Positions 1 to 64,000 of a DNA stretch of 64,000 nt are shown here, piece after piece. Under the pieces are notes generated by a model. It did no database searches. It was given only the letters and a program-made list of their open reading frames with translations, and had not been told where the DNA came from. The stretch comes from Dastarcus helophoroides (taxonomy: Eukaryota; Arthropoda; Insecta; Coleoptera; Bothrideridae), in NCBI GenBank assembly GCA_028583605.1, contig CM053334.1:22122368-22186367 (forward strand), written 5' to 3'. The translations under genes were made by a program, and so were the position numbers. The stretch's first letter is position 1; each line of letters opens with the position of its first letter.

Positions 1-16
1 ACTTTGTATTTGAATA

Positions 17-433
17 TCGGGTGTTCAATAAAAAAAGTCATCAAATTGACTGTGAAAATTTCTTATGTTTTTAACGTATGTCTTAAGTAAGTTTTCAGTG
101 ATTGACAGCTGCAAGTTTTAATACATTTGAACTACTATCATGACAAACTTACTGATGGAAAACCACAGAAACTTTCTATAAAATGACTCGACGATACTGT
201 GACGAATTTGTGTATCTAATTAAATAAAATTATATTTCGTCAAAGAAAATAACTTTCTAAGGCATTTTCTTTTTCATTAGAAAATTCTAACCTCGTTGCA
301 AAAATTCGAGTTCTAAGTGACACTTGACAGATTAACAAAAAAAAATCAATTATTAATCGTATATCTTTAGGTTACGTCTTCTTCTAGCAAAAAATCAGAG
401 TCAACTTTGTGACGTTTTCAATTGAACACCCGA
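17..433. mobile_element. Non-autonomous Tc1/mariner-like MITE
   Basis: A 417-bp element with terminal inverted repeats. The left end starts TCGGGTGTTCAAT and the right end finishes ATTGAACACCCGA. The similarity continues imperfectly inward for about 40 bp (GTCA...TTGACT on both sides). It is flanked by TA at 15-16 and at 434-435, the target duplication expected of the Tc1/mariner superfamily. There is no coding capacity inside. The family assignment rests on the TA target and terminal style only. Confidence 0.75.
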
Positions 434-435
434 TA

Positions 436-2819
436 GTTTACATACAAGTATAATACAGGGCAGGGTTTAGGTAATGTCAAAAAGTGTTTTGGCTTCAAAC
501 TTTGAATATACAGTGTCTCCTACTCGTACTTGGATTGTCCGATATTTCTGTTAAAGAAAAAGGCATTCATTCAATTTTTGCAACATTGCCAAACTGCGCC
601 ATCTATAGGTACGATTTAAAAATAGTTTTGATTAGTTAGCCAACTTACACTAAAACCTGCATTCTTTATACCATTTTCGAATTCTACTCATCATTTGAGA
701 AGCGGTTTTAGCAACTATTCCTCTGCCTAAACCTAACATTTTCCAAGATATATTGATTTTTTTTGGAAATAAATTTTGGCCCTTCACAAAATACTTAATG
801 ATTTTCAGATTTGGAACGCTAAAGCTAAGTTTTTTTACAAGGTAGTTAGTTGAATTGTTAGGCTATCCAAAAATACTTGAAACGGTTCAAAATTACTATA
901 CAGAGGGCTCAAAATTAATTTTAAATAGTGTTATCTTCAAACACCGAAAATTCATTTTTCTAATACAACACTATATTTTATTGAATCATAGAAAGATCGC
1001 CAAAGAAACGTGCATTGATGTCGTAATGTAACACGCGAAACGTGTGTAATGGTTTACTGGAAAATTTACATTATTTGGAAAATGCATCAATTGTATATTT
1101 GTCGTATTTCAGACGATCCATTTCTTTCGTTAATTCGTTGGGAATGACAATTCGATTTTTAACAAATGTCAGATGTCAGATTTATATTTTCTTGTGTTTT
1201 CGGTCAAAATTATTGGAGCAAATTCTTACATTAAAATGTTTACTGAGAGATTGTGCAGAAAGTTCCCTATGTTATATTCTCTAGGTGATTGTTCTCTATG
1301 TGATTATGATAATACGATAACGGTAGTGATAGTGAGACATTTGAAAAAGTAATTGATGCAGCAAATGCCGTAGTGGAACTTTTGTTCACTTTTGGTGAGT
1401 ATTTTTCTAATTTCATTTTAACCATCAAAATATGGCACTTAACTTGTGAAAACATATTTTTTTTTACCAAGAAATACGTTTTGCGTGCGCATAGCCGTCT
1501 CAAGTTTATCAACAGTTGCGCTAAAATTTGCCATTTTATTTTCGTAAATTAGAAATCGTACTTCTTTGGGTGTTTTAATTTTGCCTCGGCGGCCTCAGGT
1601 TCTCGTTGTAAATTATTCCCCGAATAAGTAAAGCAAAAATCGAAAGCGTAAATATAACTATTAGAGCGCCATCTAGTATTTTACCTGTTTACTCGTCCCT
1701 ATTCCCTATTGGCAAATTTTCGTTTGCCCGAGAAAAACCGTTTTATTATCAACCCGCAGATAACGACCGCGTTGTTAGCAATTTGCATCATTCGGGCGAA
1801 TAAAATTAGAGTAAAACGTCGCCGAATAAAAGAACACATAGGTATTCCGAAAGAGCCGCAATCCCTTTGTAAATTTAAATTCTTGAAATACAAGCCTTCT
1901 AACCCTTTTATGTCGTCAAAGAACATAGGGGTGTATCGACTGCTGATAATTCTTCCTCGATTGTCTACACGTCTGTCGGCGTCTTGCTCCTTCTTTCGTC
2001 TTCTTTGACGGGTGATGGAAGGAGATGGGAAAAAGTTACCGGATGAGTATTTGTTTGGATGTTTTGCAAACCGTTTCTATTCGTTCTAAGGGTATATTTG
2101 TATATAAACGATACCTATTCATTGACAATACGGGCTCTATTCTCTTTGTCTTTGCTAATTAAAGACGCAGACCAATCAACTCGGCCAGTGGCTCTCAATA
2201 GGTAATTCGTGCCAATTTCAAAATTAGAAGTCAACGGACTTCGAGCTGGACAAGTCGAAGAATATGGGGGTAAATTTATCGTAATAATAATCTAATTTAG
2301 TATTAGAGCACCTTGAAAGCAGACGATGCGTTATGATTGCTGAGAATAAAGCTCTTACTTTATATCATTTACGAATTTGAATGACATGAAGGCATTCCAG
2401 TATAACGCATGTCAAAACTTTTTCTTACATATCACGGCTGCTGTGATGTGCTTTTGAAATGAATAGAACGGTTACGCTTCGTATAACATTGACTACAATA
2501 TGAAAATTCTCGTCATTTTTAGAAAGTCCGGAAAATTGAAAGCACCGTATATGTTAATCAAAGTTTGAAATGTTTGCTTCCGCGTCGCAACGTTTTAGAA
2601 ATGGATTTGTATTTGTTTGACGCGATCAAGTCATAGAATATGACTCGGAGAAACTTGTAAAGGACACTGAAAGTTTGTTGCTATCAGAGACTGTTGCTAT
2701 TCTCTTTTATTTCAAATGACGTCTTTCTTAATTAGAATCCAATTCATATTTATCTACTAACAAAGGTTGCGAAGGCTCTGATTTTACTAATGTTTCGATA
2801 TGTTTTGAAGGAGTGAAAT
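436..2819. other. Unique AT-rich intergenic DNA, no gene recognised
   Basis: I see no supported gene here. The open frames (for example 1709-2008 on the plus strand, 99 codons) match nothing I recognise and overlap an open frame on the other strand. Two copies of a GCGCCATCTA motif occur, at 596-605 and 1666-1675. The stretch at 1690-2020 is less AT-rich than its surroundings and could be conserved non-coding DNA, but nothing in the sequence proves it. Confidence 0.5.
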
Positions 2820-4215
2820 CTAAGCGACACGTATTTTTTTTAAAGGCCGATAAACGGTTTTAAGGGTAGTTCCACCCCTCAAAGCGACGGCAGTAAATGC
2901 CGTTTTTGCGGTTTCTCAGTCGATTCGTTTCTTTTTCCAAAGGATTCATTCGTACGAGAAATGAAATAAAAAAATCTTCAATTTGGAACATGGGGGTAAA
3001 CTACCCCTTCTAAAGTTTTTGAATGTAAATAACTACGACATCAAAATTTTGAAAAAAAAAATGATATTTTATACAAGGAAACTAATTTTATATGTTTTTG
3101 GGTTTTGTCGAAAAAAATTTTTTGGGGGTAAACATCCCTTATGTGGTAGGGTGTATTTTTTATGATTTTTGCTTCGTTTTTTTCTGAAACAAAGTATTTC
3201 GACGAGAGACTAAAAAAAATAATTTTTCAAAATTTTTTCATCCACCCTCCTCCCCGTCACACACTACCCCTAACAGGAGGGTGAGCCGCCTATTGAAAAA
3301 TTCGAAGTCATTACGATCTTTTAATACATCGAAAACAAATTAAGGTCAGTTTCGAAATTGCACCCTCCTGATGGGGGTAAACTACCTCTTTTTGGTGTTT
3401 TTAAGTAACAAAAAATTATGACGACAAAATTTTGAAAAAAAAATCTTATTTTATACACAAAAACTCATTTTACTTGTTTTTGGGTTTTTCCGGAGAAAAC
3501 TTTTTTGGGGGTGTTTACCCCCATGAACATTTTTCTGCTGCAAAACCCAAAATAAGTGTGACGTATAAAACAACTACTTTAAGAAAATGCTTTCATGCTG
3601 ACTATTTTTTCTAATTAAAACTTCAGAAGGGGGTAGTTCACCCCTATTAGGGGATGCAAAAATTTTGAAATTTTCCTAAAATTTTTTTCAGCGTACATAG
3701 AGATTGTAGTTATGTCGAATTTGTCGGTTTTTCAAGTAGGTGGCGCACCGCACCCTCCCGGTAGGGTAGAGAGGAGGGGGTGGCTGGATAAGTTTTAAAA
3801 AATTAAATTTCTAATTTCGCACCGCATACTTCGCTTTAGGAAACAAACGAACCAAAAATCATAAAAACACACCCTATTTGCTGTAAGGGGTGTTTGCCCC
3901 CAAAAAAAATTGTATTCGAAAAAATACAAAAACACGTAAAATTAGTTTTCATGTATAAAGTAACAATTTTTTTTTTCGAAATTTCGCTGTAATAATTTTT
4001 CTGTTTGTGACTCAAAAACTTTACCCCCATGACAGGGATGAAATAATTTGAATTTTTTTAATTTCTCGTCCAAATAAGTAAAATTTTGTGAAAAAAAAAG
4101 AACGAATCGAATGTTGTTTTCTATAGCAAAATCGGCATTTACAGCCTCGACTTTGAGGGGGCGGAACTACCCTTAAAACCGTTTATTGGTCGATAAAAAA
4201 ATACGTGTCTTTTAG
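2820..4215. mobile_element. 1.4-kb fold-back (long inverted repeat) element
   Basis: The two ends are long imperfect inverted copies. The left end carries CTAAGCGACACGTATT followed by TAAACGGTTTTAAGGGTAGT. The right end carries the complement, finishing AATACGTGTCTTTTAG. A second inverted pair lies inside: 2990-3180 matches the complement of 3836-4030, both with GGGGGTAAAC motifs and a TTTTTTGGGGG run. A third copy of the internal unit sits in direct orientation at about 3370-3540. Nearly the whole element can fold into one hairpin. No transposase is encoded. No confident target duplication was found, so the superfamily is unknown. Confidence 0.75.
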
Positions 4216-4929
4216 ACGTCGGTCCTCTAAAACAGGGGTTCCCAACCGTTTTTACGTTGTGCATCCCTGAAATCTGAAAAAAAAGATTCGTGCCCCCTTT
4301 AAGTTTTTTCAATAAAAGTCGAAAATTCGAATCAATGTCGACTGTTAGAAAAGGTCAGTATTAAAAAAAGTTGGAATCTTAAAAAGTAGTTGAAATTTTG
4401 AAATATGTCGACCTTTTGAAGAGTAATCTAAACTTTTTTTGAAAAATAATCGAATCTCTTTTTGAAAAATAAAATAAAAAAGTAAAATTTGAAAAAGAAG
4501 AGAAAATGTTAAAATAATTTCAGATTTTTAAAAAAGTCAAAATTTTGGAGTCGAAATGTTCAAGAAAAGTTAAAATTTTGAATAAATTCCAAGGTTTGTG
4601 AAAAAGTCGATGAAAAATATCGAAAAAGGTTCAAATTTTCAAAAATATTGAAATTTTTATTGATCTAATTTTTTAAAAAGTCATACCGGAACATTTTAGG
4701 GTGTAATTTTGAAAAAAAAAAGGTCAAAAGTTTCAAAAACATACAAAAACCTACAAAAACGGCGCAGTTTAAAAAAAATCAATCAAAAAAAATATATAAA
4801 TTTAAAATAACTGGAAAATTTCGAAAAATTTTCAAAACAGTTTCAAATTTTATAAAGTTTGAAACTTGAATTTTCAAATATTGTTAACATTTAAAAACAA
4901 CGAAAATGAAAAACATTTTTTTAAAAAGT

Positions 4930-5870
4930 CGAAGTCTAAAAATCAAAATATTGGAAAATGTTGAAATTTTCATAAAAAGTTAAAATTTTCAGAAGTAAAT
5001 AATCAGTATTCATGAAAGTCGAAATTTTGAAACAAACTCGTAAAATTTCTAAAAAGTCAAAACATTGAAGCATGGTCAAAAAATTAAAAAAGTAAACTTT
5101 TGATAAAAAAAAGGAGAAATTTTAAAGTCAAAAGGTTTGAAAAAGTTAAAATTTTAAAAAAAAGTCTTAAAAAAGCCAAAAATTCAAAAAATGGCATCAT
5201 ATTCAAAAAAATCGGGAATTTTTAAAAAATGAAATTTTCAAAATAATTCGAAAATTAAAAAAAGTCAAAATTTAAAAAAAAACAAGGTTTTAAAATCGAA
5301 ATATTAAAAACTGTCGACATTTTCATAAAAAGTAGTAACATTTTCAGAAATAAAAAATCAGTATTGATAAAAGTCGAAATTTTGAAACAAATTCGTAAAA
5401 TTTTTAAAAGATCAAAACATTAAAACATGATCAAAAAGTTAAAGAAAGCAAAATTTCGATGAAAAAAGGCGAAAGGGTCAAAAGGTTTGATAAAGTTAAA
5501 ATTTTGAAAAAAAGTCTAAAAAAAGCAAAAAATTCAAAAAAATAGCATCATATTCAAAAAAATTGGGTATTTTTAAAAAACGAAATTTTCATAATAATTC
5601 GAAAATTAAAAAAAGTCAAAATTAAAGTTTTAAAATCGAAATGATGAAAAATGTCGAAATTTTTATAAAAAGTAGTAAAATTTTCAGAAATAAAAAATCA
5701 GTATTGATAAAAGTCGAAATTTTGAAACAAATTCGTAAAATTTTTAAAAAGTCAGAACATTGGAACATGGTCAAAAAAAAGCGAAATTTTGATAAAAAAT
5801 GCCAAATTTTAAAGTCGAAAGTTTAAAAAAGTTAACATTTTGAAAAAAGTCTAAAAAAGTCATAAATTTA
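4930..5870. repeat. Tandem array of about 350-bp units inside the hAT-like element
   Basis: Three successive copies can be followed by the anchor AATCAGTATT at about 5001, 5357 and 5696. Each anchor is followed by a GTCGAAATTTTGAAACAAA block and later by a CATCATATTC block. The period is about 340-356 bp. The units are themselves built from the shorter GTCGAAATTTTG motif, so this is a higher-order repeat. Confidence 0.7.
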
Positions 5871-6287
5871 AAAAAAAAACGTAATTTTTAAAAATATCCG
5901 GAATTTTTTAAAAAACGATTTTTTCAAAATAATTCGAAAATTAAAAAATTTTTCAAAAAATTAGAAATTTTGAAAAATGTCACGAGTTTAAATAAAATCT
6001 AAAGTTTAAAAAACTTCAAAAAAAGGCTATATTCTGGAGAAATATCAAGCTTTGAAAAATGTCGAAATTTGCAAAGAAAATTTAAAGGTTTAGTTAAAAA
6101 AAAATTGAAAATTTGAGAGGGGGTTTTCAAAAACAACCGAAATTTTGAAAAAAAGGCAAAATTTTAGTCAAAACGTTTAAAAAAGTTAAAATTTTGAAAG
6201 AAGGTCGAAGTTTGGAAAAAATGACATTTTAAAAAATGTCGAAATTTTAAAGAAAGGTAGAAATTTTGAAAAAAGGTCGACATTATC

Positions 6288-6425
6288 AAAATGAGGTGAC
6301 GTTTTAAATAAATTTAAATATCACGTAGTCATATTTCAAAAGCTGCTTTAGAATATTGTCAACAAACAATAAACGTTTAAATATTTTGAAACTGGGCCGA
6401 AGAAATGTTAAATAAAATTAATAAA
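6288..6425 (+). repeat. Dispersed retroposon family B, partial copy (a)
   Basis: It shares the blocks GAGGTGACGTTTTAAATAAA, ATCACGTAGTC, TTGTCAACAAACAATAAA and GGGCCGAAGAAATGTTAAAT with copies near 26.9, 35.6, 45.9 and 46.5 kb. The 3' end (CGGTCAATAAGG...CATGAAGAA) is missing here. It lies nested within the hAT-like element, so it inserted after that element or was carried along with it. Confidence 0.7.
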
Positions 6426-7009
6426 TATTATCAAAGCAGTTCAGATATCCAACAAAAAAATCAAATTTTCGAAAAAATCTTAATTTGTGAAATTTCCTTT
6501 AAAAAGCAGAAATTTTAAAAAGTAATAATTTTGGAAACACATCAAAATTTTGAGAAAAAGTCGAAGATTTTAAAATATAAGATTTTAAAAAATTTTGAAA
6601 ACAGAAGTCCTAATTTTGAAATAACATCGAAGTTTTGAGAAATTTTCAACTTTTTAAAAAACATCACTTTAAAAAAAACCAGAAAACTTGAAAACCCAGA
6701 TTTTTAGTAAGAGCTGCAAAGTCAAATTCAAAATAGGTGAAATTCTGACCAGAATCAGAAATTCTTTTATATTATCGAAATTTAGAAAAAGCCCTAATTT
6801 TGACATGAGCAAACATTTGATATACAGATCTTCAAGATAAGGACAAGTCCGTGCCACAAAAAAATATTTTAAAAAGTGAAACTTTGAGAAAAGCAAAATT
6901 TTGACGATAGTCGAAAATTTGGAAAATGTAAGTCTTGAAAAATGTAGTCTTTTAAAGGGTTAACCTTTAAAATACTTTACAAGTTAACCTTTGAAAGACT
7001 TTAATTTTC

Positions 7010-7580
7010 AAAAAAAGTCAAAATGTGTCCGAATATATATATGTCTTTACTTCCCCCCACCCCCCTCTAGAGAGGCTCGCCCCACTGCTTGGGAGTTGGG
7101 AAGCCTACTTTAAAACACATCCAAAAGTTAGCAAAATTGGCGCTTGACACTTCGTGACCATTCCTGGTGGGTCAAGATTAGTAGCCAGCAGACGGAGTCG
7201 TCAGGAGTCTAAGACCAGGAAACCAAGGTAAGCAGGCGAGGCCAGAAGACTGAGAATTTATTGCAACAATTTTTTATAATGTGATTGAAAAAAAAAGTCA
7301 AAATGTGTCCGAATACATATTGAACTCCGCTTATGTCTTTACGTCCCCCCATTCCCCTCTAGAGAGGCTCGCCCCAGTGCTTGGAAGTTGGGAAGCCTAC
7401 TTTAAAACACATCCAAAAGTTAGCAAAATTGGCGCTTGACACTTCGTGACCTTTCCTTGTGGGTCAAGATTAGTAGCCAGCAGCGGAGTCGTCAGGGGCC
7501 TAAGACCAAGAAATCAAGGTAAGCAGGCGAGGCCAGAAGATTGAGAATTTATTGCAACAATTTTTTATAATGTGATTGAA
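7010..7580. repeat. 280-bp tandem duplication including the hAT end
   Basis: The copies at about 7010-7289 and 7290-7580 share AAATGTGTCCGAATA, CTAGAGAGGCTCGCCCC, GTTGGGAAGCCTACTT, GGCGCTTGACACTTCGTGAC and GCAGGCGAGGCCAGAAGA in the same order. The second copy has an extra TGAACTCCGCT. The duplication spans the right terminus of the hAT-like element, so a second, displaced terminus exists near 7390. Confidence 0.85.
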
Positions 7581-9000
7581 ACTAAACATTTGTTTGTTTT
7601 TATTACATATAAATTGTGATTTTTTGTTTCGAAATGTTCAACTAATTATTTTTTTCCAAAATTTTAGTTTTTATATTTTTAAATTCGCATCATTAGTTCT
7701 TAAAATATTGATGTTAATTTTGAAATATTCGTGACGTGTTTGGAAGTATTTAAATATTTTGTTGAATGTCAACATTGAATTATTTCTGACATTTAGAATA
7801 TTTGACAATTTGCGCTCTAAACTTAAAATTTCGTTTGATGTGCATTATAGATTTCCTCTGAAATTTCAATTCTTTTTTTTATAATGTCGATATTAAACTC
7901 TAAACAAAAAGTGAGAATGTTAATTTCTGAAAAGTTGTTACAAACTCTCTCCAGGAAATTTATAAATATTTTTTTTCTTTCATAAATATCGATTTTTCTT
8001 TCCCGCTAAAGCATTTGAGCTCCAAGCTCCATTTTTGTTTCACTATGTTGTTAATTTTGAATTGTCGACAATTTTTCTCGATATTTGTGACGAAGTGCTT
8101 CTTAAAGATGTCAGGTTTATAAAAAAATGCTTTCATCGTTTTGCCCTTAAAATTTTCACGAAGCGAGGAGACCAAGTCTACGAGATATTGACCTCTCGAG
8201 ATAAGTCAGAAGACTGACTTGATGAAACTAATGTGGTTGAAGCCAGGAGACTAAGGTCAAGAAACTGAGATGAGAAAAGAAACGTTTTAGTTATTCCTGG
8301 AAGGTAGAATAATAGAAGTCTGCAATGATGTTTCAGGTTAATTTTTTTCTCTAAACTTTCCCACAGAATTTCCTTTTTATATTTTAATTTTTACTTTTTT
8401 TTTAATGTATTTAATATTCAATTTTTAAATACATGTTAGTGCTTTTTCTGGAAGTTTCAAATTTTTTTGTACATTTTGGGTTTTTTTATTACGACATTAA
8501 CTAATATCGAAATTTCGAGTTTTTTGAAATGGTTTATTCGACAGTTTTGTCAAAATATCGATATCAAATTTGAAAATAATAATAACCCCAAATGTTAACA
8601 GAAAATGTGACTAATTCTCTCACAAAGTATACTTTAATTTAATAATTGTCTCGAAATTTCAAAAAAGCAGTTTTCTAAAATTTTGTTTGAATTTTACCTT
8701 AATATAGAAATATCGATTTTCGCACTACTTGACTCCTTAACATTGAGAGTTTGCAACTGAATTAAAGTCTTAATTTGTTATTGATATTTTAATGTATTAT
8801 TTTTTTTTGGTATTGCGATCGTAATGTTAAAATGTAAACAGTTTCTCTCGATTTCACTTGTTTTTCCAATCTTCATATTTATATAAAAAAATAACAAAAA
8901 ATTGAGGCCATCGGTGCCCTGCCCTTAAAATTTGCATATACTAGGACACTTGGGCTAAAAACTGAGGCTAGAAAACCGAGACCAAGAAGAAAGAGGTTAG
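7581..9000. other. AT-rich DNA without recognised genes
   Basis: This is low-complexity, T-rich DNA with weak remnants of the degenerate TTTCAAAATTTCGACTTT repeat. Short blocks resembling the neighbouring minisatellite (CCAGGAGACTAAGG, AGAAGACTGACTTG) occur at about 8165-8280. No coding region is supported. Confidence 0.5.
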
Positions 9001-9400
9001 GAGACTGAAATCAGAATGCTGGTGCCAGGAGACTGATGACAGGAGACTGACTCCAGGAGACTGACTCCAGGAGACTGACCCCAGGAGACTGACCCCAGGA
9101 GACTGACGCCGGGAAACTGATGCCGGGAAACTGATGCCGGGAAACTGATGCCAGGGGACTGATGCCGAGGGACTGACGCCGGGAGACTGACTCCAGAAGA
9201 CTGATGCCAGGAGGCTGATGCCGGGGGACTGACGCCGGGAGACTGACGCCAGAAGACTGATGCCAGGAGGCTGATGCCAGGAGACTGATGCCAGGAAACT
9301 GATGCCAGGATACTGACGCCAGGATACTGACCCCAGGAGACTGATGCCAGGAGACTGACGCCAGGATACTGACGCCAGTAGATTGACCTCAGGAGACTAA
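9001..9400. repeat. 14-bp minisatellite (CCAGGAGACTGACG-like)
   Basis: About 28 tandem copies of a 14-bp unit with consensus near CCAGGAGACTGATG. Variants include CCGGGAAACTGATG and CCAGGATACTGACG. Sub-blocks share the same variant, which shows expansion by local duplication. The array is strongly purine-skewed on the plus strand. Confidence 0.95.
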
Positions 9401-12369
9401 TACAAGAACACAGAATCTTTAGATAATTTTGAAAAATATAGCAATAGAATATTTAATGAGGTTCAATTTCCTTTTATTTAAATCTATTTTTCTTGTAAGT
9501 TGTAGTTCCTTCCCTAAATTTCGAGTCGTATTCAAATTTAAACTTTCTAGAAAAGTATGTTAATTTTTTAAATAATTAACGTTCTTTTTAAGTATATTTG
9601 AATTCTTTCTGCGCAGTATAACGTCGCATTCTTTGGGGGATTTAAAAATTAGGATGAGTTTTTCAATTTTGCGAATACATCGAACCGCGTAAAAAGCTTC
9701 ACATTATCAGCTAAATTATGAATGAGGACACTCTAAAGGAATATCAGAAAATATGGGACCGCTAAAGATTTGCTTTAATATTTATTAACTGAGCCAAAGA
9801 AAACTTTTTATCAATCGTTGCGCGATCTGTTTCTAAATGAGAACTGAGAGTCTTCGAATGAAAGTTTAAATAATTAATACACCATTACCGAATGAATGGG
9901 GCCTGTGTTACAAAATAAACTGACTTTCAGAGAGCATTTGAAAGCCACCTATGTCTTCTATAAATACTTGTCCGCAGGCACAGGAACCGCTATTGCTTAC
10001 CTCCGTTTCATTCAACAAATCCTTTATTTCCGAACGAAGGCTGCATCGCTGCCGCGCGTTTGGGAGTTTTCCCTAACTCCGATTGTATGTGACTGAAAAG
10101 GCAAATAAAGAAAATATCGGTATTTACAGTTGCCCCGTGTCCATTCAGCAATGTAACCTAAAGCCATGTTATTGACATTTTTCGCAGTTTGATTAAATTT
10201 TTTTCAAGAATTTTGTTTGCAATTTTTTCTACAATCCACGTTTGCAACTTTTTCTACAATCCACTCGTAAAAGCTAACCTTGTTATGTGTTTGAAGCACT
10301 GCACTAAAGAGAAATATTATGTAAATCAGATACTATATTATTTAGAAAAATTTCCAACGTTATATGACTCAAAAAATATTGTTACACGTTACCGGTTCAC
10401 AGAATTAAATACAGTGAATTTTTTTTTGTACTCTTATTGGACAACCTATATGTTAACGGTATCACACTTCAAAATTAATCTTGAGATCCGACTGAAATTT
10501 GAATTTCAAACATTCTGGAATATTCGATATCTCGTAGCGCCAAATAAACAACTGGATAAACCACCTTTAATTTGATAGTTCGTTGAATTATTTTATTTAC
10601 GTGTTTCTGTTTTAATATAACTCATAAATTTGCGAAAAAAATGTGCTCAAAAAATAAAATGTTAAAAAATTTCTTTCGCATTCTATGGATCGCCTAAATT
10701 CGGTGATACATTTTACATAAATCATGTATTCTATGAAATTCTTTTAAATTATCTCCGCAGCGAAAAGAACATATCCGCCCGTTATTCAGATATTTAACAT
10801 TACCTCCATTATTAAAGACATAATTTAAAATGTGATCGAATTCTTTAGTAAGGTTTTCTGTTCCCCCCGATGTTCGATGCCGTACACCTTATTGGCATTT
10901 TCGCATATTTATGAATGGGAGATGCCTGAAATCGCAAGGGTATACAAATTGAATACTTCCCTATGTATTATACAAGCGCATTTGAGGCGATATCTATTCT
11001 TCGATAACTCCTATTTAAATATTAAACATCCAAATTGAGGCCCTTATGCTCCCTTTGCCAATTTCTTCGGATACGTTCATGAAAAATTCTTTAAAAAAAC
11101 CTACCCTCCGGATTTCTAACTCGATTGATATTTTCATACAATCGCTTCGATTAGAAAATCAGACTAAATGCATTAGATAAATTTTAATAAAGTAGAATAG
11201 ATTGTGTTGTCGATTGTATTTTCTCATTTATAAAGTTAGTTTGGATAATTGTAATAAAACTTTCTTAATCAGCTATGTATAAAGAATTCGTGCAGGTTGC
11301 AGAATGATGTTCTATTTAAATTCGTTGTGTTTATCTAGCTGCCTCGTAATGGATTTCTAGCTACACATTGGGTAGCAAAGTTGCGCCCTATCGTGTTAGA
11401 TGGCGCTGTCAGGCCATCATATTAGAGAATCCTATGTGCAAAATTACGGTCAGTTTGTGCCCAATAGATGGCGTCTCTTTCATGTTATTTTTTTACATAG
11501 AAAATGGAAAAGAGGTTATGTTTCTTTGCAGGAGTAATCTGCCATAGTTTTTTGAGAAATACATCTTGTTAATGACCCCGCCTTGCAAGGTAAGTATACC
11601 AATTTTCGTCAAAATAGTTCCAGTATTGGGCCATGAAAATCTGACAAAGGACAGACAAATACACTTTTGCATTTTTATTTTAATGAAATTTGGGATTCAC
11701 TTGATTGGCAGACTTTAATTAAAATGAATTATTTAAACTATTTCTAAGTTGAAAATCTAGGTGATGCCAAAATATTCATCATTCTTGCTGTGTTTAACAA
11801 TAACATTTTTCTTGAAGAAAGTTTTTACAAAATATTTTAAATGTAGTACTTTACATTTGGTTGTTTTTTCGAAATGTCGTTCATTTTCAATTTAACAGAT
11901 TCTCGTCATTTGATAATTATATCTAGTAGAAAAAAAGTATCCATCGAGAAATTGATAATTCAAGAACAGGGAATTACAATGTAACCTTTGCATTGTGCAA
12001 AGTTGAAAGGGATCGGGTTAAGCAAGTGAAATGTGAAAATGGTTTAATTGACAATTTTGAGGCCCGCAGAATGGACTTTAGGGAGCGTCCAGGGAATTTA
12101 ACGCTTCAAAGATCCTCTACTTAGTTTTCTCTCTGATCTGTAATCTTTAATCAGATGCCAGTGAACCTAAAAATGTCTCTTAATTAACTAAACGCGAAAC
12201 CCACGCACTGAACAGCTAGCGTTTATCGCCGACAGGGAAATCTAAATGGTAAAATAATTCTTAATTTGTTTAAGTTATTTGTCATTAGATCTTTAGTGAT
12301 AGATTGAATAATTAAAAAGTATTAATAAATTTCGAGAAAAAAATCTGACGCTCGATTAATATAATATTG
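9401..12369. other. Unique intergenic DNA, no gene recognised
   Basis: This is non-repetitive AT-rich sequence. The longest open frame (10189-10575, plus, 128 codons) begins at TTG, has no recognisable domain, has low-complexity AT-driven composition and is not supported as a gene. GATGGCG motifs occur at 11397-11406 and about 11465-11473. Any cis-regulatory content cannot be judged from sequence alone. Confidence 0.45.
10215..10264. repeat. Two-copy 25-bp tandem duplication
   Basis: GTTTGCAA(T/C)TTTTTCTACAATCCAC occurs twice back to back (10215-10239 and 10240-10264) with one difference. It is a small local duplication in otherwise unique DNA. Confidence 0.85.
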
Positions 12370-12570
12370 TTAGATGCGATTATAAATATGTCATGAATTT
12401 AAATATTTTATTTAAACCAAAAAACAGAACGTAATACAACAACGAATAACATGAGTAGTGAGTAGCGAGTAGTGTTACATGTTAGACGCGATTATAAATA
12501 TAACATAAATCTAAACACTTTATTTAAACCAAGAAACAGAACGTAATACAACGAATAATATGAATCAATT
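12370..12570. repeat. Two-copy tandem repeat of about 112 bp
   Basis: The block beginning TTAGA(T/C)GCGATTATAAATAT and continuing through TTTATTTAAACCAA and CAGAACGTAATACAAC occurs at about 12370-12450 and 12480-12560. A GAGTAGTGAGTAGCGAGTAG run lies between the copies. Confidence 0.8.
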
Positions 12571-12592
12571 CGTAAATACTGAATGTTGAATG

Positions 12593-12642
12593 AATCACAA
12601 TAGGGCAGCGCGTATATTAAAACGCGCTGCCCTATTGTGATT
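12593..12642. repeat. Perfect 21-bp inverted repeat (hairpin)
   Basis: The arms AATCACAATAGGGCAGCGCG+T (12593-12613) and their exact complement (12622-12642) are separated by an 8-bp ATATTAAA loop. The arms are GC-rich against an AT-rich background. Three GTTGAAAGTG motifs follow at about 12652, 12683 and 12759. This may be the end of an unrecognised mobile element. Confidence 0.9.
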
Positions 12643-13102
12643 GATTGGTTGTGTTGAAAGTGCTGCGGCATAAAGTGCGACTGGTGTTGAAAGTGCGGCC
12701 ACTTGAAAATCGATTGCCCTAATTATTTTGCCAACTAATACCTGCAAAAATGGGAATGTTGAAAGTGTAATATGCAATTTTCCTTATCTTTATGCAATAG
12801 TATTGTTTACAGATTGTAAAATTTAAATTTCCTTCTATCCTATAAATTCTTCTCAAGTTTTATTCACATTCGAAACTGACAAATGTATTCATGGTCTTCT
12901 ATTTCATCTCTTTATTTTTTACTAGTTGCTAGAATTGTATCTTTGTAAAGTTTTTTGTTAAATAGGGAAGCCATTTTTTGTTTTTAAAAATCTCGACAAA
13001 CTCGAAGTTTCAATTTTTATTTTGTTTCTATTTGCAATGTTTTCGTTCTTAAAAATTTTTACAACGAAGTCTAAGCTCATTTTTAATGTATGTATATATA
13101 TC

Positions 13103-13165
13103 CAGACCCGTCAGAGAGGGGGGCAAAGGGGACAAATGCCCCGGGGCCCGCTCTCTATGGAGGCC
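13103..13165 (+). mobile_element. hAT-like left terminus, element interior to the right
   Basis: The end CAGACCCGTCAGAGAGGGGG followed by GGCAAATG-type and CCCCGGGGCCC blocks is the style of the widespread insect hAT terminus (CAGACCCGTC...GGGGGCAAA...CCCCGGGGCCC). The degenerate GTCGAAATTTTG array begins just inside it. No matching right end was found, so the element is truncated or its end has decayed. Confidence 0.5.
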
Positions 13166-13189
13166 CAGTAATCGGCCATGTTAGTAGTT

Positions 13190-14830
13190 CGTGAATTTCA
13201 AAAATGTTGAAGCCTCCTTTTTTTCGAGATTTCGTTTTAGAACTCAGAATTTTGACGTGACTAAATTTTTACTCGAAATTTGAGCTCTGTTTTTATTTTA
13301 AACCCGAAAAGTCAAATTTGCGTATGTCAGATTCATCAAAAAATTCGAAATTTTCTGAAAAAAGCAAATATTTCAAACAATTTGATTCATAAAAATTTGA
13401 AGATTCGAGAAGGGGCCAAAATTTTGAGAAGAGTTCGAGATTTCGAAAAAAAAGTCAGAATTTTGAAATATGCTTGATGTTTTGAAAAAAGGCAACACTT
13501 TGACAAAAATTCGAAATGAGAAAATGGCGAAATTTGCAAAAAGTGGAGAATCTAATAAAATTTCAAAAATTTGCTAAAAAATTCGAAATTTTCTGAAAAA
13601 AGGACTTTTCAAAAAATTTGATTCACAGAAATTTGAAGATTCAAGAAAGGATCAAAATTTTAAAAAAAGTTAAATATTTTCAAAAAAATCAGAATTTTGA
13701 AAAATGTTTGATATATTGAAAAAAAAGCAATACTTCGAAAAAAATTCGAAATTTTGATGAGAACATGGCCAAATTTTCAAAAAAAGTGGAGGATCTAAAA
13801 AAAATGTCGATAATTTGACAGCAGTCAAAACTAAGAAAAAGTGGAAGTTTTGGTAATAAAATATCGAAATTTATTAAGAAAGCGGAAATTCAGAACAAGG
13901 ATCGGAATTTTTAAAACACTTTAATTTTGAAAAAATCTAAGGAGAAACGAATTTTTTCAAAAAAGTGACATTTTTCAAATAACAGTCATGTCGTATGTCA
14001 AATTCATCAAAAAATTCGAAATTTTCTAAAAAAAGCAAATATTTCAAACAATTTGATTCATAAAAATTTGAAGATTCGAGAAGGGGCCAAAATTTTGAGA
14101 AGAGTTCGAGATTTCGAAAAAAAAGTCAGAATTTTGAAATATGCTTGATGTTTTGAAAAAAGGCAACACTTTGACAAAAATTCGAAATGAGAAAATGGCG
14201 AAATTTGCAAAAAGTGGAGAATCTAATAAAATTTCAAAAATTTGTCAAAAAATTCGAAATTTTCTGAAAAAAGGACGTTTCAAAAAATTTGATTCACAGA
14301 AATTTAAAGATTCGAGAAGGGATCAAAATTTTAAAAAAAGTTAAAAATTTTCAAAAAAATCAGAATTTTGAAAAATGTTTGATATATTGAAAAAAAGGCA
14401 ATACTTCGAAAAAAATTCGAAATTTTGACGAGAACATGGCCAAATTTTCAAAAAAAGTGGAGGATCTAATAAAGATCAAGATCAAATAAAGATCAAATTT
14501 GCATGTCAGATTTTCAAAAAAAAAAATCGAATTTTAAAATATACTCGAAATTTTAATAAGAAAATGGCAAAATTTCCAAAAAAAGTGGAGAATCTAAAAA
14601 AATTTCGAAAATTTGACAGTAAAAAAATTCGAAATTTTCTGAAAAAAAGGATTTTTCAAAAATTTTAATTCACAAATGTTGAGGTTCGAGAAAAATTCAA
14701 AATTTTGAAAAGCTTTTGAAATTTTCAAAAATACTTAAAATTTTAAAAAATGGCCTCCATTTTGAAAAAAGCTAGAACCTTGAGGAAAAATGAAAACTTG
14801 TAATAAAATGTAAAATTTTTTAAAAAGTGA
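13190..14830 (+). repeat. Degenerate GTCGAAATTTTGAAA array with a 478-bp duplication
   Basis: Purine-rich degenerate array, plus orientation. A 478-bp segment at 13321-13798 recurs almost unchanged at 13992-14469 (period 671). Inside each copy a roughly 237-bp sub-repeat (AATTTGATTCA...AAATTTGAAGATTC) occurs twice. Open frames inside (13280-13477, 14141-14344) are duplicates of each other and are repeat artefacts. Confidence 0.85.
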
Positions 14831-14849
14831 AAACTTTCAAGATTACATT

Positions 14850-16840
14850 ATTATTAATGGAGGTATTACAATACAATCGGAATAGTATTTACCAGGCAAA
14901 TAAAATCGATTCGTCGAATTAGACCGATCTCAAGTAAAATATTTAAACAAGATGGTGAAAATTGCTCGTTCGAGCGTGTTACCTTTGTGTTTGGGAATAT
15001 CAATTGTGTTCTCAGTAGTCTTTGGTAAAACAAACGAAAGTCGTCGGTTCGACAAATCGGATTGGGAATAGAAAGGTGAATGGAATAACGTCCTTAAGGA
15101 CTCAAAGATTATTCTCCTTTTCCCCTAGCGCAACTCTAATCTTTGCCAAATGTTTACATTTCCAATAAAACGAATCCGATTGTGTATTTTCTACCGCTAT
15201 ATCGACATCGCCTCTTCCATCAATCCATTCATTCGGCGCGGGGAATCCCTCAATTATCAGGATTTGAAATAATTCAGAGGCATGTTGTTTCTTCGTGACT
15301 TTGTAACGATTATGATAAAGCTCGAGTGAAAAGCCGGGGAAAATTGAAATAGGTGAACGGGGGCGGCGCGGCGTGGAGAGAAAGGGTTGCTTAGAAATAA
15401 CGCCAAGGTCCGGTATCTGCGGTGATTAAACCAAACAATATCAAAGATATGGGTTTCTTGCGCCGCCAAGGAGAGATATATAGGGATATTTATGTATGTA
15501 AAGTTGGCCGAAGATTACTCCCTGTTAATCTCCAGTCACAAAGTTGGTAAGACTGCTCGCGCTTCGTTAACAATAGATTGTAAATTATGACTAGCTGGCC
15601 ATTGTTTATACAAGATGCTACCAAGACGTGGCCCGGTTTTCCTTCACTTACTTGTTCTGCTAGATTTCACCTCACGTTTAATGATTGTTCCAACAGAGAG
15701 ATAAGGGTTTTTGCCCAACTAATTTAGAGCTCGCCGCATGAATAACGTTAATATGATATCCTTTATTCGCTTTTGCGAGATAGGTGTTTATGATTCATAT
15801 TTTAGATAGAGACGGTCTAAAAACCAACAATAAGGAACCATTCGCCATTTACGTGTTGTTACAACAGCTTGTATATAACACTAAAATTGTCAAATTACTT
15901 TCAATTTTAGAAACGACATCTCGTTGTGTTTGTCGTTCTTGAAATGATACTGAATTGTAAAAACAGACAACTGAATAAATATTTTTTAGCAAAAAAGACT
16001 CCTTCTTAAAGAACCGACAATAAAATGGAACAAGTGCCTAATCAGTTTACTTAAATCCAATTCTAGTACCTAGTCAAGATAAGGAAGGATTCAAAGGTCT
16101 TCAACATAGCGTGGCACTGGTCTGTTTTTGACAAATTAAAGTCTTATGGATTTTTATCCAGTCTTTGTTATTTGATATCCAATTGAGATAGGTCATCAAC
16201 AGTAATTGTAGTAAAAAGTTATTGCTTAAGCGAGACGTAAACGCGAGACTGCCACCACTACTCAATTTTTAGCATAGACTATCCATGTGGATACAATACC
16301 AGAAATCTCCAAGCCGCTTTGCGATAGATTTTCTGAGCCGACACCACTGTTTGTGCAACGGAGCTTTAGTCAAAGGCGCTTAGAAAGAGTAGTAAAGCGG
16401 CTATGTTGCCATAACTTCAGGATGTTTTCCTAACATGCTGAATGAAGCATCGACATTCCGTAAGATGTGTAATTTCAAATTCCGATTACGAAAAAACGAT
16501 ATCGCTAAAAATCCTCATATTTTATTATTTCATTCATAGTATCATTTTATATATGTTGGTTTTTTAGAAAAATGTATAAAGAGGTTTGGCCGGAATGAAT
16601 TAAAATTTCTTCTGTTAATCCGGTTTCACCTATAGCTTACATGTTAAAAATCGCAAGTTTGACATTGAATATCTTGACTTTGGCACCGGTATGGATCATT
16701 AAGTTTGCAGGTGTATGAGTAACACTATTAGTGATATCGATAAGGAATTTAGAGACAATCTATAGAAAAGCAATTAAGCCTACTTTCTATATGAAATACC
16801 CTAGTGACGAATCTCTGCAGGTTACCATTGATGACATATC
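14850..16840. other. Unique intergenic DNA, no gene recognised
   Basis: Non-repetitive sequence. A locally GC-richer patch lies at about 15230-15480 (GGGGGCGGCGCGGCGTGGAG at about 15359-15378). It could be regulatory or exonic, but no open frame there shows a known domain. I found no splice-linked coding model. Confidence 0.4.
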
Positions 16841-16844
16841 TTCT

Positions 16845-18214
16845 TATTTTTCTTCTGCTTCTTTTTCCTCTTTTCCCCTTTCTCTTCCTCTTCCTCTTCA
16901 TCTTCTTCTTTCTCTTCATCTTCTTCCTCTTCTTCCTCTTCTGCTTCCTCTTCTTCCTCCTCTTCTTCCCCCTTTCTTCTTCTTCTTCTCCCTCTTCTTC
17001 CTCTTTTTCTTTCCCTTCTTCCCCTTCTTCTTGTCCTTTCTCTTTTCCTTTCTCCTCTTCCTCCTCTTCTTCCTCTTTTTCTTCTTTCCCTCTTCCCCTT
17101 CTTTTTCTTCTTCTTCTTCCTGTTCTTCCTATTTTTCTTCCCCTTCTTTTCTTTTTTCTTTCTCTTCCTCTTCCTCTTCTTCTTCTCTTCCTCTTCCTCT
17201 TCTTCTTTCTCTTCCTCTTCTTCCTCTTCTGCTTCCTCTTCTTCTTCCTCTTCTTCCCCTCTTCTTTTTTCCCCTCTTCTTCTACTTCTTCTTCCTCTTT
17301 TCCTTTCCCGTCTTCTTTCTTTTATTCTTGTCCTTTCTCTTTTCCTTTCTCTTTTTCCTCTTCTTCTTCTTCTTCTTCCCCTCTTCCTCTTCTTCTTTCT
17401 CTTCTCCTTATTCCTCTTCTTTCTATTTTTCTTCCCATTCTTTTTCATCTTCTTCCTCTTGTTTTCTTTCTCTTCCCATTTCTCTTCCTCTTCTTTTTCC
17501 TCTTCTTCTTCTTCCTATTCTTCTTCCTCTTCTTCTTCCCCTTCTTCTCCTTCTTCTTCTTTCTCTTCTTCCTATTTTTCTTCCCCTTCTTTTTTCTCTC
17601 CTTCTTCCTCTTCTTCTTCTTCTTCCTCTTCTTCTTTCTCTTCCTTTTCTTCTTCCTCTTCTGCTTCCTCTTCTTTTTCCTCTTCTTCCCCCTCTTCTTG
17701 TTCCCCCTCTTCTTTTACTTCTTCCTCTCTTTCTTTCCCTTCTTCTTTCTCTTTCTCTGTTCCTTTCTCTTTTTCCTCTTCTTCTTTTTCCCTCTCTTTC
17801 TCTTCTTTCTCTTCTTCTTCTTATCCCTCTTCTTCCTATTTTTCTTCCCCTTCTTTTTCATCTTCTTCTTCCTCTTCTTTTTCTTTTATTTTCCTCTTTT
17901 TCTTCCTCTTTTTCTTCGTCGTTTTCTTTCCCCTCTTCTTCCTCTTCTTTTTCTTTCTCTCTTCCTTTCTCTTCTTCCTCCTCTTCTTCCTCTTCTTTTT
18001 CCTCTTCTTCTTCTTCCTATTTTTCTTCCTCTTCTTCTTCTTCCTATTTTTCTTCCTCTTCTTCTTCCTCTTTTTCTTCCTCTTCTTCTGCCTCTTCCTT
18101 TTCTTCTTTCTCTTTTTCTTCCTCTTCTTCTTTTTTTTCTTTTTCTTCTTCTTCCGCTTCTTCTTTTTCTTCCTCTTCTTCTTCTTCTTCCGCTTCTTCT
18201 TCTTCTTCTGTCTT
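16845..18214. repeat. 1.37-kb polypyrimidine (TTC/TTCC) tract
   Basis: Almost uninterrupted C/T on the plus strand, built from TTCTTCC-like triplets and hexamers, with rare A or G. It abuts the 3' end of the minus-strand RTE-like relic, so on that strand it is a GAA/GGAA-rich tail. Stop-free frames of 200-490 codons on both strands are composition artefacts. Confidence 0.95.
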
Positions 18215-18215
18215 A

Positions 18216-18660
18216 TAATGTAGGCAAATTGCCTGTTTTTTCTTGTCTTTGCCTCTGAGTATTTGCTTGGAATATTGTCACACCAGCGCTTTTGGGGTCT
18301 TCCAGTGCTTCTTCGTCCTACTGATGACTTATCTCTTGTTATCCTAACGATTCTGTTTTCAGCCATGCGATCGATGTGCTTGTTCCATTCTATCTTTCTG
18401 TTTAGCGATATTTTGATATTTTGGACATTCTTCTAATATTTTCATTTCTCTGTCTGTTCATTAATATTTTTCCTGCTATTTTAAGTATTATTTTCATTTC
18501 TGTTGTCTCTAACACTCTTCTTGCTTTTGGTGTCTCAAGCCGAGTTTCGACTGTGTCATTATGGGTCTCATTGCAGTCTTGTAGATTGTAGATGATGACA
18601 TATCATGCGAGGTATTAATATTGAGGTACCTAAGGGCTCTATTCCGTGTCCATTTCTATT
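18216..18660 (-). pseudogene. RTE-like LINE reverse transcriptase, C-terminal relic
   Basis: On the minus strand the reading ETRLETPKARRVLETTEMK, then IAGKILMNRQRNENIRR, then MAENRIVRITRDKS and GRRSTGRPQKRWCDNI follows the C-terminal tail typical of RTE-like LINE polyproteins in insects (YKTAIRPIMTY...RPRKRWCDN). The upstream part reads IYKTAMRPIMT in another frame. At least two frameshifts and a stop separate the pieces, and the polymerase core is missing. The last piece (ATG at 18366) runs without a stop into the polypurine tract, giving a lysine/arginine-rich tail. It is a dead copy. Confidence 0.8.
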
Positions 18661-18677
18661 TCTAGTACACATAAACT

Positions 18678-18992
18678 CCCCTTCCTCTTCTTTCTCTTCC
18701 TCTTTCTTTTCCTCTTCTTCTTCCTCTGCTTCCTCTTCTTCCTCTTCTGCTTCCTCTTCTTCTTCCTCTTCTTCCCCCTCTTCTTCCCCCTCTTCTTCCC
18801 CTTCTTCTTCTTTTTCCTCTTTTTCTGTCCCTTCTTCTTCCTCTTCTTCTTTTCCTTTCTCTTTTCCTTTCTCTTCTTCCTAATCTTCTTTTTCCTCTTC
18901 TTCTTCTTCCCCTTCTTCCTCTTCTTCTTCCTCTGCTTCTTCTTCCTCTTCTTCTTTTTCTTCTTTTTCTTCTTCCTCTTCTTCTTCCTATC
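18678..18992. repeat. Second polypyrimidine tract
   Basis: Like 16845-18214, a TTCTTCC-rich tract, about 315 bp. It lies on the other (5') side of the LINE relic, so the relic is sandwiched between two GA-rich tracts. Either the tracts expanded from LINE-associated microsatellite, or one LINE inserted into a pre-existing tract. Confidence 0.95.
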
Positions 18993-19024
18993 AGCTGTCA
19001 ACTTTCTATCCGGTATGTAGTTAA

Positions 19025-21100
19025 GCACAAAAATATGAAATTGTTGAAAAAAGGCGAGATTTTCAAAAAGATCGAGATTTTTAAAAGATCGAGATTTTTG
19101 ATAAAGATCCAGATGTTGAAAAAATTGAAAATTCAAATAAGTTGAAATTTTCAAAATTCGAAATTTTTGAAAATGCCAATGTTTGCAAAAAATTCAAAGT
19201 GTTGAATTTTGTCGAATTCTTCAAAAAATGTTGGCCATTTTAAAGGAAATTTCGAAAAAAGTTGAAATGTTGACAAAAGATCGAAATTTTGAAAAAAGTC
19301 GAATTTTTCGAATAAGTAAAAATATTCAGATATTTCGAAATGTCCAGAAATGTTCAAATTTTTAGAGAGTAAAAGTTTTTAAAAAGTAAAATATTTTAAG
19401 AAAGAAAAATTTAAAAAAAAATTATATTTTTGAGAAAATAAGGTGAATTTTTGTAAATAACTGATTGACAACGACTGATTTTTTTTTGTTAAATTAAAAA
19501 AAAAATTCACCCAAAATATTGTTCTTTTTTAAAAAATCTCTAACTTTTTTTAAAAATTGTGATTATTCAAAATTTCGATTTTTTCAAATATTACACTTTT
19601 CAAAATTTCGACTTTTTTTTAGAAAAATTTAAGTTTTTGATAATATTGACTTTTTTCTTTGATATTTAGACTTGTCGAAAATTTGACTGAAAATTTTTCA
19701 TTTTTTTAAATCTCAATATTTTCTCAAAATTTTAAACGTTTAGATTATTTTTGAGAATTTCGCCTTTTTTAAAAATATCAAACTTGGAACTTTTTTGAAA
19801 TTCTAGAAATTTTTAAAAATACTCACTTTTTTAATTGGTTTTTAATTTTAATCTTATTTTTTTAATTTTTTTTTTCGAAAATTTTGACTTGAAAGTTTTC
19901 ACCTTCAAATTTTTTTTGAAAATTTGGACTTCAAAAGTTTCCACTTTTTGAAAGTTATTACATCTTTTTTTGAACATTTTCTTCTTTTCAAAATTTTAGC
20001 CTGTTTTCGAAATCCTGATTTTGTTTTGAAAATTTCGACCTTTAACTTTTGAACCTTAAATATCGACTTTTGAAAATTTCGCCCATTTTTCGAAATTGCA
20101 ATTTAAAAAAAATTGTATTATTTGAAAATTTCAAGGATTTTCCAATTTTCAGTTTCTTCAGTTTCATTTTTCTGAAAATTTGGCAATTTTTGGTTAAATT
20201 TAGACTTTTTTAAAAATGTCAACATTTGTTTTTAAAATTTCAACTTTCTTTGCAAAATTTAGACTTTTTTTTTGTAAATTTAGAAAAGTTTTTTAGTCAA
20301 AAAGTTTTTCTTTTTAAAAATGTTTCACCTTCTTTAAAAATTGTAACCATCCACAATTTCGACTTTACCAAATATTTTCAAAATTTCAAAATTTTTTGAA
20401 AATGTGGACCTTTTTCAGTATTTAGACTTTTCGTAAAGTTGATTGAAAATTTCTCAATTTTTTTTTTAATATTGACATTTTTTTCAAACTTTCGACTATT
20501 TTTGAACTTTTACGGCTCTTTCACACGGAGAGCCGCAAGGCTCGCCCTCGCGAGCGCGAGATTTTTCTGCTCCTACCTTGCAATGTAAAGGCCCGTGCGT
20601 CCCGTGTGAAAGCTCCATTGTACTCTGCCTTTCAATCTTGGGAGCCGTCCGCTCGCTCGCGAGTGCGAGCCTTACGTCTCTCCGTGTGAAAGAGCCGTTA
20701 GAATAATTTTAAAAATTTTGCCTTTTTTCAAAACCTCGAATATTTTGAAAATATCAAAATGTTAGCATTTATTTTTAAAAAATTTCTTTGAAAATCTTAA
20801 GTTTTTTGGAAATTTTTCAAAATTTCGACATTTTTTGAAAATTTTGACTCACATTTTCGACCTTTTCAATATTTTAACTTTGTTTTTTTAAAAATTCTGT
20901 CCATTTTTCAAAATGTTGAGAAGTCGAATTTTTTTTTTGAAAATTTCTCCTTATTTTCAAATTTTTTATGAAAATTTAGTTATTTTTCCAAAATTTTTAC
21001 GTTTACCAAGTTTCAACCTTTTAGAGAATCTGAACTGCTTCTATATTTTCAAGTTAATGAATCTCAAAAAAGATTTAAAATAATTTGAAATTATTTGCTA
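19025..21100. repeat. Degenerate GTCGAAATTTTG array with an orientation switch
   Basis: From 19025 to about 19450 the motif runs in plus (A-rich) orientation. From about 19460 to 21100 it runs in minus orientation (TTTTGAAAATTTCGACTTTT). The switch is sharp. A PIF/Harbinger-like MITE is inserted at 20513-20697. There are no genes. Confidence 0.8.
20513..20697. mobile_element. PIF/Harbinger-like MITE with TTA target duplication
   Basis: A 185-bp GC-rich element in AT-rich DNA. The ends are CGGCTCTTTCACACGGAGAG and its complement. The inverted similarity runs about 46 bp with few mismatches, through AAGGCTCGC and CTCGCGAGCG. TTA flanks both sides (20510-20512 and 20698-20700), the 3-bp target expected for PIF/Harbinger. 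It is non-coding. Confidence 0.85.
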
Positions 21101-21245
21101 AGATGAAATATTCTTTTCAAAAATTGTTAAAGCAATCATATGAGTTGCTGTAGATATCGTATGTTTTAAAAGTGGTATTTTTTTCAAAAATTTGAATAAT
21201 TAAAAGGTTTTAGAAACTTTAAGTTAACCTAAATGAACCAAAGAA

Positions 21246-21356
21246 CACCGAAATCGATATATTGTTGTTGTAAATATTTTCAACTGGAGCACGTTCGACT
21301 GCTTCATTAAAGAATCTTCAAACTTGCTTTGTTATCTTATTATTTTAATAAAAACG
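21246..21356 (+). repeat. Direct repeat, copy 1 of 2
   Basis: A 111-bp block beginning CACCGAAATCGATATATTG, containing AGCACGTTCG and TTCATTAAAGAATCTTCAAA, and ending TTATTTTAATAAAAACG. The second copy lies 820 bp downstream in the same orientation. Confidence 0.85.
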
Positions 21357-22065
21357 TATTTAAAATTGGTGAAGCCTTTTCCAATTTATGTTCTCCATTG
21401 AAATCGAGAAGTTATTTAATTGTTGAAATGTGCTGCAGCCGTCAAATTGATATTTTTGATGATGTATCGCTTTGTGATCAAATTACTTAAAATTTCAATA
21501 AACGCAAATCCGTCTGACATAAAAGCGGACCATCAAAGACCTAATAAATTGACAAAGACATAAACGATGAATAATCAATTTTTCAAATATTTTACATGCA
21601 GCTTTCAAGGGAAAATGGCTTAATAAAAGTATAAGCACGACGCAGCCAACCAACAAAGTAACTCCATTGATCCTTCCCCTTTACAAGGATTTATCCTGCG
21701 AGATTCTCCTGAGCGTCCCTAAGTCTATACACAATGATATCAAAGCCATCTTAGATATTGCTAATATTTAATATTTCCCGTAATTGATGCTCCTTTGACG
21801 TGATCGAAGATAAAAACGTTGCTTAAATATTCAGCGTTTTACGTGTATAATTTTAGATTTTCCTTTGCCTGGGGTAATGTGCAATTTATACGCCGAGCTT
21901 TTCGCTTCGCAAGCTGCCCTTGGAGCTTTCCGCTTCTCGATAATTCGAAATTTCAGCTGCAACGCATCCAGAATCATTTCTAATTGGGCTAATATTAACA
22001 ATAAGCCACCCAAAAGTAACTTAGATTAAAAATTAAATTAATGTCTGTTTGGAAATTCCCGATAA

Positions 22066-22177
22066 CATCGAAATCGATATATTGTTTTTGTAAATATTTT
22101 CAACAGTAGCACGTTCGGCTGTGTTCATTAAAGAATCTTCAAACTCGCTTCGTTATCTTATTATTTTAATAAAAACG
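22066..22177 (+). repeat. Direct repeat, copy 2 of 2
   Basis: About 90% identical by eye to 21246-21356, same orientation. The flanks differ. The pair could be two insertions of one short element or a segmental duplication with loss. Confidence 0.85.
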
Positions 22178-22999
22178 GCTTTGTAATAATGCCGGGTGGG
22201 ATAGAATTAGCATGCTCCGTTCTAAGTAGTATACGTTTATTTACATCGAAGTCTGAATGTGAGGGTAAGGGGGTAACTGCCAAGGAAAGTCGACACCAAT
22301 ATGCATTCACTACATTTTACTACAACCAAAGCTCTATCTGAACTGACACCTCTCGCCATCGAAGCATTTCCAGATATTTAAATAACGTGCCCCCTTTCCT
22401 GTCTATCCCTCCATCCCTTACCGAAACGTTCGTATGATACCGGGAGAGAACGAGATAAAAAACATCGAAGCGTGCAGAATTACGTTTTAAGGCGCGTATT
22501 ATATATATAATTACATCGAGATCATTAGGATGCAAATTTTCTTTAACTTGTGTATCCAGTGTTTGCGAACGGTCGCCTTGGAATATTATTTTGGATTAAT
22601 TCGGGAATATCTTTTTGCAGATCAGCAAGTAATGTTTCTTATCCGGTTATTTTGGCTCCTTCGGGAACCCTTTCGTTCAAACCAGACTAATGAGTATTAG
22701 TTTTGTTCTGGCTGGATTCGACTGATACCAGCATTGATATACGTTTTCTTATTTCCCAGTTTTATTCAAATTCGAGCAGTCTCATTTTCATGAAACTCCT
22801 GCAACCGGAATAATTTCGCTTGATCCCTGAAAATTTAAATCTCTATTTTCGGCGATAACGTTGAAGTATCTACCAGATAATCTAGTGTTAATCTAGGGTG
22901 TCTTTCATGGTATTGCATTTAGGAAAGATTGTAAACCAATTTTTTTTCCAAAATTTTCAGTTAAACTACAAGGAACCTGTTTGGATTTTTCTTCGATAA

Positions 23000-24850
23000 T
23001 CCTACTGTTTATAATACCTGGTCTTTTAAAAATGTTGATTTTTTTTAAAGTTTCAAGTTTAATTTTTTTCTAAGATTTTGGGTTTAAACTTTCAATTTAC
23101 AATTTTTAAAAAATATTTCAACTTCATAATTTAAAATTTTTGATTTCTCCACTTTACTCGAATCATTCTGAAATGGAATTTTTCTATAATTTATCATTAC
23201 GAATTTTCCCAAAAATTACGATTATTTTCAATACTTCCTATTTAATTTTAAAATGCAGATATTTTTGAATTCCGACAAATTTTTGAATTTTCAGATTTTT
23301 GAAAATTGGAAATGACTAATTTTGAAAATCTTTACTTCTCAAGTGTTTCATGTTTAAAGTTGAACGTAATAAAAGTAAAAAGTAAAACTTTATGATACAA
23401 ATTCAACGTTTATCATTAAATGCTTAAACTAATTTCGTGTTTCTTTTTTTAGGAATTTTTATTTTCTGTCGCTACTAACAATCACACAATCACTGCTAAC
23501 GATTTTTACCTTCTTCAAAATTCGCTCTCAATCGTTAAATATCAATTTTTTTAATCGAAACTTCCGTTGTGTACTCACATTTCGAGTTTAATTGCTCGAT
23601 ATCAATCTCAAAATTTAAATTTTTAGTATCCATCAAGTTTGTATTTTTTTTAAACTTCCACTATTTTTTAACAATTCGGTTTAACTCTTTTTATCTTTAA
23701 CTTTTTTTAATAAAATTTGGACTTAAAATTTGGTTTTTCAATGAAATTTTGTTGTCTTAAATTTTAATTATAATTTGGAATTCATTAGAATCTAATGAAA
23801 ATTAGACTGCAATTACAAAGTTCACGTAGATGAGGCAAAGCTTGTATCACGGGTTGCATCGCAACATTCATAGATACAAACGTCCTCGGCGTGACTTTAC
23901 TTTCATCTAGTTTTGACAGCAAAATTGGTCATTTGTCATAATTTGGAATTGTTAATTTTTCTTCTTATTTCCAGAATATACTTTAAAAACTACGAGTTTT
24001 TTGAAGTTTTGTTTAAGAATGGAATTGTTGATCTTTTTTCCAAAATTCGTTATCAGTTTTTGTCTTAAAATTTTGACTTTTTGTTCGAGATCTCGACTTC
24101 CTATAAATTTTGACTTTCTAGAAACCGTTGACTTTTTTTTTAATTTGATTTTTATATTGTATGAAATTTTTTTTATTCAATTTTTCAATTCTTGTTTCGA
24201 AATTTGGAGTTTATAAGATGTTTCTTGAATTTTTTTTATTTTCCAAAGAAAAATTGAGAAATATTTTTTAATAAAATACGACTTTTTCAAAATTGCGAAT
24301 TTAAATTGCTCACAATGTTGAACAATATTTTTTAATGAATTCTGTTTTTACTTCCAAGTTTCGACTTTTTTCTGAAAATTTATTTGCGATTTTTTTTTCG
24401 AAGCTGACGGAAGTTCTTAAACTTCGGGTTTTTGTTTTCGAAATTTCAACGTTTGTCGAAAATTTTGATGTAATCACGAAATGTTGAATTTTTTCTCAAA
24501 ATCTCGGAATATTTTTTTGAAAGTGTTAGATAATTTTTTATAATGTTCATTTTTTCTTGGAAATTTCAGTTTCGGTGCACAATTTTATGCTTTGGTTTAT
24601 CCTGAATACTTTGAGTTATTGTTTGAAAATTTCGAAAGTTTCTTGATAATTTTGAAGTGAAAAATCATTACCTTTTACAAAAAGTCGACTTTTTTTTTTA
24701 AAGTAATTGTTAAATTCTTCATAAATTGAACCTTTTTCTCAAAATTTCTAATTTTTTGAAAATGTTTATTTTTTTTAAATTGTCTAAATTTTTTGAACAT
24801 TTTGATTTTTTTTTAAATTTTCCAGTTCTTCAAACCTTCAAGTTTTTATT
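23000..24850 (-). repeat. Degenerate TTTCAAAATTTCGACTTTT array, minus orientation
   Basis: T-rich degenerate repeat. A short less repetitive segment (about 23815-23920, containing CACGGGTTGCATCGCAAC) interrupts it. No coding content is supported. Confidence 0.7.
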
Positions 24851-24862
24851 CAGCAATACAAA

Positions 24863-25199
24863 TTACAACAGTACAACAGTACAACAGTACAACAGTACAA
24901 CAGTACAACAGTACAACAGTACAACAGTACAACAGTACAACAGTACAACAGTACAACAGTACAACAGTACAACAGTACAACAGTACAACAGTACAACAGT
25001 ACAACAGTACAACAGTACAACAGTACAACAGTACAACAGTACAACAGTACAACAGTACAACAGTACAACAGTACAACAGTACAACAGTACAACAGTACAA
25101 CAGTACAACAGTACATCAGTTCAATAGTACAACAGTACAACAGTTCAACAGTTCAACAGAACAACAGTACAACAGTACAACAGTACAACAGTACAAAAG
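24863..25199. repeat. Microsatellite (AACAGTAC)n, 8-bp unit
   Basis: About 34 near-perfect 8-bp units up to about 25135, then degenerate copies (GTTCAACAGTTCAACAG) to 25199. It is the first block of a 2-kb compound microsatellite. Stop-free frames in it encode only repeat peptides. Confidence 0.97.
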
Positions 25200-25540
25200 T
25201 ACAAAATACAAAAATACAAAAATACAAAAATACAAAAATACAAAAGTACAAAAATACAAAAGTACAAAAGTACAAAATTACAAAATTACAAAATTACAAA
25301 AGTACAAAAGTACCAAAGTACAAAATTACAAAAGTACAAAAGTACAAAGTACAAAATTATACGAAATACAAATTACGAAATATAAATAATAAATATAAAA
25401 TACAGAGTACAGAGTACAAAATACAGAGTACAAAACACAAAACAAAATACCAAGTACAGAGTACAAAGTACAAAACACAACATACAAAATACAAAATACA
25501 ACATAGGACATACAAAATACAAAATATTAAATACAAAATT
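25200..25540. repeat. Transitional ACAAA/TACAAA-rich simple repeat
   Basis: Irregular mixtures of AAAATAC, AAAAGTAC, AAATTAC and AGAGTACA units with varying spacing. They bridge the 8-bp array to the left and the regular 7-bp array to the right. Confidence 0.9.
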
Positions 25541-26070
25541 ACAAAATACAAAATACAAAATACAAAATACAAAATACAAAATACAAAATACAAAATACAA
25601 AATACAAAATACAAAATACAAAATACAAAATACAAAATACAAATACAAAATACAAAATACAAAATACAAAATACAAAATACAAAATACAAATACAAAATA
25701 CAAAATACAAAATACAAAATACAAAATACAAAATACAAAATACAAAATACAAAATACAAAATACAAAATACAAAATACAAAATACAAAATACAAAATACA
25801 AAATACAAAATACAAAATACAAAATACAAAATACAAAATACAAAATACAAAATACAAAATACAAAATACAAAATACAAAATACAAAATACAAAATACAAA
25901 ATACAAAATACAAAATACAAAATACAAAATACAAATACAAAATACAAAATACAAAATACAAAATACAAAATACAAAATACAAAATACAAAATACAAAATA
26001 CAAAATACAAAATACAAAATACAAAATACAAATACAAAATACAAAATACAAAATACAAAATACAAAATAC
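25541..26070. repeat. Microsatellite (AAAATAC)n, 7-bp unit
   Basis: About 75 units, nearly perfect. The same 1-bp contraction (CAAATAC) recurs at about 25641, 25689, 25932 and 26029, which points to duplication of longer blocks. The long minus-strand open frames here arise because a 7-bp stop-free unit is open in several frames. Confidence 0.97.
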
Positions 26071-26264
26071 AAAATGCAAAATGCAAAATGCAAAATGCAA
26101 AATGCAAAATGCAAAATGCAAAATGCAAAATGCAAAATGCAAAATGCAAAATGCAAAATGCAAAATGCAAAATGCAAAATGCAAAATGCAAAATGCAAAA
26201 TGCAAAATGCAAAATGCAAAATGCAAAATGCAAATGCAAAATGCAAAATGCAAAATGCAAAATG
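26071..26264. repeat. Microsatellite (AAAATGC)n, 7-bp unit
   Basis: About 28 units differing from the previous block by one A-to-G transition. The boundary at 26071 is abrupt. Plus-strand reading frames give MQNAKCK repeats, which is artefact. Confidence 0.97.
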
Positions 26265-26845
26265 CAAACAAACATACAAACATACAAACATACAAACATA
26301 CAAACATACAAACATACAAACATACAAACATACAAACATACAAACATACCAACATACAAACATACAAACATACAAACATACCAACATACCAACATACCAA
26401 CATACCAACATACAAACATACAAACATACAAACATACAAACATACCAACATACAAACATACAAACATACAAACATAGAAACATACAAACATACAACATAC
26501 AAACATACAACATACAAACAAACAAACAAACATACAAACATACAAACATACAAACATACAAACATACAAACATACAGACATACAGACATACAGACATACA
26601 GACATACAGACATACAGACATACAGACATACAGACATACAGACATACAGACATACAAACATACAAACATACAAACATACCAACATACCAACATACAAACA
26701 TACAAACATACAAACATACAAACATACAAACATACAAACATACATACATACAAACACAAACACACAAACATACAAAATACAAACTACAAATATACAGCAT
26801 ACAACATACAGCATACAACATACAACATACAACATAAAACATTAT
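26265..26845. repeat. Microsatellite (AAACATAC)n with CAGACATA and CCAACATA variants
   Basis: An 8-bp unit repeated to about 26760, with a homogeneous CAGACATA sub-block at about 26575-26655 and scattered CCAACATA units. It then decays into CATACAACATA copies to 26845. Confidence 0.97.
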
Positions 26846-26915
26846 AATTGAAAATTGAAAATAAAAATACAGAATATTCTCAAAATTTTTATTTATTTTA
26901 ACAAGTTCAATACAC

Positions 26916-27068
26916 GTTTTTTCAATTTATTTAACATTTCTTCGGTCCAGTTTGGCAATATTTAAATTTTTATGGTTTGTTGACAATTTTCTAAACAGTT
27001 TTTGAAATGCGACTACGTGATAAAAAAAACATAATATTTGCGGTCAATAAGGGTCTACCATGAAGAAT
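26916..27068. mobile_element. Retroposon family B, copy (b), 5'-inverted
   Basis: Flanked by a 13-bp direct repeat AAGTTCAATACAC (26903-26915 and 27069-27081). The left part is the family sequence in minus orientation (TTATTTAACATTTCTTCGG through GCGACTACGTGAT). The right part is the family 3' end in plus orientation (CGGTCAATAAGGGTCTACC, ATGAAGAA). An inverted 5' piece joined to a normal 3' piece and flanked by a long target duplication is the pattern left by target-primed reverse transcription with twin priming. Confidence 0.8.
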
Positions 27069-27099
27069 AAGTTCAATACACTTTCTAAATTTCAAATTT

Positions 27100-27980
27100 T
27101 CTCGAAGTTTTTACTTTATACATGTTTCAAAATTTTCACTTTCTTTTTGAACCTATTTTTTCGGAAAAATTTGAGTGTTCTTTTACAATTTCGATTTTTT
27201 TTCCAAGTTTTGACTTTCCTAAATGTTGATTGATTTTCATGAAAATATCGACTTTTTTTTTAGAATTTAGACCTTCCCTACAAAAGTTAATATTTTCAGT
27301 AAATTGGATTAACTTTTTTTCTGTAGAACTGGACTTTTTTAACCTGGACATTTTCTGACCTGGACTCTTTTTTTGAATGCTTCGACTTTTTGTAAATTTT
27401 CACTCTGAAGATTTCAATCTTTTGAAGTTTTATTTCAAAATTTCCACTTTTTCTACAATTTTCTTTAAAGTTTCTTCTGGATTTTTTTTCTTTTTTTTTG
27501 TAAATTGCGAGGTTTTAAAAAATTCAGCACTTGAAAATTTCCATTTTATTTCCAAATTACTATTTTATAAAAATTTCGCATTTTACTTAAAGCGTTTTGA
27601 TTTTTCCTCGAAATGAGGACTTTTTTCTAAAATTTCGCCTGTTTACTGAAAAATATGACATTTTTCGAAAATTTCGACTGTATTTGAGCACTTGGACTTT
27701 TGAAAATGTTAATTTTTTAAAAATTTCGACATTTTAAAAATCTCATTTCAAAATTTCTAGATTTGGCTTTTACGTTAAAATTGTGTCTTCAAAATTTCAA
27801 AAACTTCTCGAAATTATAACTTTTTTGTAAATATCGACTTGAAACAAGAATCCAAAATTTCCATTTCTTTTCAAATTACCTTTTTCATCTAAATCCCGAC
27901 TTAAACTTTTTTTAAATCTAGTTTTTTTTAATGGTTTTGCTCGAAGCTTTTGCCTTTTGGTAAAATTGGAAAAATTCTAT
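27100..27980 (-). repeat. Degenerate TTTCGACTTTT array, minus orientation
   Basis: T-rich degenerate repeat between the family B copy and the solo LTR. No gene is supported. Confidence 0.7.
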
Positions 27981-27984
27981 ATAT

Positions 27985-28357
27985 TGTTGCGGGCCTATCG
28001 GTTCGAATTGATTACCACGTGTGAATTACACCACTTTATTACCAAACTTAACTTGATCACCACAATTAAACAATTAACTCACTTATTATTAACTTCTACT
28101 AACTCACTAATTACACTGACTCTAACTGACTTACTCGAGAGAAAGCTGACCGCCTTATATAGTTTTGGCATCCAGGTTCTAGAACAATTCGGCAGATAAG
28201 GCTTATCGTTTGCCGAAATTTCGGGAACGCTTATCTGTCGTTTGCTTCGTTATCGCGGTCGCTTTCCCCTTATCAGATCATTGTAAAAACCTTTCTTATG
28301 TACTAAATTCTACAATTCTATTCTAAATTCTATTCCATCTATTTACATTGCGTTACA
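27985..28357 (-). mobile_element. Solo LTR of a Ty3/gypsy-like retrotransposon (copy 1)
   Basis: 373 bp, flanked by ATAT on both sides (27981-27984 and 28358-28361). Read on the minus strand it begins TGTAACGCAATG and ends CGCAACA, i.e. TG...CA LTR ends. It carries a TATATAAGGC promoter-like box (about 28151-28160) and an AATAAA-type signal downstream (minus strand, near 28040). A second copy lies at 35128-35490. ATAT target duplication with this style of end suits insect Ty3/gypsy elements of the 17.6/297 type. No internal region is present, so it is a recombination product. Confidence 0.85.
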
Positions 28358-28361
28358 ATAT

Positions 28362-29800
28362 TTATGATTTTTTTAAATATCGTCCTTTTAAAGGATTATC
28401 AATTTTTCCCGAAATGTGGAATTTGTCCGAAAATTATTTCAACTTTTGCCTGAAGAATTAAACTTTCTTTCGTCTTTTGTCAATTTTTCAATATTTGAGC
28501 TTTTTTAAAATTCTGACATTCTGAAAGTTTCGACTTTTTTGAGAATGTCATGTCAAATTGTCCACTTTTTCTGCATTATTGATTTTTCTGCGAAAGAGTC
28601 GACTGCAAAATTTCGATTTCCTCTGGAAATTCTAACTTTTTTGTAAATTTCGACTTTTAAAAAAAAATCAACCTCAAAAATTTCAACTCTTTTTAAAAAC
28701 TTTTTCTCAAATTTTGGTTTATTTGAAAAATTGCTGCATCTACTTTTCTTAAAATTTCAACTTTTCTGAGAGTTTCCCTTTTTTGATAAATTGGAGTTTT
28801 TTTCGAACTTTCGATTTTTTTCGAAATTTCCGCTCTTATAAAGTTTGAAAAATTGGATTTTATAAAAGTTTATTTTTTTTTATTTCTACCTTTGTAAGAC
28901 TTTTTCCGTAAGTCGTTTCGACCTGTTTTTGGAGTATTCGACCTTTTTTTAAATCTCGATTTTTTTTAATTAAATTTAAAATTTTAAAAATTGACTTTTT
29001 AAACATTTCGACTGTTTCAAAATTATATTTTAAAATTTCCACTTTTTCTACAATTTCCGCTCTTGTATGAAAAGTTCCACTTCAAAATTCCAACTTAGCA
29101 AAATTTTTATTTTTTTTATAAATTTTAACTTAAAAAAGTCAACATTTAAAATTTCCTATTTTAAATGTTGACTTTTCGACGTATTTGAAAATTTCTGTTT
29201 TTTTTTTGAGAATTTCGATTTTTTTATATCTCGTGATTCCAAAATCTCCATTTTTTTAACATTTATTTTTTTCAAAATTTCCACTTTTGTCGGAATAATT
29301 ATTTTGTTTTCAAATTAATCTCAACCTTTTTTATATACTAGGCTTTTTTCCGAAATTTCAATCTTTCTGTCACAATTTTGACTTATTTTGAAAAGTTTCC
29401 CCCTTTTTTCAAAATTTCAATTTTTTACTCAAAGTTTTCACCTTTTATAAACAATTTGAGTTTTTTTTTTCAAAATTTCAACTTTTTCTTGATAATTTTA
29501 TTTTGATAAATTTTGAAAAAAATTGATTTCTTTCACAGTTTTTTGAAAAATTTTGATTTCTTTAAAGACTTCAATTGAAAATGAGGAGGTTTTCAGAAAG
29601 TATTTAGAGTTTTTTCCTGTAGAATTCTATTTTTTTGGAAAGCTCCGCCCTTGAAAATCTCGACTTTTTAAAAATTTCGGATTTTGAAAATGTCGACATT
29701 TTCACATTTCCTAAATTTTGTTCTTTTTATCAACAGTTCGACTTTAAAATGTCGACTTTTTTTTTTGCAAAATTTTAGCTTCTTTCTAAATTCCCAGTTA
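28362..29800 (-). repeat. Degenerate TTTCGACTTTT array, minus orientation
   Basis: T-rich degenerate repeat. Recurrent blocks are TTTCAACTTTTT, AAAATTTCCACTTTTTC and TTTCGATTTTTTT. No coding region is supported. Confidence 0.75.
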
Positions 29801-31190
29801 TATAAAACTGGGTAGTAACTTCGGTTAAAATTCACTGTGAAAGCACCATACTGCACACAATCACTTCAGAAAAAATCGAAACCAAACGCTTACGAAAAAC
29901 GAATACAATGAAATATGTCAGATTGAATAGAATTCAGTTACTGCTTTATAAAAAAACGATGACAAATGTAATTTATGTGATCTAATCAAATTAAATGACA
30001 TTCTGTGCGCATCGGTGGAATTCCATTCATTGATTGGCTTCGTCTTTCATGCTGTCGCTAGCTGATATGTTCGGAAGCGACCTTGTTGATGCCATGACAA
30101 ATTATATCAGACATAAATCATAGGGTAGATAGATATTCGGATCAGAATTGAAACAGAGACAATAATATTTCAAGAAGGCCATTAGAAGCGGGACTACATT
30201 TGACAAGACATACGATGTGTGGGTTCCTTATTGATACTCCAGTCAGGTACATTCTCTATAGGGAATGCTATCAATATATCTAGCAGGCATTGCCGTTACA
30301 CACTCCTCCGTCGTCTGTCACTTGTTTCATATATAAAATATATCGAATGTCAACGCGTTGCCCTACTTGATAGTGCAGATGCGTTATGTGTCCACCAGGA
30401 TACAATCAACTTATTCAATTAGCCGATCTCCCCTTACCTCCGACTCGAGGTTTTTCGTTTACCGAAAAACAATTTTTCACGAGATATAATGTGCCCAAAG
30501 TGTTTAACTTGATACTGGGTGGAAAAACCCAACAACTGATTTTATGCACTGACTTTTTAATTTTCAGTTCTTGAATTTAAAATTTTGTAGCTTCAGCAGT
30601 TTTTGAATAATTATAAGAGAATCATTGACCACTTACTTTTAATAATTGACATTTCCCAGCCTTACTTCGTGGAATTCAGTAATATTCATAACTATTAAAC
30701 GATTAAAAAGCAACAGATATTCAAAAATTCCATAACGTTTCGATAAATATTTGCTAACACCGGACCAGGTTTCGCATTACTGCATCATCGAAACTGACTG
30801 TTATATATATCTAAGCACAGCCCAAACCGCAAACTCTAGGAACACGAAATTCTGCACAGAAGTTCTTTTTGTAATGTAGGCGCACACTAGGAAGGGATTT
30901 TTGGAAATTCGATCTCTAAGGGGATCTGATCTATAGGGGCGTTAAAAGTACGCTCTGACGTTTGTCAGTGTGATGAATTTCGGTGTCCAAATTCGAGTGG
31001 GCAGACAGCAAATTAAGATTTTTGACAGTACGTTGACAGTTGTTTGCAATTTTTGAATAAATAACCGTTTTTGTTGATTAAACATTTTAGTTTATCGATT
31101 AAACTGATAAATGACTGTGAGAGTGCTAAGATTTTTAAAATATCGATACTGTATTCAATTGATGTATCAAAAAACATATATCGATATATT
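29801..31190. other. Mostly unique intergenic DNA
   Basis: No supported gene. The small open frames at 30219-30422 and 30386-30574 are unrecognised. A decayed hammerhead-like sequence is described at 30753-30802. Confidence 0.4.
30753..30802 (-). ncRNA. Decayed hammerhead-ribozyme-like sequence
   Basis: The minus strand reads UCGAUGA, a short GCA/UGC stem with GUAA loop, GAAAC, then ACCUGGUC and CGGUGUUAGC. The GAAAC box and GUC-CGG cleavage context match the intact ribozyme at 46170-46216, but the CUGAUGA box is altered (UCGAUGA) and stem I has an internal mismatch loop (UAACA pairs distally with UGUUA). It is probably an inactive relic of a related retroelement. Confidence 0.35.
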
Positions 31191-31192
31191 TT

Positions 31193-31360
31193 TTTTGGTG
31201 GAACGGACTGGTCCTTAGTTATCTTCAAAAATTGAAATACAAATCTGGTCCCTGAAACCAAGAAAGATTAAAAAACACAACAAAAGTTGCTCTAACGCGT
31301 TTTGATAGTCAAGCTATCATCTTCAAAGAGATACTCTCTCTGACAAGATTTGTATTTTAA
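31193..31360. mobile_element. Palindromic family P element, copy 1
   Basis: It starts TTTTGGTGGAACGGACTGGT. It then has the shared blocks AAATTGAAATACAAATC, CTGAAACCAAGAAAGATTAA and GTTGCTCTAACGCG, and a minus-strand hammerhead-like region whose stem II (GATAGC/ACTATC) has changed. Only the left arm is complete here. Five other copies lie at about 32.1, 33.9, 38.6, 44.0 and 59.8 kb. Confidence 0.75.
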
Positions 31361-31364
31361 TTCA

Positions 31365-32065
31365 GTATTCTTCTTCTTTTCAAAATTTCGATTTCTAAAA
31401 TCGTCCTATTTCTAAATTTCAGATTTCTTTTCGAAATTAGGTTTTATTTTCTCAAAATTTTACTTTCTCTTGGAAATTGCGATATTTTTTTAGAAAGCAC
31501 CATTTTTTCCGAAATTTCAATTATTTTATTAAAATTTTCTCCCTTCCAACATTTTTCCTTTCTTCAAAATCGTGCTTTTTCTAAATATTTCTACTGTTTT
31601 AAACTCAACTTTCTAAAAATTTTGACTTGTTTTGCAGTATTTTACATATTTCTAATTTTGATCTATTTCCGAAAATTAGACATTTTTGTTTAAAATTTGT
31701 GTTTCTCTAGGAAATTAAGATTTTTTCTAAGTTATAACTTTTGTCCTGAAACTACATCTTTTTAAAATTTTGGAATATTTTTACAAAATATGCTTTTTTC
31801 GTTTTTTTTAATCTGATTTTCTGCAAATCTCGACATGTTTCTTAAAACTCATATTTTATCTGATCTAAATTTTGAAGACTGTTTTGAAAATTAAGGTTTT
31901 TTTTCTTAAAATTTCACTTTCTCCGGGAAACTAGGACTTTTTTTTAAAGATTATAACCTTTTTCTCTTTTTTGGTCAAAACTATTTTTTTCAAAATGTTC
32001 TTACTCTTTTTAAAATTTAGCTTTTTCCGTAAATTTTACTTTGGTTAAATCCGATTTTCTTTTTT
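31365..32065 (-). repeat. Degenerate TTTCAAAATTTCGACTTT array, minus orientation
   Basis: T-rich degenerate array lying between two family P copies. No gene. Confidence 0.65.
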
Positions 32066-32067
32066 TT

Positions 32068-32289
32068 TTAGTTGAATGGACTGGTCCTTGGTTATCTTCA
32101 AAAATTGAAATACAAAGTCTTGTCCCCTGAAAACTAAGAAAGATTAAAAAACACAACAGAGGTTGCTCTAACGCGAGAAGTACTGTATATCTCTGAAGAT
32201 GATAGCTTGGCTGTTGAAACGCGTTAGAGCAATCTTTCTTGTATTTTTTAATCTTTCTTGGTTTCAGGGGACAAGTTTTGTATTTCAAT
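32068..32289. mobile_element. Palindromic family P element, copy 2
   Basis: The left arm (from TTAGTTGAATGGACTGGTCC) and an inverted right arm (to GGGGACAAGTTTTGTATTTC) meet near 32176. The plus-strand right arm has CTGAAGA, a GATAGC/GCTGTT stem with TTG loop, then GAAACGCG (32193-32222), a hammerhead-like core with one additional U after CTGAAGA. Confidence 0.8.
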
Positions 32290-32399
32290 ATATCGATATG
32301 TTTCGATACATCGGTAAATTTATTCGATATTCGATGTATGATATAAATCCAATGCCATACAGCAGGACTTCTCAACCAGCGAGGGTCTCTTCTCATAAT

Positions 32400-33690
32400 T
32401 TCGCGTTTTTCAAAATTCCTCCTTTTTAAAAAAAAATTTTACCTTATCTAAAAGTTACGCCTTGTTTAAATTTTGACTTTTTCAAGATTCGACCTTTAAT
32501 AAAAAAATTCTGCTTCTATTCAAAACTTCAATCTTTTTTATTAAACTTCAAAAATTGAAACTATTTATAAAAATTGCATTTTTAAATCTTTAATTTTTTT
32601 TAAAAATGTCGACTTTTTTGAAAGACTGAAATTTTTTACGATTTTATTTGATAATTAGGACTCTTTCCAAAATTTGCACTTTTTCCAGATTTTTGACTTT
32701 TCGATGTTTTTCAAAATTTTTACTTTTTAAAATCTCAACTTTGATTTTTGAAAGATTTGATCTTTTCGAAAATGTCGACCTTTTTAGAAACTTGAAATTT
32801 CAATAATTATATTATTCGAAATTTTCAATATTTGTTTTCAAAATATCAACTTTATTTATAATCTCAACATTTTTTTTTTTCATTTGCTTATTTCCATTCC
32901 CGACTTTTCCAAAGTTTCGAATTTCTTTGATTTTTCAATATTCCATTTTTTGATTAAACTTTAAAATAAATGTCAACTTTTTTGGCAAATTTCGATTTTT
33001 TTTAAACTTTGCTTCAATTTTTTTTTGGAATTTGCTACTATTTTTTTTGAAAACGTTTATTCCTTTAAAAATTTTAAATGTTTCTATTAAAATCTTGAAA
33101 TTTTTCATAATTTTGACTTTTGTTTTCAAATTTTTTCATTTTTTTTCGAAATTTTGTCTTTATTTTTTGAAATTACTCTTTATAAATTTCGACGTTTTTT
33201 TAAAATTTATTTATGTTTCCAAATCTTGACTTCTTCGAAAATTTGAAACTTTTTTCAAAATATTTTTTAAAATTTTTTTAATTTCGAGTACTTTTGAAAA
33301 TTCCCTGATTTTACAGTTTTTCAGTTTTTTTGAAAATTTCAACTTATTTCGAAAATCGCTCATTTTGAATTTTTGACCATTTTCAATATTTTGGTTTTTT
33401 AAATTTTTAAGAATTTTCTTCATAATTTTGACTCATTTTTTTTTGAAAATTTTAATATATTATAAAAATTTCGACATTTTTTAAAATTTTAATTTTAAAT
33501 TTCTTTTTTTTTCAAGTATTAACTTTTTTGAAAAATTTGGCTTTCTTAAAAATTGCGACATTATTTAGAACTTCATCTATTTTTCAAAATGTTCATAATT
33601 TTTCCTGTTTTATGTTTTTTAATAATTTAGATATTTTTAAATTGCGTGTTTTTTTTAAAAGAATGTGGATAGTCCCCACACATTTAAAAT
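32400..33690 (-). repeat. Degenerate TTTCGACTTTT array, minus orientation
   Basis: T-rich degenerate repeat. The motif orientation switches near 33690, after which A-rich plus orientation follows to 33860. Confidence 0.7.
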
Positions 33691-33872
33691 TTCCAAAACA
33701 GTCAATATCTTGAAAAATGTCAGAAGTTTTCATTGAAAGTTAAAACTTCCAAAAAAAGTTCAGGATTACAAAAAACAGCAATATTTAAAAAATAGCCAAA
33801 TTTTCGAAAAAAAAAGCTGAAATTTAAAAAAATAGTCTGAAATTTAAAAAATATTCGAATTTATGTAGAAAT

Positions 33873-34076
33873 TGAAATACAAATCTTGTCCCCTGAAACC
33901 AAGAAAGATTAATAAAAGAAGTAGAAATATCAGTATCTCTCTGAAGATGATAACTGGGCTGTCGAAACGCGTTAGAGCAACCTTTGTTGTGTTTTTGAAT
34001 CTTTATTGGCTTCAGGGGACAAGATTTGTATTTCAATTTTTGAAAATAACCAAGGACCAGTCCGTTTCACCAAAAA
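33873..34076 (+). mobile_element. Family P element, copy 3, with 11-bp target duplication
   Basis: Flanked by TATGTAGAAAT at 33862-33872 and 34077-34087. The left (inverted) arm is truncated. The right arm runs to the intact family end CCAGTCCGTTTCACCAAAAA. A hammerhead-like core lies at 33937-33977: CTCT, CTGAAGA, one extra U, a GAUAAC/GGCUGUC stem, GAAAC, the palindromic ACGCGU, U, then AGAG, which pairs with the leading CTCT. Long target repeats plus truncation point to retroposition rather than cut-and-paste transposition. Confidence 0.8.
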
Positions 34077-34087
34077 TATGTAGAAAT

Positions 34088-35123
34088 GTCGAAATTTAAA
34101 AAAAATGAAGAATTTTTAGTGAAACCTCCTAAACATCCTAATTCCGAAAAAAGGTCAAACTTATCAAAAATTTCGAAATTTTTGTTGACTAAAACTGAAA
34201 AAAAAAAAGTTAACAAGTCGCTAATCTTAAAAAAAATCAATTTAAACAAAAAAGTCGAAGTTTTCAAAAAAAAGGTATGGTTTTTAAAGAGGCCAAAATG
34301 TTGAAAAACATCGACATTTTGAAAAAAATTCAAATCCAATATTTTGATATTTTCAAAAATAATAACTTCCAAAATTTCTATAATTTTTGAAAATTTGAGC
34401 TTTTTTGATAACCTGGTTTTATTTCTATTTTCAAAAAATTCAGCTTTTTTTGAAAATTTGAAAGAAATATTCAATTTCTAAATCTAGAAATTTTTTTAAA
34501 AATCTTTTGTTTTAGAATGTTTAGATTACTTTCCAAAATGTACTTTTTTTTTAATACCGATTAAATGTCGCCATTTTTTCTAATTTTAGTATTTCTTCAA
34601 AATTATGCATATTTTATTTGAAATTTGGATTTTAGCTTTTTCGAAAATTTAAACCTTTCATGAAAATTTCGATATTTTTCAAAATAACATTTTACAAAAA
34701 TTTCGACGTTTTCGACTTTTTTTTTTAAATTTTAACTTTTTTCAGCAGGTAATTTCGATTCTTATCAAAAATACTACTTTTTTGAAAAATTTGACAAGTT
34801 TGAAATTATTTTGAAAAGTTTGTCTTATATCCAAATTTTCAATTTTTTTTTTGTAAATTACGCTTTCTCTAAAATTTCAACTTCTTTCAAAATTTCGATT
34901 TTTAAGGTTTAGTCCAATTTTTGAAAATATTGATTTTTGAATTTTACTTTTTTTAAATTTTTACCATTTTTAGAAATTTTTATGGTAAATTTTAAATTTC
35001 TTTTTAATTCGAATTTAAAACACAAATTTTATTAATTTATCTTAAATTTCGATATCCAGTGCTACAACTTTTTTATGTATTTTTTTTATTTTCATAATTT
35101 ATCAAAAAAACAAATTTTTTTTC
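34088..35123. repeat. Degenerate array, plus then minus orientation
   Basis: A-rich plus orientation to about 34340, then T-rich minus orientation up to the solo LTR. No gene. Overlapping open frames at 34067-34474 (minus) and 34086-34304 (plus) are low-complexity artefacts. Confidence 0.65.
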
Positions 35124-35127
35124 ATAT

Positions 35128-35490
35128 CGTTACGGGCTTATTGGTTCGATTGATTACACTTATCGAATAAGACCCACTTTATTATTGAATTAACTCGGCA
35201 CACTTCAACTGAACAGTAACTCACTAATTATTTACAAATTGCTAACCCACTAACTACACCGGCTTTTAACTGACTGCCTCGAGGGAAAGCTGACCGCCTT
35301 TTTATAGTTTTGGGCCGCGGTTTCTAGAACTTTTCGACAGATAAGGCTTATCGTTTGCCGAAATTTCTGGAACGCTTATCTGCCGTTTGTTTCGTTATCG
35401 CGGCCGCTTTCCCCTTATCAGAACCTTCTAGAAACTTTTTTTATTTACTAAATTCTACAATTCTATTCTAACTATTTACATTGCGTTACA
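35128..35490 (-). mobile_element. Solo LTR of a Ty3/gypsy-like retrotransposon (copy 2)
   Basis: 363 bp, homologous along its whole length to 27985-28357 (shared CAGATAAGGCTTATCGTTTG, GTTATCGCGG(T/C)CGCTTTCCC, TTGCGTTACA). Also flanked by ATAT (35124-35127 and 35491-35494). Many substitutions between the two copies show independent, fairly old insertions. Confidence 0.85.
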
Positions 35491-35519
35491 ATATCTACTT
35501 TTGGTCTTCTATTTTTCAT

Positions 35520-35745
35520 TTTTCCTATTCTATGTAAAATAAACTAACCTCTTATTTTGTTAACTGTCATGAGGTGACGTTTTAAATAAATTTAAATAGC
35601 ACGTAGTCATATTTCAAAAACTGTTTAGAATATTGTCAATAAACAATAAAAATTTAAATATTTCCAAACTAGGCCGAAGAAATGTTAAATAAAATTAAAA
35701 ACATAACATTTCCGGTCAATAAGAGTTCACCATGAAGAATCAAAA
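35520..35745 (+). mobile_element. Retroposon family B, copy (c), co-linear
   Basis: Uninverted copy. In order it shows CTATTCTATGTAAAATAAAC, AACTGTCATGAGGTGACG, ATAGCACGTAGTC, AACTAGGCCGAAGAAATG, then the 3' end CGGTCAATAAGAGTTCACC and ATGAAGAAT. It sets the normal order of the family against which the inverted copies at 26.9 and 46.5 kb can be read. Confidence 0.8.
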
Positions 35746-35749
35746 CGAA

Positions 35750-36556
35750 GTATCGAAATGTTCAGACGAAAGTCGAAATTCCAAGAAAGTGTACCCAAAA
35801 ATTTTTAATTCAAAATTTCCAAGCTGCTAACAAAAAATTTTTCTTAAATAAGTGTTGCCGAAATTTGAAAGAAATAAGAAAACAAACAGATAAGACGAAA
35901 AAATTGAAAACAGTTTCATGAGAGATGTTTTAAATAATTTCAAAATCGTGCTTAATACCTAACATTAATCACAGCGCCATCTACTTGTAAATGCTCTAAT
36001 AAAGAGTAAACATATCGTCATTTTAAAGGTCGATGACAAAATTGACAGGTATTGTAAGTGATTATTGTTTTTATGAGATATTCAACCGCTAGATAGGTGA
36101 TAATAGCTGAAAATTATTTGTACCAATGCATTAGTAGACTAATGTTTTATTCAAACACGTTAACAGTGTATTAAATAAAAGGGTTATAAATGCTTACATA
36201 ATTATATTGGGGGTAATACGAGATCGATATATCGTCATTAGCGTGTATGCCCAGGTGGGTTATCGTAAAAGGGCAACTGATATTAATACGTAAATAACAA
36301 CCCTATAATATTAAGGCGCACCCTCGTTATTCTTACATTTTGTTGTATGGAAAAATAAAGGGATAATTTACTTTCGATTAATTAATTGCTCTATCAACAA
36401 AGAAAGGATACACCGATCACATTTTTCATCTTTGCTCGGAAAAATTACTCAACTTTCATGATTAAGCTTTATTAGTAGCTAAGCTATCGCCGATTTTATG
36501 AATATTCTTCCTTATTTATTATTAATCAAAAATATATGAAATTTACTTTATATCTA
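35750..36556. other. Unique AT-rich DNA, no gene recognised
   Basis: Non-repetitive apart from a short degenerate piece at 35750-35900. A GCGCCATCTA motif lies at 35974-35983. No coding evidence. Confidence 0.4.
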
Positions 36557-36571
36557 ACTAAAATATTAATG

Positions 36572-36714
36572 TGATAACGAAGGCTTCCACGGCCAGAGTT
36601 AGTACAGGATATACTTCTTCCGGGATTGGACCGTGTCAAAGAACTACTAAAAGTGTTCTGAACACTTTTAGTAGTTCTTTGACACGGTTCAATACCGGAA
36701 GAAGTATATCCTGT
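36572..36714. mobile_element. Near-perfect palindrome flanked by a 15-bp direct repeat
   Basis: The flanking repeat ACTAAAATATTAATG occurs at 36557-36571 and 36715-36729. The insert has arms of about 58 bp with almost no loop, centred near 36660: AAAGAACTACTAAAAGTGTTC, continuing outward through CCGTGTC and GAAGAAGTATATCCTGTACT. The left side has extra non-palindromic sequence (TGATAACGAAGGCTTCCACG). Long target repeats suggest retroposition of an inverted-dimer product. Confidence 0.75.
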
Positions 36715-36737
36715 ACTAAAATATTAATGATTTATAA

Positions 36738-37215
36738 TACGAGGGTAAATCAAATATGAATCAATCACGTCGCCTTGAAGGCATCGGGAGTGTGCGCGTT
36801 TTCTTAGACATGTTATGTGGGGATATTACGTGACTTCCTGCGCTCAAGCGAATTCCGTTCGCGTCGTCCGTCAGTTGTAAATACAATAAGTGAGTAAGAG
36901 GTTCATCCGCACGTTACGCATCGCATTAATCAAAAATTTCTTGACGCTGAAGGTGCAAAGCCCGCCGAAATTCTTCGTAGACTAGAAGCCCAGTTTGGGG
37001 ATACTTGTTTGAAGAAAACTCAAGTCTATGAATGGCACAAAAAATTTTTGGAAGGACGAACTCAAGTTGATAATGACGACGGCCTTGGGGTTCATTTTCA
37101 AACGTCATGGCCGTCGTCCTCGGACCAGTGCGACTGTGGACAAGATTAACGCTGTTGTGCCCGTCGATTTTCTGCATGAAGGTCGTACGGTTAAGGCGGG
37201 GGTCTGGTAAATCGC
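36738..37215 (+). pseudogene. Mariner transposase, N-terminal relic with 5' end
   Basis: It starts with a mariner-like end (TACGAGGGTAAATCAAATAT). From about 36902 the plus strand reads THRINQKFLDAEGAKPAEI, then LRRLEAQFGDTCLKKTQ and VYEWHKKFLEGRTQVDNDD. This is the helix-turn-helix DNA-binding region of mariner-family transposases (consensus near AKPAEI...YGE...R(T/S)QVFEWHKRFKEGR). A frameshift follows, after which GRRPRTSATVDKINAVV continues the family linker in another frame. The catalytic domain is absent and the element is truncated near 37215. Confidence 0.85.
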
Positions 37216-38560
37216 TAAGTACGATTTGTTTCTCGGATTTAAATGCCCTGTTGAGGGGGGTTAGGAGAACAGAGAAGACGGAAGGGGCTTCGGAGGGGAA
37301 TTGAGTAAAAAGTTCGGTTTACGTCGTTCGAATTCACAATCTTTCATATCATCACTTTACGGATATATGATACTGTGTAACTATCCATTTGGATACCTTA
37401 AAGAAGTGATAGCGGTTGGTTTAGTATTCATATTTGTAAACTTGCAAGTGGAGATTTTGACCTGTTTCTTAAATTAGTAATTTTTTGTCGCGCTTTGATA
37501 AACAATTAAAAGAGAATTGACAAATATTTTTTGAAAATTTCAACTTTTTTTTGATATTTGGATTGTTGAAATGTTAACAAAAAAATACGAAAGTTTCCCG
37601 AAAAATATTTTCTTCGGAAATTTTTTATTTATTTATCGAAATTTGACTTTTTTCCAACTCGACTTCAGGGCCGTGCGGTAGATTTTCTTAGTAAGATGTA
37701 ATTCGTAAATATGGATCTTATCTTAATATTTCGTTTTTTTTAAATTTTGTATTTAGGCATTTAACTTTTATTTTTCTTTTCCTAATTTTCCTGAAAGGGC
37801 TTTTTTTTCTTCTATTTGTGAAATTGAGTCCTAATTGCCCATTTTTTTATATATATCGACCCTTTTTTAAATTCCGAGAAGATTTTATGAACATTCTCGA
37901 CTTTGTATCTACTAATTTCCATTTTATCCAAATTTTGAATTATTTTAATAAAATCGTAAGTTTAAATTCGAAATTTTGTCCGTAAAGAGTAATAGATTTT
38001 TTCAGAACTTATAATTCTAATTTTGCAGAGTTACAAAAAAGTATTAATTTTTTAATTAAATGCGGAATTTGTGAATAAGGTGAAAGGTTAAGATTTAATT
38101 TTGGGATTTAAACTTGAAAATTGGAAAAAGGTGAAATATCAATATTTATAAAATAATTCAAAAACTATTATATTTTTTAAAACTGGAAACTTTTTCGAAA
38201 TCTACAGAGTTTCAAGTTTTTACTTGTAATTACTATTTTTTTCTTAATTTTTGGGCATTACAATTGAAATTTCATTAAACAACTTTAATATTTTAAGACC
38301 TATTCGGCTATTCATCTTTTAAGTCCAAAATTATGTGAAAGAAGTGAAAATTTCGAGTTTAAAATCACAAATTAAGATTTCAAAAAGATAGTCAAAATTT
38401 CCCAAAAAAATTTGGAATGTTGTTTAGAAACTTTGTAAATTTTTCAAAAAAATAGAACTATTTTTTAATTTCGACTTCAAAAATAAAATGTGGAGAATAA
38501 AGTCAAAACTTTAAGATAAAAATCGAAATTCCAAGAAACAAGTTCAAAATGTTGAGAATA
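37216..38560. other. Unique then degenerate AT-rich DNA
   Basis: 37216-37520 is unique with no recognised gene. From about 37530 the sequence is degenerate repeat, mixed orientation. No coding region is supported. Confidence 0.5.
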
Positions 38561-38564
38561 TACA

Positions 38565-38882
38565 TACAAAAATTGTCCCCTGAAACCAAGAAAGATTAAA
38601 AAACACAACAAAGTTTGCTCTAACGCGTTTCGACAGACAAGCTGTTATCTTTAGTATCTTTCTGAAAATGATAGCTTGGCTGTCGAATGCGTTAGAGCAA
38701 CCTTTGTTCTGTTTTTTTAATCTTTCTTGGTTTCAGTCAGCATCTCTCTGAAGATGATAGCTTGGCTGTCGACAAGCGTTAGAGCAACCTCCGTTGTGTT
38801 TTTTAATCTTTCTTGGTTTCAGGAGAAAATTTTTGCATTTCAATTTTTGACGATTACCAAGGACGAGTCTGTTCCACCAAAA
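38565..38882. mobile_element. Family P element, copy 4, rearranged (three arms)
   Basis: One inverted arm is followed by two direct arms. Hammerhead-like cores occur at about 38658-38695 (CTGAAAA, degraded) and 38744-38784 (CTCT, CTGAAGA, GATAGC/GCTGTC stem, then GACAAG in place of GAAAC, then AGAG). The right end is CGAGTCTGTTCCACCAAAA. The extra arm shows duplication within the element. Confidence 0.75.
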
Positions 38883-40805
38883 TTCAGAAAAATTGTAAAT
38901 TTCGACTAAAATGTCAAAATTTTAGATTATTTAAAGAGTTTGTTAAAATGTAGACTTTAAAAAAAAATTTGAGAAACGAGTGAAACTCCTAAACTTCAAA
39001 AAAGTTATATTTAAAAATATTCTGAAAAAAAGTCAAAAAGTATTAAATTGGAAATTTCAAATTATAGAATTTCTAGAAAAAAAGTCAAAATTACAAGGTT
39101 TCTAAAATTTCTATTTTACAAATGTCAATTTTTATTTATTTTTATTTTTATTTATTTACTTTCTTAAGCTCGAGTTTAGAATCCATATTTTCTGTAACTC
39201 GAATTTAGGATCCGGAATTTGAGATTTAAAAAAAACTTTGAACAAAATTAGACAAGAAATTTAAAAATTTTCACGGAATTTTGAAATTAAAAAAGACGTT
39301 GCATGAATTTTTCCAAATAATTTCTTTTCGACTTTTTTACCCAAAATGTTAGTTTACTTTAAAATTTAAAAAATAAGTTTTTCCTTTACTATTTTAATTT
39401 TCACTGGAAAGTAAAGATTGAAAATTTAATTTTTCTTTCTAGAATTGCAATTCCAAATAAAAAAAAACAATTTCAGATTTAAATTGGAAATTTTGACAAA
39501 ATAGCCAAAATTTTTAAAAATTCTAACTGTTCTCTTTAGAATTGCACCTTGAATTATGAAAAAAAAGATCTTATATTTAAACTGAAATTTTTAAAAAATA
39601 GCAACAGATTTTTAAAAAATGAGATTTATGTAAGGAAGTTCTCGGGTTCCCATTAGTCACAAAACTTTGATTTTAAATTGAAATATTCGATATTCTTGTC
39701 GACGTTTTCCATGACATTTCAAAATCTCTAGGAAAATTATAGTTTAAACTTTAAATTCAACATTTCAAGAGAAAATCTTAAAATTGGGCTAACGACTTGA
39801 CAACTTATAAAAAAAAATCCTTTGACACGTATTCCTTCTTTCAGTTTTCTAAGCAGGTAAAGTACATAGTTAGAAATAGGTGACTTAAATATGCTTCCTC
39901 TACCGTTTTTATTTTCTGGTAATTCCTTTAAAATTAACATATAATTTTCTACAAAGATACGGAAGCACAGTCTTTTCTCAAAATAAAAAATTTTCTCTGA
40001 AAATTCTTCTTTGTTGGCACTTCAGCTTTACTCTCAAAATTCAACTTTTTTCGAAAAATTTGACTTTGAGACAACTTTTTTCTAAATTTCCGCAAAATGT
40101 TTACCTTTTTTTCTTTTAATTCGTGCCTTTTGGAATGTTGCCAATTTTTTAAACTTCGGTTTTTTAATAATTTCGAATTTTTTTCTAACAATTCGAATTT
40201 TCGAAAATATTGACCTGGTCGGAATTATTCGTTTGTTCACCTTTTTTAAAATGTCGAAATTGTCAAAAAAAGTAGAATTTTTTAAAGAAAGTCGAGATCT
40301 ACAACAAAAAATTTCCTGAAAAAGTTGAAATTTTGAAAAATAGGAAGTTCCAAAAAAGCACTATTTTAGAAAAAGGGAAAATTTTAAAATGGTCAACAAT
40401 TTTCTAATTAAGTCAAAATTTTGTTTTTTTTTTTAAATCAGAATTTGAAATAAGTAAAAATTTTAAAATTGGACGTTTTCGAAATCATTAAAAAAGAAGA
40501 AATTGAAGATGTCAAATTCTTCAAGAATAACTAGAGATTTTGAAAAAAAGTCGAAAATATGTATCAGAAAATAAGAATTCTCAAGAAAAGACGAAATATT
40601 TAATGAGTTGTCGAAATTATCATAAAAATCATATTCCTCAAAAAATTTCATAATTTTCAAAAACAATCCAAAGTTTTAAGATGTCGAAATTGTGAAAAAA
40701 GTTGAGATTTTCAAAAAAAAAAGTAAATTTTCAAAAAACTATCGAAATTTTGAAAAAACCCAACATTTTCGAAGAATTCGAAATTTTCAAAGAGCTGAAA
40801 TTTTT
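38883..40805. repeat. Degenerate GTCGAAATTTTG arrays, mixed orientation
   Basis: AT-rich degenerate DNA. 39960-40235 runs in minus orientation and 40240-40800 in plus orientation. The segment 40598-40735 is almost identical to the complement of 46343-46470. No genes. Confidence 0.65.
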
Positions 40806-41699
40806 ATTTTCCCACGCATTTTCTCCTATCGTCAAGGTAGGAACTAAATATCTGCATATAAATACCTATTAATTAATTATGTGAAAAACAATTTCGTTCT
40901 TTGCGTTCATTGGTCGATTTTCGTTTACAAGCGATGCTAGTAGAATATAACATTTCCTATTTAAATAATATAAAATAAATTTTTTTTACTTAAATTTGAC
41001 ATAGCATTTATTTACCTAAACAATTTATATTTTTCCAAAGAGTAATATAAAAATGTTAATTAGGAGAGAAAAAAATTCTTCTAAACATATCAAAACAAAA
41101 ACCACTAAATATTCAGTAAATGATTGTAAGCTACAAATACTAATTTTACTCTCAAACTCTCAAATTCTGGTAGAACACATGTTTTAGTATTGTTTATTTT
41201 TATTATGATATATCCGCAGTGCTTAGATAAAGAAATATAAGTTTGGAAGCCGAAGATACTTTGTTCGTTGATAACGTATTGGGGAAGGGGCAAAAATTTC
41301 TCTGCTCCGCATCACGTCAGTCTCCGTACCCTGCCTGACCTGAGTGAGGACAACCGAAATCTAAGCGCAATTTTTATGCCAAACACCGCTCTCCTATTTT
41401 ACAAATGGTGCCTTTATTTTTTAACATTTTGTTTTCAAATTTGGAGAAGTTATGAAGCAAGGATGTCGAATTCGCGCTTTGGAAGTACTTTTTTCAAATT
41501 CCGTTTAGTTTCCGAGATATGCGCTTCTGAAAACAGGCAAAAAAGAGACAAATTGCACGCCAACTTGTGGGAATAGTAAGAAAAAAATCAAAAATCTACT
41601 TCCAAAGTGCGAATTCCATAACATTTCTAAATATTATTACCAAATTTCATTAAATTCTAAGCGATAGTATTGACGTAGTTTGTAAAATGGTAAGCGAAG
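40806..41699. other. Unique DNA with a 24-bp inverted repeat
   Basis: No gene recognised. The open frame 41268-41576 (102 codons) has no known domain. ATGTCGAATTCGCGCTTTGG (from 41463) and CTTCCAAAGTGCGAATTCCA (from 41600) form an imperfect inverted pair about 110 bp apart, probably part of an unidentified element. Confidence 0.4.
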
Positions 41700-41985
41700 A
41701 ATTTCGACGTCTTAAGAGTACCAGACCGCAGCCTGCTACTGCCAGCTATTACATGAAGCAAAAGGTGCATATCGGCGAAAGAGGCGCGAACTTTCGATCA
41801 GAAATGTGATTTTGCTTCACGACAATACTCGCCCTCACTCGGCCAATTTGACAAATCAAAAATTAGAGGAAATGCAATGGACAACATTATAGCACCCTCC
41901 TTATAGTCTCGACTTATTGCTATGCGATTATCGTATGTTTGGACCTCTGATGAAATTAGTCGAATTTGGACCACATGCCACTCTA
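41700..41985 (+). pseudogene. Mariner transposase, catalytic-domain relic
   Basis: The plus strand reads ACYCQLLHEAKGAYRRKRR, ELSIRNVILLHDNTRPHSAN, then after an in-frame stop HPPYSLDLLLCDYRMFGPL. These match the second and third catalytic blocks of mariner transposases (LLHDNARPH... and HPPYSPDLAPSDYHLF). The D of HDN and the D of the CDY block are kept, while the family's usual PDL is now LDL. There is at least one stop, and there is no N-terminal part. It lies 4.5 kb from the N-terminal relic at 36738. Confidence 0.85.
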
Positions 41986-42505
41986 GTTACGTAATAATTT
42001 GTTGTCTGTCAAGATATAATTTGTCATGTTTCGCTGTCTTATCATTGCATCTATTGAATGGGTGACAAATATAATATTTATTGACCCATGAAGTCGTATA
42101 CCTATTGACCTGTGAAGTCGTAAACTATTTGTTGCGATCAGTAGCACAATGATGAGGCAGGTATATGGATTGATTTGCCTCTTTGAAAAAATCGAAAATA
42201 AATTATTTTCAATGTTTTGTCTTCACCAAGCCATTTGAATTGAATAGTTACGTAATAATTTGTTGTCTCTTAAGACATAATTTGCGATGTTTCGCTGCCT
42301 TATCATTGCATCTGTTGAGTGGGTGACAAATATAATAGTTATTGACCTATGAAGTCGTAAACCTATTAACCTGTGAAGTCGTAAACAATTTGTTGCGATC
42401 AGTAGCACAATGATGAGGCAGGTATATGGATTGATTTGCCTCTCATTGAAAAAATCAAAAATAAATTATTTTCAATGTTTTGTCTTCACCAAGCCATTTG
42501 AATTC
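41985..42505. repeat. 261-bp tandem duplication
   Basis: The copies at 41985-42245 and 42246-42505 both begin AGTTACGTAATAATTTGTTG and end CTTCACCAAGCCATTTGAAT. A shorter internal repeat, (G/A)ACC(T/C)(A/G)TGAAGTCGTA, occurs twice in each unit. They are over 90% similar by eye. Confidence 0.9.
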
Positions 42506-43735
42506 GTGGTTTAAATTAAGGGCACTATAAACTCAGAAACTGTTAGAAAAATAAATAAGCGCCATCTCTTTTGTACGCACTGGGAAGGAATTATTAAAAA
42601 TAGGTATTTTAAACCATCTCTTATGTGTTTAAATTTCGTAAATATAATAAAACAATAATTTTGCAAAACGCACACTAACATGGCTTTTTTGATCCTTGAT
42701 CCAACTGATAACATTTGCATGGATAGGATAACACATTTCATCGTTAATTTGGCATCAATTTTCTATCTTTTATCAAATTTATACAAAATTTAATTCGAAC
42801 ATTACCACAGTTATCTGATATCATTGGAAACAGTCACGATATCCCAATTCATTTGTTAGTTTTCCCCGCACCTTTGAATTGTCCCTCTCTATTTCTTCCG
42901 CAAACGATCATCAGAAGCGAAAAGAAAGAACGATTTTTGTGAACAAACTTTAATCAGTTCAAGCTATATTTGTACGGAATACGTTGCTAAGCAATTAGAA
43001 ATAAAATATTGATTATTTCATAGAAAATATGCAAATTGTATTGATTGGGGCAAGCTGATATTTTAATTGTTTTCATTTTTATCATCCGTTTTAATCACAA
43101 ACGGACTTTGTGAGTGCTCGTAGGTGACTTGACCATTAGTCGAGAGAGAGAGAAAAAAATAATAAGTAATTCGTCGTTTTAATGATGGCAATATTTAACA
43201 ATGATTTCGAGGTTGAGTGGAGATGTCATAAGCGCATCTGCACCCCATGTATTCACTTGTTATTGATATGTCCCCTCGCCGCCACCCCCAAACCGCATCG
43301 CCCTGAGTGATGGCTTGTGTTCTATGCTACCCAGCTATTAAGGGGGCCCGATCAACCAATAATAAATGTCCCGTTGCTTACACAAAGCCGTATTGATTTT
43401 TGATACGTGCCAATATGGATTGCTTCCAGTGGGATCAAGTCACGTGTTGCAGGACTGTTGCGGTTTTGAGTTTTTTCAAGTTCCCAAAAATTTTACTTAG
43501 CCAAGCTGAAATCACAAACAAAATTAGGTTTATATCAAATTTTTCCAAACTTCATGTCAAATTTTTGAAAATCAGTCAAAATATTCTAAAAAAAAAGAAT
43601 GAAACTTTAAAAAAATTAGGCAGTTATGGGGACTGCCGACAGAAATGAAAACTTAAAACTATGATGTAACAAGTTTCAAGGTATTAAAAAAAATCTTTTT
43701 GCAAATTTTCAGCGGTTTCTCTCAGTTAAGGTGAA
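42506..43735. other. Unique DNA, no gene recognised
   Basis: Non-repetitive until about 43450. It includes a GCGCCATCT motif at 42559-42567 and a GC-richer patch (43260-43360: CGCCGCCACCCCC, AGGGGGCCCGATC). The open frames are unrecognised. Confidence 0.4.
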
Positions 43736-43739
43736 GTAC

Positions 43740-44016
43740 AACCCTCCAATTTATCTTTCTTATATATTTTCATTTCAACCCTTCCCCCAATTTTTCTTTT
43801 TCATATTTTCATTTTGCCCCTACCACATTTTTTTCATATTTTTTGCCCCCTGCCAATTTTTCTGTTTTTGTATATTTTGATTTTGCCCCTCCCCAATTTT
43901 TTGCCCCCTCAATTTTTTGCCCCCCTCATTTTTTTGCCACTCCTTATTTTCTGTTTTATATATTTTCTATTTGGGCCCCCACATTTTTGCCCCCCAATCT
44001 TTTTCTTTTAGGGGAA
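43740..44016. repeat. C/T-rich low-complexity repeat (TTGCCCCCTCAATTTTT-like)
   Basis: Irregular repetition of TTTTTGCCCCC and CAATTTTTCTTTT blocks. It ends where a family P element begins. Open frames here translate to proline/phenylalanine low complexity and are not genes. Confidence 0.85.
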
Positions 44017-44356
44017 TTTTGGTGGAAGGGACTAGTCCTTGGTTATATTTAAAAATTGAAATACAAATCTTGCCCCCTGAAACGAAGAAAGATTAAAAAA
44101 CACAACAGAGGTTGCTCTAAACTAGACTTTATTTAGAATTAACCAGTAATTTAAGTCAATTTGTAGAATTTTGTGAATTTCAGAGGAAAATGTTCTGTGC
44201 CATCTCTGAGAAGGTTAGACAAAAGTCTAGCATTCTTAAGAAAAAATTATGCAAATTAGGTGCCCTTAAAGAATATTCTTCTCGAAAAAATATTAAGAGC
44301 AACCTTTGTTGTGTTTTTTAATCTTTCTTGGTTTCAGGGGACAAGATTTGTATTTC
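44017..44356. mobile_element. Family P element, copy 5, with unique centre
   Basis: The left arm TTTTGGTGGAAGGGACTAGT... to GTTGCTCTAAA and the right arm AGAGCAACCTTTGTTGTGTT... to GGGGACAAGATTTGTATTTC are separated by about 165 bp of non-palindromic sequence (CTAGACTTTATTTAGAATTA...). It has the longest interior among the copies here. The hammerhead-like core is not present in this copy. Confidence 0.8.
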
Positions 44357-45039
44357 AGCAGAGGACCTGGCCCCTGCCCTAGTCCAAAGTTCCGTTATCT
44401 GCCCTGACTAAAAAAAGTGTTTTCTTTGGCATAGTTTCACGTTTCAATGTTAGGGCTGATAGGTGGCGCTTGGAAGTAATGAGACCTTCTTGTACAAACT
44501 AATTTCGGATATATTCACCTTTTGTGTAATTTACGGTGAATGCGAGTCCCCGTAGTTAAAGAAAACGGCGATATAATAACCATCTCATGATGTCGTCACG
44601 TTACCGTATCCATTTATGGGGTGTGATGTGCCGTTTCACACCGCGATCCACTAAATTTAATCAAGGGTTTCTTGGCGGCGGGCATCTTCGATATAATGAA
44701 AGGACTTTAGTAGACGTAAAGGGTTAGTTAAGATGAACGGGGTAGTAAAACGGGGCCGGGGAGATATTTATGCCCTCATCAGTTTACAATGACCCTCCTC
44801 GGAGGGGGCGGGCGGCGTGAGGGTTAAGAAAACAACACACGCCAACCCTGGTTTCTGAATTATGTCGAAATCCAATGCTAACGACAAATACCGTGGATAT
44901 CTTCGCCTTCCCGTGAAATGCACAAGTTGATTTAGTATCGGCGACTTCCTAATGTTCTTAAGGAATCCATACGGCGTGTTCCAGATTGGTGGTGGAATTA
45001 TTATAATCTAGAACACTTTTATAATTGCACTCTTTTGAC
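44357..45039. other. Unique, locally GC-rich DNA
   Basis: No open frame with a known domain. The patch 44740-44850 (AAAACGGGGCCGGGGAG, GGAGGGGGCGGGCGGCGTGA) is unusually GC-rich for the window and could be regulatory. An AGGTGGCGCT motif lies at 44461-44470. Confidence 0.4.
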
Positions 45040-45538
45040 TTCTTAGATTAGATTATAGATTAGATCATATATGGGTCGTTTCGTGTTTCTCTTCGTCCAC
45101 CCCGCACCTCTACCTAAGGAGATCTTTTGTGCATACCCTGATCTATGTAGTTCCCAGGTTCAAACTCTTGTAGAAGTTTATTATGGACCTAGGATTGAGT
45201 TTTTCCGCATCTGAGGGGTCTATTGACGCCCATCCAAATTGGACGTGCCTTTTGCGCGCAAGCGCATCGCACTTGCATAGCACATGTTCTGTAGTCTCCA
45301 CAGCTTCTGCGCAAAAGCGACATAGGTCTGTTTCAGCCTGACCCATTTTCTTGAGGTGGTACCTCATAGAGCAATGTCCTGTTAAGAGGCCGTTTAGGAT
45401 CCTCAATTCGGATTTGCTGAGTTCTAACAAGGGGAGGGCACGAGGAAATTCATTTGAGGATGAGACTCCGTGCAATTTTAGTACTTCTTTACGGTGTTTA
45501 ACCCTTAAAGTAATAGCGCCGAATGGCCAGCCAACTTA
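45040..45538 (-). pseudogene. LINE (Jockey/R1-like) C-terminal relic with 3' tail
   Basis: The minus strand is open from about 45538 to the stop near 45143. It reads LRVKHRKEVLKLHGVSSSN, then LLELSKSELRILNGLLTGHC, YHLKKMGQAETDLC and CRFCAEAVETTEHVLCKC. This is the RNase H-distal, zinc-finger-like tail of insect non-LTR pol proteins (LTGHC...CRFC...ETxxHxLCxC). About 130 codons remain. There is no internal stop in the remaining part, so the insertion may be young but 5'-truncated. The 3' untranslated part ends in TAGATTA-type repeats (about 45040-45075), a LINE-like tail. Confidence 0.85.
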
Positions 45539-45595
45539 AAAAAAAAATTCTTTAAAATGTCGTGCTCACCTTATATACTAGCAAGGATATCAGTC

Positions 45596-45673
45596 CCCTA
45601 GCAACGTAATAGCATAGGTGGCTACGTACCCGCATATTGCGTGGACGTTCTGGGTTCAAGTCTCGCGCTAGGG
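45596..45673 (+). tRNA. tRNA-like sequence (pseudogene or SINE head)
   Basis: 78 nt that folds as a cloverleaf. The acceptor arms CCCTAGC/GCTAGGG pair perfectly (7 bp), and the D stem is CGTA/TACG. The A-box-like TAGCATAGGTGGC and B-box-like GGTTCAAGTCT are Pol III promoter matches, and a T-run follows at 45677. The anticodon loop would be CATATTG (anticodon TAT, isoleucine-like), but the universal U33 is A, the anticodon stem has two mismatches, the T stem is weak and the D loop is long. It is more likely a decayed tRNA or tRNA-derived element than a working tRNA. Confidence 0.55.
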
Positions 45674-45852
45674 AGCTTTTTTTTCTTTTTTTTTTATTAA
45701 ATTCTTTTACCAATTAAATTGTTTCGAACAATTTCTTAAGAAATATTAAATTATATTTTAATTATCGTAATTATTTTACTTTTTAGAATATAAAATAACT
45801 ATAAGTAATAATAATGTTTATTAATAGTTATGTCAAGTAGAAAATTTAGTTC

Positions 45853-46310
45853 TTCATGGTAGACCCTTATTGACCGGAAATATTATGTTTTTTTCAATTT
45901 ATTTAACATTTCTTCGGCCCAGTTTGGAAATATTTAAATTTTTATGGTTTGTTGACAATTTTCTAAACCGTTTTTGAAATGCGACTACGTGATATTTAAA
46001 TTTATTGAAAACGTCAGTTGACAGTTCACAAATTAAGAGGTTAGTTTATTTTACATAGAATAGAAATAATAAAAAATAGGAGACTAAAAATTAGACATGG
46101 AAAAAAAAATAAAAATTTGTCTTTTGTTAAATTAGGAAAATATAAAAAAAATATATAAAAAAGGCTGTAGCACCGGACATCGATGTTTCGCTCTCATTTG
46201 AGCTCGTCAGCAGTGCATAACATGGAAAGGGAACAATGAGGAAGAAATACTTAAAAATAAAAATTGTTTTAAAATATAAAAAAAGAAAAATAAAGAAATT
46301 TTAACATGAA
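45853..46310 (-). mobile_element. Retroposon family B, copy (d), with hammerhead upstream
   Basis: Longest copy, minus strand. From 5' to 3' on the minus strand it has the hammerhead (46216-46170), about 90 bp of A/T-rich spacer, CTATTCTATGTAAAATAAAC, AATTTAAATATCACGTAGTC, GGGCCGAAGAAATG, and the 3' end CGGTCAATAAGGGTCTACC, ATGAAGAA (45853). The 5' limit is uncertain. Left flank AAATTTAGTTCTT (about 45845-45857) also occurs right of copy (e) (about 46717-46729), so the (d)-(e) region may be one composite insertion. Assignment to Penelope-like retroelements is inferred from the hammerhead. Confidence 0.65.
46170..46216 (-). ncRNA. Hammerhead ribozyme, complete core (type I)
   Basis: Minus strand, 47 nt, every conserved position present. 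Stem I is GCACUG with CGGUGC (6 bp, one G-U). The CUGACGA box is followed by stem II GCUC/GAGC with loop AAAUGA. Then come GAA, stem III ACAUCGAUGU (self-complementary, A15.1-U16.1 kept) and C17, giving the cleavage triplet GUC between plus positions 46176 and 46175. A distal UGU/ACA pairing with an internal UAU loop extends stem I, as in fast-cleaving natural ribozymes. The short stem III and type I layout are typical of hammerheads in Penelope-like and other retroelements of animals. Activity is predicted, not shown. Confidence 0.85.
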
Positions 46311-46342
46311 TAGACGTTTCATCTTCAATTTACTGTGTTAAA

Positions 46343-46470
46343 AAAAATCTACTTTTTTTTTAAAATCTCAACTTTTTTCACAATTTCGACATCTTAAAAC
46401 TTTGGATTGTTTTTGAAAATTATGAAATTTTTTGAGGAATATGATTTTTATGATAATTTCGACAACTCAT
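46343..46470 (-). repeat. Inverted copy of 40598-40735
   Basis: It shares CTCAACTTTTTTCACAATTT, CATCTTAAAACTTTGGATTG and GATAATTTCGACAACTCATT with the complement of 40598-40735, nearly without change. This is far closer than the general similarity between degenerate arrays, so it marks a recent duplication or two young copies of one element. Confidence 0.8.
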
Positions 46471-46710
46471 TAAATTCTTCATGGTAGACCCTTATTGACC
46501 GGAAATATTATTTTTCATTATTTCTATTCTATGTAAAATAAAATAACCTCTTAATTTGTGAACTGTCATGAAGTGACAATAAATTTTTCAATAAATTTCA
46601 ATATCACGTAGTCGCATTTCAAAAACTGTTTAGAAAATTGTCAACAAACCATAAAAATTTAAATATTTCCAAACTGAGCCGAAGAAATGTTAAATAAATT
46701 GAAAAAAACT
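46464..46710. mobile_element. Retroposon family B, copy (e), 5'-inverted
   Basis: It begins with the family 3' end in minus orientation (TTCTTCATGGTAGACCC, TTGACCGGAAATATTA), then switches to plus orientation for the 5' part (CTATTCTATGTAAAATAAAA, ATCACGTAGTCGCATTTC, GAGCCGAAGAAATGTTAAAT). The junction falls at the same A-rich site as in copy (b). Confidence 0.8.
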
Positions 46711-46714
46711 TTTT

Positions 46715-48595
46715 AAATTTAGTTCTTTTCAGTTTCGATTTTTAAAATTTCGCCTCTTTTCAAACTGACAATTTTTTTACTGTCATTCAACGTATCGAAC
46801 AGTTCATCTTTTTAAAAAATTTTACTTTTTAAACATTTTAATTTTTTTTATAATAAAATCTCTGAAATTTCAGTTTCTCTGGAAAAATCAAAATGTCGGG
46901 TTTTTTAAATAAATTTTTCTATAATTCAGATTTTGTTTCCAAATTTTGAATTTTTTATCAAAATTTCGACTTTTTAAAAATTTTGGCTTAAAAATTTTTT
47001 TCATGCAATTTTCAACTCTGCAAAATATCAATTTATTGCAAAATTTTACTTTTTTGATTTCGACGTTTTTTAAATCTTTCTCTTTTAAAAATTGTAGATT
47101 TTTTTCGGAAAGCTCGTCACACCAAAGATTTTTTAAAATGTCCACTCGTAAGTAATGAAGGTCGAAATTTACCGATTAAAGTTAAAATATTCCGATGAAG
47201 GTGAAGTTTTGTTTTCTTTCTTCTTTTTTTCGAATTTTTAGGCTCAGAACTCACAATTTCGAGAAAAGTAGACAGTTTGAAATTAAAGTCGAAATAAAGT
47301 CGATATTTTGATTCTAAAGTTGGAACTTTAGGAAAAAAGTAAAAATTTAAATTTCAAACTAATCATTTTGACAGAGAACTCGAAGTTTGAACAAAAAACA
47401 AAGATTTTAAAAAATTCTGGTATTTTCGATTTTAAAAATTTGAAACTAGCGTGGGTAAACTTCCAAATTATAAAAAAATGAGTTCTAACCAAAAACCGTG
47501 AAAAAAAAAGAAAGTTTGTATTTAAATAAAAACATTATTCATTAAAAAAAACCAAAATTTAGATTTTAATCTCGAAATTTTCGGAAATTTATTGAAATTT
47601 TACATTTAAACGTGACATTTACAAACAAATTTATAGTAAAACTAAATTATAAATTTCTAGTTTCTCTTAAAATTTTCAAATTTTTCTCATAATTTCTCGT
47701 TAACTTCAAATTTGTTTTTATCAATTTTAAGCTTCTGTGGACATTTAAACTTTTTTCTCAAAATGTATCGATTATGTTTGACATTTTAAGGTTAAAGCCG
47801 AAATTTTGAGGAAAAAAGTCAAAAGTTCCAAAAAAAGTGCCATTTATTAAGGAAAAACGTTTCAAAAAAATTTTAATTTGACATTTTATCCATTTCATCG
47901 AATTTTTACTTTATTCTCAAAATTCGAGAAAAAGGCAGAAATTTTAAGATTTTCTTAGGAAAGTTTCTTCTGAAAATTCTGATTTCAAACTTAAACCTTC
48001 ATATTTTTCTCTAAAATGTTGTTTCAAAACTCGAAGTCTAGACTTTCTTTTGGAAATTTTGTCTTTTGATCTTAAAATGTTGACCTTCACTTCAAGGTTT
48101 CAACTTTTTCTTGAAATTTCGAATTTAATCTTAAAATTTGGACGTTTTTCTCGAAATTTCGTGTTAGAACTTAATTCTTGTGAATGGCCATTAGTATTTG
48201 TTCAAAATTTGGACATTTTCTTAAAATTCTGTGTTTAAATTTTATAATTGAAAATTCGAAGATATTTTTGTTTTAAGAGTTTTTTATTTTTTCAAAGTTT
48301 TGCATAACATTTTTCATTGAAAGTTAAAAATTATACTTTTTAAAGTTTCACTTATAAATTTCCAGTTTTTCTGTTTGAAGTTTTTTTTTTCAAAATTTCG
48401 TGTTTAATTTAAACTACGACAATTAGATTCTTTAAAATTAATTTATTTTTAATATTTTAAATAATTTTTAAAATTTTTTGACCTTTGTGTTACATTTTTC
48501 ACGTTAAAGATAATTTTTTATAGTTTTTTCCGATTTTAAAATTAAAATTCTGAACTTCTCTTAGAAATTTTGATTTTAGTCTGAAAGCATGCTAA
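46715..48595. repeat. Degenerate AT-rich array, mostly minus orientation
   Basis: Degenerate TTTCGACTTTT-type and related repeats with no coding evidence. It ends at a hAT-like terminus near 48692. Confidence 0.6.
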
Positions 48596-48599
48596 ATAA

Positions 48600-48692
48600 A
48601 ATGGGACGCATGGGACCTTAGGTCACATCAAAAATTACTGCAAGCCATATGTGGTTCGCGAGCTACGGATCAGGCATCAATTGTTTAGAGCG
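48600..48692 (-). mobile_element. hAT-like terminus, element interior to the left
   Basis: The minus strand reads CAATTGATGCCTGATCCG followed by TAGCTCGCGAACCACATATG and GGCTTGC. This is organised like the hAT end at 52299 (CAATGGATGAGCAAGACG, then TGGCCCGCAGGCCACATGCG). The partner end was not found. Confidence 0.45.
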
Positions 48693-49049
48693 ATTGAAAT
48701 AATAAGAAAAAATTGATAATTGTAAACCTAGAATTTTGAGAAAAAAGGTGAAATTGAAGAAAATATTCAAAATTTATTTTACAAAAATTCTACATAATTT
48801 TGATTCAAATGTTAGCAATAAATATCGGAAATATTTAAAAATAAACGTCAATATTTTAAGAAAAAATTCAAAATTTTAAATTTAAAACTGACCTTAATGG
48901 GACAACATAAAAATATGATTAAATTTAAAATTTTAATTAAAAAAAGTTTAAGTTTCAAAAAGATTCGTGGATAAACAGTAATAAAAATAATCGATCGAAA
49001 ATATTGGGTTGTAATTCGAGACTTTCAATGTAAAGTTGAAATTGAGGTG

Positions 49050-49194
49050 GGGAGTCAACTGTGGACTTTTGAATTTGCACTGAACCGAAATAAACCGATA
49101 TTTTCTTTTTGGTTCAGTTCCGGTTTTAGTTCAGACAGAAATAACGCTTTTTTTCGGTTTCCGGTTTTCGGTTCAGTTCCGGTTCGAAGCCCTG
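49050..49194 (-). mobile_element. hAT-like terminus (CAGGGCTTCGAACCGG end)
   Basis: The minus strand begins CAGGGCTTCGAACCGGAACT and continues with repeated GAACCGAAAACCGGAAACC blocks, a common hAT terminal pattern. The interior lies to the left. No opposite end with this sequence occurs in the window. Confidence 0.55.
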
Positions 49195-50274
49195 GTAAAT
49201 ACTGACCGAATATTTGGTCACTATCGGTCAGTATCTACAAAACGTAGGAAAGTATGGAAAAATCCTGCGGAGGGATGATTAACTATGAGGAAAAAATTGT
49301 ATATATTTTGAACAATAAATAATAATAATAATATAAATATTGTCGAATTTAAACGATTAAATGTTTTAATCCAGTTTAACGAGAATCTATTTTCATTTGT
49401 TTCGAATAAAAAGCCATTAGCGGCATGAAGGTGTGGTAAGAGATTAATTGTTTATGACACATATTTACGTTTATCATTTGTCAGCGACCACAATCGAATT
49501 CACTTGTTTCATAAGCCACCGATGATTGCTAGTTTCATTTCTCCTCCCACATGACTAATGTGTTTTAATTCACAGTTAATGTAACGTGATCAATAAAACA
49601 CATTATCCCAAATCGTCAAGCTTCAACGACAACAGGACTTCAAAAGGGCAATCAAACAATATGAGCGCAGAATGGGAATTTTTGAATCAAATTTTAAAAT
49701 GTTTGTCAAAAAAACGTTTACAGCCGAACGTCCGAATTTTTTTATACAGGTTTCGCCATCTATCCTCGTTTCCGCATCCTATTTGAGGAGCTCTGAAGGC
49801 ACAATAGGGTTGCCCTTTGCGACTGGATTAAATCTAAAAAAAAAATTTCGAAATTCCCACTTTAGTCTCAAAAATACTACGTTTTTTCTTTGAATTGTCA
49901 GCTTCCTCTGAACCTTTTAGTCTTTTTCAAAATGTCTACTCTTGATTTCAATTTTTACGTTTTTTCAAAAAATTTTGGTAGCTTCAAAATTATGACTGCT
50001 TCCAAACTTGATTTTTTTTCTTAGAAATTTGATATTCCAAATATTGGCTTGTCTTTTTACCCCAAAATGCAGTTGAAAGCTTAATATTTTCTTAAAATTC
50101 TTATTTTTGAACCCTAAAATACTAAGGGATTATAGTTTTATTTTGAAATTTACCTTAATCCCTGAAACTATATTTTTTTTATTCGAAATTTTTGGGTATA
50201 CTTGAGATTCTGTTATAAATTCTTCGTTTTTTCTAAAATTTCGACTTTTTTTCCTTAATTTTCATTTTCGTGTA
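49195..50274. other. Unique then degenerate DNA
   Basis: 49195-49850 is unique with no recognised gene. 49900-50270 is T-rich degenerate repeat in minus orientation. Confidence 0.5.
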
Positions 50275-50360
50275 TTAACACATTCCATGCTAAGAACACG
50301 CCTAGCGTGTCCAAGGAACAATCGCTTCATGCTCAAAACACGCGCAGCGTGTCTAGGCCT
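50275..50360 (+). repeat. Two hairpin units after TTAA, possible piggyBac-like end
   Basis: TTAA (50275-50278) is followed by CACATTCCATGCTAAGAACA. Then come two related units carrying the short palindromes ACACGCCTAGCGTGT and ACACGCGCAGCGTGT, each preceded by CATGCT. A TTAA target with short inner repeats fits piggyBac-type ends, but no partner end is visible. Confidence 0.35.
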
Positions 50361-51255
50361 CAAAAATTGGGCTTAATATTAATAATGTTACAAAATGGTT
50401 CATATTAACATCAGTACTTGTTTTTCTTTTTTTTTCATATTAACGTTGCATCGCATTGTAAAGTTAAATTTACACGTACAATAATAACCTATACTTTTTT
50501 AAAGTTTTGTTCAATTTGTTATCATATAATTATAACATGTTCTGTCAAATTTCACAATTTTACAATATTTGCCTAGCCTTATGCCCAGGAGGATGCAAAA
50601 AATACCGATTATTGAGAATTCGAGGGCATGATATCTATTTTTTAGTCGACGATTTTTTGGGGAATAACTGTTTTAATCGTAAAAAAATTATTGGCAAATA
50701 CTAAAGTTATGCCCGTTTTTCATTTTTGGTCGTTAAAAATTATTTTGGGGCATTTTTTATTGTTATCGGCACAGCCCCTCATCTCCCTCCCTTTGATCAA
50801 TATCCCGTTTTGCTGTTAGAAACTTAGGAACCCTAATTCTTATGCTATTTATTACTTTTAGAATCTTTCTAGTGCAATTTTTTAAAAGGATTAGGCTAAG
50901 GGGGAGCATTTATATCCAGATATACTTCGTTTATCTTTGCTTTGGTATTTTTATGTTCGAAAAGATAACAAACTGGATTGTGAATAAAGTGAAATGCATT
51001 TTGAAAAATATATTATAGTCACTATAGTGCAGGAAAGATAAAATAGCCACAAATTTAAATTTTTTTGGAATCTTGCAATCGTCCAGAATAGAGAGCCTCA
51101 AGGGGGAGAGTAGCAAACTGGATTTGCTGTAATCGACTCGCCTATTTCTTTCTCTTCATTTTATAAATGTAATTTTTCTCGAAGTGTCATTTTGTTCCAA
51201 AAATCTCAATAGGTCTATTTTTCTTACGCTAAAGATTTCTTATCTTTATCCTGTC
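50361..51255. other. Unique AT-rich DNA, no gene recognised
   Basis: Open frames at 50507-50704 and 50931-51116 have no known domain. Nothing else is supported. Confidence 0.4.
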
Positions 51256-51259
51256 CTCA

Positions 51260-52290
51260 ACGAGTAATATGTCCCTAAAAGATGGTGACATCGAAATTTT
51301 ACTAAAATAGCCCTTATCACCCAAAAATCTTCTAGTTATCAAGTTTCATTAAAGTTTAAGTTTGGATTTTTCCTGAAGGAGAAAAACATCCCTAAAAATA
51401 GTGATTCTCTCTCTGAAAATCGACAGAACCGTTTCAGAGAGAAGAAATTGTTTCTCAAGGAGGAAGATGCTCCTAATAAGTAAAGATCCGAATTTTTACT
51501 AAAATTGCTTCGATATCTAGATCATTTTTCTGACCCAAAGTTGTTCTAGTTACCTAGTTCATCGACATTGATAGAGTCGTTTCGGACATAAAAATTATTC
51601 CTGAAGGAGGAAGATGCCCCTAAAAAATGGTGATCCTGAATTTATATAGATCGTTTTCTTGAACCAAAAAACCCTTAGTTACAAGAGTTTCATGGAAATC
51701 GATAGAAACTTTTTGGAGGTAAAAGTTTGTTTCTCAATCAGGAAGATGTCCCTAATAACGGTGACCCCAAATTTTTACTAAAATTGCTAAATTGCATCTA
51801 CCTAGATCATCTCCTTGACCCAAATATTTCCTGGTCACCAAGTTTCATCGAAATTGATGAGTCGTTGCGGAGACAAAAATTGTTCCTGAAGGAAGAAAAG
51901 TCCTTAAAAAAATTGTCATCTTAAATTTTTACAGATAATTTTTCCAATTCAAAAAAATTTTGGTTAGCGATGCAAATAGAATGCAACCTAGACTACAGTA
52001 TGCAGCCCCCTAAGAGTGTATAGTAGATCATAAATAAATTAACTATCAACAGTTGAGCCACAAACACTTAGCAAAGCGGTTGCTCTATAGGGAAGCCCCA
52101 GAAGACATATAAATGCACGGACCAATAGGCTTGAACAGATATTGGTTTGTGCATTAGGACTTGGTTACCGACTTTGGTCAAAAATGATAGAAGATACGTA
52201 GAATCGTTTTAGATATAAATAATATTTGTTCCCCAAAAAAAATAAATTCCTAAAAAATGGCGATAGCTAAATTTTACTAAAATTGAATCC
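51260..52290 (+). repeat. Degenerate tandem array, 120-210 bp units (left part)
   Basis: Units are recognised by AAGTTTCATCGAAATCGATA, then GTCGTTTCGGAGATAAAAAT, TGTTCCTGAAGGAGGAAGAT, CCCTAAAAATGGTGAT, TTTTTACTAAAATTG and CTAGATCATTTTCTTGACCC. Unit anchors are at about 51341, 51553, 51683 and 51840. A unique insert lies at about 51970-52160. The array resumes at 54661 after a hAT insertion. Confidence 0.8.
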
Positions 52291-52298
52291 GTCTAGAT

Positions 52299-54660
52299 CA
52301 ATGGATGAGCAAGACGTGGCCCGCAGGCCACATGCGGCCCGCTTAACATTTTTCTGCAACCGCCTAAGCTCTACTGTTTTACGTAAAAATTTTAGAAAAG
52401 AAAATGTCAAACAATTTGATTAAAAAAAAAGAAAATAAATTTCCACGATTCATGAAATATCTTGGACATAAGCTTAGGCAAGATTTTCTTAAGGGGGGGG
52501 GAGTGAGCAATAACAATCATTCTAAAAAACTCATGGGTAAAAAAAAACCTTCTGTGTATCTTTACTTAAAAACTACAGAATTGGGAACATCGCCTTTTCA
52601 AATTAAAGTCAAAATTTTAAAAAAAGTCCAATCTTAAGAAAAAACCTTTTGGAGAACTTTAAGAAATGCCGAAATTTTGAAAAAGTGGAAAAGTAAAGGA
52701 GACGAAATTGACAAAAAGAAATTTTTGTAAAAAGAGTTGTAATTTCCGGAATAAGTCGAATTCAGGTAAAAAAATGCAACTTTTAAAACAAAGATTTCAG
52801 AATTTTTATTTTATTACAATTTTGTCATATTTTTGAAATTTTTCAAGGAATCCTTTTTTCAAGATTTCCTAAAAATATTCTTCTCAGATTGTTTAGATTT
52901 CTATTAAAATTTCGATCCAATTTAAAAAAAAAATAAACGAATTTTGTGAAAAAGTCTAAATCTTTGGAAACAATTTCATTTTAAATGGTAATGTCCAGAA
53001 ACAGATAAAATTGAATTTTGAGTTAAAAGTCAAGTTGAAATTATCGGGAATAAAATTTTTTTAAAATCAGAAAAAACAAAGACTTCGAAAAAAATTCAGG
53101 ATTTTTTAAAATTACGTTACAAATTACAAAAAAATATTGAATTTTCTAGGAAACATTCCAAATTTTCAGAAGAAGGTCCAATTTTAGGAGAAAAATTTAA
53201 AAAGTTAAAATTTTCAATAAATCATATTGAAAATAAAAACCCAATTTTTCTCAAAAACTCGAGAAATGTGCAAAATTAAAAAAAAATCAAAATTTTCAAA
53301 AGATCTGATTTTGTGAAAAGACGCAATTTTCAAAAAAAAAGTCCAATCCTGAGAAAGCAAAATCGCAAAATTCCAAAACATTGTTCTCAAAATTTAAAAT
53401 TCAGTAAAGATGTTGAATTTACAAAAAAATCTTTTTCTCGAAATCCCCAAATATATTTTTCGCAACAACAGAAAAGTGAACATTTTCAGAAAATATTTTT
53501 GAAAAAGTCCAAAAGGTAGAATTTTGAAAACAAAATCAAAATTTCGAAAAAGACAAATTTTGAGGAACAGGCGAATTTTAGGTAAAAGACTTATCTTAGA
53601 AAAATTCGAAATTTTGAAAAAAAAAGACGAATTTACCAACAAAAAATAAAAAATTTATTGATATATTAAATATCGGATATTGAAACAAAAATCAAAATTT
53701 CCTTAAAAAGACAAATTTCAGGAAACCAGTCAGAATTTCTAAAAAGTCAAAATCTTAAAGATCGAAAGTTTTAGTAAATAGTTCAGAAAAATATCGGAAT
53801 TTGAAAAATAAATTCGATAAAACTTTGAAATGGACAAAAAAATTGTCTAAAGAAAGTCAAATTAAAATAAAGTAAAAAAAAAACTAGTCAAAACCCCAAG
53901 AAAAAAGACGAATATTGTAAGAGAAATTTTGTAAAAAAGATCTAAATTTTGAGAAAAAGCTTTTAATCTTAGCGACACTTCGAAATTTAGAAAAAGAGTA
54001 AATTTTAAAAGAAAAATCGAATATTTATTTTCTCTGGACTCTCTGGACGAGTCAGAGGAAGACAGGCTTCCTACCTTGCCTCAACAGGCGTCAGAAAATG
54101 ACAAATATTGTGATAACACATCGAAATTTTGACAAACAAGTTGAAACTACCAGAAATTTGGATTAAAAAAGGGTTGAAGTTTACAAAGACATTTTTGTTT
54201 TTTCACAAAAATTTTAAATTTCTAAAAAATATACCTTTCTGTCTAAAAGATCGACCAGATTTCGAGAAAAAGGCAAATTTTAATAAACAAGCGGAAATTT
54301 TCAGAATCAGAAAAAGGCGAAATTGTCAGGAAAAGTCGAATTTCGAGAAATGACGAAATTTCAGAAAAAGACGAGGAACTTTTAAATTCAAAATTTTGAC
54401 AGTCATGTTTGATAAAAGAAGGCAAAATTTATGAATAAATGCAAAATTTTAAAAGAAAAAGTCAAATTTTGTAAAAAAATATACAAAATTTGAGAAAAAG
54501 GTAGAAATTTCGAAAAAATGTTTCAAGGATAGGATGAATTCTGAAGAATTGGAAAGTCCTTCAATTGAATACATACAAATTTTCAGTTTACTGCATGAAC
54601 CAGGGAGTGCAAGCGCATTCATATTTTTCTCAGTCTGTAAAAAAAGGTTGCTCATTCCTG
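52299..54660. mobile_element. Non-autonomous hAT element with perfect 8-bp target duplication
   Basis: GTCTAGAT occurs at 52291-52298 and at 54661-54668. The left end CAATGGATGAGCAAGACG, continued by a GGCCCGCAGGCCACATGCGG subterminal block, pairs with the right end GGTTGCTCATTCCTG. The 2362-bp interior is degenerate GTCGAAATTTTG repeat plus a short unique piece (about 54030-54110, CTGGACGAGTCAGAGGAAGA). No transposase, so it was mobilised in trans. It interrupts the 51260-55140 tandem array. Confidence 0.85.
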
Positions 54661-54668
54661 GTCTAGAT

Positions 54669-55140
54669 CATTTTGTTGACACAAAAATCCTCCATTTACC
54701 AAATTTTGTCGAAATCGATAAAACCCTTTCGGAAATAAAACTTGTCCCTGGAGGCCAATGATGTCCCTGACAAAATGCGATCCCAAATTTATATACTTAT
54801 CGTTTTCTTAATCCAAAAAAGCCTTATTTACCGAATTGCATCGAAATCGATACAATCGTTTCTGAGATAAAAATTTCTTCCTCAAGAAGCAATATATCCC
54901 TAAAAATGGTGATATCAAATTTTTTTTAATCAAAAAAAACCTTAATTACCAAGTTTCATGGAAATCGATAGAGCTGTTTAGGAGATAAAAAATTTGTTCC
55001 TGAAGAATTAAAATCTTCTCAAGAACTGTTGATTTCAAATTTTTACCAAGACACCTATCTGGATCATTTTTTCGGCTCAAAAAATCCCTAGTTAACGATT
55101 TTATCAAAACCGTTAGTCGTTTTACCGAAAAATGTATATA
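54669..55140 (+). repeat. Degenerate tandem array, right part
   Basis: Continuation of the array at 51260-52290 with anchors near 54699, 54831, 54951 and 55095 (TTTACCGAATTGCATCGAAA, AATTACCAAGTTTCATGGAA). With the hAT element removed, the two parts join at one copy of the target. Confidence 0.8.
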
Positions 55141-55682
55141 GTATATACATGCAAATAAATTTAACTCATTTAATAGTAGATATATTGAGCACCTGTAGTT
55201 TTCATACATTTTTGAATCAGCAGTGAATGGGTTAAATCGAAAAGTCCATTTTTCGATAACGAAACATTTGAAAATGTAACGAAAAACTACAAAATAGGAA
55301 AACAATTTTAAAAATAATGAAAAATGCTTTGGTGTAGCAGATGGTCAGTCGCTTAATTCAACTACGTATTTGGGCTAATAAACCTAATTGGTTGATTAAC
55401 AATCAAGGTTGCGAAAATATTTGTTACGAGTGCAGATTTTTCGCAAAAATTCCTATCTAATTGGAATATAATGTCGTTAATTATAAAATTGAGGTGCAAT
55501 GAAATATATCATGTTCCTGTCGACACTGTTATTAGCGAGATAATAATAGGTTAATTGAATAGAAGCTTAGTGGTACAGCGTTTTTCAATAATTATAATAA
55601 CGTGGCAAATCATCCAACTTCATAATAAAATAGAGCTCGAGCACAATAATATTTTATTTGAATTCTCAACGTGTGCAGTAAA
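55141..55682 (+). promoter_or_regulatory. Upstream region of the glycine-rich protein gene
   Basis: Unique AT-rich DNA with no repeat structure, directly upstream of the ATG at 55683. A TATA-like AATAAAATAG lies about 50-60 bp before the ATG (55624-55633). A start site near 55650-55660 would leave a short 5' untranslated leader. No stronger promoter motif is seen. Confidence 0.35.
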
Positions 55683-55733
55683 ATGGGCGTTGCACTTATA
55701 CTCGTGATTACTGCCTTTTTGGCCGTCTGTCAA
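55683..55733 (+). CDS. Exon 1, signal-peptide exon
   Basis: 17 codons, ATG preceded by CAGTAAA. It ends in phase 0 before the donor GTAAGTATTG at 55734. It is too short to be found as an open frame; it was recognised from the hydrophobic leader plus the strong donor and its fit to the downstream glycine-rich exon. Confidence 0.75.
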
Positions 55734-58700
55734 GTAAGTATTGTTTAACACTGTTGTGTATTTTTCAATTCCATTTGATGGAATTTTCACATTTATGTTC
55801 TGTATATATTCTGTATATATATAGAGCAGGGTAGGGCACTTGCCCCCCTTTAGCTCATGCAGCTAAACGAAAATTTATATTCAATTGAGGTGACTTTCTC
55901 TAAAATTCGTTTCTTCTTTGAAATATCGAAATTTCGACCTATTTCTCAAAATTCGTCTTTTTTCACAAGGACCATAGGACAATAAGCATAGTGAGTCGGC
56001 CCCAGAAAGATATCTGGACCATTTTTTGATAATGTGTTGATATTAATGAGATTCTTTGATCTTGCAAGTTTCAGATCTCTATCTATTTTAGTTTTTGATC
56101 GAAAAAATTCTAAAAAAATCTAAAAATACCTTTTTGATCAGTTTCAGAATTTGGAAGGGTATTCTACATCAAAAAAGACATAAACAGAAATTAGTTTCAA
56201 AATTGTTCCAGAACGTTATCATAAAGAAAAAAAATAGTTTTGAAAAAAATTGCCCGTTTTTCCTAAATAACATAATGATTATAGACTGTCAATTTTTTGG
56301 AATCTAGCTTATATACAGGGTGTTTCATAATTGCATGCTGAACCGGCAGGGGGATATTCCTTGGGCAATTTTAAGACAAAATTTTCATATTAACATAGGT
56401 CCGGAAACGCTTCATTTTCGATATACAGGGCGGTAAAAATTGAAGAAAAAATCGGTTTTTCTTCAATATTAATCTACATAGCGGCATAGCAAGTAAATGA
56501 TTTTTATTTTTTAATTCGGAAACCGGCAGTCGTAGGACAAAAAGTCAGGAGCTTATTTTTGATAGAAACACAACAAAGACTAGGAAAATAATTCTTATTT
56601 TGAAAAATAACATTGGCGTCACATTTTTTTTTTTCAAAAATGTGTATCGACCTGTTTGTGGAAACGCCACTGGTGGAATCAGAACAAATGTTTTTTTGTC
56701 AAAATACTTGCTTTTATACCCAGATATCGTGTACTAAATATCAAAAAAATATCTAAACCAGTCTCAGAAATATTGAAGAAAAACCGATTTTTTCTTCAAT
56801 TTTTCCGCCCTGTATATCGAAAATGAAGCGTTTCTGGACCTATGTTAATATGAAAATTTTGTCTTAAAATTGCCCAAGGAATATCCTCCTGCCGGTTCAG
56901 CATGCAATTATGAAACACCCTGTATGTTTCTATAATGTTTCCAAATTTTATTTAAATCGCTTAAGTAGTTTTTGAGAAAAAAATATTTTTGTATTTTTTG
57001 GTTTTTTTGATTTTTTTAAAAAACCAAAATCGAGATCTGAAATTTTCCTTAAAAGATGATCCAGATATCCTTCTGGGGCTGATTCACTATACTAATCGTC
57101 CTATGGTCTTTCTTTTGAAACTCTTGAAACGAATTTAAAAATCAAAATTTCGGTATTTTCCTCAAAATCCGTCTTTTTTTTGAAAATCTAAAATTTATTC
57201 CGAAATTCAATCCTGTATGCTATCGGAAATCTGAATATTGTTCCTCTAAATTTGTCTTTTTCTCAAAATTTTGACTTTTTTCACGATTCCTTTTTTTTAA
57301 CGAACGACTATTCCCAAAACTGTACCTTTTCCTTAAAATTTGACTTTTCCGGAACAATTTGATCTTTTACTTCATTTGATAGTTCTATAAATTTTCCGGA
57401 TTTGATTTTTTTTCGAAACTTATTTTTTAATCAAAATCTCGAATTTTTATTTTTTAAATCCATTTTTGTTTTTAAAGAGGAAAAAAATTCGAAATTTTCA
57501 AAAAAAAACGAATTTAAAAATCATGGTATTTTTCTCAAAATCCGTCTTTTTTCGAAAATCTAAAATTTATCCCGAAATTCAATCTTGACGATTCGTTTTT
57601 TTTTCACGAATGAGACTATTCCCAAAATTGTACATTTTTCTTAAAAGTTGAGATTTCCGGAACATTTCGATCTTTTGCTTCATTTGGTAAATCTATAAAT
57701 TTTCCGGGATTTCATTTTTTTCGAAATTAATTTTTTAATCAAAATCTCGAATTTTTATTTTTTTAATTCATTTTTGTTTTTAAAGAGGAAAAAAATCGAA
57801 ATTTTAAGAAAAAAGAAACGAATTAATAAAATCAAAATTTCTGTATTTTTCTCAAAATCCATTTTTTTTTGAAAATCTAAAATTTATCCCGAAATTCAAT
57901 TCTGTATGCTGTTGCCGGAGATCTGGATATTGTTCCTCTAAATTTGTCTTTTTCTCAAAATTTTGAGTTTTTTTCACGATTCTTTTTTTTCACGAACGAC
58001 TTCCCAAAATTGAACCTTTATCTTAAAAGTAGAGATTTCCGGAACATTTCGATCTTCTGCTTCATTTGGTAGTTCTATAAATTTTCCGGGATTTCATTTT
58101 ATTTTCGAAATTTATTTTTACCAACAGCGGAAGATTTTGATCTTTTAGAATTTGATTTTTCAGAAATTTTCACTGGTTAGGTTTGCTTTTTTCTGAATAT
58201 TTTTATTTTAGTCTCAAAATTCCATATTTAACTTTTCCGAAACTTTCGACTTTTTCTCTTAAAATTAGTTTGACTTTTTCGAAATTTTAACTTCATTCTT
58301 AATCATCCACGTTTTGGACTCCTCTTTCAAAAATTATTTTTTTTTTTTGGTAAAAATTCTGCCATTTTTCTTAATATTTGTCTTTTTATTTTGATTTCGA
58401 CTTATTTGAATTAGTCTCCAGAAATTTAAACTTCATATTTCTCTTTATTTTCAAAATCTCGACATTAATTTCAAAATTAATTAAGTTTTAGTTTCCGGAA
58501 ATGTCGACTATTTCCTCGAAAGTGACTCTTTCTTGAAATTTTGTTTTTCTGAAATTCTTCTGTTTTTTCAAAATTGGTTTGGCATGTTATCAAAAATTAA
58601 TAATTTTGAGAAAGATAACTGCGGTAATTTTCGAAATCTCGGCATTAATTTCAACATTAATTAAGTTTAGTTTCTGCAAATGACGACTTTTTGCTCGAAA

Positions 58701-61700
58701 TTGACTCTTTCTTAAAATTTAGTTTTTCTGAAATTCGTCTGTTTTCTCAAAATTAGATTAGCACGTTATCAAAAATTAATAACGTTAAGAAAAATAATTT
58801 TAGTAATTTTCGAAATCTCGGCATTAATTTCAACATTAATTAAGTTTAATTTCTGGAAATGTCGACTTTTTGCTCTAAATTGACTCATTCTTAAAATTTC
58901 GTTTTTCTGAAATTCGTCTGTTTTCTCAAAATTGGTTTGGCATGTTATCAAAAATTGAGAAAAATGATTTCGGTAATTTTCGAAATCTCGACATTAATTT
59001 CAAAATTAATTAAGTTTAGTTTCCGGAAATGTCAACTATTTCCTCGAAAGTGACTCTTTCTTGAAATTTTGTTTTTCTGAAATTCGTCTGTTTTCTCAAA
59101 ATTGGTTTGGCACGTTATCAAAAATGAATAACGTTAAGATAAATAATGTCGTTAATTTTCGAAATCTCGACATTAATTTCAACATTAATTAAGTTTAGTT
59201 TCTGGAAATGTCGACTTTTTGCTCGAAATTGACTCTTTCTTAAAATTTCGTTTTTCTGAAATTCGTCTATTTTCTCAAAATTGATTTGGCATTTAATCAA
59301 CAATTGAGAAAAATAATTTTGGTAATTTTCGAAATCTCGACATTAATTTCAAAATTAATTCAGTTTTGGTTTCTGGAACTGTTGACTTTACCTCGAAATT
59401 GACTCTTTCTTGAAATTTCGTTTTTCTGAAGTTCGTCTGTTTTCTCAAAATTCGTTTGGCATGTTATCAAAAATTAATAATGTTGAGAAAAATATTTTCG
59501 ACAATTTCAAGAGAAAGATTTCTGTACATTAAATGTCATTATTGAAATTTAAATATTATTTTAAAATTAGATTGAAAAAGCCAAAATTTGGAGAAAAATG
59601 TTTTTGGAAATTCCAAATTTCTTCGCTATTGGAAATATTTTTAGAATTTTCAACATTTTTCGAGTTTTTCAGAATTGTAGGCTTTTTATTCCAAATTTGG
59701 TTTTCTAAATAAATCGACGTTCTTAAAATTGGTTTTTTTTTTTCGAAATTCGTCGTTTTTAAAATTACGACTTTATTTAAAAAAATTCTACTTTGTCTTT
59801 TTATTTGGTGGAACGGATCGATCCTTGGTTATTCTCAAAAATTGAAATACAAAAATTGTCCCCCGAAACCGCTTTCCTGGTTCCAGGGGACAATTTTTGT
59901 ATTTCAATTTTCTATTTTTCTCTTAAAATTGAGGTGAATTAGAAACTTTAAAATTTCCTGCAGTAATTTTGACCTTTTTTTTTAACTTTTCGAACGTATT
60001 TTTCAAAAATCATTATTTTTTCAAAATCCATATTTTTAGATTCGGTTTTTTTCTGAATTTTTATTTTCTTAATTTAAATTTTCGAAAATATCATATTTTT
60101 CATAATGTGTCCTATTCTCGAAATTTTGGCATTATACTTCAACATGCGATATTTTATGATCTGGAAAATTTCTACTAACGGTGGAAATTTTTCTCAAAAT
60201 TTCATCTTTTTCAGAAAATTGCTTTTTTTTGACTAAATTCGACCTTTCAAAAAATATATTTTTTTTTGAATTTTTAAACTTTCTTGAGATTTCGAAAGCT
60301 TAGTTTTTTATTTTAAATATGATTTTTTCAACAATTCAAGTTTTCCCAAAATTTTATTTTTTTCTTGAAATCCGTCTCTTCGAAATTATTCTTAAAAATT
60401 CTACTTTTGCCCTCAAAATTAAACTTTCTTTTTGAAATTTTGACCTTTCTTTAAGAAATTTCCACCTTTTTTTGCGACATTACGACGATATTTTTCAAAA
60501 GTCGTTATTTTTTGGAAATCCGTTTCTTTAATATCCGGATTATTTTAATAATTTCTTAATTTTTAAATTTGACTTTTCGAAAATGTATTGCTTCTCAAAA
60601 TTTTGACAAAATACTATGGTTCTGAAAATTTCTCCTCACAATGGAACATTTTCTCAAAATTTCGACTTTGTTTTTCAAAATTCTTTATTTTGCCAAAATT
60701 GGATTGATCTTTTAATAAAAAACCAAATACTCTGAGAATAACGTTTTAAGGAAATTCGATAAAAAGGTTTATTGTGAATTTCAACTTTAGGACAAAATTG
60801 AAATGAAGTAAAATTCTGAGAGAAATATTTTTGGGGACTGAATTTTTTTTCTCTAAATTCGACTTTACGTGACAATTACCAGAGTAATTGTCACTTTTTT
60901 CACAAAATTCGACTTTCTAAAATTTCGATTTTTTTTCTTCGAAATTTCGACATTTTTCAAAGTTCGTCTATATTTCCAAATTTCAAATTTAATCTGAAAA
61001 TTCGATCCTCCAGTTCATGTACTTAAGGGAAAATATACATATACTTAGCCGGCATTTTCCGGTTTTCTCTTTTTTTTAATTAATTTCTCACAATGATTCT
61101 TACCCCTCTCAGAACGAAATCCTGCCTACGCCTATATAAGGAATTTATTCCATTTGGCTGTTCCACACTATATACTTGATGAACTATGGATATCGAACAA
61201 TTCTACCAAATAATTATTAGTTTTTTAATTAAAGTCTTAACTTCTCATGACTTAAAAACTGAAAACGGTCTCAAATATTCTGCCAAGAGTCCTCCAAATT
61301 TTGAAGAAAATAGGGAAAAAAATTTCAAAGAAAAAGTCAACTATTTGAGTTTAAATCAAGTAGTAAAGACTATTTTTAAAATATTAACTTTTTTCCCAAG
61401 TTTCGTTTTTAAGTATGCAACTTTCCTCTTCCAGGGTCAGTTCGGGGGCGCACCAGGTGGTGGCTTCCAAGCTGGCCGTGGTTTATTAACCTGTTTCCCA
61501 AGTTTCGTTTTTAAATATGCAACTTTCCTCTTCCCGGGTCAGTTCGGGGGCGCACCAGGTGGTGGCTTTCAAGCTGGCCGTGGTTTATTAACCTGTTTCC
61601 CAAGTTTCGTTTTTAAATATGCAACTTTCCTCTTCCAGGGTCAGTTCGGAGGCGCACCAGGTGGTGGATTCCAAGCTAGCGGTGGTTTTCCCGGAGCAGG

Positions 61701-61980
61701 TGGCGGTTCCAACGGTGGTGGTGGTCAACCAGGCGGTGGATTTGGGGGTATGGGCATGCCGTCTATGGGTGGACAAGCTGGTGGTAGCTTCGGAATGCCA
61801 GGAGGGAGCGGTTTTCCATCTGCATCGATGTCTGGTAGTGTGGCTTTTCCTAGTCCTTTTGGTAGCGCTGGTTTTAGTGGGGGTGCCACTGCGTCATTAG
61901 TTAAAGGTGCTCAAGGCGGTATGTCGGGGGGTTTTCCAGCAGCAGCTTCAAGTAATGATCAAGCGAAAACATCTTCTTAA
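55683..61980 (+). CDS. Secreted glycine-rich protein, two-exon gene
   Basis: Exon 1 (55683-55733) encodes MGVALILVITAFLAVCQ, a classic hydrophobic signal peptide, and ends at CAA followed by GTAAGTATT. Exon 2 begins at GGTCAGTTCGG after CTTCCAG, in phase 0, and ends with TAA at 61978-61980. Using the most 3' acceptor (61639) the protein is 130 residues. After the signal comes a Gly/Gln/Phe repeat region (GQFGGAPGGGFQASGG, GGGQPGGGFGGMGMP), then a Ser/Ala/Pro-rich tail ending DQAKTSS. No cysteine follows the signal peptide. Such composition is seen in structural cuticle-, silk- or shell-type and in glycine-rich defence proteins of insects. Which, if any, cannot be decided here. The intron is 5.7-5.9 kb and full of transposons. 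Confidence 0.75.
55971..57108. mobile_element. Outer inverted-repeat element in the intron
   Basis: The ends ACCATAGGACAATAAGCATA and (complement of the right end) ACCATAGGACGATTAGTATA continue as GGCCCCAGAA, ATATCTGGA and a CAGATCTC block. The arms are diverged (about 80% by eye). A 611-bp MITE sits inside, so this element is the older host. No coding capacity. Target duplication not clear. Confidence 0.7.
56314..56924. mobile_element. 611-bp MITE with long inverted termini (TACAGGGTGTTTCATAATT)
   Basis: The ends TACAGGGTGTTTCATAATTG and CAATTATGAAACACCCTGTA are perfect complements. The similarity extends about 170 bp through GCATGCTGAACCGGCAGG, TTGGGCAATTTTAAGACAAA and TCGATATACAGGGCGG. 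The arms are nearly identical, so insertion is recent. TA at both outer edges is compatible with a Tc1/mariner-type target. The centre (56490-56750) is unique and non-coding. Confidence 0.85.
57150..58110 (-). repeat. Intronic tandem array, three units of 320-370 bp
   Basis: The anchor AAAATTTAT(T/C)CCGAAATTCAA occurs at about 57191, 57561 and 57880. Each is followed by CACGA(T/A)TC, CCCAAAA(C/T)TG, TCTATAAATTTTCCGG and TTTTAAAGAGGAAAAAAA blocks. Confidence 0.8.
58445..59500 (-). repeat. Intronic satellite-like array, six units of 170-180 bp
   Basis: The anchor AAATCTCG(A/G)CATTAATTTCA occurs at about 58454, 58634, 58813, 58983, 59162 and 59332. Each unit also carries GGAAATGTCGACT, TTCTGAAATTCGTCTGTTTT and GGCA(C/T)GTTATCAA. 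Unit length is close to nucleosomal spacing. Two minus-strand open frames of 60 codons are parts of this repeat. Confidence 0.9.
59804..59911. mobile_element. Family P element, copy 6, minimal hairpin
   Basis: TTTGGTGGAACGGATCGATC starts the left arm. AAATTGAAATACAAAAATTG and CCCCGAAACC are mirrored by GGTTCCAGGGGACAATTTTT and GTATTTCAATTTT after a loop of only a few bases. The hammerhead-like centre has been lost. Intronic. Confidence 0.8.
59915..61390 (-). repeat. Intronic degenerate array and unique tail of the intron
   Basis: 59930-60990 is T-rich degenerate repeat in minus orientation. 61000-61390 is mostly unique intron sequence. The open frame from 61186 into the last exon has no start context or coding character before 61435 and is treated as intron. 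Confidence 0.6.
61395..61700 (+). repeat. Exact 102-bp triplication of intron end plus exon start
   Basis: Units 61395-61496, 61497-61598 and 61599-61700. Each contains CCCAAGTTTCGTTTTTAA, the pyrimidine tract ACTTTCCTCTTCC, the acceptor, and exon codons for GQFGGAPGGGFQA. Acceptors: CCAG in unit 1 (exon at 61435), CCCG (broken) in unit 2 (61537), CCAG in unit 3 (61639). 102 bp is 34 codons, so all units stay in frame. Units 1 and 2 end GGCCGTGGTTTATTAACCTG, where the true exon has AGCGGTGGTTTTCCCGG. Confidence 0.95.
61639..61980 (+). CDS. Exon 2, glycine-rich terminal exon
   Basis: 113 codons plus stop, phase 0 after CTTCCAG at 61632-61638. GC-rich coding composition against the AT-rich surroundings and long Gly-rich frame support coding. 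If the unit 1 acceptor is used instead, the exon starts at 61435 and gains 68 residues with two hydrophobic LLTCFPSFVFKYATFLF insertions, which would be odd in a glycine-rich secreted protein. Confidence 0.8.
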   Translation, partial: GQFGGAPGGGFQASGGFPGAGGGSNGGGGQPGGGFGGMGMPSMGGQAGGSFGMPGGSGFPSASMSGSVAFPSPFGSAGFSGGATASLVKGAQGGMSGGFPAAASSNDQAKTSS

Positions 61981-62062
61981 AGCAATTTAGTATCATCCTT
62001 TTCCAAAATGTGTAATTTAGCAACGTAAAATATTCTTCTTCTCCTCTGTACTTCTTTAGTTT

Positions 62063-62068
62063 AATAAA
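62063..62068 (+). terminator. Polyadenylation signal AATAAA
   Basis: AATAAA 83 bp after the stop codon. A cleavage site around 62080-62095 would give a short 3' untranslated region. Confidence 0.7.
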
Positions 62069-62095
62069 ATCTGGACAGTATTGTTTACTTTTCAT

Positions 62096-62662
62096 ACTGA
62101 AAAATAATCAACACAGAAAATTGTGGTAGAAAACTGAAAATAAACTCTAGATTTGACGGGTTTGTATTCTGGTCAGGTAAGTACTTAAAATGTGAAATGT
62201 TTCGCGTCCTTATTTCAGAAGCAAAAACGAAAATCGAGACAGAATACTACCATAATTAAGTATGACAAAACTATAACAGAAACGAAACGTTTTTCATGTT
62301 GGTTTTGACCCTTGAACTTTTTTGATCAAAAAATTTGATGATTAGGTGTTTGGATATTCAAAATATATATATTTTTTCACAATTACAGTTGCCGTCCTTG
62401 ACGGACAGTGGTACAATATTATCGACTAACGCATCGAATCGAATTTTTGCCATACAAATGACATCTCTAATAATTTTGAAAAAAATCTTATTTAACATTT
62501 TGAAAAAAGGAAATTTTTCTCTCTATTTTAAAATTATTATTATTTCCAAAATTCAACCATTAGAAAGCGATATATATTTTCATCAGGTGATCTGTGCGTA
62601 CATATCTGATCACGTTGTTTCGATATTTGAGTTTGTTATTTCTATCGATTCACAATTTATCA
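62096..62662. other. Downstream unique DNA
   Basis: No gene recognised. The 124-codon open frame at 62335-62709 has no known domain and runs into a hAT terminus, so it is not supported. Confidence 0.45.
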
Positions 62663-64000
62663 CAGCGATTTCCAACTTTTATTATGTCGTGCCTCCCCCC
62701 TTTCTGTAGTATAAAAAATATATGTATGCCCGCCCTCTATGGTTTTACCGTAGAAGTCAAAAAATCGAATCAAAACTTGACATGTTAAAAGAAGTCAGGA
62801 TTCTAAAAAAAAGTTAAAATCTTAAAGAGTAGTGGAAGTTTTGAATAATGACGAAATTTAAAAAATAACCGAAACTGAATTCGAAAATTTGAAAAATAAG
62901 GCCAAAAAATTCCAAATTTTTAGAAAAGTCATTTAAATCAAGTTGATGAAGTTAAAATTTTTGAAACAAAAATCCTTAATTTTCAAAAAAAATTGTATGT
63001 AATTTTTACAAAAGTGGAAATACTGAAAAATAGTCTGAAATGTCTAAAAAAGACGAAATCTTGAAAACAAATTAAAGTTTTCCGAAAAAAACTGAGCGAT
63101 TTTCAAAAAAATTAACTATTTGAAAATTTAATATTTTTGAAATAATTCTTCCAAAAAATTATTAAAGTTTTGTAAACTAGTAGAAATTTTTAAAAAATTT
63201 CTAAAAAGCGACATTTAAAAAAAGGTAAAAGTTTAAAAGAAGTAAAAGTTTTAAAGTACGATCTTGAGAAATGTCGAAAATTTCTTAAAAAGTTAGACTT
63301 TTCAAAGAGAAATTAGAATTCTCGAAAAAGACGAAAATTTGAAAAATATCGAATTTTTCATAAAAAGTTTAAACCAAAGGTTTGAAACAAAATTCGTATC
63401 CAATTAAAAAAAAAGTCGGAATATTGAAAAATAGTCTATAATTTCAAAAAAGCTTGAGTTTTAAAAAAAGTCGAAATGTTTCGGGAAAACGGCATAATTA
63501 AAAGAAATTATGCAAAACGAAATTTTAGAATCAAATTTGTTCAAAAATGTTCAAAAAAGTGATGGTTTCCAAAAATGGAAAAAAATTCGAAAAATAGTCC
63601 TTAATTTCAAATAGGACCTCATTTTGAAGAAATGTTGAACTTTAAAAAAATCAAAATTTTCAAAAATATTGAAATTTTAATAAACATTAAAAATTTTCAA
63701 GAAAATGATGGTTTCTAAAAATGGAAAAAAATTCGAAAAATAGTCCATAATTTCAAATAGGACCTCATTTTGAAGAAATGTTGAACTTTAAAAAAATCAA
63801 ATTTTGCAAAAAAAGTCGACATGTTTTTAAAAATAAAATTCGAAATTTTGAGAAAATGTTGACACTTAGGAAAGTCGAGAATTTAAAGGCAAAACTCAAA
63901 AAAATGTGAAAAAAATGAAGAATTTGAAAAAATCGAATTTTGCAAAAAAAGTCGATATGTTTTTAAAAATAAAACTCGAAATTTTAAGAAAATGTTGACA
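62663..64000. mobile_element. hAT-like element (family A, copy 2), cut by window end
   Basis: The terminus CAGCGATTTCCAACTTTTAT with GTCGTGCCTCCCCCCTTT parallels copy 1 (CAGGGGTTCCCAACCG..., CGTGCCCCCTTTAAG). The next 100 bp also align (AAATCGAATCAA, GAATCTTAAA-type and GTAG(T/-)GGAAGTTTTGA blocks). The interior is degenerate GTCGAAATTTTG repeat. The right end lies outside the window. Confidence 0.6.
63561..64000 (+). repeat. Short-period tandem duplications in hAT copy 2
   Basis: A 146-bp unit starting GATGGTTTC(C/T)AAAAATGG occurs at 63561 and 63707. A 133-bp unit containing AAAAAAAGTCGA(C/T)ATGTTTT occurs at about 63800 and 63933 to the window edge. Confidence 0.8.

Follow-up and report, generated by a model that had tools for sequence, protein, structure and literature searches.

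A sequence with the appearance of a complete hammerhead ribozyme lies on the minus strand of the window, the whole 64,000-nucleotide stretch of Dastarcus helophoroides DNA analyzed here, and it raises the questions of whether it is a genuine ribozyme and of what larger sequence it forms part. The preliminary description had placed it at 46170..46216, where the sequence is indeed present. A type I hammerhead is defined here by the core elements CUGANGA, GAA, the A15.1-U16.1 pair and a cleavage triplet NUH, and by three stems of which stem I is open-ended. All of these core elements, as previously claimed for this locus, can be read from the sequence, along with a GUC cleavage site and stems I, II and III of 6, 4 and 3 bp (Table 1). 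Stem I is adjoined by a UUAU/UAC internal loop, which is well kept in the alignment of repeat copies and resembles the UUAC/UAC of its counterpart in Hammerhead_HH9 (Rfam RF02275), which we take to be one of the conserved vertebrate hammerheads. A distal UGU/ACA helix, proposed earlier as a tertiary contact with loop II, is possible but contributes no more than about 0.4 kcal/mol; of the two elements, the internal loop is the better supported. Hammerhead-like patterns were also noted in 51 stretches of viral contigs (L001-L051).

A chance resemblance within AT-rich repeats has to be weighed against this match, since loose core patterns are as frequent as chance predicts: a pattern lacking stems gave 29 matches in the window versus 29.3 expected, and is uninformative. 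A strict descriptor (the core plus a 4-bp stem II, a 3-bp stem III and 4 bp of stem I) matched the window once, and matched only 3 of 200 dinucleotide shuffles. Searched with Rfam in E-value mode, the segment 46153-46225 matched Hammerhead_HH9 at 37.4 bits (E 7.3e-6 over 64 kb), a score below the curated cut-off of 52 bits for that family; at the gathering threshold, Rfam gave no match in the whole window. The minimum-energy fold of the segment is not the hammerhead, energy alone favoring another structure; such a calculation is a poor guide to structures stabilized by tertiary contacts, yet it provides no support.

The 539-Mb assembly (50 contigs) contains 1187 exact copies (572 + 615) of the 26-nucleotide core CTGANGAGCTCAAATGAGAGCGAAAC, and none (0 + 0) of the reversed pattern. 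HH9 matches were found in all 16 loci scanned, at 35.2-40.2 bits, each below the same cut-off, and all six stem I pairs are kept in 70 of 79 compared copies. Genomic homologues preserving the core and stem pairings, which the preliminary description had proposed to look for, are therefore abundant. Mismatches occupy 39 of 2205 cells (1.8%, the sum of six classes) at ribozyme positions that played no part in selection. In the surrounding repeat, the corresponding counts are 815 of 14229 (5.7%) for segment a, 267 of 4169 for the T-rich region and 387 of 3472 for segment U. The lower mismatch in the ribozyme suggests constraint, a reading weakened by the selection of all 79 copies through an exact neighboring core and by the noisy alignment of the AT-rich flanks. 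Given the Rfam E-value, the rarity of the descriptor in shuffled sequence, the 1187 cores against no reversed ones and the slower change of the ribozyme than of its flanks, a chance origin is scarcely credible and was rejected, in keeping with the earlier expectation that so exact a core would seldom arise by accident. At the level of sequence and structure match, the motif is confirmed as a real type I hammerhead, and its very short stem III is, as had been suggested, consistent with the hammerheads of animal retroelements.

More informative than the ribozyme itself is the mobile repeat around it, which was absent from the preliminary description. Read in the sense of the ribozyme, the unit consists of Z (about 210 nucleotides), U, the hammerhead, a T-rich region, segment a and a 37-nucleotide tail d, in all about 700 bp (with a period of 693 nucleotides in the natural copy L067). 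We refer to the end of segment a as site 1 and to the end of tail d, 37 nucleotides downstream, as site 2. An exact 35-nucleotide word of Z has 220 + 232 genomic copies versus 0 for the reversed word. Among places chosen by Z, an exact core lies downstream in 35 of 47 on contig 1. Of the places fetched, 5 of the 10 from contig 2 have it, and the remaining ten, from contig 1, are excluded from the count because they were selected for lacking it. A search of three repeat loci gave no tRNA, and a tRNA-derived promoter was rejected on that ground; two B-box-like words occur in one locus (L116). In another (L058), the Z region holds the splice-like words GGTGAGT, CTAAC, TTTCAG and GTAAGT, and a short frame, MKNKPIPLTERTDSANGECF, begins in the tail. 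One repeat locus contains a run of (CCTAA)n, presumably the insect telomere repeat.

Sequence around the ribozyme recurs in part within the window near 6.3, 27.0, 35.0-35.7 and 46.5-46.7 kb, and the copies so delimited are listed in Table 1.

Table 1. Elements of the hammerhead and copies of the repeat, in window coordinates
Feature	Position	Strand	Basis
Type I hammerhead with UUAU/UAC internal loop; all core nucleotides, three stems and GUC site	46167..46220	-	sequence, HH9 match, strict descriptor
Stem I, GCACUG/CGGUGC; 6 bp, one U-G	46216-46211/46175-46170	-	
Core CUGACGA	46210-46204	-	
Stem II, GCUC/GAGC; 4 bp, AAAUGA loop	46203-46200/46193-46190	-	
Core GAA	46189-46187	-	
Stem III, ACA/UGU; 3 bp, UCGA loop	46186-46184/46179-46177	-	
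GUC; predicted cleavage 3' of 46176, between 46176 and 46175	46178-46176	-	
Ribozyme-bearing repeat copy: end of Z, U, ribozyme, T-rich region, a, tail; 3' end is site 2	45850..46345	-	mapped to the L067 copy, F447-940
37-nucleotide tail d, between both end sites	45850..45886	-	alignment of window copies; 67 of 69 mapped clusters have their right end at one of the two sites
Second, short insertion: 5'-truncated a (plus, ends at site 1) and inverted tail (ends at site 2)	46472..46709		copy comparison
Third copy: broken within ribozyme loop III, ends at site 2, interrupted at 35129-35490	35049..35739	+	copy comparison
Fourth copy: inverted arm from site 1 and tail ending at site 2	26903..27081	+	alignment of window copies
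Fifth copy: 5'-truncated a, ends near site 1, without tail	6282..6435	+	alignment of window copies

Two of these copies are bounded by duplications, of 13 bp in the fourth (AAGTTCAATACAC, at 26903-26915 and 27069-27081) and 9 bp in the fifth (ATTATCAAA, at 6282-6290 and 6427-6435). The second has a possible duplication, TTAAAT, seen by eye only, and no convincing target-site duplication was found at the ribozyme-bearing copy. The 362-bp insert that interrupts the third copy has ATATC at both flanks and, by eye, the look of a solo LTR. The surroundings are AT-rich: the 2-kb bin 46001-48000 has a GC content of 24%. Elsewhere, the window carries long microsatellite arrays, 7-8-bp and pyrimidine-rich, at 24861-26876 and 16839-18214, and a near-perfect hairpin at 36617-36701 that shows, on both strands, weak matches to two microRNA families and is more likely a MITE-like palindrome. 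A six-frame scan of 42-46 kb gave a weak zf-RVT match at 44500-45500 on the minus strand, below the curated cut-off and likely a LINE relic, and the same kind of coding scan of 60-64 kb returned nothing useful. A 264-codon glycine-rich frame at 61186-61980 contains three 102-bp tandem repeats and has no homologue at E 0.001.

To describe how the insertions end, we mapped 68 loci among the 1187 exact cores, plus the window copy, against L067 as reference, giving 69 clusters. All 68 come from the start of contig 1, a single stretch of one contig whose copies share ancestry, and ten were picked for holding two ribozymes. Outer ends were classed for the ribozyme-holding cluster, with boundaries in AT-rich DNA that may be misplaced by several bases. 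The right end falls at site 1 in 39 clusters, at site 2 in 28 and elsewhere in two. The left end is an inverted arm in 37 and was scored as a sense truncation in 32, several of which have a short inverted tail in the flank that was missed by BLAST. Where both ends could be classed, 31 of 32 loci pair a site-1 end with a site-2 end (Fisher p 3e-8, on the assumption of independent loci): 17 have site 2 on the left and site 1 on the right, 14 the reverse, one (L054) site 2 at both ends and none site 1 at both. Seed-based scoring, which is looser and noisier, gave one site per end in 36 of 42 loci (p 4e-6, on the same assumption), site 1 at both ends in four and site 2 at both in two. The left and right flanks share at least 10 nucleotides in 31 of 69 clusters versus 0.7% of mismatched pairings, and at least 8 nucleotides in 36 of 69 versus 6.5%; about half of the mapped insertions thus have target-site duplications.

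An optional tail of this length, inverted head-to-head arms, partial tandems and target-site duplication are the end features of Penelope-type retrotransposons (PLEs), and all four occur in the repeat. In the passages of PMC11167929 cited here, reverse transcription by the anole PLE protein begins at two internal sites, the stretch separating these sites corresponds to the optional PLE tail of 30-40 bp, and the target is cut and extended on both strands. For Penelope families in Adineta, the cited account (PMC3846280) reports one inverted pLTR bearing a 31-bp tail, repeats inverted head to head, partial tandems, duplications of 8-10 bp and the mobilization in trans of another sequence lying between pLTRs. 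The ends of the copies we examined look as if they had been pasted in by a Penelope-type enzyme, and it is from these ends that we infer a PLE as the partner of the repeat.

Enzymes of this kind are encoded in the genome. A GIY-YIG profile search gave at least 91 matches (150 of 1070 candidates scored), and both of the PLE frames scanned, of three fetched, contain RVT_1 and GIY-YIG domains; the best named relatives of one of the proteins are insect proteins, such as one of Molorchus minor at 57%. These frames lie elsewhere in the genome, and the single open reading frame of PLEs, which combines reverse transcriptase (RT) and GIY-YIG, was not seen in the repeat in the loci compared. Two PLE proteins, set against the window region and all 68 loci, revealed no RT or GIY-YIG frame belonging to the repeat; the protein matches in two of those loci flank the repeat (L055) or lie away from it (L072). 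In L055, a repeat copy at 1310-2106 has pieces of a GIY-YIG frame of the type in PLE locus L122 on both sides, so this copy was apparently inserted into the relic of a PLE gene.

The end features would also be expected if the repeat had arisen by deletion, or as a solo pLTR, from a true PLE family with an autonomous member bearing the same ribozyme, and were hence a PLE relic rather than a separate family mobilized in trans; PLEs do carry hammerheads and have solo pLTRs in the accounts cited (PMC11167929, PMC3846280). We regard this as the less likely origin, given the lack of an RT or GIY-YIG frame in the loci just described, the canonical form of the ribozyme where the cited descriptions of PLE ribozymes call them minimal, and the three PLE loci, in which no repeat surrounds the gene apart from separate fragments in L120. 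No autonomous element with this ribozyme occurred among the loci compared, and an autonomous relative carrying it may exist unseen.

Downstream of the PLE gene in L122 lies a shorter hammerhead-like word. Fragments of that downstream region, 85-94% identical, occur in the window at 31195-31335, 32074-32289, 33869-34073, 38566-38880, 44019-44357 and 59805-59911, several of the six in opposed pairs, and some hold CTGAARATGAYARCT..GGCTGTYGAAA.GCGTTAGAGC, a possible minimal PLE hammerhead.

Separate mobilization by a PLE must also be set beside an ordinary animal non-LTR retrozyme, in which the ribozyme-cut RNA would be circularized and the circle reverse transcribed into tandems, the PLE-like ends being incidental or due to LINE twin priming. 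The canonical type I hammerhead and the lack of a gene would fit, as in the cited parts of PMC7229834, and partial tandems are common, several insertions reading a-d-Z-U-ribozyme-T-rich region-a. Tandem units also appear to exist: of 100 listed places of the exact Z word, three same-strand neighboring pairs are spaced at 710, 714 and 713 bp. Within the first 100 ribozyme places, however, the 10 ribozyme pairs less than 1.5 kb apart are all divergent, at distances of 274-1159 bp, with no tandem pair among them; the unit of about 700 nucleotides lies outside the 170-400 of retrozymes; and two fixed sites, used one per end, are not a prediction of twin priming. We consider a retrozyme of this ordinary kind improbable.

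Whether cleaved RNA leaves a mark on the insertions was judged from break points inside the ribozyme, on one side only, after 15 had been set aside as ribozymes with small changes. The 42 that were scored are spread over E142-E158 with no pile-up at the predicted cleavage position: because only three fall at E156, and 12 at E155-E158, there is no clear mark of cleaved RNA, and the spread counts against cleaved RNA as the usual template. It does not contradict mobilization by a PLE, since the anole PLE needs no ribozyme cleavage for insertion in vitro, as stated in the cited part of PMC11167929.

Given that no gene was found in the repeat in the loci compared, and that it has a canonical ribozyme, a unit of about 700 nucleotides and a weak tandem habit, we class it as non-autonomous, like a PLE repeat in its working and resembling a retrozyme. 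The likely explanation is a non-autonomous, retrozyme-like repeat with a canonical hammerhead, mobilized in trans by a PLE. The ribozyme would then belong to a non-coding mobile repeat, either as a functional component or as a relic of recent date. Copies would be transcribed, with the hammerhead able to process the RNA, and a PLE reverse transcriptase/GIY-YIG nuclease encoded elsewhere in the genome would copy the RNA into staggered breaks. Copying would begin inside the RNA, from site 1 for one strand of the target and from site 2 for the other, and both cDNA arms would extend toward the 5' end of the RNA, halt at variable points and be joined. Such two-arm copying would leave inserts arranged head to head, with just one end bearing the tail and with target-site duplications at the flanks.

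With more reserve, we put forward the wider idea that canonical type I hammerhead elements may be mobilized by Penelope-type enzymes, and that the ends of each insertion may use different RNA start sites, as if a two-part enzyme were fed one site per target strand. If true, this rule would identify what mobilizes at least one family of retrozyme-like elements, an issue left open by the review PMC7761336, in whose cited passages metazoan retrozymes lack a conserved motif revealing the autonomous element used. PLEs are called a strong candidate partner in the cited part of PMC7229834, from shared features and co-occurrence, and a repeat with a canonical hammerhead and PLE-type ends in dozens of mapped copies bears on that matter. 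The near-exclusive pairing of one site per end is testable in the existing in vitro PLE system, and the more than a thousand natural copies are material for asking whether self-cleavage matters to insertion.

Among known systems, HH9 (RF02275) shares with the window ribozyme its core, its stem lengths and a UUAY/UAC internal loop; the repeat ribozymes differ in scoring 35-40 bits, below the cut-off of 52, and in sitting in a mobile repeat. The hammerhead repeats of Schistosoma (the W-elements of PMC8490949 and S-alpha, cited there) are likewise mobile and non-coding with type I hammerheads, and the passages of that source cited here make no mention of PLE-type two-site ends. Animal non-LTR retrozymes, in the cited parts of PMC7229834, resemble the repeat in being non-coding and AT-rich (GC < 50%), with a canonical type I hammerhead, duplications of more than 4 bp and PLEs in the same genome. 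They differ in unit size (170-400 nucleotides versus 693 in L067), the repeat appears mostly non-tandem, and those parts do not describe PLE-type ends. As for PLEs, no gene was found in the repeat, and the near-exclusive pairing of one site per end was measured for the repeat. The PLE hammerheads of the cited descriptions are minimal, without helix III or loop contacts, in contrast to the canonical form here with its 3-bp helix III, tetraloop and internal loop, and the anole PLE (PMC11167929) has a stem-loop at its start sites, which was looked for at sites 1 and 2 of the repeat and not found. In the same cited passages, Poseidon of Anolis (PMC11167929) and Penelope of Adineta (PMC3846280) nonetheless share with the repeat the two-site optional tail, head-to-head arms, 5' truncation, partial tandems, target-site duplications and a hammerhead in the repeated part.
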